Below are positions 1 to 36,158 of a stretch of 36,158 bases of DNA, piece after piece; the stretch's first letter is position 1; the number at the start of each line of letters is the position of its first letter. This DNA is from an uncultured Armatimonadota bacterium (GTDB taxonomy: Bacteria > Armatimonadota > Fimbriimonadia > Fimbriimonadales > Fimbriimonadaceae). The notes beneath the pieces are model-generated. The model was not told the DNA's origin. It searched no databases and saw only the letters and a list, made by a program, of their open reading frames with translations. The stretch lies in the NCBI GenBank assembly GCA_903833215.1, contig CAILEM010000063.1, positions 1 through 36,158 of the forward strand, written 5' to 3'. The position numbers were made by a program, and so were the translations under genes.

Positions 1-1
1 C

Positions 2-139
2 ACCGAACTCGTGAATACGATCAACGACTACTTGAAACTCCACAACAGAGATGCCAAGCCGTTCAAGTGGACAGCTTCTGCAGAATCAATAATCGACAAG
101 GTAAATAGATGCCGAACGATTAATGACTCAGAACACTAG
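2..139 (+). CDS. IS630-family transposase, C-terminal end (partial)
   Basis: The open frame enters from the left edge and ends with TAG at 137-139, giving the last 45 residues of a protein. The segments DYLKLHN, KPFKWTASAE and IIDKVNRC match the C-terminal signature of IS630/Tc1-type DDE transposases (an HN, then kPFxWTA, then a Kv.R helix). The catalytic domain lies outside the window, so I cannot tell whether the element is intact. The frame overlaps the convergent membrane-protein gene by 20 bp. I see no clear terminal inverted repeat after the stop, so this may be a remnant. Confidence 0.75.
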   Translation, partial: TELVNTINDYLKLHNRDAKPFKWTASAESIIDKVNRCRTINDSEH

Positions 140-641
140 CAATATTCCTCCTTACGTGCTTCAGGACAGGTATAGCAATAACTGGTGTAATGAAGAGGAA
201 ATCAAGACTATTTTCTCGCCACCCATAAATATAACCAGCTTCAAGAATCCATATAAAAGACATTATTAGGTGTGTGGAGGAAAGTTTTTCAGACCAGACC
301 TCGTCGGCCCTGTTAGCAGGAATTCCTGGAACTTTTGATTCAAACGTGTAATGCATCCGCAGTTCTTGAATTGCCAAAAAAACAAAAAAGGCGATTACCT
401 CGTTGGTGTGGCTACGAACATATTCACGAAACAACTCAGCCTGTTCCGATGTGCAAATAAGAAGAAAAAGGACAAGACCGAGAAAGATCGTCAGATATTC
501 TCTGCCTTGGGATTGACCAACCTTCCTCATCCAAAATGCCCAGATTTTCATTGAGTACTCGTAGCAGGCAACAAGCGCAGCAGCAACGACTAGAAATCCA
601 ATCCAGCCCAACCATTTATCTAAGGGGGATATTAGCAACAT
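120..641 (-). CDS. small multi-pass membrane protein, unknown function
   Basis: This encodes 173 residues. Hydrophobic segments at about 13-35, 48-65, 82-92 and 124-160 suggest four membrane helices, with short charged loops between them. I do not recognise a family and see no catalytic motif. The ATG is followed by a hydrophobic N-terminus that could act as a signal anchor. The gene lies inside the decayed integrative element and converges on the transposase fragment. Its base composition is AT-richer than the genes after 2.7 kb, in keeping with acquired DNA. It may be a cargo gene of the element. Confidence 0.55.
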   Translation of the reverse strand: MLLISPLDKWLGWIGFLVVAAALVACYEYSMKIWAFWMRKVGQSQGREYLTIFLGLVLFLLICTSEQAELFREYVRSHTNEVIAFFVFLAIQELRMHYTFESKVPGIPANRADEVWSEKLSSTHLIMSFIWILEAGYIYGWRENSLDFLFITPVIAIPVLKHVRRNIASVLSH

Positions 642-754
642 GTTATTCTAGGGATCGACCTATGAGGAACATTTGCATAATGACCTCGCATAGTGCAAGC
701 CACATTAATGGGTAGTTTTGTGCACTGCGTCTATGATTTTCAGACATTCCCAGG

Positions 755-1797
755 CTATATCAACTTCAGCGAAAGGTGATTTCGTGATCCAGAATCATGG
801 AGATCATCAATCGCGTCGGCGAGATCGCCAGCTTGCATTGAGCAGTAAACCGACATGATCATGTCTTGACTCGTGTGCCGAGTCATGAGTTGAATGGCGT
901 CGGCGCCGTAACCCGCCAGCACCAGTTCAGCAATAAGGCCGTGTTTCAGAGTGTAGATTTCCGTACTTGCAGGAAGATCTGCGTGCTTGAGAATTGCTTG
1001 CCATCCGTCAGCATAGTCATGCTTCGTTAAAAACGGCTTTGACACTCTTTTGGCGTTCTTGCCTGTTCGCTCAGGTCGATAGCAAACATATTCCTCCCCA
1101 TTCTTTCTATGCTTCTCCAGGATCTCAAGGATATGTTGAGGAACAACGACGTTCTGCCCGATAGCCGCAACCATTTTGCCTTCAGCAACCCAAGCTTCTC
1201 CACCAGGTTGGTTACGGATAGTGCCAGCCAGACAAAATGCCTTCCTTGTCTTCCCTTCCATCGTCGTCAAGTCAATGAGGTCAACCCACCGAAGACCCCT
1301 TGCTTCCGCAGGTCTGAAGCTGATTCGGACAAGAGCCATCAACGGGATTATAAAGGACAAGTTTTGCTCTTCAGTAGTTTTGACTAGGTTCTTGAATGCA
1401 GCAGTTCTTGGAGCGTCGAATTTCTTCTTTCTGTAGTCAGCCTTCTGAAGTTTTGTACGCCCGTACACCTTTCACGGGAGACTTAATGTCCCATTCATCT
1501 AGCTCTTGGCGGCACCATTCCACAACAGCACCCATGAACTTGATAATCTTCAGGACTGTTGTTGGGGTACGAGCTTGTTGGGATACTTCTGATTTGGGGG
1601 GGTTCCTTGCCAGCAACGTAGTCGGCTACGTTGATTTGAAACGGATCGGAAATGAGACGGTAAGCCACTCGCTGCTTATATAGCGAAAGTTCAAAGTCTT
1701 GAAGCTCTTTCTTTCCGACGCCGTCAACTGGAAGCGATCCGATTGGCTTTCCATCCTTGGTCGTCGACACTAGAATATGGTTTCTCACATAACCCAT
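755..1797 (-). pseudogene. tyrosine recombinase/integrase, broken by two frameshifts
   Basis: This site-specific recombinase would have integrated the element. The N-terminal part starts at 1797 (MGYVRNHILVS). A run of seven G (1596-1602) breaks the frame; dropping one base joins AGKEPP directly to KSEVSQQARTPTTVLK and a SAM-like core-binding segment containing VVEWCRQELDEWDIK. A second break lies at about 1460-1468; dropping one base of the CCC run there gives VKGVRRTKLQK. The catalytic domain (1468-755) keeps the first Arg (FRPAEARGL), the late His (TRHTS) and the Tyr (SVYCSM). The usual HxLR box reads YTLK, so His and Arg are replaced by Tyr and Lys. The repaired length of about 346 residues is normal for the family. 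It starts inside the end of the upstream gene, 13 bp overlapping, so the two were probably co-translated. Confidence 0.8.
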
Positions 1798-2453
1798 GTA
1801 GAGCCTTCGCGTCGCGCTGTCAGCTCGAACGCCTTCCAGGTCACTGATATGGAGGAGACAGGCAATCGAGAGCGATTTCGCAAAGCGTAACGCCTTTTTG
1901 GCGTATCATTAATAGTCGCCTTGATTTCTGCGAGACGGATTTCTCCCTCATCAATTTGGTTCGCAACTACCGAAGTGCTCTTAAGGAACCGTCTGAATCG
2001 AATGTGAAACTCATCAAGTGCAAGAATCACGACTTTGTCTTTTAGGGAAGACCTGCTGAGCTTCTCGACGGCGTTGGCGTGCAGAACAACTTCGCAGATC
2101 ATCGCACCACTGTTCTCAGCCTTTTCAATAGTTGCTGTTGCGGTTTGTATGGTTTGGACCTGAGCTAATCGGACTGAAATCAAGCGGTCCAATTCTCGAT
2201 CAACCTGTCTTAGCTCTGCTGAAGAGAGTTCCTTTGGGTGCTTATCGGTCTTTACAGACGCAGTGGGGCTTTTGACTTTTGAGCCGTGTACATACACGTG
2301 GATATATTTACGAAACCGATATCCAATGACGGTCAGTTTTCCGTCAACGTCCCTTGCATATCACCCATTTTCCCTTAGGTATTCAGGCGTCAGCTTTAGA
2401 GAACCCATCCCGTAGGCTAATTTGCCATCTCTTGTAAGGGTCTTTTTTGACAT
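1785..2453 (-). pseudogene. integrase-linked gene with in-frame TGA
   Basis: An ATG at 2453 opens a frame of 223 codons ending at 1785, interrupted only by TGA at 2361-2363. Both sides read as coding: MSKKTLTRDGKLAYG...LRENG before the stop, and YARDVDGKLTVIGYRFRKY after it. The rest is Lys/Glu/Arg-rich and probably helical, with a possible coiled coil at about residues 75-115 (LSSAELRQVDRELDRL). I do not recognise the family. Its end overlaps the integrase start. The simplest reading is a nonsense mutation of Trp or Arg; a shorter protein starting at 2297 could still be made. There is no sign of a selenocysteine element, although I could not fold the RNA. Confidence 0.6.
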
Positions 2454-2538
2454 CGTAGGTTGAGAAGTGCATTTCAAATTGTGTACAGCATTGCTAATGA
2501 AGGCAGAAATAGAACCTACAGAGTCTAATTTCTAGTCT

Positions 2539-2570
2539 GGTCACAGGTTCAAGTCCTGTACCGCCCACCA
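2539..2570 (+). other. tRNA 3'-end fragment, probable attachment site
   Basis: The fragment has a perfect 5-bp T-arm (ACAGG 2543-2547 with CCTGT 2555-2559) around the loop TTCAAGT. It continues into the acceptor strand ACCGCCC (2560-2566), a discriminator A, and CCA at 2568-2570. No 5' partner GGGCGGT, D-arm or anticodon arm lies upstream within tRNA distance, so this is not a complete gene. Tyrosine recombinases commonly integrate into tRNA 3' ends and duplicate this part. It sits about 86 bp upstream of the start of the integrase operon, where an att site is expected. Confidence 0.75.
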
Positions 2571-2769
2571 TCTTCAGCGGAATCTGAGTTTCACACACAT
2601 GCGCTGCCCCCTTGTTCGGCGGCAACCGCGCCCTCTTTTCAGCCAGTGCAGTCAAGGCTTTGCGCCATTCCCAGGGCGGTCATAACATCAAGTTCGCATG
2701 TCAACACGTCGTGGCAACACGCAATGGGTAGACTGCCGCAATTCTACGGCAAGCACCTTCAAGGTCAAC

Positions 2770-4314
2770 ATGAACATCCTTCCAATTTCTCTTATTTGTG
2801 CCGCAGCATCGGTTGCTTGCGTCGCATTCACTACTCCGAGTCATCCCGGAACGACCGAGCGGACGAAACGGAAGGTGACCTTTGCCCGTGATGTAGCCCC
2901 GATTCTGTATACAAAGTGTGCGGGATGTCATCACGAGGGAGAGGTAGCGCCGTTCTCATTGATGAGCTACGAGGATGCGCGGGCAAAGGCGCCAACCATC
3001 GCGGCAGCGGTTCAGCAGAAGTTCATGCCGCCCTGGCACGCAGTTTCTCACGGAGAGTTTTTGAACGACCGCAGCCTTACAGCGGCTGAGATTGCGACAC
3101 TGAAGGAATGGTCCGAGGCTGGCTCTCCGGCTGGAGATTTATCCAAGGCGCCAAAGCCGCCGAAATTCAACGGCAACTGGCATATCGGAAAACCTGATTT
3201 TTCTGCGAAACCCGTAAAGCCGTTTGAAGTCGCGGCGGAAGGGTCTGACATCTATCGGTGCTTCGTGGTGCCAACCAACTTTGACGCCGACCGGATTGTT
3301 TCGGACATCGAGCTAAAACCTGAAAATCGGAAGGTCGTTCACCACATCGTGGTTTACGTCAGCACCTCGGGCGAAGCTCGTTTGAAAGACGGGCAAGATG
3401 GACAGCCAGGATATTCGAGTTTCGGTGGCGCGGGTGTGGCGACGTCGGGCGTGCTAGCAGTCTGGGCGCCGGGTATTGAGCCGATCACAACTCCGAAGAA
3501 CACCGGGATCCAGCTACCCAAGGGTGCCGACATTATTCTCCAAGTCCACTATCACCCGACCGGCAAGGTTGAGTTGGACCAAAGCGAAATCGGCCTAAAG
3601 TTTTCGAGCAAGCCCGTCGACAAAATGATTCGAACTTCCCTTTTTGGTAGTTTGCTGATTTCCATTCCGAAAGACAGCACGAATGCCGAAGTCAAGGCGG
3701 ACATGTACTTGGCGGCCCCAATCACCGTCTACGACATGTTCCCACATATGCACAAACTTGGCCACGATATGCGCTTAACCGCAACGTTGCCCAACGGCAC
3801 AAAGAAGGAGTTGAGCCGGGTAGATCACTACGACTTCAACTGGCAAACGCGCTATATCTACCGCCAGCCGGTCCACCTGCCAAAAGGCACTCACGTTGAA
3901 GTCGTGTCGCACTACGACAACTCAACCGGCAACTTCAACAACCCTAACAATCCGCCCAAGCCCGTGTGGTGGGGTGAGCAGACGACGAACGAGATGGCGT
4001 TTGAGATCTTCAACTACTCGCTTGACGACGAACATTTGTTGACTCATCGCACGGCAGATGCCGAATTCGCGGTTGCAGGCAAGTCCGACTCTTTGGGAGC
4101 GATCTTCGATCGATACGACAGTAAGCGGACAGGCTTCCTCGATCGATCCCAATTTATCGCCCTGATCAGCTACTACCAGGTAGGCGCCGGTCGCCCGGGC
4201 GAGTACAGTCCTGCGGGAACTGCCGACTATTTCATCTACGTTGCCGGTAAGAAGGAGAAGGGGAAAATAGCGAAGTCAGAGTTCATCTCCGTGATGCTGC
4301 TAACGCATTTCTAA
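2770..4314 (+). CDS. secreted cytochrome c-copper monooxygenase-like fusion with EF-hand tail
   Basis: This encodes 514 residues. I chose the ATG at 2770 because an AAGG lies about 9 bases upstream and it begins a clear signal peptide (MNILPISLICAAAS). An upstream ATG at 2698 would add a non-hydrophobic 24 residues. Domain order: a c-type haem site KCAGCHH (Cys50, Cys53, His54) with the MPPWH segment (about 86-90); then a copper type II ascorbate-dependent monooxygenase-like fold with VVHHIVVY (His191-192), VHYHP (about 259-263), FPHMHKLGHDM (about 325) and TTNEMAF (Met about 409); then two EF-hand-like loops near 447-462 and 490-505. The copper ligands look complete. The combination suggests a periplasmic haem-to-copper electron path oxidising an unknown substrate. 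The gene appears monocistronic. Confidence 0.8.
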   Translation: MNILPISLICAAASVACVAFTTPSHPGTTERTKRKVTFARDVAPILYTKCAGCHHEGEVAPFSLMSYEDARAKAPTIAAAVQQKFMPPWHAVSHGEFLNDRSLTAAEIATLKEWSEAGSPAGDLSKAPKPPKFNGNWHIGKPDFSAKPVKPFEVAAEGSDIYRCFVVPTNFDADRIVSDIELKPENRKVVHHIVVYVSTSGEARLKDGQDGQPGYSSFGGAGVATSGVLAVWAPGIEPITTPKNTGIQLPKGADIILQVHYHPTGKVELDQSEIGLKFSSKPVDKMIRTSLFGSLLISIPKDSTNAEVKADMYLAAPITVYDMFPHMHKLGHDMRLTATLPNGTKKELSRVDHYDFNWQTRYIYRQPVHLPKGTHVEVVSHYDNSTGNFNNPNNPPKPVWWGEQTTNEMAFEIFNYSLDDEHLLTHRTADAEFAVAGKSDSLGAIFDRYDSKRTGFLDRSQFIALISYYQVGAGRPGEYSPAGTADYFIYVAGKKEKGKIAKSEFISVMLLTHF

Positions 4315-4735
4315 AGCTAGCGGATCCATTCAAGGTTGGGGCGCAAGTTTCGGCCGGTCCCTTGACGCTCACCAGTCACTCGTCCCAGATTCCCGGTTAT
4401 CCGGGAATCTGATCGACGGTGATCTTCATGAGCAGGCAAATTCCGCTAGCCGCTCCCTGCCGACTGAGCCTAGCGCGATAAGTCGATCGAATTTAGGATT
4501 GCTTACCGATCCGCGAGAGTGGTCACGCCCTCGTCTTTCTATCGGGCGTGAATCTTGTAAGCCATATGTTAGGAACGATGCCTAACCTATGTGTCAGAAC
4601 GCTCGGCAGCACCGTGATTCAGCCCCATCCGCTTACCAATTGTTTGGTTTAACGCCATCTTGGTGATGCCCCGATTTCTGCTTTGGTTAAAAGGAGCTTA
4701 GGTCCCTGAGCCCTGTGCACTCTTCATCTGACTCA
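4315..4735. other. intergenic region without a gene
   Basis: I see no convincing coding frame in these 421 bases. The region contains the strong hairpin at 4386-4411 and a weaker inverted repeat GTTAGG/CCTAAC (4568-4573 and 4581-4586). No promoter or RNA gene can be supported. Confidence 0.5.
4386..4411. terminator. hairpin downstream of the cytochrome c-copper protein gene
   Basis: A perfect 11-bp stem (CAGATTCCCGG with CCGGGAATCTG) closes on the loop TTAT, 72 bases after the stop codon. It lacks a following T-run, so it may be a 3'-end-stabilising or Rho-assisted structure rather than a canonical intrinsic terminator. Confidence 0.45.
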
Positions 4736-5113
4736 TTAGGCGACTTTCACACTCACTTCGTACCGTCGCAACAGGTCATCGGTGGACAACAGGGTCATGC
4801 CTTCAACTTTAGCTTGAGCAATAAGCCCGCGGTCGAAAGGGTCGTTGTGAATTGGAGGAAGATTCTTGACTTCATCAGCGTGCTCGGACAAAAACGGAAG
4901 CTCATTGAAGTTTTTGCTCCTCACGATTTCGAGGAAGTTCTTGTCGACCTGAAGCACGCCTTTCGCGGCTTTAATCCTGCACTCCCAAATACTCAACGGG
5001 CTAAAGAATATGTCGTTCTTCGGAGACGAGATCGCTTCTCGCATCACCGGCGTTACTCGTTTCGTATCGCCGAGCCATATCAACAAAACGTTGGTATCTA
5101 GCAAGAACTTCAA
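4736..5113 (-). CDS. VapC-like PIN-domain ribonuclease toxin
   Basis: The 125-residue protein is a complete PIN domain. Acidic residues expected to bind Mg2+ are visible: Asp6 in LLDTNVLL, Glu44 in SIWECRIK, Asp94 in NDPFDRGLIAQA and Asp112 in STDDLL. VapC-type toxins cleave RNA, often tRNA or rRNA. The ATG overlaps the stop of the Phd-like antitoxin gene by 4 bp (ATGA), so the pair is translationally coupled with the antitoxin first. It is the type usually paired with Phd/YefM rather than AbrB antitoxins. The RNA target cannot be inferred. Confidence 0.88.
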   Translation of the reverse strand: MKFLLDTNVLLIWLGDTKRVTPVMREAISSPKNDIFFSPLSIWECRIKAAKGVLQVDKNFLEIVRSKNFNELPFLSEHADEVKNLPPIHNDPFDRGLIAQAKVEGMTLLSTDDLLRRYEVSVKVA

Positions 5114-5346
5114 GGCAAGCCACCCTCAAAGCTGGCAATGATGTCATCGTCCGTACGGTCGAAGTCGTCAGGGAGAATCAAGTGTTTGAGCCCGCCCGGT
5201 TCTCGAGAGCGTGTATCTTCGCCGATAGGGACGATTTTTACGACCGCTCGCCCCGCCCGGCTCAGAATCACTTCTTGCCCCCGCAAGGCAGCTTCAACAA
5301 GTGCCGACAACTGGCCTTTCGCCTGAGTAACGGTCCTTTCGATCAT
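5110..5346 (-). CDS. Phd/YefM-family antitoxin
   Basis: This encodes 78 residues. The N-terminal pattern TVTQAKGQLSALVEAALRG followed by EVILSRAGRAVVKIVPI is the Phd/YefM DNA-binding fold, with the variable toxin-binding tail after about residue 50. It should neutralise the adjacent PIN toxin and repress the operon. A TAAAAT hexamer (5352-5357) lies only 5 bases upstream of the ATG, so the mRNA may be leaderless. The short palindrome AATCTG-GG-CAGATT (5387-5400) and the GATCC repeats between are candidate operator sequences. Confidence 0.87.
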   Translation of the reverse strand: MIERTVTQAKGQLSALVEAALRGQEVILSRAGRAVVKIVPIGEDTRSREPGGLKHLILPDDFDRTDDDIIASFEGGLP

Positions 5347-5400
5347 GCTTCATTTTACCAGATCCGATCCGATCCGCTCTTAATTGAATCTGGGCAGATT
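5347..5400 (-). promoter_or_regulatory. candidate promoter/operator of the Phd/VapC operon
   Basis: On the minus strand TAAAAT (5357-5352) stands 5 bases before the start codon. Further upstream are GATCC direct repeats and the 6-bp palindrome AATCTG/CAGATT (5387-5400), plausible for antitoxin autoregulation. I see no good -35 element. Confidence 0.35.
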
Positions 5401-5562
5401 TTGTGCTAGACGCTGCAAGGGGCCCCACGGCAATGACATGGCGTTGAGGAAGTCGTGCGCCCTTAGGACGATGGTCGGCGTGCACTGAATCGGGATAAGT
5501 GGGGATGTCGAGAAAGACGGCTAATCACGTCGCCGAGTAGGGATCTACTTAGCCTTGGGTGG

Positions 5563-5592
5563 AACCCATGGGCACCTTGGTGCCCATGGGTT
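5563..5592. terminator. long perfect inverted repeat after the ArsR/AHSA1 operon
   Basis: AACCCATGGGCACC (5563-5576) and its exact complement (5579-5592) are separated by TT, a 14-bp stem 11 bases past the stop of the AHSA1 gene. Transcription from that operon would run into it. There is no T-tract, so terminator function is unproven; a protein-binding palindrome is the alternative. Confidence 0.4.
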
Positions 5593-5603
5593 GTCTGTGT
5601 ACA

Positions 5604-6095
5604 TCATCCCAGGCTGGCGAGAAGCTCGTCGAGTTGATCAAGCACCTCGGGCATCGCACCGGACGAACCGGTGTCAACTGCTTCCTCAGAAGGATAGAGA
5701 TCATGAATCGCCACCAGAGTCTTACCGTCGGCTTCATCGAAGGTCACCGTGGTAATGGTCGCGCCTTTGTCACCCTCATCGTTGGTCCACACGAGGCGTG
5801 AGTGCGGTGTGACTTCGAGGTACGTGCCAAAGAACTCCATCGTCGAGCCCTCGTGGAGGAATCCCAAACGGTACTCCCCTCCAACGCGAACATCCATGTC
5901 GCAACGAACCAAGTTCAGCCCATACGATTTTGGCACCCACCATTTCCTAAATAGTTCTGCGTTGGTCCACACCTCGAACACGAGGTGCGCAGGCGCGTTG
6001 ACGGTGCGTGTGACGACGATTTCTCGCTCGGACTTTCGCTCCACCTGCGTGCGATTCGCCGTATTGGTGGTCTCATCTACATTAATTGCTTCCAT
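5604..6095 (-). CDS. AHSA1/SRPBCC-domain protein
   Basis: This encodes 163 residues. From about residue 25 it follows the Bet v1-like AHSA1 pattern: EIVVTRTVNAPAHLVFEVWTN, FRKWWVP, VGGEYRLGF, and FFGTYLEVTPHSRLVWT. These proteins form a hydrophobic ligand cavity; the ligand is unknown. No signal peptide is visible, so it is cytoplasmic. Its start lies inside the end of the ArsR-type regulator gene (14-bp overlap). This ArsR-AHSA1 pair is a common bacterial operon in which the regulator controls the lipid- or metabolite-binding protein. The C-terminal helix (PEVLDQLDELLASL) is complete, so the gene looks intact. Confidence 0.85.
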   Translation of the reverse strand: MEAINVDETTNTANRTQVERKSEREIVVTRTVNAPAHLVFEVWTNAELFRKWWVPKSYGLNLVRCDMDVRVGGEYRLGFLHEGSTMEFFGTYLEVTPHSRLVWTNDEGDKGATITTVTFDEADGKTLVAIHDLYPSEEAVDTGSSGAMPEVLDQLDELLASLG

Positions 6096-6438
6096 TGGTT
6101 TTCTCCTTCCGTTTCAATTCCTCGACGACAATGTCCAGTTCGTCGAAGCGTGCCGCCCATAGATGGCGATAGCTCTCGATCCATGCCGCCTCTTCTTGCA
6201 GTCCGCGTTGGCCGAGCTTGCAGGTTCGCACCCGCCCGACCTTCTCGGTGGTGACAAGCCCCGCTTGCTCAAGGACCCCCACATGCTTTTTCATCCCCGT
6301 GAGCGTCATATGGAACTTCTCAGCAAGGGCTGTGATCGACGCATCCGCCCGCCCGAGTTGCTCCAAGACGCCACGTCTGGTGGGATCCGAGAGCGCACCG
6401 AACGAGGCATCGAAGTGAGCTTGGCTATACTGAACCAT
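6082..6438 (-). CDS. ArsR-family winged-helix transcriptional regulator
   Basis: This encodes 118 residues with a central HTH: FGALSDPTRRGVLEQLG opens the fold, and ITALAEKFHMTLTGMKKHVGVL is the recognition unit, followed by the wing VTTEKVGRVRTC. There is no cysteine metal site like CVC, so it probably senses something other than arsenic; regulators of this type are typically paired with SRPBCC proteins. The start codon lies at the centre of a perfect 12-bp inverted repeat, and TATACT ends 7 bases upstream, so the message is probably leaderless and self-repressed. The gene is co-transcribed with the overlapping AHSA1 gene. Confidence 0.9.
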   Translation of the reverse strand: MVQYSQAHFDASFGALSDPTRRGVLEQLGRADASITALAEKFHMTLTGMKKHVGVLEQAGLVTTEKVGRVRTCKLGQRGLQEEAAWIESYRHLWAARFDELDIVVEELKRKEKTNGSN

Positions 6439-6474
6439 ATAGTTCAGTATAGCTCATGGGTGGCAGCTTTGCAA
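6424..6474 (-). promoter_or_regulatory. promoter and start-codon-centred operator of the ArsR/AHSA1 operon
   Basis: On the minus strand a -35 TTGCAA (6474-6469), a 17-bp spacer and a -10 TATACT (6451-6446) form a near-consensus sigma-70 promoter. The predicted start falls on or next to the ATG at 6438. GCTATACTGAAC (6424-6435) and GTTCAGTATAGC (6442-6453) are perfect 12-bp inverted arms around a 6-bp centre holding the ATG. The regulator would cover the -10 and the first codons. Confidence 0.75.
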
Positions 6475-6690
6475 TAGTAGGTTGAGCGGCCGTTGCGTTG
6501 CCCCCGCGATCCACCTAAGCTCACAGCCAACAAGCATTCGGAGAACAGTGAAGCAACGGCGGGCTGGCTACGTGCGTGCCCCGTACCGCTCACTGCCCGA
6601 CAGATTGGGAATAAACCGGGATGGAACTCACTACAGGGCAACTCTGGTCGTTGGAAACCGTATAAGATGGGACAGTCTCGGAGAGTTTGA

Positions 6691-7002
6691 GTGCCAACCG
6701 ATATTTTTCATGCAAGCCGCTGGACGCGCGGGAACCATCTGTTTCCAACAATTATTGAGGTCACCGATAAGGCGGTTACGCTTCGCAACCGGACTTGGTT
6801 TACTCGCGACGAGATCAGCGTCAGCATGGGCAAGGTCGCCTCGGTCCACATCCAGACCGGCCTCATTTGGTCGACTATCCTCATTGAAAGCTCGGGTGGC
6901 GCGGACCCACTTACCAGTCACGGCCATAAAAAGTCCGATGCGAAGCGGATCAAAGCATTGATTGAGGACTACCAAGCCGCCTATGCGAAACTGGATGAGT
7001 AG
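6691..7002 (+). CDS. hypothetical protein, possibly PH-like
   Basis: This encodes 103 residues starting with GTG, preceded by GGAG about 9 bases upstream. The pattern of short beta segments (IIEVTDKAVTLRN, VASVHIQTGLIWSTILIES) followed by an amphipathic helix with charged residues (KKSDAKRIKALIEDYQAAY) resembles small bacterial PH-like proteins, but I cannot assign a family. It has no signal peptide or membrane helix. It stands alone between a divergent regulator operon and the GH26 gene. Longer open frames on the other strand and in another frame overlap it but lack coding character. Confidence 0.55.
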   Translation: MPTDIFHASRWTRGNHLFPTIIEVTDKAVTLRNRTWFTRDEISVSMGKVASVHIQTGLIWSTILIESSGGADPLTSHGHKKSDAKRIKALIEDYQAAYAKLDE

Positions 7003-7215
7003 GCGCTCGTATCCGAGATGGTGGCGACGGCCTCTCCGGTTGACACTATAGCAAGCAGCAGCCCGTTTCGCCAGGCTTTCTAGGTCGTTACCGATCCCTT
7101 GCGCGCGACGCCGTCCCTCCTGATACCCAATATCTGAAGGAAGACTTCATTGGTAGGGGCGCTGGACTAGGCTTAAGATGGCCGCGCCTAAAGGCTAGAA
7201 CGGTAAGATTGTCGA

Positions 7216-8319
7216 ATGGTTAGCCTCACTCTGGTCTTGGCGATGATGCCCCTTGTAGTTCCGAAGTTGGCGCTGATCGATTCTCATGCCACTCATCAGA
7301 CGAAGGCGCTATTCGCTAATCTGAAGAAGATCTCGAAGTCGAGCATCCTCTTCGGGCACCAGAGCGCGACGGAGTATGGACACGGCTGGTCGGGCGATCC
7401 GGACAGGTCGGACGTGAAGTCGGTGGTGGGCTCGCACCCGGCGGTGGTCGGTGTCGATTTTAACGGCATCGCCAGCCCACGCGACCCCGAAGCAGCGCTG
7501 GCGCAGGCGTCAAGACTGCGCAAAGTCATCGTCGACCAGTACGACCGAGGCGGCGCGATTACCGTATGCTGCCATTTGTCCAACCCAGTGACGGGCGGCA
7601 ATTTCAACTTCAAGAAAGGCGACGGAGACACCGTGAAAGAGCTTTTACCGGGCGGCAGCCATCACGAGCAGTTCAAGAAGATTCTGGCGAATATCGCCGA
7701 CTTCGCCAAGAGTTGCCGAGGCAAGGACGGCAATCTTGTGCCGATGATCTTCCGGCCTTGGCACGAGTTCGACGGCGACTGGTTTTGGTGGGGCCGGGGC
7801 CACTGCACGATGGAGGAATTCACCGCGCTTTACAAGATGACTGTCAGTGAGCTACGAGACACAAACGGTGTCCACAATCTGGTCTACGCCTTCTCACCCG
7901 ACTGCAAGTTCGAAAGTGAGAGGGACTTTCTGGAGCGATACCCCGGCGACGCCTGGGTCGATCTCGTGGGTTTCGACGACTACGCCGATTTCGGGCGCGA
8001 CCGCTACGACCTGGCTACTGGACTTAAAAAGCTCCAGATCGTATCGGACTATGCCAAGAAGCACGGGAAGGTAGCGGCATTCACCGAGACCGGACTGGAG
8101 AGCATCCCCAATCCGACCTGGTACACGGAGACACTCCTAAAGACTCTGAAGACGCCGGGATTGGAACTGAGCTACGTGTTGGTATGGAGAAACGACCAAC
8201 GCAGCCCGACCCACTACTACGCCCCTTTCCCCGGACACTCGTCGGTGCCCGATTTCCAAAAGTTCTACGACGACCCACTTACGCTCTTCGCTAAGGATCT
8301 AAAGTCGCTCTACCGCTAA
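7216..8319 (+). CDS. glycoside hydrolase family 26, beta-mannanase-like
   Basis: This encodes 367 residues. A short hydrophobic N-terminus (LTLVLAMMPLVVPKLAL) suggests export. The body follows GH26: ILFGHQSATEYG near 45-54, then the acid/base motif MIFRPWHEFDGDWFWWG (His183, Glu184) and the nucleophile region AAFTETGLE (Glu291). GLVxGFDDYxDFG-type sequence (LVGFDDYADFG) lies between. The family retains anomeric configuration and acts on beta-1,4-mannan, beta-1,3-xylan or mixed glucans; mannan is the likeliest substrate, not proven. There is no carbohydrate-binding module. TAAGAT (7204-7209) lies 6 bases before the ATG and there is no Shine-Dalgarno, so the transcript may be leaderless. Confidence 0.88.
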   Translation: MVSLTLVLAMMPLVVPKLALIDSHATHQTKALFANLKKISKSSILFGHQSATEYGHGWSGDPDRSDVKSVVGSHPAVVGVDFNGIASPRDPEAALAQASRLRKVIVDQYDRGGAITVCCHLSNPVTGGNFNFKKGDGDTVKELLPGGSHHEQFKKILANIADFAKSCRGKDGNLVPMIFRPWHEFDGDWFWWGRGHCTMEEFTALYKMTVSELRDTNGVHNLVYAFSPDCKFESERDFLERYPGDAWVDLVGFDDYADFGRDRYDLATGLKKLQIVSDYAKKHGKVAAFTETGLESIPNPTWYTETLLKTLKTPGLELSYVLVWRNDQRSPTHYYAPFPGHSSVPDFQKFYDDPLTLFAKDLKSLYR

Positions 8320-8572
8320 CCTTTTCGTCCGTCCGATTCGGCGATCGAGCAACCATGAGTCGATAAATACGAGTAGTTTTTTTCGATTCGTCTGAATAGG
8401 GGAGCAGCCTGAGATGTTCTGTCCTGTTTATTCACGTTTGTAAGTCGGTTAAATTTGCAGTTTGCATGGTGGTGATCTTCTCGATGAGGTCGCAGGGTCG
8501 TGTCCTGCTTTCATTACTAACTTCCGAGCCCGACCCTGGGGGGATATACTTCAAACATAGTTAGGTGAACGT
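8320..8572. promoter_or_regulatory. intergenic region with promoter of the DUF433/DUF5615 pair
   Basis: There is no gene here. TATACT at 8545-8550 is a good -10 for the downstream pair, and TTAGGTG about 9 bases before the ATG at 8573 gives a ribosome-binding site, so this operon has a normal leader. I see no convincing -35. Confidence 0.4.
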
Positions 8573-8806
8573 ATGATCGATATCAAGAACGCTGTCTGTA
8601 GCGACCCAGAGATACTGGGAGGAACCTTGTGTTTTTCTGGCACACGAGTTCCCGTCAGGAATCTTTTTGACTACCTAGAAGGTGGAAGCAGCGTCGACTC
8701 CTTTCTAGAGTCTTTTGACTGGATATCTCGGGATCAAGTGAACTCAGTCCTGGAGCATTCTGCTAGCTCATTGGAAGTCGAAGGCCGCAATAGTTACGCG
8801 GCATGA
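8573..8806 (+). CDS. DUF433 antitoxin-like protein
   Basis: This encodes 77 residues. The segments DPEILGGTLCFSGTRVPVRNLFDYLEGG and SVDSFLESFDWISRDQV are the DUF433 signature: a small HTH-like fold found upstream of PIN-like partners. It probably binds DNA and the partner toxin. The stop overlaps the next start by 4 bp (ATGA), so the two are translationally coupled. A clear AGGTG ribosome site precedes the ATG. Confidence 0.87.
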   Translation: MIDIKNAVCSDPEILGGTLCFSGTRVPVRNLFDYLEGGSSVDSFLESFDWISRDQVNSVLEHSASSLEVEGRNSYAA

Positions 8807-9141
8807 AAGTGCTGCTCGACGAGTGTGTCGATCCCAAGGCCCGTAAATTCTTTTCTGAGGGATTCGAAGTCTTTCATGTCAAGGATGTTGGCTGGCTCGG
8901 CATCAAAAACGGCGAACTGGTGAAACGGGCGAATGGCTCATTTCAGGTTCTATTTACCATCGACGCAAACATGCGACACCAGACAAGCCTAAAATATCTT
9001 TCGTTAATTGTCACTGTGGCGGAGGGTCATTTCCGCTCCATCGAAGACTATAGATCGTCGATCCAACAATTCGAAGACCTCGTGCACGGTTTTGAGAAGG
9101 GGAGCTATCACGTTATCAAAGCTGCCTCCTATCCAGCTTGA
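8803..9141 (+). CDS. DUF5615 PIN-like toxin
   Basis: This 112-residue protein starts MKVLLDECVDPKARKFF, the DUF5615 (Mut7-C-like PIN) opening with Asp6 and Glu7. It contains GIKNGELVKRA and LFTIDANM, in which the Asp corresponds to the acidic active-site residue. Family members are predicted nucleases paired with DUF433 proteins. It is intact and full length. It overlaps the antitoxin-like gene by 4 bp. The RNA or DNA target is unknown. Confidence 0.87.
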   Translation: MKVLLDECVDPKARKFFSEGFEVFHVKDVGWLGIKNGELVKRANGSFQVLFTIDANMRHQTSLKYLSLIVTVAEGHFRSIEDYRSSIQQFEDLVHGFEKGSYHVIKAASYPA

Positions 9142-9248
9142 AAATTTGAATTGCGGAGTGCCGTCCAAATCGCCTAGCCGAGAGCTCGTTGGGGAGTCAT
9201 TTCCACTTCCATTTGGCATAACGTGCAGATTCGGGGTAGGGTAACCGG

Positions 9249-10112
9249 ATGAGTTTGCTACTTCAATTGCTGCTTTCATCGACGATTGCGCACGGCTCGT
9301 TTGCCCAGGCACCCGAGGTCATTACCCTTTGGCCGAACGGAGCTCCGGGATCAGAGGAAAGGCGTAACGAACCGGAAGTCAGACCCAATAATTACTCGAT
9401 CAAGAACATTCAAAACCCTTCCCTAACCGTTTTTCGACCGGCTCCTGGAAAGGCCAATGGTACGGCAATCGTCATCGCTCCAGGTGGTGGATTTAGCTCG
9501 TGCGTCTTCGGACCGGAGGGTGAGCAGCCAGCTTCCTACTTCAACCGGCTCGGCATCACCGCCTTCGTGCTGAAGTACCGGCTGTCACGAGAGCCTGGCT
9601 CAAAAGTGACAGTGGAAGTTTCAGCCAAAGACGACGGCTACCGGGCAATGCGTATGGTTCGGGCCAAGGCTGCCGACTACGGCGTTGATCCCACCAAAAT
9701 CGGCTTCATTGGATTTTCAGCCGGTGGCGAAGTCGTCTCCTCCGTCGTATTTTGTGAGCCTCCGGCCGTCAAAAAGCCAGACGCCATTGATGCCGTAAAT
9801 GCGCGGCCCGACTTTGCGATGTGGATTTACACGGGTCCGGTCGCCGTCCCGAACGAAGTGCCTGCAACCTTGGCAAACCTGCCCCCATCGTTCTTGCTCT
9901 GCGCATTTGACGACGAAAGCCACCTGCGCCCCACGATCGACATCATGAATCTGTACCGCAAGGCAAAGGTTTCCTCCGAGCTACACGTAACCAGCGGTGG
10001 CGGTCATGGCTTTAACCTCGGCAATCGCGAAAAGAAATTCATTTCCGTTCAAACTTGGCCACGACGAATGACGGACTGGCTGGTTGATCAGGGTTTCGCT
10101 CAGAAGGAGTAG
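9249..10112 (+). CDS. secreted alpha/beta-hydrolase, acetyl-xylan esterase-like
   Basis: This encodes 287 residues with a signal peptide (MSLLLQLLLSSTIAHGSFAQA, cleavage near 19-20). It opens with VITLWPNGAPGS, typical of secreted esterases annexed to carbohydrate degradation. The oxyanion loop is APGGGF (78-82), the nucleophile Ser157 lies in IGFSAGGE, the acid is Asp221 or Asp222 in CAFDDESH, and the base is His253 in GGGHGF. It probably deacetylates a polysaccharide or its fragments, and would fit with the nearby GH26 gene, though they are not in one operon. The sequence GGGTAACCGG just before the ATG is a fair ribosome site. Confidence 0.85.
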   Translation: MSLLLQLLLSSTIAHGSFAQAPEVITLWPNGAPGSEERRNEPEVRPNNYSIKNIQNPSLTVFRPAPGKANGTAIVIAPGGGFSSCVFGPEGEQPASYFNRLGITAFVLKYRLSREPGSKVTVEVSAKDDGYRAMRMVRAKAADYGVDPTKIGFIGFSAGGEVVSSVVFCEPPAVKKPDAIDAVNARPDFAMWIYTGPVAVPNEVPATLANLPPSFLLCAFDDESHLRPTIDIMNLYRKAKVSSELHVTSGGGHGFNLGNREKKFISVQTWPRRMTDWLVDQGFAQKE

Positions 10113-10176
10113 GGCATTTCCTCCCGAACCACCGTATCATTTGATTCAGATTAGGAAGCTTAGAAATGGTGACAAC

Positions 10177-10392
10177 ATGCGAACTACGGTGACTTTCGAT
10201 CAAGACGTAGCTGCAATTCTACGTCCGTTACTCGCTAACGGAGAGCCTCAGGTAGTCATGAACGATCTATTGCGCATCGTGCTTGGCATCAAGCGCAAAA
10301 TTATCGTTGATTTGCCCGTGTTTGACCTAAGACTCACACCCGGGATAGATCCAGCTGGACTAAACAACCCAGATGACACTTTGTTCGAATAA
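10177..10392 (+). CDS. orphan VapB-like antitoxin
   Basis: This encodes 71 residues. MRTTVTFDQDVAAILRPLL matches the ribbon-helix-helix start of VapB/CopG-like antitoxins, followed by a helix (VMNDLLRIVLG) and a variable tail. I chose the ATG at 10177; an upstream ATG at 10084 would lie inside the esterase gene and adds an unrelated stretch. No PIN or other toxin frame follows, so it is an orphan or the survivor of a decayed pair. The downstream plus strand shows no recognisable toxin fragment. Confidence 0.65.
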   Translation: MRTTVTFDQDVAAILRPLLANGEPQVVMNDLLRIVLGIKRKIIVDLPVFDLRLTPGIDPAGLNNPDDTLFE

Positions 10393-10495
10393 AACGATTT
10401 TCTCTGGACTCATAGGCCCAGAGCTGAAGAATCCGCTGATTTGAGTCTTGGGTTCGATTCAGTTCCGGACGAAATTGGTCGTTCATTGACCTGGT

Positions 10496-10615
10496 GTAGA
10501 CGGCATTGATCCAACCCATGGCAGCCGGTCGATGATGAATGGTTACACACCCTTCGATCGATCTGTCGACACGAAACCCCTTGGGTGCATCGCTTAGGTA
10601 GGGATCGAGATCCAT
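10496..10615 (-). pseudogene. truncated copy of the gene at 18.0-18.6 kb
   Basis: The first 33 residues (MDLDPYLSDAPKGFRVD, then GCVTIHHRPAAM) match the start of the broken gene at 18562-18014 (MDLEPLFIDPPKGFRVD, then GCVTIDHRSAGM) at most positions. Similarity fades after about residue 38, just where the first membrane helix should begin, although the frame stays open to 10334. No two-helix region follows in any frame, so this is probably a 5' fragment of a paralogue. Confidence 0.6.
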
Positions 10616-10657
10616 TACTCCGACCTTATGCCATGCTGGGACTGTACACAGAATCGA

Positions 10658-10696
10658 CTTGCGACATCAGCGATCCATGTTCGCTGATGTCGCAAG
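10658..10696. terminator. 16-bp perfect hairpin after the SRPBCC gene
   Basis: CTTGCGACATCAGCGA (10658-10673) and its exact complement (10681-10696) flank a 7-base loop, 19 bases past the stop at 10716. It is the most stable structure seen at an operon end here. Neither strand has a T-run next to it, so a U-less or Rho-assisted end is possible. Confidence 0.5.
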
Positions 10697-10715
10697 CTGA
10701 GAAACTACACGCAAG

Positions 10716-11246
10716 TCACTTCTTTTTGAAATGCTGAACCAATTTGTCCAACTCCAGCTGGTTTCCTTGCTCAAAGAACTTCCTAAGCTGGACCGATTCT
10801 GGGGTCGTGTTGAAACCCATCATCCGACAAGTAACACGCGTCTTCGTCTTTCCGATCGGCTCGAAGTAGAGGTTTACCCAGGTCTTCTTGATCGCCTCCT
10901 TGAATGGAAATCGGTCTGGTGTGCGAACCGTTTGCATGGATACCATGCGCTCTGGATCGAAACTCAGAATTCGATTTTCGATCACATCTGGTCCCGTGAG
11001 GTCGCTTCCCTTTTTGTAGGACGTGCGCATGTAGCCACCCACTCGGAGGTCCACCGCGCTGGCGGCAACCATCCATTTGTTCAGCTCTTTAGGATTTGTG
11101 TAAGCTCTCCACACCTCCTTGAGCGGTCCTTGGACAACCGCTGTGGCAACTGCTGGATCGGTGGCATTCTGAGATGCTCGAACAGCACCACTCATTCCAA
11201 AGGCGGCTAACGACAACAGACCGAACTTGACTAAATTTCTCTTCAT
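10716..11246 (-). CDS. exported SRPBCC-domain protein
   Basis: The start at 11246 is preceded by GAGGGA at a good spacing and gives MKRNLVKFGLLSLAAFGMSGAVRAS, a typical signal peptide (176 residues in all). The mature part follows the AHSA1/SRPBCC pattern: VVQGPLKEVWRAYTNPKELNKWM, VDLRVGGYMRTSY, VNLYFEPIGKTKTRVTC. An exported AHSA1-like protein is less usual than the cytoplasmic type; a periplasmic ligand is implied but unknown. It is the last gene of a minus-strand set: the ATG follows the VOC stop codon by 1 base. Confidence 0.8.
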   Translation of the reverse strand: MKRNLVKFGLLSLAAFGMSGAVRASQNATDPAVATAVVQGPLKEVWRAYTNPKELNKWMVAASAVDLRVGGYMRTSYKKGSDLTGPDVIENRILSFDPERMVSMQTVRTPDRFPFKEAIKKTWVNLYFEPIGKTKTRVTCRMMGFNTTPESVQLRKFFEQGNQLELDKLVQHFKKK

Positions 11247-11247
11247 G

Positions 11248-11610
11248 TTAATTTCCCTCATTAAACTCGGCTAGCCCAAATAGGTTGCCGTCGACATCTT
11301 TGAAGTAGCTTACGAACCCTACATCACCTATTGGCATTTTCGGAACGACGATGACTCCGCCAGCGGCAGAAACCTTTTCACAAAACTCGTCCACACAGGG
11401 CACGACGATCGAGTTTACGACGGATTGAGACTCCTGCTGACGCAAAATCACCGCACCATCAATCCCCGGTTCTGGGGCGTCGCCCGTACTGCAGAGCCAA
11501 TAATCTTCTTGGCCAAAACGATTAAATCTCCACCCGAACACGTCGTGATAAAACAACATCGACTTTTCTGGATCGGAGCTGTGTACTTCGAAATGCATTA
11601 CTCTAGGCAT
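11248..11610 (-). CDS. VOC-family (glyoxalase-like) protein
   Basis: This 120-residue protein has two beta-alpha-beta-beta-beta halves of a vicinal-oxygen-chelate fold: MHFEVHSSDPEKSMLFYHDVFGW opens the first, and SYFKDVDGNLFGLAEF closes the second. His6, Glu8 and the late Glu (LAEF) are plausible metal ligands. It resembles short single-domain VOC proteins of unknown substrate that travel with SRPBCC proteins. Its start overlaps the TPR-like gene by 8 bp and it is followed at once by the SRPBCC gene, so they are probably one transcript. Confidence 0.82.
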   Translation of the reverse strand: MPRVMHFEVHSSDPEKSMLFYHDVFGWRFNRFGQEDYWLCSTGDAPEPGIDGAVILRQQESQSVVNSIVVPCVDEFCEKVSAAGGVIVVPKMPIGDVGFVSYFKDVDGNLFGLAEFNEGN

Positions 11611-12436
11611 TTGTATTGTTTTCCTTTTTTCTTTCTGGGGGTATCCCCCCGGAAATCTGTAGTTGTTTTGCCTGCCTAATTTTCGGCAGGAGAATGTCTC
11701 TCACGTAGTGCCAATAGGGCACCAGTTTGAGGGCTTGGATTGCAGCCCGTTCGGCCTCCAAAAGCTGAGGTGGAGTCGAATTGAGTTTTGACCAAGCCGT
11801 GTTCATCAGCAGTTCTGGCTTTCCCCAACTCGGATGAATGGAGTCGCCATCCTTCACCGTTTGGGTCTCGCAAGCTTGGAGACCTTTGTCGTAGGCGGCA
11901 AAGGCTCGTGCTTGTCCGCCGCCTTTGCTTTCAGGCAGATGCCAAAGCATCGGACCCTTCACCCAAAACAATCGAGGATTGTTCGGGTCGGTGACCTCCG
12001 CATCCCTCAACAGAGGTACGAATTTGCCAACCAATCGCTTTACCTCTGCTTGATCAGAGCCCGCCAGAAAGGCGAGGTTCATGAGGCAGGCTGCTTCTGC
12101 AATCTTGGCGTCGGTGAATTCTCGGTCCAATCGAAGTGCCTCCTCAAATTCCTCAGCTGCCCCTCGGAAATCTTGTATAAGCATCGGGGCACTCACCTTA
12201 TCGTTCATGCCGTTCAGTCCCTTGCGCCACATTGCAAAGCCACGCCAGTAACGCAGAAAGGATTCTTGTTTTGGGTTGACGAGCAGGCCATCGGACAGGG
12301 TGTATAGGCTGTCCAGCAATTCAGTATCGCCGGCATAGTCAGCCCGGCGAACCTGACGTACAAAACTCTCTAGAGTCAGGATGACGCGGGGAGCATGATT
12401 GAGTGAGGAGAGCGCAAGGACGGCAGCGAGGAACAT
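11603..12436 (-). CDS. exported TPR-like repeat protein
   Basis: This encodes 277 residues, with a possible N-terminal signal (MFLAAVLALSSLNH). Helical repeat pairs are visible around 88-125 (FRGAAEEFEEALRLDREFTDAKIAEAAC in pieces), 175-195 (ARAFAAYDKGLQACE) and 225-245 (LEAERAAIQALKLVPYWHYVRDIL). These fit tetratricopeptide-like repeats that hold partner proteins. The function is unknown. It overlaps the VOC gene by 8 bp and follows the AraC-type regulator gene, which probably controls the set. Confidence 0.65.
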   Translation of the reverse strand: MFLAAVLALSSLNHAPRVILTLESFVRQVRRADYAGDTELLDSLYTLSDGLLVNPKQESFLRYWRGFAMWRKGLNGMNDKVSAPMLIQDFRGAAEEFEEALRLDREFTDAKIAEAACLMNLAFLAGSDQAEVKRLVGKFVPLLRDAEVTDPNNPRLFWVKGPMLWHLPESKGGGQARAFAAYDKGLQACETQTVKDGDSIHPSWGKPELLMNTAWSKLNSTPPQLLEAERAAIQALKLVPYWHYVRDILLPKIRQAKQLQISGGIPPERKKENNTNA

Positions 12437-12493
12437 GGTTCATAGTGTTCCAGGCTACATGCCCCTAACATCTGACCGGAAATGCTACTTTCG

Positions 12494-13378
12494 CTACAAG
12501 CTGATCGGGATGCAAAGTGTGGCGTGGAGGTCATTTGGGGCTGACAAGTTGAATCGCATAACCTGGAAGCAGGGCTCCTCGCGCAATGTCGCCCGGGATG
12601 CAGGCAACGCCTCTGCCCAAATCTTCAACCACAAATCGCCAACGTCGGCTCCAGGTCCTTTATGAACGACCACAAGATGGAGCCCACCACCAAGGGAGGC
12701 AAGTTCCAAGCCTTCGTGGTTTGCGAACTCTGCCGGTGCGGCCACGAAAGTCGCGATTTCCTTGACGGCACGACCGGGTCCCAGACCATGAGCATAAGTT
12801 GCTACCGGGTGAACATCCAAGTCAAATCCCCAGGGCTTCAAACTGGCCACAAGATCCCGTGCCGACTTGGCGACGAGGTGGGGGGCACCCATATGTTGTC
12901 GTGACGCAACTTGCATCGAAGGAATCTCTGTCAACTCGAATGGCATTACCTCACCAACCAAGGTGAGAGCCTCAAATCTTGGCTGACCGTCGGGAGTGAA
13001 ATGAAACCTTGACGGGGCCAAGAGGTGGTAAGCGCTCCACCGGGCGAATCGAAAGGTCGTTGCGGGTGAACCAAATGCGATCCTAAAAGCGCGCGCAAAT
13101 GCTTCCTGGCTATCAAATTCAGCATCGAACGCGATCTCAGCTATCGGTTTTTCGGTGTTTTGGAGCTGCCACGCCGCTCTCTCGAGGCGAAGTCTCCGCA
13201 CAAGTTGAATGCAGTTCTCACCCACCAGCCTGCTGAACACGCGTTGAAAATGGAACGGCGACATACATCCGATATCCGACAGTTGCTGAACTCCCAGACT
13301 CTCATTCAGGTGATCGTGCACAAAGCAAAGCACATCACCGAGTCGCAGGCAATATTCGGCGTAGGTCTCTTGCCGCAC
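12494..13378 (-). CDS. AraC-family regulator with GyrI-like effector domain
   Basis: The N-terminal part carries two AraC HTH units: LGVQQLSDIGCMSPFHFQRVF and IAEIAFDAEFDSQEAFARAF, each matching the family. From about residue 135 a GyrI-like (SOUL-type) ligand-binding domain follows (ELTEIPSMQVASRQHMG, VATYAHG, LHLVVVHKGP). Such proteins often sense drugs or small hydrophobic molecules. I take GTG at 13378 as the start (294 residues) because a -10 CATACT lies 6 bases upstream; the longer frame from a TTG at 13417 would include that promoter. It heads the TPR-VOC-SRPBCC set and may regulate it. Confidence 0.85.
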   Translation of the reverse strand: MRQETYAEYCLRLGDVLCFVHDHLNESLGVQQLSDIGCMSPFHFQRVFSRLVGENCIQLVRRLRLERAAWQLQNTEKPIAEIAFDAEFDSQEAFARAFRIAFGSPATTFRFARWSAYHLLAPSRFHFTPDGQPRFEALTLVGEVMPFELTEIPSMQVASRQHMGAPHLVAKSARDLVASLKPWGFDLDVHPVATYAHGLGPGRAVKEIATFVAAPAEFANHEGLELASLGGGLHLVVVHKGPGADVGDLWLKIWAEALPASRATLREEPCFQVMRFNLSAPNDLHATLCIPISL

Positions 13379-13384
13379 GTGGCG

Positions 13385-13413
13385 AGTATGGCATCTTGCC
13401 CAGCATTCCCCAA
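13385..13413 (-). promoter_or_regulatory. candidate promoter of the AraC/GyrI-like gene
   Basis: On the minus strand a -35-like TTGGGG (13413-13408), a 17-bp spacer and CATACT (13390-13385) end 6 bases before GTG at 13378, suggesting a leaderless transcript. Confidence 0.4.
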
Positions 13414-13465
13414 GCAAGAGGCGTTCTCAAGAGAGCTCTCAGCCGCATTGCCATGACCATCTCAC

Positions 13466-13939
13466 TCATCGAGGTCGATGGACGCGTTTATATATCGCAT
13501 CGTAAGAGGTCTTCCAGGTGTATCCGTCTTTGCTGAACTCGATAACTTGATGGACATCGCCGCGTGGTAGTCGGGTTAGTGTCGTGCGATCTTGAAATTG
13601 CCTACCATCGGGAAGAAAGACGTGGCCAGAAAACCGCATACCGCTCGGCGAAGGTTCAGACACCTTTTCTTTGTACACACCGGCCTCGGTTACCCAAACT
13701 TGTTTCCACTGATGTTTTGCTGGCATGTAGTAGAAAAGGCTCTTCCCGGTTGATCCAGTGACGTCTTTCCAATTCTCGATCACCGCGAATCCGGAAACGG
13801 ACTTCTCAATCACGTCCATGCCATCGAATTTCCCATCCGAGTAAACCTTCCACTTCCCCACCCAAAAATCCAATTCAGTGCCAGCCACCACTTTGGTGCG
13901 TGCCCCAGCCATCAAAGCCAGGGCGACCACTGTCATCAT
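13466..13939 (-). CDS. 'FDFWIGxW'-type exported protein, unknown function
   Basis: This encodes 157 residues. An N-terminal hydrophobic stretch (MMTVVALALMAGA) suggests export. The mature part starts with ELDFWVGKWKVY and goes on with VIENWKDVTGSTGKSLFYY, KHQWKQVWVTEAGVY and MRFSGHVFLPDGR. The repeated beta-strand pattern suggests a lipocalin-like barrel of a widespread uncharacterised bacterial family. It is a paralogue of the upstream broken gene and overlaps its final stop (ATGA), so the two were a coupled pair. No enzymatic motif is visible. Confidence 0.65.
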   Translation of the reverse strand: MMTVVALALMAGARTKVVAGTELDFWVGKWKVYSDGKFDGMDVIEKSVSGFAVIENWKDVTGSTGKSLFYYMPAKHQWKQVWVTEAGVYKEKVSEPSPSGMRFSGHVFLPDGRQFQDRTTLTRLPRGDVHQVIEFSKDGYTWKTSYDAIYKRVHRPR

Positions 13940-14445
13940 TTCTTAACCCGCACGTAGTGCAAGTGCCAAACGAGCGTCCAAGTCGCACCCGCGTCTCGGC
14001 TGGACTGCCAATCCCAATCAAAACTGTCCGCCGCGACGTTCGAAAATACCATTCGGGAGGCGGCCTTCGGCCGATCCGGTCGAGGAAGGGTTTGGAGCGT
14101 CATCTTGCCCTAAACACAGGTACCCGCTAATGCGATATAGCTCCCCTGATCGTCAACCCACGTCTGTCGCCACAGCTTCGCGGCTGGATCGAACACGGAA
14201 ACACTCGTGCCGTTGAGACCCCGCATTTTGAAGTTCTCACGAATCACATGGCCGTCGAAGGTTCGTTCGATTGAGTTGGTTGCTTCGGTGCGCGTGGACT
14301 TTCCATTCGCGTCGAAGCTTTCGCCAGAACACTTCCATTTACCGATCCAGAAATCGAACTGATGCGTTTCAGGCGGCAAAGCAGTTTGAGCAAGGCTTGG
14401 CATAGTGATTGTCAAGAGGAGAGCGAATGCTGGCGTCACGATCAT
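13936..14445 (-). pseudogene. 'FDFWIGxW'-type protein gene with in-frame TAG
   Basis: The frame starts at about 14445 with a signal peptide (MIVTPAFALLLTITMPSLAQT) and the family motif HQFDFWIGKWKC. It reads through ENFKMRGLNGTSVSVFDP and WRQTWVDDQGSYI up to TAG at 14110-14112. The same frame goes on directly with GKMTLQTLPRP, RMVFSNVAADSFDWDWQSS and WTLVWHLHYVRVKK to TGA at 13936-13938. The part after the stop is typical family C-terminus, so one nonsense codon has cut the last third. The restored gene would have about 169 residues and share ATGA with the next gene. It is a real mutation or a base error. Confidence 0.75.
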
Positions 14446-14481
14446 TGCCAATGAAGATACGTCACCGCCGAAACCGCTAAC

Positions 14482-14510
14482 CATAACACAAACTATTAAT
14501 TCACATAACA
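14482..14510. promoter_or_regulatory. CATAACA direct repeats in the divergent promoter region
   Basis: CATAACA occurs at 14482-14488 and 14504-14510, a 22-bp period (two helical turns), each followed by an AA two bases later. The site lies between the MocR-type gene and the divergent broken gene. MocR and GntR regulators often bind repeated sites near their own promoter, so this is a candidate operator. Confidence 0.4.
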
Positions 14511-14533
14511 GAAGTGTTAGGCTGGCGTTGCCG

Positions 14534-15946
14534 ATGGAAATCACAATCGACCCAAGCTTTGGCCCGACGTACAGGCAAATCGCGGAAAAGATCCGGTCAA
14601 TGATCCTGGATGGTGAACTCCCTCCAGGGGCATGCCTACCATCTGTCCGCGCCTTGTCCACCATGGTCGGCACATCTACTTTGACCGTCCATTGCGCCTA
14701 CAAGCTGCTTGCAGACCTTGGCCTTGTCGAATCACAACCACGGCAAGCGACGAGAGTTATCAGACGGATCGCCGGTGATAGTGGAAGGATCATGCTCGAT
14801 CGCCTTCCCAACTACGGTCCTTTGTCCAGTTTCGAGGTCGTTGCCCAGTCGAGTGGGATTCGCTCCATGGCATCCTCCATCGGCGACCCATCGCTTTTCT
14901 ATTCTCAAGACCTTTTGACTGAATTCCACCAACTCCGAAGCGGAGATCCCTGGGACTTCTACTACTCAAATCCAGCAGGCGCGCCAGAGTTACTAGAACA
15001 GGTTGCGCGCCTACTATGCCAGGACAGGATTGCATGCAATGAGTCAGATCTCGTGATAACCGACGGTAGTATGCAAGGCATCTCCCTCTTACTAGATATT
15101 GCAACTCGCCCTGGAGACTCCGTCCTCGTTCAGGAACCTGGCCGTCTTTGGCTCAAAGAGCTATTGCTATCCCATCGGCTGACCGCTATCCCAATTCGAT
15201 CCGGCACTGATCCTATCGACCTCGACCATGTCGGAAGATGCATCGAGCAACATCGCCCGACTGCAATGATCCTCAGCCCAGATTTTGGTCACGCAACTGG
15301 ATTGGTCATGAGTGAACGGGACCGCCTTGACTGCATACGGCTAGCTCGCGACAATGATGTTCTCATCATCGAAGATGGGGCAACCAGACCCCTGCGGTTT
15401 GGGGCACGAAGCGAGATGGCGCTAACCGCGCTCGATTCAACGACATGCGCTTATGTAGGCTCATTTTCCTACAGCCTCTGTCCAGGTGTAAGAACTGGAT
15501 TTCTGCGGCTATCGACGAAACTTCGACTGCCTGCGATTACCGTTGCTCAAGCGAAGGGGCAAGGTGGATCGAGGTTCCTTCAGCTTTGCCTTGCCCGTTA
15601 TCTTGGGAGTGGTGCCTATGAATCTCACCTCGCACGGATTCTGCCTCGGTATCGTGCTCGAAAAGATGCCATGCTTTCCGCTTTGGCGACAGCAATGCCC
15701 AGGTCCATCACTTGGACGAAGCCCCAAGGCGGACTCTCAACTTGGGTGGGGTTAAGTCCGGGCACGTCTGCCTCCGAGTTGTATGCGAGAGCGATCAAGC
15801 TCGGTATTACCTTCGCTCCTGGGCAGCTATTCCTTACCGCAGGAGATCCACAGCGATACCTGCGTCTCTCCTACGGCATGCTAGAACCTGCCGAGTTACG
15901 GGAAGCTACTCGAGTATTGGCCAAAATCGTGAAGACCCCAACATAG
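14534..15946 (+). CDS. MocR-type regulator with aminotransferase domain lacking the PLP lysine
   Basis: I take the ATG at 14534 (470 residues), which begins MEITIDPSFGPTYRQIAEKIR, the normal start of a MocR protein; a longer frame from 14405 overlaps the divergent gene. A GntR winged helix spans about 8-80 (LPSVRALSTMVGTSTLTVHCAYKLL in pieces). A fold-type I aminotransferase-like domain follows to the end. Typical landmarks are altered: the usual GSFSK(S/T)LxPGxRxG box reads GSFSYSLCPGVRTG, with Tyr313 in place of the lysine that binds PLP. The SPDFGHATG segment stands where SPSHQxPTG is usual. IIEDG (Asp281) and the LRLSYG arginine remain. It may bind a different ligand or non-covalent PLP. 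Target genes are unknown. Confidence 0.85.
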   Translation: MEITIDPSFGPTYRQIAEKIRSMILDGELPPGACLPSVRALSTMVGTSTLTVHCAYKLLADLGLVESQPRQATRVIRRIAGDSGRIMLDRLPNYGPLSSFEVVAQSSGIRSMASSIGDPSLFYSQDLLTEFHQLRSGDPWDFYYSNPAGAPELLEQVARLLCQDRIACNESDLVITDGSMQGISLLLDIATRPGDSVLVQEPGRLWLKELLLSHRLTAIPIRSGTDPIDLDHVGRCIEQHRPTAMILSPDFGHATGLVMSERDRLDCIRLARDNDVLIIEDGATRPLRFGARSEMALTALDSTTCAYVGSFSYSLCPGVRTGFLRLSTKLRLPAITVAQAKGQGGSRFLQLCLARYLGSGAYESHLARILPRYRARKDAMLSALATAMPRSITWTKPQGGLSTWVGLSPGTSASELYARAIKLGITFAPGQLFLTAGDPQRYLRLSYGMLEPAELREATRVLAKIVKTPT

Positions 15947-16054
15947 TACGAGAACCAAACTTTCCTCGCGGATTTAATTTTCTCATCGTCCGGAACGATT
16001 CGGCACAAGATTCCGCGGCGAGATGGGCTCTGAAAATCTCGTTTGCCGCTTCGT

Positions 16055-17932
16055 TTAAGGAGTTTGCCGGAGAAGCCCTGAAGTACGAAACCTTAGTTGC
16101 ATATCGAAGATGATCGGGGTGTATTCGCCGGATGTAAATTGAATGCGAAATCTCGTCGTCTCGACGGCGGGAAAATCGAATGTCGATGGTCCCCAAGCGG
16201 ACCCGATTTTCGACCCGAGATACGGCAGGCCGTACGTCGAGCCGTCTTGGTTGACGGTGGCGGCCACTCTCCAGGCATTGCCGTCCCAGTACTGCAAAAC
16301 AAACCCTGATGTCCGCTGGCCGTACTCACCGATGACCACTTCGTTGATCAATTTCTTACTGTCAAAATCGCATTCCAGCCACTGGTCCGAGATGTTCGAC
16401 CCCTGCCCAGCCTGCCAGCAAGTTCCCCAATTCCCATCGAAAGCGTTCGCTGGGCGCATGGTCGCATCCCAGAAAGAGGAAGCGGAATACGACTGCCCCG
16501 TCGCCAAGTCTCCCAAGGGCCCTAGCCCACCACAGCTGTAAACCTCAAATTCGAACAATATGGGCGTTGCCGTACCTGCCAAGTAGCGTAAGCGAACTTT
16601 ACTGCCAGTAACAACTGGAAAGTCATAAGCTGTTGGCCCTGAGCCAATCGCTGTTCCAGTGAATGCCGCTTGCCAAGCTTTGCCAGTCCAAACGTCGATC
16701 TCAAACGACTGGGTTCGACCACCGTACTCACTCAGGACGACGCGACTGATGCTCTGATTCCTTCCTAAGTCCGCCTGAATCCACTGATTCGAAAAAGCGC
16801 TTCCTGACGTGGCTTGCCAATTTGTCGAGTAAATTCCATCGAACGCGTTCGCAGCCGCCTGCGAAGAGTCCCACGCCGAACTTGCTGAGTAGCTTGACTT
16901 GGGTAAACCTGAAACCAGATTGGGAGACCTTGCATTCCCATTGACGACCGCCCTGACAGCATCGATGCGCTGAGTTCCCTCGTACAAGGTTGGGCAAAGC
17001 CAACCTCCCTCGTCATTTTCGTTCCAGGCGTACATCAAGACCGCATTTGCCTGACAAACCGCCGGGTTGGCGGCAGTCCACTCGAAAGACTGATTCAGGT
17101 GGGTCGCTATCTCGTTCGGCGTCGCCTTTTCCACCCACCCATTCGTCGGATAAGTAATCCATGGGGTCACATGCACGATTCGCGGACGTGGATCCCAACC
17201 CGTCGACACCCAAGGAATGACCTGCATGCCGGACGCCTTAGCCCCCTCCCAGCCCGCCTGCTCGTCCGCCATGAGTTGCCTGAACGGTTCGCCGTTTGAG
17301 CCGAATGCTGCGTAAGCGCTTACCGCGTCAGCACCGATCGCCAAAGCATCAACGGGCTGTCCGAGAACAACAATGTAAGGGTTGCCCGCTTTGTTTTTGA
17401 TCGATAACTGACGGAGGTTCGCAATGTCGGCGGCACTGTAATTTCCAATTCCGAATAGGTACAGCAACGGTCGCCCGGACAAGAGTTTTTGATAGCTTGG
17501 ATTCTTGAAATAGGTCTTGGTGAGGGTGGCAAAATCAGGGTTCGGGTTGACGTTTAGGATAAGGCAGAACTTGATCAAGCGCCTCAAAGCACTCTTTAGG
17601 TACAGCTCTCTCGCGTAAGCGAGACCGGTGTTACTCGGATAGTAGTCGAATGCCCAGTAGTCGAGCCCAGCACTGTGAGCGTACTGGATCTCTTGGTCCA
17701 TGATCGCCTGGGAATTGCCATTAACAGCAACCGAGTTGACGCCGTTGACCTTTGCAAAGAAGGGGAGGCGGACATGAAACACACTGGGCGAAAGCGTTGT
17801 GTTAACGATCTTCCCGACGGAGTTACCAGCACCTGTCCATGCATCCCAACGGATCGCACCGACCAGCGGACGGGCTTGCGCAATTGCGGCAAGTATGCCC
17901 AGAACAACCGCCGAAACAAACCTTGATTTCAT
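16055..17932 (-). CDS. secreted GH99-like glycosidase with two F5/8C discoidin domains
   Basis: This encodes 625 residues. A signal peptide (MKSRFVSAVVLGILAAIAQA) precedes a TIM-barrel-like domain (about 22-330) with LDYWAFDYYPSN, PLLYLFG, VIPWVSTGWDPRP and MYAWNENDEGGW, the pattern of GH99/WbsX-like and GH71-like proteins. Two F5/8 type C (CBM32-like) domains follow, at about 345-470 and 475-612, each opening with SYSASSxWD and xANAFDG. They bind sugars at cell surfaces or polysaccharides. AGGA lies just before the ATG. It converges with the MocR gene and has no operon partner. Substrate is unknown; an alpha-mannan or complex glycan is a guess. Confidence 0.8.
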   Translation of the reverse strand: MKSRFVSAVVLGILAAIAQARPLVGAIRWDAWTGAGNSVGKIVNTTLSPSVFHVRLPFFAKVNGVNSVAVNGNSQAIMDQEIQYAHSAGLDYWAFDYYPSNTGLAYARELYLKSALRRLIKFCLILNVNPNPDFATLTKTYFKNPSYQKLLSGRPLLYLFGIGNYSAADIANLRQLSIKNKAGNPYIVVLGQPVDALAIGADAVSAYAAFGSNGEPFRQLMADEQAGWEGAKASGMQVIPWVSTGWDPRPRIVHVTPWITYPTNGWVEKATPNEIATHLNQSFEWTAANPAVCQANAVLMYAWNENDEGGWLCPTLYEGTQRIDAVRAVVNGNARSPNLVSGLPKSSYSASSAWDSSQAAANAFDGIYSTNWQATSGSAFSNQWIQADLGRNQSISRVVLSEYGGRTQSFEIDVWTGKAWQAAFTGTAIGSGPTAYDFPVVTGSKVRLRYLAGTATPILFEFEVYSCGGLGPLGDLATGQSYSASSFWDATMRPANAFDGNWGTCWQAGQGSNISDQWLECDFDSKKLINEVVIGEYGQRTSGFVLQYWDGNAWRVAATVNQDGSTYGLPYLGSKIGSAWGPSTFDFPAVETTRFRIQFTSGEYTPIIFDMQLRFRTSGLLRQTP

Positions 17933-18013
17933 ATTCCTAAGTCAAACCCAATTGACTAACGATTCAGACTGGCTAGCCGATTTGAAGTTCACCAACCAAA
18001 TACAAAGCAGCGA

Positions 18014-18562
18014 TCATGGCAAGGGCGCTTTCTGAAAATCCACACCAGCCCACGCTGCGAGGATACAACCAAGCCATGAGCTTGTTGGATAGGGCTGACG
18101 GACAATGAGACGAATCCGCTTTGGAGCATGAATCTCGAACGCCCAGCTTGGAAAGCTATCTTCACCTAAGCCACCGTCTTGAATCTGCTTAATCGATTTA
18201 ACATCTGCTTTCAAGATTCGGCGACGCTTCTCAAGTCCTAGAAATCGAATCACGAAGATGACTTCGTCATCGCGGATTTGGAATGTTCTCCGCGCAAACA
18301 CTAAGTAGGAGGCTAAAACCGCGAATCCCATGCCCGCCGCGAAAAAAGGTGCGAAGGTTTGTCGACCAGCAGAATCACTCTTTTCACCCTCTTGAATGAG
18401 AAGCGTTATCAGAATCCCGTTCCATTAAAGGAGCCACACGACGAAGAATGCATTCATGCATCTCATACCTGCCGATCGATGGTCAATCGTTACACACCCA
18501 TCAACCGAGCTATCGACGCGAAAACCCTTTGGCGGATCGATAAATAGTGGCTCAAGATCCAT
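18014..18562 (-). pseudogene. two-TM PH-like protein gene with in-frame TAA
   Basis: One reading frame runs from ATG 18562 to 18014 and is broken only by TAA at 18425-18427. It opens with MDLEPLFIDPPKGFRVD and GCVTIDHRSAGM. The first membrane helix would read AFFVVWLL-stop-WNGILITLL, where the WNG matches the 'fWxGf' of a widespread family with a PPGhxhe start, two helices and a C-terminal PH-like half. The second helix is APFFAAGMGFAVLASYLVF, followed by RTFQIRDDEVIFVIRFLG and the helix-rich tail. The stop sits within the conserved helix, so the protein is probably inactivated. A 5' fragment of a paralogue lies at 10496-10615. Confidence 0.7.
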
Positions 18563-18871
18563 GCTTTTGATGTTACGCAAATTCTGAGAGTCATCGCATA
18601 ACGTCTGAACTCGGACTTCCTCTTTCACCACTGATACAAGAATCTTCTCTTTGCTTGTCAGATCGCCATAAGGAGCCGTCAAACGACCGACATTCGATGA
18701 ACTTTATGCCCTCAAGCATGAATATCAGGCAAAAAGTCGCCTGTCAGCGTAACCGTAAAAGCCATGACATAGTTAGTAGTCGCAGGGTGAACTAGCTCCC
18801 AGAGCGGTCGAGGACAAACCCATTCTCAATCCGGTTCGACAGTCAACAGTGCGACATTGTACTATTGATCC
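18563..18871. other. intergenic region, possibly holding decayed coding sequence
   Basis: The 309 bases before the cyclophilin gene have no intact gene. On the minus strand fragments in shifted frames read like coding (MAFTVTLTGDFLPDIHA, then IKFIECRSFD, then PYGDLTSKEKILVSVVKEE), which may be a gene broken by frameshifts upstream of the two-TM pseudogene. I cannot name a family. The cyclophilin promoter is at the right end. Confidence 0.3.
18835..18865 (+). promoter_or_regulatory. candidate promoter of the cyclophilin gene
   Basis: TTCGAC (18835-18840) and TACTAT (18860-18865) are separated by 19 bases. The ATG follows after 6 bases, and no ribosome-binding site is present, so the transcript is probably leaderless. 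Confidence 0.45.
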
Positions 18872-19453
18872 ATGAGCCTAACCATATTCGTCGCCATGCC
18901 ACTTTTCTTAGGAGGACTTTCCGGCGCTCTGGACAAGAACCCCCGGGTCAGGATCGAGACGTCGTTGGGAAGCATTGAAGTCGAGATCGATGCCAAACAT
19001 GCTCCTGCGACCGCAGCCAATTTTCTCCGGTATGTGGAGGCAGGGCGATATTCCGGCGGTCGGTTTCATCGAACCGTGACGATGCAGAACCAGCCGGACA
19101 AGAAGATCAAGATCGAAGTCATTCAGGGAGGCGTCAACCCAACCTTTGAGAAGCAAGACTTCCCTGCCATTGATTTGGAGCGTACAAACGTGACCGGCCT
19201 GCACCACCTCAACGGCACAATCTCAATGGCTCGCGATGGTGCAGATACTGCAACCTCTGACTTCTTCATCTGCATCGGCCCCCAGCCGGAACTGGACTTT
19301 GGAGGAAAGCGAAACCCAGACAGCCAAGGCTTTGCCGCTTTTGGTCAGGTTCGAAAAGGCATGGAAGTCGTGCGCAAGATTCAAAAGTCCAAAGCCGAAG
19401 ACCAGGGCCTCAAGCCACCCATCGATATCTTGTCGATCAAACGAATCCCTTAG
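18872..19453 (+). CDS. peptidyl-prolyl cis-trans isomerase, cyclophilin type
   Basis: This encodes 193 residues. A hydrophobic N-terminus (SLTIFVAMPLFLGGLSGAL) suggests export to the periplasm. The cyclophilin core is clear: VRIETSLGSIEVEI, HAPATAANFLRYVEAGRY, FHRTV, IQGGVNP, TISMARDGADTATSDFFICIG and FAAFGQVRKGMEVV. The active-site Arg is in FHRTV. An insertion (QNQPDKKIKIE) lies between FHR and IQGG, longer than in PpiA/B. It would catalyse proline isomerisation during folding of exported proteins. It stands alone, converging with the activase gene. Confidence 0.9.
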   Translation: MSLTIFVAMPLFLGGLSGALDKNPRVRIETSLGSIEVEIDAKHAPATAANFLRYVEAGRYSGGRFHRTVTMQNQPDKKIKIEVIQGGVNPTFEKQDFPAIDLERTNVTGLHHLNGTISMARDGADTATSDFFICIGPQPELDFGGKRNPDSQGFAAFGQVRKGMEVVRKIQKSKAEDQGLKPPIDILSIKRIP

Positions 19454-19514
19454 GCACTGAGCCATCAAAAACAAACGCCAGCGCTGCCGGTTGTGGTGGC
19501 GACGACGTTATTCG

Positions 19515-20273
19515 CTAGCCAACTTCGACTCGAACGCCACCACGCAAAACAATGGCGTCTCTGAGTTCATCGAGGCGGTCACTTGACATTGAAGGCACGC
19601 CAGCCAGTGGCACTCGAATGCCAAGGGCTTCGTACTTGTGGCGACCTAGTGAGTGATATGGAAGCAACTGGGTTTGCGCCACTTGCCGCGAAATGCGGGC
19701 TATCTCTGAAAGATGCCGACCGTTAACGTTGGCTCCATCGATCAATGGACACCTCAAAATGACATTGGCTCCAGTTGCCACCAGTCGCTTCCGAGTCGCC
19801 GCGATGGCCCGATTGTCGACGCCGGTCAACTCCTGGTGTTCCACGGAGGAACTGGCTTTGTAGTCCAAGAGGAAAACATCGGTGATGGGAAAGAGCCGAG
19901 CTAAAAGGGAGGATCCAAACAACCCGGTCGTATCGAGGCACGTATGAAAACCAAGACTCTTCGCTTCAGTCAGTAGTTGCACAAGAAACTCCGGCTGCGC
20001 AGTGGGCTCTCCGCCGGATACGGTGAGTCCGCCTCCGGACCGTTCGTAGAAGGCACGATCCAACTCCACGACCTCTAATATTTCATCAGCAGTGGCAGAT
20101 CGAGATTTTGGCGCTGATTGACCCTTGAGCCAAGGTCGAGCCCAAGATTCAGGGTTATGGCACCATCTGCAGCGGAGTGGACATCCTTGGAAGAACACCG
20201 TCGTGCGGATGCCCGGGCCGTCGTGCATCGCTGATCGTTGGATGTCAAAGATCACCCCGGTCAACTTAGTCAT
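19515..20273 (-). CDS. glycyl radical enzyme activase (radical SAM)
   Basis: The ATG at 20273 gives 252 residues; the frame is open further upstream but that part overlaps the enzyme gene. The radical SAM cluster motif CPLRCRWC (Cys31, Cys35, Cys38) follows DGPGIRTTVFFQG, the activase signature, and HNPE follows it. GGLTVSGGEPTAQPEFL is the SAM-binding GGE loop. The extra ferredoxin-like domain with eight cysteines seen in many GRE activases is absent, so it is compact, as PflA is. It would cleave SAM to make a 5'-deoxyadenosyl radical and put the glycyl radical on the adjacent enzyme. The gene overlaps that enzyme gene by 8 bp. Confidence 0.88.
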   Translation of the reverse strand: MTKLTGVIFDIQRSAMHDGPGIRTTVFFQGCPLRCRWCHNPESWARPWLKGQSAPKSRSATADEILEVVELDRAFYERSGGGLTVSGGEPTAQPEFLVQLLTEAKSLGFHTCLDTTGLFGSSLLARLFPITDVFLLDYKASSSVEHQELTGVDNRAIAATRKRLVATGANVILRCPLIDGANVNGRHLSEIARISRQVAQTQLLPYHSLGRHKYEALGIRVPLAGVPSMSSDRLDELRDAIVLRGGVRVEVG

Positions 20274-22383
20274 GAACCGTCCGCTCCAGAATTTCTCGCT
20301 GTATGTCGGGAGCAAGATCCACAAATCGAGCACTAAATCCGCCAACTCGAACCATGAGATGCCCCCACTTTTCCGGTTCCAAGAGTGCCGCCTCCAGGTC
20401 TGCACGATTGACGACAGTGATCATCGCCTGCGCACCTCCCTTCGCGAAATACACGTCGAGCAGTGACTCAAAAAGTGGGCGTCGGCGTTTTACTAGGTCT
20501 GGGGAGAACTTCATGTTCTGAACTGCCCCCGCGTGCAAACTCGCGTCAAGCTTAACCAGTGAGTTGATGAACGCGGTCACTCCATTTCGATCGTTTCCTG
20601 GAGCCGGATTGTTCGCATTCGCAAAGGTATCGCCTGAACTCCGGCCGTCCGGAGTTGCTGGCGTCAATTGGCCAAAGAGCACATTGACGGAATTGTTAAT
20701 GATCACGATGTGGTGGCGATCCCAACCAATCCTTTCCCCGGCGCGGTTAGCACTTCCACAAGCTTGTTCGTGAACACGAACCGCCCACCGATCCCCATTA
20801 GGGTCATCGTTGCCATATTTCGGAGACGACACCAATGAATGCCGCAGGTCCTCGCTACCTACCCAATTGGCACGAATCGCCTCCCGCATTGCATCAAGGC
20901 TTACTCTCGTGTGTTCGATGGCCGCAAACGAATCCGCGACATTCGTGTTCCCATAAGTCTCGACACAGGCGGTCACATATCGACTTCCCCCGGCAAGCAA
21001 CGTCTTATCCCGGTTGACGCAGTCACTTCCGAGGACACTGGCGACAATGAATGCTGCCTCTGTTCCGGTGACATCGTAGATGTGACGCTGATAGGCGGCA
21101 AGCGCCTCCATTCCACGATCGACTTCCAGGCAGTAACGCTGCCACAGCTCGTCAAGAGAGTTCGGCACCGATCCCATTACGCCCATTGCCACGCCTGTCT
21201 GAGGATGAACACCACCAAAGAGCGCGATCAGAAGGCACAGTGGCAGATTCATGACGCCATTCGGCGACGACACGCTACAGTGACTCAAAACCGTTTCCCC
21301 GCAGCCGTAGGGCAGATATTGCTCGGCTTCTTCCTCCGTAACTCTAAACGCCCGAGAAACGGCGGGGACATAGACGTCGTCGTTATAGAGAATCGGAAAC
21401 GTCACGCCTTCCGCAATGCTATCAAGCCCCCGCCGAAGCAGGTCCGGATCCTGGCCACCGTAGAACCGGAGGGATAGCTGCGGCTGATCTCTGCGAACAC
21501 GACGGCTCGCCTCAATCGCAATCCGGGCGAATGCGTCGGCGGCTTCTGGGTTCTTTCGCCCTTTCCCTCCAACAATGACGCGGTTATTCCACTTGTTGTC
21601 GTACTGTGAGATCAGGTCCCAAAGCGCCACAACCAGATCGGTAGCACTCTCGTCAGTCAGGCTGCCATCTTTCAAGTCTGCTTGGAGGTAAGGGCCAAGG
21701 ATGTCGTCCAGCCGACCATAGTTCCAAGTCCCTGATGAAAGGGCGACGATCCAAAGCAATTGAATCGCGTCTCGGACTGAAGCTGGTGGGCGATTCTGGA
21801 TCGCTAGCAATGAATCGGCTATGTCGGTTGAGCCAAGCTGACGGGCCTGATCGACATAGGTGGAAATGACCCTTCTCAGGATCGCGCAAAGAGACTGAAC
21901 CGGTGCCGACCAGAGCGGCGACTCCTCTGTGTTCTGTTGAAGCCCAGCAGTACCCCAACTGAGTAGTTTCTCGTAATCGAGCACGATCCCACCGATTCGG
22001 TAAAGCGGGAATGCCGGTCGAGACTCCGTCATCCATTCATCGCTTGGCAATGCTTTGGATGCTTCGAAGGGTGCAGACTCGCGAATGAGTTCCCTGGTTG
22101 TTCGTCCTTTCCAGAACTCGAACATCGATTGGACCGCTGCATTCGGCCGATGATTACATTGGGCGAGGATGCGGGCGACGTCGCAGTAGTAGCCGAGCCC
22201 ACCAGGCTCCAAACTGATCCCGACATACGGGTAAGCGACTCTCCCCGCAAACCTGTCGCCCGGTTGAATCGGCTGGAACAGCAGCGGCAAGAAGACCTCA
22301 AGAACCCGCGTCTCGCGCTCCACAGCCGGAAGGTTCCAAACTTCTTGGCAACGTTGGGTGATGAGCAGTTCGCGTTCTAGCAA
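20266..22383 (-). CDS. glycyl radical enzyme of the pyruvate formate-lyase superfamily
   Basis: This 705-residue protein is a complete glycyl radical enzyme. The radical site is RVGGFSARF near the C-terminus (Gly682), preceded by VVNRADLEAALLEPEKW. The active-site loop reads YLPYGCGETVLSHCS: Cys361 is the thiyl residue and Glu363 the usual general base of GCxE-type members. Pyruvate formate-lyase has two adjacent Cys there, so this is not PFL. Known classes include diol and glycerol dehydratases, choline lyase, and hydroxyproline and isethionate enzymes, but GCGET does not match any I can name with confidence. It starts at TTG 22383, with a GGGG about 9 bases upstream. It forms an operon with its activase. 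The radical is oxygen-sensitive, implying anoxic or microoxic use. Confidence 0.85.
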   Translation of the reverse strand: MLERELLITQRCQEVWNLPAVERETRVLEVFLPLLFQPIQPGDRFAGRVAYPYVGISLEPGGLGYYCDVARILAQCNHRPNAAVQSMFEFWKGRTTRELIRESAPFEASKALPSDEWMTESRPAFPLYRIGGIVLDYEKLLSWGTAGLQQNTEESPLWSAPVQSLCAILRRVISTYVDQARQLGSTDIADSLLAIQNRPPASVRDAIQLLWIVALSSGTWNYGRLDDILGPYLQADLKDGSLTDESATDLVVALWDLISQYDNKWNNRVIVGGKGRKNPEAADAFARIAIEASRRVRRDQPQLSLRFYGGQDPDLLRRGLDSIAEGVTFPILYNDDVYVPAVSRAFRVTEEEAEQYLPYGCGETVLSHCSVSSPNGVMNLPLCLLIALFGGVHPQTGVAMGVMGSVPNSLDELWQRYCLEVDRGMEALAAYQRHIYDVTGTEAAFIVASVLGSDCVNRDKTLLAGGSRYVTACVETYGNTNVADSFAAIEHTRVSLDAMREAIRANWVGSEDLRHSLVSSPKYGNDDPNGDRWAVRVHEQACGSANRAGERIGWDRHHIVIINNSVNVLFGQLTPATPDGRSSGDTFANANNPAPGNDRNGVTAFINSLVKLDASLHAGAVQNMKFSPDLVKRRRPLFESLLDVYFAKGGAQAMITVVNRADLEAALLEPEKWGHLMVRVGGFSARFVDLAPDIQREILERTVHD

Positions 22384-22832
22384 TGTTTGTTACCCCGGCG
22401 GATGTCTCAGATCCACAGCAAAACGGTTGTCAACCATGCTCAAAATCAGAATCGGGCTCTGGGATGTGCTAACGAATCTTCCCGTCGCAGACGCCCGACT
22501 GGAAAGGCAGCGCCGAATCAACGGAAGTGTCATTCGGAGCAACCAGCAAGTGGTGCTCTTCCTCGAATCATGAGACAGCCGCCTTTGGATTCGCATGGAT
22601 ACCTGCTGTGTCAACTTTACCGCGTGAGAGCCGTGTACCGTCGGTGTAGGTTGCTGGTCAGCGTAGTTTTGGTCCCAGGCGTGTCGAAAAGACTAGTCCA
22701 ATTTTGGATATTGAGGGCTGTGACTAGAAAGATCATCCAGTCGCAATCGCCCAATCCACCCTCCCTGGCCATGAACTACTCGAATAGCGACATATGCTCT
22801 GGCTTGGATCGTCGTACAATAGAAGTGACGAC
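22384..22832. other. intergenic region with no convincing gene
   Basis: These 449 bases lie between the glycyl radical enzyme start and the next TA pair. The open frames have poor coding character. The best small candidate is a 45-codon plus-strand frame from 22436 (MLKIRIGLWDVLTNLPV...), without recognisable homology. TACAAT at 22815-22820 may be the -10 for the downstream antitoxin gene. Confidence 0.4.
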
Positions 22833-23063
22833 ATGAAAATGATCAGCATTGAGGTTCCAGACATGTTGGCAAATCGCTTTGAAGCTGCCTCTGACAGAGA
22901 GAAGTTGATTTGGGCTTATCGACTTGCCAGCATAGTTGAGGAAGACGCTCCACCTGAGGAAATACAGTCAATAATGGGCGAAATAAAAGCTTGGCAGGTG
23001 GACAACGGCGTCTCTGATAATGACTTCGACACCGTTTTTGCTGAGCTAGCTGCCGAAGATTGA
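22833..23063 (+). CDS. antitoxin-like protein upstream of a PIN toxin
   Basis: This encodes 76 residues from the ATG at 22833, which is better than an upstream ATG at 22794 that lies before the likely -10. The sequence MKMISIEVPDMLANRFEAAS resembles the start of small antitoxins of the RHH or related type, followed by an acidic helical tail (VEEDAPPEEIQSIMGEIKAW). Its stop overlaps the TTG start of the PIN toxin gene, so they are coupled. The antitoxin family is uncertain. Confidence 0.6.
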   Translation: MKMISIEVPDMLANRFEAASDREKLIWAYRLASIVEEDAPPEEIQSIMGEIKAWQVDNGVSDNDFDTVFAELAAED

Positions 23064-23483
23064 AGGTTATTCTCGATACGAACGTCGTCGTCAGCGGGAT
23101 CTGCTTTCCTCAATCTGTTTGCGGCTTGATTCTCGCGCTTTCCCGGGAGAGTTTTGATCTGGTTTGGAGCGACTTGCTCGTGGGTGAACTATTTCGAGTT
23201 CTTTCGCGACCAAAAATTGGACCGGTTTGCTCCTTTGGACCTTCGCTTTCGAGCTGGACGCTCAATCATCGCCAGCGGAGCGACTCTGAAACTTGTTGAG
23301 ATCGTAAGTCGATGCCGAGATCCCAAGGACGATCATATTCTTCAACTTGCCGTCCAGTCGGATGCTACGTATATCGTGACAGGCGATGCAGACCTATTGG
23401 TCCTCAATCCATTGGGGACTACAATGATCATTACTCCAGCAGAATTTCTGTCGATGGTTCGCTTGGATCAACCCGCTTCGTAA
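23060..23483 (+). pseudogene. PIN-domain toxin (PIN_3 type), frameshifted
   Basis: The gene starts with TTG at 23060: MKVILDTNVVVSGICFPQS, the opening of the putative PIN-family toxin group, with Asp6. It is in frame to LSRPK. A run of five A (23212-23216) then breaks the frame. Removing one A gives RPKLDRFAPLDLRF and continues to SRCRDPKDDHILQLAV, YIVTGDADLL and IITPAEFLSMV, the normal C-terminus with the acidic active-site residues. The repaired protein would have about 140 residues. It is coupled to the upstream antitoxin. Its end overlaps the convergent GNAT gene by 53 bp. It is a natural frameshift or a base error in the run. Confidence 0.75.
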
Positions 23484-24021
23484 CCAACCAGTGGTGCTTC
23501 CCGATCAACTTCTTGCGCTCAAACCCTAACTGATCAAACAACGAAAGAGTCGAATTATAGAGGAAGGAGGCTGAGGTCTTGCGGCCCTCCGCGTCGGCGG
23601 GAAAGCTCTCTACGAGCCCGCCGCCGGCCTGGGCGATTAGGGTGAGAGCACCTTCAAGAGCAACTTTCGAGACTCCTCGCTTGCGGTAATCCCGATCTAC
23701 GAAGAAGCACGTGATTCGCCAATCGGGTTGATCGGTGACCGCCTCAGAATAGGCCTTCTTGTGATAGATCCGGGGCAGTTCTGCGGGACGACCGTATTGG
23801 CACCAGGCTATGGCAGTTGGACCATCGAAGACCAATGCCGCATGTGATTTCCCCTCACAGACCAAACGCTCCTTCCTTACTTTGGCAGGATCGGCGTCCC
23901 TCTCATGGAACCATGTGCACCAGCAGCCTCCCCACACGCCATTATGCTTTTCGGCGAGTTGGACGAAAGCTGGCCACGTGCTGGAGTCGAGTGGCTTGAT
24001 GGTGAAATCCGTTGTACCCAT
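23431..24021 (-). CDS. GNAT-family N-acetyltransferase
   Basis: This encodes 196 residues. The GNAT fold is visible in the central part: WRITCFFVDRDYRKRGVSKVALEGAL contains the beta4-helix with the R-K-R-G-V type acetyl-CoA pyrophosphate loop. The N-terminal part has the NGVWGGCWCTWFH segment seen in a subgroup of acetyltransferases with an N-terminal Trp/Cys-rich patch. FDQLGFERKKLIG ends the fold. The substrate is unknown; small-molecule or antibiotic acetylation is possible. It converges with the PIN gene. Confidence 0.78.
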   Translation of the reverse strand: MGTTDFTIKPLDSSTWPAFVQLAEKHNGVWGGCWCTWFHERDADPAKVRKERLVCEGKSHAALVFDGPTAIAWCQYGRPAELPRIYHKKAYSEAVTDQPDWRITCFFVDRDYRKRGVSKVALEGALTLIAQAGGGLVESFPADAEGRKTSASFLYNSTLSLFDQLGFERKKLIGKHHWLVTKRVDPSEPSTEILLE

Positions 24022-24115
24022 AGTCTAATTTCAAACAAAGGAAACCATTGAAAGAATGAGGAAGCGTTAATTCACAGCAGGCGAAGTATAAATCGGCCAG
24101 CAATGTCGAAGCAAG

Positions 24116-24289
24116 ATGGAGGCGTTGCAGGCTGGCTTCCGCAAATGGCAGAAGGCGGGACGCGACCCAGGTCCCATCGCTCATTTCGTCGAAGAGCATC
24201 TGCCCGCGCTACTGAAAGCGAACAAACTCGATGAAGCCGAGGCTGTGCTCGACGAGGCACTCAAGCGTGTGCGTGCCATGGTCCCTTGA
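24116..24289 (+). pseudogene. fragment of a 'GRDPxPI' helical C-terminal domain
   Basis: A 57-codon open frame reads FRKWQKAGRDPGPIAHFVEE, then ALLKANKLDEAEAVLDEAL. This resembles a short helical C-terminal module, with W..xGxDPxPI and EAExLLDxAL, that I recall as a tail on larger exported or hydrolase-like proteins of environmental bacteria. The frame closes with a stop just upstream (24089-24091), so the rest of a parent protein is missing. It may be the remnant of a lost gene or, less likely, a true small protein. Confidence 0.45.
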
Positions 24290-24429
24290 ATATCAGGCTT
24301 GCTGCCCTTCCCGCCAAATCGGCTCCCTGTCCAGAGGGGCAAGCGATCCCGGCGAAATGGAAACAATCAACTTGATGGCAAAACAACGTGATGCTCTACA
24401 AACGCGAGCACTAGCTTTGACGCCGCTTT

Positions 24430-25338
24430 CTAGGAGTGGTGCTCCGCCCGAAAGGCCAACCAGTCGTCTACATCGGCGACGCGCGTAGGATGGGCGGCAC
24501 TTCTGCAGAGGAACCCGACTCCATGTTCGGTCATCGGATCTTGGTCCGTCGGTTGATATCGTAAGTCCACACTCCAACGGACGTGGTTTGAGTTGTTCGG
24601 CGTCGACATGTGAATGCAGCGGTCGTTGAACAAAATTGCGCCTCCCGCCTTGATGGGGAGCGTGACCGGTGATATTTTCTTGTACTGGATGAGGGACGCA
24701 TCCTCCGTGTCAACCTCAGTGTATGCGGTCCCGGTGAGCGCTTCGTGATGATGTTGAACCAACTCCGTGTTGTGGGTTCGTGGCCAAATTTTCAGGCAGC
24801 CATTCACTTCGTCCGCATCGACCAGTGGTATCCATACCGTGATCACGGGATTGGCGTTCGCTCCTGGCCAGTAGGAACGGTCTTGGTGCCAGGGCACCGC
24901 ACCTGCCGCGACCTTGGGCACCTTGGGTCTGGCGTTATAGACGGGATTCGCGAATATCTCCGCCCCGATCAAGGACTCGACGGCATCGATAATTTTCGGG
25001 TTGGACATGAAATGGAAGTAGCCAGGGTGCCGATCCCGCCACGATCGGCCGAACTCCAAGAAATCGGCATCACTCTTACCCTCAAACATACGGGCAAGAC
25101 GGGTCTCAAACCGATCGGACTCAAATGGCTCGCTCAACTTCCCCGCTTTCATCATCTCGCGGGCAATCTCTTCGACCTTGTCAGACAGGGCAGTTTTGAT
25201 CGGCTCCATATCGCCCTCGTTGAGCAGGTTACGCAACACGAGATATCCTTCCTGGGAGTAGAACTCAACCTGTTCGCAACTCAGGCCCCCTGCACCGTTT
25301 TTTGCTTGCGACGTGGCGTAAATCGGTTCGATCGACAT
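24430..25338 (-). CDS. phytanoyl-CoA dioxygenase-like Fe(II)/2-oxoglutarate enzyme
   Basis: GGAAGGA just upstream selects the ATG at 25338 (302 residues). The PhyH fold is clear: EQVEFYSQEGYLVLRNLL at the start, the iron site VPWHQDRSYW (His151, Asp153) and CIHMSTPN (His243), then HVRWSVDLRY with the Arg for 2-oxoglutarate. GCLKIWPRTH is the typical turn before the second half. These enzymes hydroxylate small molecules using Fe(II), 2-oxoglutarate and oxygen. The substrate is unknown. There is no signal peptide. It stands alone between two intergenic gaps. Confidence 0.87.
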   Translation of the reverse strand: MSIEPIYATSQAKNGAGGLSCEQVEFYSQEGYLVLRNLLNEGDMEPIKTALSDKVEEIAREMMKAGKLSEPFESDRFETRLARMFEGKSDADFLEFGRSWRDRHPGYFHFMSNPKIIDAVESLIGAEIFANPVYNARPKVPKVAAGAVPWHQDRSYWPGANANPVITVWIPLVDADEVNGCLKIWPRTHNTELVQHHHEALTGTAYTEVDTEDASLIQYKKISPVTLPIKAGGAILFNDRCIHMSTPNNSNHVRWSVDLRYQPTDQDPMTEHGVGFLCRSAAHPTRVADVDDWLAFRAEHHS

Positions 25339-25509
25339 TCTTGATCCTTCCAACACTTGGCCAGTTTACAATTTGCCCAGCGACACATCAATTGGATTGA
25401 TGTGTATTCACTTGTCTAGATTCATACAAACCACGCATACTTGCCCGTCAAGGAATGCATCTCTCCCAAAGGCACCACCAATAGTCCAAATCGGGCCAGC
25501 GATTCAAGC

Positions 25510-26253
25510 TCAGTTTGATGGTCCGAACGAATCATTCGCTGACTCGGTCGGAATTCTCGGCCGAACCCAGTCGGCAATTCGTCGATTTCTCGCCATCACA
25601 AAATCGAGGCAACGAATTCGGTACTCGGCGTAACTGCTGACATCCGACGGAACCGGGGAGGTTTGAAAGTCATCGAACGGCATTAGGAACTTGATGCTTG
25701 CCCCATCCTCTTCGACGAGGTCCTGTAGCAGAAAGTAGTCTACATAGCCATGAAAGTCACCGAATAACGAGAAGAAGTCAGAGTATCGATTCAGCGTCGG
25801 TGCCATTGGACTGTCGCGTTGTACGTAATGCCTGCGGATGCACTCCAACGTCAGGTCTATACGATCGCAGATCCTACTGTTGAATCCGCGCTCACCATTG
25901 ATAGTATTCATCCCGTTAACCCGATTGCCGGGAAACACCAGCATGCCTCCAATCGTGTAAGCAGTCCTTACAAACTCTTCCTTTTCAGATTCCAAGAACT
26001 GACCCGTAATCGATTCAAGGCGCTTCCATTTGGTGTAGGTATGGATCACGGAGTCGCTCGTTAGCAAGAACTCACCCAACTCAGACCGATGGGAAAGATA
26101 ACGTTTTGAGTCCGATGTATCTAGCGAGAAGAACCTTCCGCTAGGAAGGGTTTTGCTCCACAGGAACTGGTGATATTTGCGTAGAGTCGGGCTGTGTGAA
26201 TCGGGGTCCTTGCCCTTTGCATCTGTTCTAAAGTCAAAAGTAATATCGATCAT
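25510..26253 (-). CDS. hypothetical protein, possibly DUF6994-like
   Basis: This encodes 247 residues with the opening DITFDFRTDAKGKDPDS, then SPTLRKYHQFLWSKTLPSG and YLSHRSELGEFLLTSDSVI. I recall similar sequences grouped as DUF6994, but only loosely. No catalytic motif or membrane helix is visible. Many aromatic and charged residues suggest a globular cytoplasmic protein. Its neighbours do not suggest a pathway. Confidence 0.55.
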   Translation of the reverse strand: MIDITFDFRTDAKGKDPDSHSPTLRKYHQFLWSKTLPSGRFFSLDTSDSKRYLSHRSELGEFLLTSDSVIHTYTKWKRLESITGQFLESEKEEFVRTAYTIGGMLVFPGNRVNGMNTINGERGFNSRICDRIDLTLECIRRHYVQRDSPMAPTLNRYSDFFSLFGDFHGYVDYFLLQDLVEEDGASIKFLMPFDDFQTSPVPSDVSSYAEYRIRCLDFVMARNRRIADWVRPRIPTESANDSFGPSN

Positions 26254-26628
26254 ACTTTTCCTCTTTCGGCGGAGCTCATTGAGTCGGAATGCAGGTCGTG
26301 TAACTGGAACTCTGACAGTGTTGAGGTGTGGATTGCGCTCGGAGTGGTCAATCGGAATCGGCGTGCCGCCTGCGATTTAGTCAGGATGGCCAATCGATCT
26401 ACGATCATCCACCTTGCAGCCACTTTCCATAAGTATCCACCTCAATCTCAAACTTCTAAATCTGACATAAGCGAGCATCCATCAGGATAATTTTATGGAT
26501 TTTAGGATCTGAATTCACCATAGAATCGACACTTATTGTGGTGAAGCCTTATGCGGTCAATTCTCGACAGATCCTGCCGAAGAATGCTGTTTAGTCTATA
26601 CGGGAGAATTAGAACATTACGGGATGCG
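26254..26628. other. intergenic region with no gene seen
   Basis: These 375 bases separate two minus-strand genes. Open frames here are shadows or lack coding character. There is no clear promoter, repeat or RNA structure. Confidence 0.5.
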
Positions 26629-27015
26629 TCACTCCGAAGAATCGCTTCGGAAGTCGTAGAAGACCCGGATGAGGTTGCCGTCGGGATCGGAAGCGACGAA
26701 TTCACGAAGGTGCCAGGGTTTATCTTCTGGTTCGGACACGATGATCGCTTGAGCGGACTTCCATTCTGCGAACAGTTCGTCAATTTCGACTTTGCTATCA
26801 AGATTGAGCCAGAACAGGATCGGGCCCGCCGTTCCAAAAGAGGAACGGAACGAGGCGTTGGTGAGAAAGAGCCGACAATCCCCCCGAGAGATTCCAGCAA
26901 TTCCGCCCTGCTCGTCTCCCCAATCCAGCGTGAAACCAAGCTTGTTAACGTAATAAGCGATCGCGGCGTCGATGGTAGCGACTGGAATCTCGGGAACCGG
27001 GTTCGGAAATGTCAT
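26629..27015 (-). CDS. VOC-family protein (bleomycin-resistance-like)
   Basis: This 128-residue protein shows VPEIPVATIDAAIAYYVNKLGF at the start of a VOC fold, GISRGDCRLFLTNASF in the middle and LREFVASDPDGNLIRVFYDF at the end. It resembles dimeric bleomycin-binding or dioxygenase-like VOC proteins; metal ligands are incomplete, so it may bind rather than catalyse. AAGGAG and GAGG lie upstream of the ATG. It is independent of the earlier VOC gene and not closely similar. Confidence 0.82.
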   Translation of the reverse strand: MTFPNPVPEIPVATIDAAIAYYVNKLGFTLDWGDEQGGIAGISRGDCRLFLTNASFRSSFGTAGPILFWLNLDSKVEIDELFAEWKSAQAIIVSEPEDKPWHLREFVASDPDGNLIRVFYDFRSDSSE

Positions 27016-27056
27016 ATCAATTGCCTCATCTCCTTGCAGCGAAGGAATTATTGGAA

Positions 27057-27542
27057 TTACATCTTAGCGGGCTTGCCGTCCATTAGATAACTCTGCGAAA
27101 GAGCGGTGGTCTTGAAGTTCTTCCACTGGCCACCAACCTTGCGGTAGTCATCTGCGAAAACGCCGCTCCAACTTGTTGTGTGAGATTTCTTATCTGGAGT
27201 CTTCATCGTTCCCGTGATGGTGTGCTCTTCCTTCGCAGTCGCTTTGTCTCCGGCTACTTTCACGCTGATGACGCGAGATGAAACGGCGGTAATTGTCTCC
27301 ATCATCACGATACTGCCAGTCATGTTTCCGATAAACGTCTTAAAGTCTTGTGATCGGCCACCTTCAAAGAACTTGTAGTCAGACGTTACGTTTGCCTTCA
27401 TTATCGCCTCGACGGTCTTGATGTCTTTAGCCTTCATGGCGCGATCCAGCTTCTTGTTCGAGGCATTGATATCTGACTTCAAATCGGCGAAAGCCTGGCC
27501 AACTACCGCAATCAACAAAAGTAAAACAGGAAGTATTTTCAC
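27057..27542 (-). CDS. exported NTF2/DUF4440-like protein
   Basis: From GTG 27542 the protein has 161 residues: a signal peptide (VKILPVLLLLIAVVGQAFA) then a SnoaL/DUF4440-like cone fold (LDRAMKAKDIKTVEAIMKAN, ISVKVAGDKATAKEEHTI, WSGVFADDYRKVGGQWKNF). A longer frame begins at TTG 27581, but this TTG is part of a TTGCGA -35, and TATACT (27552-27557) lies 9 bases before GTG, so the shorter start is preferred. The ligand is unknown; many relatives are small-molecule binding or enzymatic. Confidence 0.7.
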   Translation of the reverse strand: MKILPVLLLLIAVVGQAFADLKSDINASNKKLDRAMKAKDIKTVEAIMKANVTSDYKFFEGGRSQDFKTFIGNMTGSIVMMETITAVSSRVISVKVAGDKATAKEEHTITGTMKTPDKKSHTTSWSGVFADDYRKVGGQWKNFKTTALSQSYLMDGKPAKM

Positions 27543-27551
27543 AATGAGCGG

Positions 27552-27581
27552 AGTATAGGTTAGTGAATTGAGTCTTCGCAA
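27552..27581 (-). promoter_or_regulatory. promoter of the exported NTF2-like gene
   Basis: On the minus strand TTGCGA (27581-27576), an 18-bp spacer and TATACT (27557-27552) are followed 9 bases later by GTG, suggesting a leaderless or near-leaderless transcript. Confidence 0.55.
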
Positions 27582-27596
27582 GATCTCGGCGAAGAG

Positions 27597-28043
27597 CTAG
27601 GTGACGTCACGGGGTGAAATGGGTTCAAGGGCGAATCGGCGATACCTCTCAAAGTCCTTTTGATCCAAGGTAAGGACATGGGTTGCGCCATGTTTTAGGG
27701 CCGCAGCGGCATGGTTTGCGTCGTGGACCTGTATGCCCTTAATCTTCAGAGCAACAACCATGTCACGCCACCTGCTGGCGATGCCTGGGACATCATCCCA
27801 AAGGGCGAAGCTTTCCTGAAGATCCGTGATGATTTGGTCGACGAACTCCGGTTCTAGCTCGAAACCATTAACCGAGCGGGGGCGTGTCGCCACACTCCAA
27901 AGTTCTCGACATACCTGCGGAGTAAATCCAATGACGTGATCTCTCACCAAGAGAAGATTCAAAGATTGCACAACGATTCCATGGTCCGGATCGTCAGGAT
28001 CCATGAATCTAAGGAGCACGCTAGTGTCAACAAAGACCCGCAA
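27597..28043 (-). CDS. VapC-like PIN-domain toxin
   Basis: This 148-residue PIN domain shows Asp6 in VFVDTSVLL, Glu47 in QVCRELWSVATRP, Asp108 in IQVHDANHAAAAL and an acidic patch in TLDQKDFERY. It probably acts as an endoribonuclease. It starts with TTG immediately after the antitoxin stop (TAG TTG), so they are co-translated. It is closer to the VapC branch with the ELWSVATRP motif than to the toxin at 4.7 kb. The target is unknown. Confidence 0.87.
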   Translation of the reverse strand: MRVFVDTSVLLRFMDPDDPDHGIVVQSLNLLLVRDHVIGFTPQVCRELWSVATRPRSVNGFELEPEFVDQIITDLQESFALWDDVPGIASRWRDMVVALKIKGIQVHDANHAAAALKHGATHVLTLDQKDFERYRRFALEPISPRDVT

Positions 28044-28283
28044 CTATTGGTCACCGTACAGAAGCTCTGGGGCGAGAGCGCCTGGAGGAACAGGACCAAG
28101 CTTGCCTCGCAGCGTCTGAATAGTTCGAAGGGAGGCCCTAATTCTAGGGTGTTGCTGTGAAGGCGAGTCTGCCTCTCGCTCGAGTAATTGATAGGCGAAC
28201 TGTTCAATAGTCATACCGGCCGCATCTGCACGAACTTTTAGTACGGCTTCCAGAAACGGTTCAATATTGATCGTGATACTCAT
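28044..28283 (-). CDS. antitoxin of the VapC-like pair
   Basis: This encodes 79 residues. The start SITINIEPFLEAVLKVRADAAGMTIEQFAYQLL resembles small beta-strand then helix antitoxins (RHH type). The C-terminus should wrap the toxin. A clear GAGGA site precedes the ATG, so this operon has a normal leader. The pair is intact, unlike the frameshifted one at 23 kb. Confidence 0.75.
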   Translation of the reverse strand: MSITINIEPFLEAVLKVRADAAGMTIEQFAYQLLEREADSPSQQHPRIRASLRTIQTLRGKLGPVPPGALAPELLYGDQ

Positions 28284-28385
28284 CGTTCCTCAATCCAACG
28301 CCTCAAGTTTACAACGTGGGGCGCTAAAGCACATCGCTTCTCCCAACAATCCGAGGCAAGCACAAGATCCGCATGTGTGGTTGCA

Positions 28386-30113
28386 CTAAGAGGGTCGGTC
28401 ATCTCGATTCTCGGCGATAACCGGTGAATTCTGGGGGATCGGAAAGGCCAGTGCCGGGCGCGAGTCTGATCGTTTGCACGCTATCCAACCATCCCGAGCC
28501 ATCGCTTCCAGGCATCCAAGGATATGCATTCGGTTAGCGGGCCCAAATCCTGTGCCCGTTTCATTGAGTCGATATTCGGCATATCCTGTGATTTCGTCGA
28601 TGTAGGAATTCCTTTCGATCGCCTCCACAACGATGCCGATCACGCCGTGAAGGGGAAGAAACTTGCCATCGCGCACTCTCGCCGGGAGCGCCTGGACCCG
28701 TCCGTTTGCGTACTTGGCGATACGAATTTCGTCCGACCCTCGAAATCTGAGGAGAAAAGTGTTGAATCCCTCAAGCGAGACATGTGAAGGAGCATCGGAT
28801 AAGCGCCCAGCGATTTGATGGAGCGCACGAATCGCGACGGTGCCAAACCCACCGGTTCCCATATCCTCTTCAATGAACCCACCGGTGCCGAGCCATTGAA
28901 ATGCCTTCTCTGCGTCCAGTTCTAGGCCAGCGTCGCGCGCGATTTCCCGTGTGTATTCCTTAAGCTCCGAAAAATTCGCGTTAGCGGTGTACCAATAGTC
29001 GGCAAAGCGAATGTGCTGTAGCACCCGTCGGCGATTTCGTCGCTCATATTCCTGCTTGAGCCACCTTCGCTCAGGCTCTTTGTTCCCAGGCCGTAGCGCC
29101 TCAAGGGTGCTAAAAGCGCACTCGCGCGCTGAAATATGGGCGAGGGTGAGTCCAGCCGCCAAGATTGGGTCTGCGAATCCGAGCGATTCGCCTACCAGAT
29201 ACCAGTTCTCCCCTACCATCCGCTCGGCGACAAAACTCCAATCTTTCGTCGTCGCAAACTTCCCTTCAGGCGTGGCCTTCTCGACTAACGAGCGAATGCG
29301 AGGGTCCTTCTCGATTGCCTGCCGATACAGTTCCTCGGGCGTTTGCCCACTGTTCTTGTAGTAGTCAGCAGGACATACGAGGCCGATAGAGGTTCGGGTC
29401 GGACTGAGTGGGATGAACCAAAGCCAGCCATATCCCACCGACATCACCTGAACACGCGTTCCCCCGATGCCGATGCTCACTGCCCACTCAGCGTTCTGCC
29501 AGTAATCCCAGAAGGCCACGTTTCGCAGGGCGCTCGGTTCTTCGATTCCAACACCCATTGTTCGACGAAGCAGCCCAACGTGCCCGGAGGCATCGATATA
29601 GGTTTCCGCTTCAATTCGTGTTCCATCCCCCAGAAGCAGACCCGTGACACGATCCCCGCTCCGTTCAACCGTTCTCACCGATGTATCGAACCGAACGTCG
29701 CATCCCAAAGAGGCAGCGTGATCGGCAAGGATCTGGTCATAGATCGCTCGATCCACTTGAAAGGCCGTCTCAAGCCGTTGCCCGGCAAAGGTCGCCGGAC
29801 GAGGCTCATCGTGGAATTCGCCATTTGGCAAGAAGTGAAAGTCCCAAAGGTCGTCTGTCTTTCCCCAGCGATACGTCGCCCCGATCTTCACGGGAAACCC
29901 AGCCGCCTCGACTGCATCCCAAGCGCCCAGCTCGTTCAGTATCTGCCCAGTGAGAGGAAGTTGACTCTCGCCAACATGTTCTCGCGGGAATATTTCGCGT
30001 TCCAAGAGGGTGACGCTCAGCTCTGGGCAGTATTTCTTCAGAAATCCCCCGCAGGTTGCGCCAGCAGGGCCTGCACCAATAATGGCAACGTCGGTCTTCA
30101 ATGTTTCAGGCAT
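28386..30113 (-). CDS. flavin-dependent halogenase-like FAD oxidoreductase
   Basis: This encodes 575 residues. The Rossmann motif is VAIIGAGPAGATCGG (GxGxxG at 13-18). Two halogenase hallmarks are visible: Lys76 in FPVKIGATYRWG, matching the catalytic lysine, and WLWFIP at 230-235, matching WxWxIP. NWYLVGESLGFADPILAAG is the second FAD-binding region. After about residue 430 there is an extra C-terminal part with a possible winged-helix or alpha/beta module, absent in classic halogenases. It may halogenate or otherwise oxidise a phenolic or indolic compound. There is no flavin reductase next to it. It is divergent from the antiporter gene. Confidence 0.78.
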   Translation of the reverse strand: MPETLKTDVAIIGAGPAGATCGGFLKKYCPELSVTLLEREIFPREHVGESQLPLTGQILNELGAWDAVEAAGFPVKIGATYRWGKTDDLWDFHFLPNGEFHDEPRPATFAGQRLETAFQVDRAIYDQILADHAASLGCDVRFDTSVRTVERSGDRVTGLLLGDGTRIEAETYIDASGHVGLLRRTMGVGIEEPSALRNVAFWDYWQNAEWAVSIGIGGTRVQVMSVGYGWLWFIPLSPTRTSIGLVCPADYYKNSGQTPEELYRQAIEKDPRIRSLVEKATPEGKFATTKDWSFVAERMVGENWYLVGESLGFADPILAAGLTLAHISARECAFSTLEALRPGNKEPERRWLKQEYERRNRRRVLQHIRFADYWYTANANFSELKEYTREIARDAGLELDAEKAFQWLGTGGFIEEDMGTGGFGTVAIRALHQIAGRLSDAPSHVSLEGFNTFLLRFRGSDEIRIAKYANGRVQALPARVRDGKFLPLHGVIGIVVEAIERNSYIDEITGYAEYRLNETGTGFGPANRMHILGCLEAMARDGWIACKRSDSRPALAFPIPQNSPVIAENRDDRPS

Positions 30114-30229
30114 AGGAGGGCTATTCCAAAATACGAAATGCGAAACGAGAATGGCACAAACGTCCTGCTCTGAAATATATCAGCGCGAGTAGGTCATTGA
30201 GGATGTCGGCCAATCAGCAAAAATGCCAC

Positions 30230-30257
30230 TTGCAAAATTCTCCAGCCGTGTTAGAAT
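30230..30257 (+). promoter_or_regulatory. promoter of the CPA2 antiporter gene
   Basis: TTGCAA (30230-30235) and TAGAAT (30252-30257) are separated by 16 bases. The ATG at 30264 follows 6 bases later without a ribosome site, pointing to a leaderless transcript. The -35 is identical to that of the ArsR operon. Confidence 0.6.
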
Positions 30258-30263
30258 TGCCCG

Positions 30264-31601
30264 ATGACCGACGTTGATCTGATGCTCCAGTTTCTGGTGC
30301 AAATTATTGTGATCCTAAGTGCCTGCAAAGTCGTGGGCTGGCTAGGTTCCAAGTTTTTGGGCCAGACGCAGGTGGTTATGGAGATGGTCACTGGCGTCAT
30401 TCTAGGGCCTTCGTGCTTCGGCGCTTTCTTTCCTCAAGCACAAGCGTGGGTCTTTCCAAGTGCCGCAGTAGCCAAGATTGGGTCCGTTCCCGTCAAGCAC
30501 CCTTCCATGACGGTCCTCTACGTCGTCGCCCAGATCGGCCTTGTGTTGTATATGTTCACCGTTGGTCTGGAGTTCAATGTTGCTTTGATATCAAAGCGGG
30601 TCAAAGGCGTCATCAGTGTTTCCATGGCGGGAATCATCCTGCCGTTTATCCTTGGCGCGATATTGGCGATCGGTCTTGTCAACGGCGGCTACCACGGATT
30701 GTTCGCTCCAAGTGTCACCGTGTCCGAGGCAGCTCTGTACATGGGCGCAGCGATGTGCATTACGGCATTCCCAATGCTTGCCCGCATCTTGGTTGAGCGG
30801 GGCATCGCCCAAACAACGATGGGAACGCTTGCCCTCGGTGCAGGTGCCGCCGACGACGTTACAGCGTGGGCTCTTTTGGCGGTCGTGCTCGCCTCGTACA
30901 AGCACGACATGAAGTTTGCTCTCTATGCAATTGTCGGAGGCACGATATTCGCCATCGTCAACTTCACGATCGGAAAGCGACTCATGCAGACCCTTTCGAA
31001 GGGTGTTGAAGATGGCCAGCCTTTATCTCAGGGCACCTTCTTGACGACGATGCTCTTCCTATTCTGTGGTGCCTATATTACGGATGCGATCGGCGTGTAC
31101 GCCGTATTTGGTGCGTTTATGGTTGGCGCAGCAATGCCTCGCGGCAAGTTCATTAAGGAGTTGCGAAGCCGGATTGAGCCACTCACCGTCAGCTGCTTCT
31201 TGCCATTCTTCTTTGTCTACTCGGGTCTCAACACGAAATTCGGCTTGCTCAACACTCCAACACTTTGGGGCATATGCCTCTTGGCTTGTGCGGCGGCGAT
31301 GTTCGGAAAATTCGGCGGATGCACCCTTGCAGCCAGGATTGCAGGCGAATCGTGGAGATCCGCAGCAGCGATTGGCACACTGATGAATGCACGCGGTCTG
31401 ATGGAGTTGATTATCCTCAACATCGGTCGCCAACAGCATGTCATTTCGGATACGTTGTTCACGATTCTGGTCATCATGGCCATCGTCACAACGCTCATGG
31501 CCTCGCCGCTGTTCAAAGCCATCCTCGGCTCCGATCCTGGCAAGACGGTTCGCGATCTGGAAGGGCTCCCCGACCCGTCGATGGCAGTCGGGGCTGTATA
31601 G
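30264..31601 (+). CDS. CPA2-family cation:proton antiporter
   Basis: This encodes 445 residues with about 12 hydrophobic helices. GVILGPSCFGAF near 45, LYMFTVGLEFN near 95 and the ion-binding pair ADDVTAW (Asp197-198) mark the KefB/NapA-like CPA2 family. The late helices include MNARGLMELIILN. There is no C-terminal TrkA-N/RCK domain, so it is not a classic KefB/C. It exchanges Na+ or K+ for protons across the inner membrane and helps with pH or salt control. It stands alone and converges with the hypothetical gene at 31.6-32.8 kb. Confidence 0.88.
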   Translation: MTDVDLMLQFLVQIIVILSACKVVGWLGSKFLGQTQVVMEMVTGVILGPSCFGAFFPQAQAWVFPSAAVAKIGSVPVKHPSMTVLYVVAQIGLVLYMFTVGLEFNVALISKRVKGVISVSMAGIILPFILGAILAIGLVNGGYHGLFAPSVTVSEAALYMGAAMCITAFPMLARILVERGIAQTTMGTLALGAGAADDVTAWALLAVVLASYKHDMKFALYAIVGGTIFAIVNFTIGKRLMQTLSKGVEDGQPLSQGTFLTTMLFLFCGAYITDAIGVYAVFGAFMVGAAMPRGKFIKELRSRIEPLTVSCFLPFFFVYSGLNTKFGLLNTPTLWGICLLACAAAMFGKFGGCTLAARIAGESWRSAAAIGTLMNARGLMELIILNIGRQQHVISDTLFTILVIMAIVTTLMASPLFKAILGSDPGKTVRDLEGLPDPSMAVGAV

Positions 31602-31622
31602 CCTAGAAAAATTGTGAGTGTG

Positions 31623-31651
31623 AATCAGTCCTTGCTATCTCGGGACTGATT
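31623..31651. terminator. hairpin between convergent genes
   Basis: AATCAGTCC (31623-31631) and GGACTGATT (31643-31651) form a 9-bp stem around an 11-base loop. It lies 22 bases past the antiporter stop and includes the stop of the convergent gene. A short TTTCC follows on the plus strand. It probably terminates the antiporter transcript. Confidence 0.45.
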
Positions 31652-32777
31652 TCCATCCACTGGGTGGCTCGGCGCCTGTCTCCACTGCTCGGATGTGGAG
31701 CGTCCCTGCTTTGGAATCGAAGTGGTAGGCAGCAGCCCAGCCTTCTCGGTAGGTGGGGTCGGTTCTCACTCCCATGCAAGCGTTGGCCAGCTCCTTGATG
31801 TGCTTCGCTTCCTTAAAGCTTGTCGCGATGAAGAGAGAGCTAATGGTCCTCGGGAATCCGACTTCAATCGTCGTTCCTGCCAACACGACCTTGATTTCGG
31901 CTCCATCCGCAAAGTGGCTGGCCCGCATCACATCCGCCAAATTCGCGACGACGTTTTTCTTTAGCTGCTCGGGGGACATCACGCGAGTCGGCACTTGCGG
32001 CGCAGTGAAATGGAGACCGCTAGGCGCGGCAACGGTATGCCCGTGACTCCTCTTCGCTTCTTCAGTTGCTGAGACAATCTCCTCTGAAGTGGCACGCGGG
32101 AGACTCTTGACCAAATCGTCGAGAAACGCAACACCAGCCGCTGAATTCTCGACACAAGTCAGCATGAGTTCCGGCGGTTGCTCTCGGGTGGAGTGGCGGG
32201 TCGCAATGATCTCCATTCCTAAATTGAATTCGTCCAGATGCACGCTTACCAGGCGTTCTACCTTCATGAGTTGGCTATGGTCGGCTGGCTTGAAGAGGAG
32301 TTTGACTTCGGTGGCTCGCCCCTTTTCAGGGGGGCGATATCCGCTCACCGAGAATTCGCTATGATGCGGGAACTGGTTCGCATCGAACGGCAGCTTCAGC
32401 GCCTCGACAAATGCCGCCATCGCATCAATGGCATTGTCCGACTTCCCTACAACCCGCACGAACCGAGCGTGGTTGTCGTGGAAATACTTCTTGGCAAAGT
32501 CATCCGTCGAGATAAGTGGCTGATGAAAAGTATCCAACCCTAAGATTGGGACCAACGTTAACCGAAAGTCCCTGTGATCTGGGATCGACTCAAACCACTC
32601 AATAAAGGCTTCCGCCGTCATCCCATCCGGTGGGCGGATGTAATGGCTTGCTGGAGAATCTGATCCTGTGAGTGTCGGCTTGTGGACACGGATGGAATTC
32701 TCCACATCCAAGACCTGAGGAACACCACGTTCCTCAATGAGTTGTTTCGTATGTTTGAATAGCGAATGCGGTTCCAT
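31635..32777 (-). CDS. hypothetical protein, 380 residues
   Basis: I take the ATG at 32777 because the sequence ahead of it in the longer frame (from 32879) lacks coding character. Globular, with segments PILGLDTFHQPLISTDDFAKK, DAMAAFVEALKLPFD and TIEVGFPRTISSLFIATSF. I do not recognise a family. No signal peptide or membrane helix is visible. A 12-bp perfect palindrome lies just ahead of its start. It converges with the antiporter gene and is divergent from hicA. Confidence 0.6.
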   Translation of the reverse strand: MEPHSLFKHTKQLIEERGVPQVLDVENSIRVHKPTLTGSDSPASHYIRPPDGMTAEAFIEWFESIPDHRDFRLTLVPILGLDTFHQPLISTDDFAKKYFHDNHARFVRVVGKSDNAIDAMAAFVEALKLPFDANQFPHHSEFSVSGYRPPEKGRATEVKLLFKPADHSQLMKVERLVSVHLDEFNLGMEIIATRHSTREQPPELMLTCVENSAAGVAFLDDLVKSLPRATSEEIVSATEEAKRSHGHTVAAPSGLHFTAPQVPTRVMSPEQLKKNVVANLADVMRASHFADGAEIKVVLAGTTIEVGFPRTISSLFIATSFKEAKHIKELANACMGVRTDPTYREGWAAAYHFDSKAGTLHIRAVETGAEPPSGWKSVPR

Positions 32778-32786
32778 GAATCGATC

Positions 32787-32798
32787 TCTAGATCTAGA
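32787..32798. promoter_or_regulatory. 12-bp palindrome upstream of the 380-residue gene
   Basis: TCTAGATCTAGA is a perfect 12-bp palindrome, 9 bases before the ATG at 32777. A dimeric regulator could bind here, but it may be chance. Confidence 0.25.
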
Positions 32799-32942
32799 CG
32801 GGCCCAAGTCGTTAATATGGCTGAGGCTCAGCCACGAAATGCTGACGGTGAAGAGTGCTTTCTCGCGAATCACCACCATCCCCAGTCAATGATAACTAAA
32901 TGTAGCTTTCTGATTCTTAATTAAGCCCAGTATCATATTAAA

Positions 32943-33128
32943 ATGACGGCAAAGGAGGTCATCAAGAGATTGGAAAGTGAGGGCTGGTATCTTGATCGTA
33001 CCGCTGGGGATCATCGGCAGTTCAAACATCCAACAAAAGCAGGCCTCGTCACCGTTTCAGGACAACTTGGAAAAGACATTCATAAGGGAACGCTTGGCAA
33101 CATTAAGCGTCAAGCCGGATGGAATTGA
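32943..33128 (+). CDS. hicA: HicA-like mRNA interferase toxin
   Basis: This encodes 61 residues. The dsRBD-like HicA fold is clear: MTAKEVIKRLESEGWYLDRTAGDHRQFKHPTK carries the catalytic His24 in GDHRQF, followed by VTVSG and GTLGNIKRQAG. HicA cleaves mRNA and tmRNA. Gene order is toxin first, as in most hicAB loci. TATCAT (32931-32936) ends 6 bases before the ATG, with no ribosome site, so the transcript is probably leaderless. The stop of hicA lies 38 bases before hicB. Confidence 0.92.
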   Translation: MTAKEVIKRLESEGWYLDRTAGDHRQFKHPTKAGLVTVSGQLGKDIHKGTLGNIKRQAGWN

Positions 33129-33166
33129 CGGTTGACATCTAGAGATCTTTTGGACTCAGGAGCATC

Positions 33167-33379
33167 ATGAAGCAATACGCAGTCATCTATGAGAAAGGGG
33201 AAAACAACTGGTCTGCCTACCCGCCAGACCTTCCAGGATGTGTTGCAACCGGAGACACGTTCGAAGAGGTAAAACGAACAATAGCGGAAGCAATCACATT
33301 TCATTTAGAGGGATTAGTTCTTGCTGGATACGACGTTCCAGAGCCAACCTCACTTGCGGCAATGGTTGCAGTCGCATGA
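33167..33379 (+). CDS. hicB: HicB-like antitoxin
   Basis: This encodes 70 residues. The partial RNase H-like HicB fold is clear: YAVIYEKGENNWSAYPPDLPGCVATGDTFEEVKRTIAEAI, then FHLEGL. It neutralises HicA. The protein ends shortly after the fold (VPEPTSLAAMVAVA), so there is no C-terminal DNA-binding HTH, unlike HicB proteins that repress their own operon. CAGGAG 6 bases before the ATG is a good ribosome site, allowing antitoxin to be made separately from HicA. Confidence 0.92.
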   Translation: MKQYAVIYEKGENNWSAYPPDLPGCVATGDTFEEVKRTIAEAITFHLEGLVLAGYDVPEPTSLAAMVAVA

Positions 33380-33395
33380 AATTCTCGAAAGCGGT

Positions 33396-33433
33396 GCGAG
33401 ATATTTCAGATTTAGTGGTTTGAAATATCTCGC
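33396..33433. terminator. 13-bp perfect hairpin after hicB
   Basis: GCGAGATATTTCA (33396-33408) and its complement (33421-33433) flank a 12-base loop, 17 bases past the hicB stop. There is no T-run. It is a probable 3'-end structure of the hicAB transcript, or a binding site for a regulator of the next gene. Confidence 0.5.
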
Positions 33434-33486
33434 CGGTTCTATTCATCCAAGACACAAAACGACTCCCTAATTCCCACTTAGATCAG

Positions 33487-34545
33487 ATGATTGCGGCATG
33501 GTTATTTGCATGGTCCGTAGCAGTATGTCATGACCATATAGACGTCATGGCGGCTGACGGGCAGGATGGGTCCAGACAGGTCGGAGTTTGGGTGATGACC
33601 TTCTTTGACAAGGCGGACAAATTCCATCATTGGTCGGATGTCAAACAGCGGCATGCGGCAATGCCGGTTGGAGGTCCGTTTAGCTGCTCGGATCCCACCG
33701 AGATAGCGAAGGAATACGCAGCGATCCGAAACGCGGGTATCGACTACGTATTGCTTGATGACACCAACACGCTATATGTCGACGATGGTCTGATCGAAAT
33801 AGCAGTTCAGGCATGGTTTGACTATTCGGACAAGCAACCGGCAAACCAGCGCATTCAAATCGCAATTGCCGCAGGTGGAGAGTTGAACCAACACGAGGAT
33901 CCCAAAAGCTGGACAGCGGCAGTCAACGATCTATTCAAGAGGTATGCGCAAAGGCCCAGCTACCTCCGAGCAAACGGAAAGCCTGTTCTTTACTGGTACA
34001 TCGAAAAGGACGTGCTCCCGAACTGGGCTGACACGCGTTGGACCATACGTCAGACATATCACTTTTTCCGTACCGCCGACCAGATGACACACGGCGGATG
34101 GGGCTACGGTGCCGAAAATACACCGCGCGCCTCAGGACTAGATTGCGCATCCATTCACCCGGGTTGGAACCTCGACCTACCGGGTTATCCGAGACGCGAT
34201 GGCGACCACTACTGCGACCAATGGTGTCGCGCGATCGAAAGCCATCCTCGGTCGGTGCTACTCAGCGATTGGAACGGTTGGAATGAAGGCACTGCCCTAG
34301 CCGAATTAATGCGATGGCTAGATCACTACGGAGAACCCACTCCTACGTGGTACATGGACCTGACTCGAGGCTATGTCAACCTGTTGAAGCTAAAGTTCGT
34401 CGAAGGTGCCTACTATCGCCCCGAAGGGCAACCGCCGGTTTACCAGTATGTGAAGGGGGCATTCATCCACCAAAACGAATACCCCGACGGCAAACCCGTC
34501 ATCGTGGTGCCCAAAGGCGCCATCCGAGCCTTCCCTCCTCTCTGA
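33487..34545 (+). CDS. exported GH99-like protein
   Basis: This encodes 352 residues. A short hydrophobic N-terminus (MIAAWLFAWSVAV) suggests export. The fold and motifs follow GH99/WbsX-like glycosidases: VGVWVMTFFDKADKFHHW at the start, AGIDYVLLDDTN, KPVLYWYIEKD and LLSDWNGWNEGT, which corresponds to the catalytic WNEWNEG region. It resembles the larger protein at 16-18 kb in fold but lacks the discoidin domains. Substrate unknown; an alpha-linked glycan is possible. It is monocistronic after hicAB. Confidence 0.75.
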   Translation: MIAAWLFAWSVAVCHDHIDVMAADGQDGSRQVGVWVMTFFDKADKFHHWSDVKQRHAAMPVGGPFSCSDPTEIAKEYAAIRNAGIDYVLLDDTNTLYVDDGLIEIAVQAWFDYSDKQPANQRIQIAIAAGGELNQHEDPKSWTAAVNDLFKRYAQRPSYLRANGKPVLYWYIEKDVLPNWADTRWTIRQTYHFFRTADQMTHGGWGYGAENTPRASGLDCASIHPGWNLDLPGYPRRDGDHYCDQWCRAIESHPRSVLLSDWNGWNEGTALAELMRWLDHYGEPTPTWYMDLTRGYVNLLKLKFVEGAYYRPEGQPPVYQYVKGAFIHQNEYPDGKPVIVVPKGAIRAFPPL

Positions 34546-34831
34546 GATATGCAGCGTGTTGGACGGGGGGACCACTTTCACAAGTAATCCAGATTTTGCC
34601 TGCGAGTTCAAAATCACTTGTAGAGGAATGGAGTGCCCTTTCCCATGTCTGGTTTGTAACACCACCGCACGATAGCGAGGCACGCCTCGCATCTACAAAC
34701 TTCCTGCGCAAACCCCTTTTTGAATCTGATTTATTTGGACTTACTGAGGAAGACGTGTTCGACGCTACCGCCACTGGAAAAAGTGCAATAAGTGGCTAAG
34801 AGGCGTACTCGACGGCGGACTATACTATCGC

Positions 34832-35335
34832 ATGGATCTCGCTGAAACCCTTCTTGAATCTTGGGATCGTCAATGTAAGATCGTCAATGCCGTTGCCACG
34901 CTCATTGATGAAGATAATCGTCACGCTCAGCCCTCTGAGGACGGCTGGGGACTCGATCAGCACCTTTCCCACATGCATGGTGTCCGACGATTCTTCCTGT
35001 CGCAAGTCGCTCCAGAACATTCGGCGGGACTAACCAGTGCTTCCCAAGACAGTCTTGGAACCCCGCTGGAAGACCTAGATGCCATCAAAGCTTGCCTTGT
35101 CGCAAGTGAGAAGGCCGTTCGAGACGCAGTCAAAGTTGCTCTCGCCAAAGGCGGACCGATGGCTGGAGCAAATGTCACCTACGACAATCCGGTTCTATTC
35201 CTGCAACACATGGTGTGGCACGATGGTTGGCATATCGGCTTGATTTTCCTTGCCTTGCGTCTGAACGGACAAGAGCCACCCGAGGAATGGGAAGAGCCGA
35301 ACGTATGGGGCCAGTGGCGCACTGAGACCTGGTAG
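34832..35335 (+). CDS. DinB-like (four-helix bundle) protein
   Basis: This encodes 167 residues with the DinB/YfiT four-helix pattern. A metal triad is suggested by His48 in HLSHMHG or nearby, and His126/His130/His134 in QHMVWHDGWHIGLIFLALRL, typical of metal-dependent thiol transferases or DNA-damage-inducible proteins of this family. PPEEWEEPNVWGQWRTETW forms a Trp-rich tail. TATACT (34821-34826) ends 5 bases upstream of the ATG and no ribosome site is present, so the transcript is probably leaderless. The real substrate is unknown. Confidence 0.8.
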   Translation: MDLAETLLESWDRQCKIVNAVATLIDEDNRHAQPSEDGWGLDQHLSHMHGVRRFFLSQVAPEHSAGLTSASQDSLGTPLEDLDAIKACLVASEKAVRDAVKVALAKGGPMAGANVTYDNPVLFLQHMVWHDGWHIGLIFLALRLNGQEPPEEWEEPNVWGQWRTETW

Positions 35336-35476
35336 CGGCCAGTGTGTTAATAAAGCCTGAATTACTGCGTAGTTTGGCGCTTAGTCCTTTACGCGGAGGG
35401 CTGATTCCTGATACGATAGGGGCTCAAATTCGGCCCTTTCGTCCTGTTTCAGGTTTCGCCGATTTGCTTCTTGCCT

Positions 35477-35872
35477 ATGTTTAAGCGTTTTCAGCGTGAA
35501 CCCACGACAACGGATCTTTTTGCGAGTGCACGATCAGGCGATGTCCCTCTTGCCGAAAAGGCACTTCGGGCTGGCATCGTGGTTGATGTCCGAGATCGAA
35601 CTCAGCGCACCCCTCTTTGCGTGGCTGCAAAGTATGGCCGACTTGAGGTCATTAAGCTGCTGCTCCAACACGGCGCTAATGTGAATGTCGTGGCTGCCGA
35701 AGGACGCACCCCAATCTACTTCGCGGTCATCTCTGGTTCTCTCGAAGTCGTGAAGTTTCTCATTGAGGTGGGAGCAAGGATTGACGTTCAGGACTCCATT
35801 GGATATACACCGCATGCCTACGCGAAAGAAGGCAACCAGTGGCACCTCCTGTCGGTGCTTCAGATTGGGTAA
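35477..35872 (+). CDS. ankyrin-repeat protein
   Basis: This encodes 131 residues from ATG 35477 (a TTG at 35471 adds only two). About four ankyrin repeats are visible: TDLFASARSGDVPLAEKAL, then RTPLCVAAKYGRLEVIKLLL, then RTPIYFAVISGSLEVVKFLI, then YTPHAYAKEGNQWHLLSVL. The whole protein is repeats, so it should bind another protein. No signal peptide or membrane helix is present. The partner is unknown. Confidence 0.88.
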   Translation: MFKRFQREPTTTDLFASARSGDVPLAEKALRAGIVVDVRDRTQRTPLCVAAKYGRLEVIKLLLQHGANVNVVAAEGRTPIYFAVISGSLEVVKFLIEVGARIDVQDSIGYTPHAYAKEGNQWHLLSVLQIG

Positions 35873-35883
35873 ATCGAAACCTC

Positions 35884-35927
35884 TGTAACGAAGTTTTGCG
35901 TGGCTAAGTAGACGGCGGTTCGTTACA
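35884..35927. repeat. 9-bp inverted repeat after the ankyrin gene
   Basis: TGTAACGAA (35884-35892) and TTCGTTACA (35919-35927) are perfect inverted arms 26 bases apart, just past the ankyrin stop. They could pair in the transcript or bind a regulator. Confidence 0.35.
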
Positions 35928-35969
35928 CTCATTTCAAGAAGCGAGGAACGTCTCGCCCCAACAAAACAA

Positions 35970-36001
35970 AGAAGGGCGAGGCATTGCTGCCTCGCCCTTC
36001 T
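35970..36001 (-). terminator. strong intrinsic terminator
   Basis: AGAAGGGCGAGGCA (35970-35983), a 4-base loop and the complement (35988-36001) form a 14-bp GC-rich stem. On the minus strand the stem is followed by TTTGTTTTG, a canonical intrinsic terminator for the gene ending at 36021. On the plus strand it may also stop the ankyrin transcript. Confidence 0.88.
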
Positions 36002-36020
36002 CTTACCTTTCGTATGTGAC

Positions 36021-36158
36021 TTACTTGCCGCCGGCTTTGGCACCCGGCTGTGCGATCACTGCGCTAGGATCTAGACTTGCGGTTGCAGGTCCAGTCTTTA
36101 CGTCAGCATTCTTGGCCGTTGGTGTTGGAGCAGCAGGAGTAGCCGGAGCCGGCTCCTC
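36021..36158 (-). CDS. Pro/Ala-rich C-terminal tail of a partial gene
   Basis: A minus-strand frame enters from the right edge and ends with TAA at 36021-36023, giving 45 residues: EEPAPATPAAPTPTAKNADV, then SLDPSAVIAQPGAKAGGK. The low-complexity Pro/Ala tail is followed by the strong terminator, so it is a real gene end. The main domain is outside the window. SecG proteins and some exported or ribosome-associated proteins have such tails, but I cannot assign it. Confidence 0.7.
   Translation of the reverse strand, partial: EEPAPATPAAPTPTAKNADVKTGPATASLDPSAVIAQPGAKAGGK

Follow-up and report, generated by a model that had tools for sequence, protein, structure and literature searches.

A clade of MocR-like regulators without the PLP lysine in Fimbriimonadaceae

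Introduction

By definition, MocR regulators count as PLP-dependent, and a survey found the PLP lysine conserved in every MocR cluster (PMC6677901). The window analysed here, a stretch of 36,158 nucleotides that belongs to a 6.2-Mb genome of an uncultured Fimbriimonadaceae bacterium, encodes a protein of MocR shape with a tyrosine at this position. This raises the question of whether a sensor built around a cofactor can dispense with it and, if so, what such a regulator may respond to and control.

Results

A MocR-like protein by architecture and fold

The gene and its two domains are located as follows.

14534..15946, + strand: Lys-less MocR-like regulator, 470 aa (translation, Pfam GntR, NCBIfam MocR models, clade searches)
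14567..14758, + strand: GntR winged helix-turn-helix (wHTH), residues 12-75 (PF00392)
14816..15943, + strand: aminotransferase-fold (fold type I) domain, approximately residues 95-470 (PDB profile match, AlphaFold2 model, fold search)

The 470-codon reading frame runs uninterrupted from the ATG at 14534, with a GTG at 14405 as an alternative start. Its N-terminal part matches PF00392 with 56.6 bits (E 2.1e-15). The best NCBIfam model, matched over the full length, is that of PdxR, the MocR-type regulator of PLP synthesis. However, the score of 226.8 bits is below the curated cut-off of 320 bits of the PdxR equivalog NF052282, and unlike PdxR the window protein lacks the lysine and has no pdx genes nearby. 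The C-terminal domain matches the PdxR, YczR, EhuR, rhizopine MocR and GabR models over most of the model length, all below cut-off, and misses the threshold of Pfam PF00155, which four relatives reach.

The assignment of this domain to fold type I is backed by a PDB sequence profile and by the predicted fold. An AlphaFold2 model built from five sequences (pLDDT 74.8, pTM 0.69; linker 78-100 poor) has the GabR/LysN fold: the top Foldseek match is GabR (4n0b, E 3.6e-30) over the whole length, and the VIA Z against KAT-II, LysN and related enzymes is 38-40. The LysN/kynurenine aminotransferase II group provides the nearest solved aminotransferase domains in sequence and fold, but its members are active enzymes that carry the Schiff-base lysine and have no wHTH. 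By architecture and fold the window protein is MocR-like, and it shares with Bacillus subtilis GabR (MocR/GabR subfamily) the combination of a wHTH and a fold-type-I aminotransferase domain.

The Schiff-base lysine is replaced by tyrosine

Five positions of the PLP site are referred to below.

15470..15472, + strand: Tyr313, codon TAC, at the PLP lysine position (AAT Lys258, GabR Lys312)
15290..15292, + strand: His253, at the AAT Asn194 position
15383..15385, + strand: Thr284, at the AAT Tyr225 position
15491..15493, + strand: Arg320, kept phosphate arginine (AAT Arg266, GabR Arg319; alignment, GabR role from PMC6917764)
15863..15865, + strand: Arg444, kept carboxylate arginine (AAT Arg386, GabR Arg430; in all alignment rows, GabR role from PMC6917764)

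In alignments to solved aminotransferases, Tyr313 falls exactly on the Schiff-base lysine, with GSFSY facing GSFSK in LysN and GTFSK in KAT-II homologues. The first-pass annotation had described this box, with tyrosine in place of lysine and an altered motif around it, and the alignments bear out both points: two further contacts to the PLP ring are missing, Asn194 being replaced by His253 and Tyr225 by Thr284. The window protein thus differs from GabR at the lysine and at both ring contacts, while the carboxylate and phosphate arginines are kept.

A misalignment or a shifted lysine is ruled out, as the window protein has no other lysine within 17 residues of the PLP site. The same annotation had judged a read error unlikely from the codon, and this is now confirmed. 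Read error or chance can be excluded because an independent assembly (G036) has the same TAC codon and no member of the clade described below has the lysine. Since the defining lysine test (PMC6677901) fails for the window protein, we file it as a Lys-less variant and not as a PLP-dependent MocR.

The site has not lost every cofactor contact. Asp281 is the equivalent of Asp222, which contacts the pyridine nitrogen, and the phosphate arginine and the phosphate-site serines are still present. Because of these residues, loose PLP binding is possible in the window protein: PLP, PMP or an adduct of PLP might be held without a covalent bond, and the signal sensed would then be vitamin B6 or its adduct with an amino acid. 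Arguing against this, equivalents of Asn194 and Tyr225 are absent, and EnuR with its lysine changed to histidine carries no PLP (PMC8739950). The relatives of the window protein bear further on this point.

Ten Lys-less proteins group together

We searched 101 relatives, 291 genomes of Armatimonadota and 85 genomes of Fimbriimonadaceae. Ten MocR-shaped Lys-less proteins from eight Fimbriimonadaceae genomes group together, and the named records retrieved with the clade profile are MAGs of Fimbriimonadaceae and Armatimonadetes. The residue at the lysine position is Tyr in the window protein and in G036, Ser in G161, Gly in G007, Asn in G003 and His in G181 and G182; G183 and the second paralogues of G181 and G182 have Thr there or cannot be aligned. 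Thus, among the close homologues it is the absence of lysine that is conserved (10/10) and not the tyrosine (2/10), which rules out tyrosine as a conserved functional replacement.

In an unrooted maximum-likelihood tree, a single branch with support 100/100 separates the ten proteins from 21 others; an earlier tree with fewer sequences split eight Lys-less proteins from 19. The lysine is present in all other compared Armatimonadota MocRs and aminotransferases and in two gammaproteobacterial ones. Its absence is not the norm of Fimbriimonadaceae, since canonical GSFSK or SSFSK MocRs coexist in several carrier genomes, including that of the window (contig C74) and, as second copies, G007 and G161. 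The PLP lysine is universal among active fold-type-I enzymes, so a single loss is the simplest reading of the tree, although an unrooted tree cannot prove it. On these alignments and this tree, the Fimbriimonadaceae clade probably shed the PLP lysine once.

One MocR of Loigolactobacillus backii (L047:7962-9410, + strand) also lacks the lysine, with GTLST and hence Thr at this position. It was counted with the others, not with the Lys-less ten, in the tree test. Its position in the tree, away from the clade at the end of a long branch, and its retained Asn194 and Asp222 make a separate loss in another phylum likely.

Genus g30 carries a second, still more degenerate Lys-less paralogue, in which Arg266 is also lost; it is located after a gene for a propeller protein that ends in a PEP-CTERM-like way (L145:6312-8704, L146:5960-8388, L111:8362-10963).

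PLP contacts are lost while other residues become invariant

Over eight Lys-less alignment rows, the AAT-equivalent residues fall into two groups. Lys258 and Asn194 are found in none, Tyr225 in 1/8 and Asp222 in 3/8, whereas Arg266 is kept in 7/8 and Arg386 in 8/8. Several positions are constant in the Lys-less rows and variable in the canonical rows, including Gly95-Pro96, Glu101, Arg110-Ser111, Asp118, Trp140, Tyr143, Arg368, Arg376, Gly424 and Gly448. In its N-terminal part, this signature is largely readable in the second paralogues as well. Two of its elements are located in the window as follows.

14861..14863, + strand: Arg110, invariant only in the Lys-less clade
14951..14965, + strand: Trp140 to Tyr144 (WDFYY), of which Trp140 and Tyr143 are invariant only in the Lys-less clade

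Close pairs are under purifying selection. For the G181/G182 pair, dN/dS is 0.065/0.59, or about 0.11, with the same result for the aminotransferase domain alone; for the pair of second paralogues, dN is 0.07 and dS is saturated. The aminotransferase domain is therefore not free-running debris. The pattern of lost, kept and gained residues suggests that the clade gave up PLP chemistry but held on to the carboxylate arginine and to a new set of residues. Because the PLP lysine is missing from the window protein and all nine close relatives, bound vitamin B6 is probably not part of how this branch works, and the proteins would respond to something else, if to anything.

These observations sharpen the earlier proposal that the protein has no covalent PLP and may sense another ligand. 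The proposal is sustained by the shared, monophyletic loss of the lysine and Asn194, the near-complete loss of Tyr225, the retention of Arg386 and the purifying selection. A functional swap of Lys for Tyr is not, given the residues Y, Y, S, G, N, H, H and T or unalignable. Non-covalent PLP, which had also been proposed, is conceivable for the window protein itself but unlikely to characterise the clade as a whole, since members have lost Asp222 and one sub-branch has lost Arg266. In addition, no vitamin B6 genes adjoin any clade member. We therefore consider it improbable that the window protein still uses PLP in this way.

Alternatively, the aminotransferase domain may be a dimerisation scaffold only, and the protein a ligand-blind constitutive repressor or autorepressor. 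The engineered EnuR K302H behaves like this, as a constitutive repressor without PLP (PMC8739950); its histidine occurs naturally at the same position in two members (G181, G182), and the most degenerate clade members are also without Arg266. EnuR K302H is a laboratory mutant that has lost induction; the Lys-less clade is natural and under selection. Against the scaffold reading, Arg386 and the new residue set stay constant at a clade identity of about 36%, and a need for them in pure dimerisation is not obvious. Because these residues are invariant, we favour a ligand over a ligand-blind protein, and we regard the scaffold-only alternative as rather unlikely.

The neighbours are predicted envelope proteins

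In four genomes (window, G007, G003 and G161), the regulator gene and a small gene for an exported DUF1579-type protein stand back-to-back. The window genes are located as follows.

14110..14445, - strand: divergent exported DUF1579-type gene, likely target, cut early by an in-frame TAG at 14110-14112
13466..13939, - strand: second, distant DUF1579-like gene, next downstream of the first (30% identity to the first over 104 aa)

The second gene is possibly co-transcribed with the first, judging from the gene order. DUF1579 homologues occur in 23/85 Fimbriimonadaceae genomes and in 8/8 Lys-less carriers (hypergeometric 1e-5, kinship ignored). Most Fimbriimonadaceae copies stand without a MocR, which rules out an obligatory link between the two. 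In a structural model (pLDDT 72), the G003 DUF1579 protein consists of a leader helix and a ten-stranded barrel. The best matches of this barrel are the OlmO/OssO spirocyclases (VIA Z 16.6) and nitrobindins (VIA Z 13.5), and by this model the protein is a calycin-like small-molecule barrel.

The regulators of G036 and of the genus g30 genomes lack an adjoining DUF1579 gene. In g30, both paralogue groups instead come after a gene for a secreted NHL/SMP-30-like propeller whose end is PEP-CTERM-like. No GABA genes lie near the window regulator, which sets it further apart from GabR, and B6 genes are likewise missing there. Because DUF1579 barrels or propellers adjoin the regulators, the neighbours appear to be envelope proteins with no visible link to B6.

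The in-frame TAG lies about two thirds along the window DUF1579 gene, in-frame homology resumes beyond it to approximately 13948, and the interrupted gene is the sole DUF1579 copy in the window genome. The TAG in this likely target indicates that the window locus may be decaying, and the missing lysine could in principle reflect a decaying gene or a sequencing artefact. The regulator itself argues otherwise: its 470 codons are intact at about 37% identity to the nearest relatives, the Tyr codon recurs in an independent assembly, every relative lacks the lysine and close pairs are under purifying selection. This explanation is thus highly improbable.

The same-strand run from the DUF1579 pair onward (10716-13939, - strand) encodes an AraC-GyrI regulator, an unnamed 277-aa protein, and glyoxalase-fold and AHSA1-fold proteins, and is possibly one operon.

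Direct repeats as a possible operator

The gap between the divergent genes in the window is 88 bp and contains a direct repeat.

14482..14491, + strand: candidate operator direct repeat, copy 1, CATAACACAA
14504..14513, + strand: candidate operator direct repeat, copy 2, CATAACAGAA, 22 bp further

The repeat is unique in its own genome at up to two mismatches. Direct repeats spaced by 22-23 bp are found in three of the five upstream regions: besides the window, G003 has TCTAACAAT twice, 22 bp apart, and G161 has a 17-nt repeat with 82% match, 23 bp apart. For spacings of 21-24 bp, dinucleotide shuffling gives p values of 0.04 (window), 0.09 (G003) and 0.0005 (G161). The upstream regions of G007 and G036 contain no repeat at 21-24 bp spacing; that of G036 has CATAACA once in each orientation.

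A common operator word across species was not upheld. No 6-mer is shared by four upstream regions and no 7- or 8-mer by three, and the best cross-species 8-mer is equalled in 12/300 shuffles. A sigma-70 promoter scan of the intergenic region gave no match.

Known MocR operators commonly consist of direct repeats spaced by two or three helical turns, and MocR genes commonly diverge from the genes that they control (PMC5320631). The form and place of the candidate operator fit this published layout, and the window repeats may be the operator of the Lys-less regulator.

Discussion

We then propose a model for the Lys-less regulator. The aminotransferase domain would still form a head-to-tail dimer as in GabR, and the dimer would bind the intergenic direct repeats, whose spacing is close to two helical turns. 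The regulator would thereby control its own gene and the divergent neighbour. Repression can survive the loss of PLP, because apo-GabR, which cannot activate gabTD, still autorepresses in vitro (PMC6917764) and EnuR K302H still represses (PMC8739950). The signal, if any, would be a ligand in place of PLP aldimine chemistry, most likely a carboxylate. It is tempting to speculate that Arg444 holds this carboxylate with the help of residues specific to the clade, for example Arg110, Trp140 and Tyr143; both the ligand and the contact roles are guesses.

In its general form, we consider this model fairly likely: a MocR-shaped one-component regulator that has lost the covalent PLP site, locally controls an envelope protein and, if it has a signal, senses a ligand by non-aldimine means. 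Points against the model are the interruption of the likely target in the window, the lack of an adjoining DUF1579 gene in G036 and g30, and the missing repeats in G007 and G036. The more specific version is put forward tentatively, namely that the PLP aminotransferase site became a pocket for a non-PLP ligand, with the carboxylate arginine kept and new invariant residues added, and that it controls exported beta-barrel or PEP-CTERM propeller proteins.

No report of a MocR without the PLP lysine, or of a natural Lys-less clade, was found in the open-access literature; others may exist. A natural clade of this kind under selection would show a cofactor-based sensor giving up its cofactor. It would allow tests on natural proteins of which MocR functions, such as dimerisation, autorepression and activation, need PLP, and would also let the re-use of an aminotransferase pocket for a new signal be tested.

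Other genes in the window

Elsewhere in the window, a pyruvate-formate-lyase-like glycyl radical enzyme is encoded with its radical SAM activase (19515-22383, - strand), and a tryptophan-halogenase-like FAD protein adjoins a Na/H exchanger (28386-30113, - strand). Two short reading frames (10334-10615 and 18425-18682, both - strand) are 59% identical over 41 aa and perhaps represent a small repeated gene or element.
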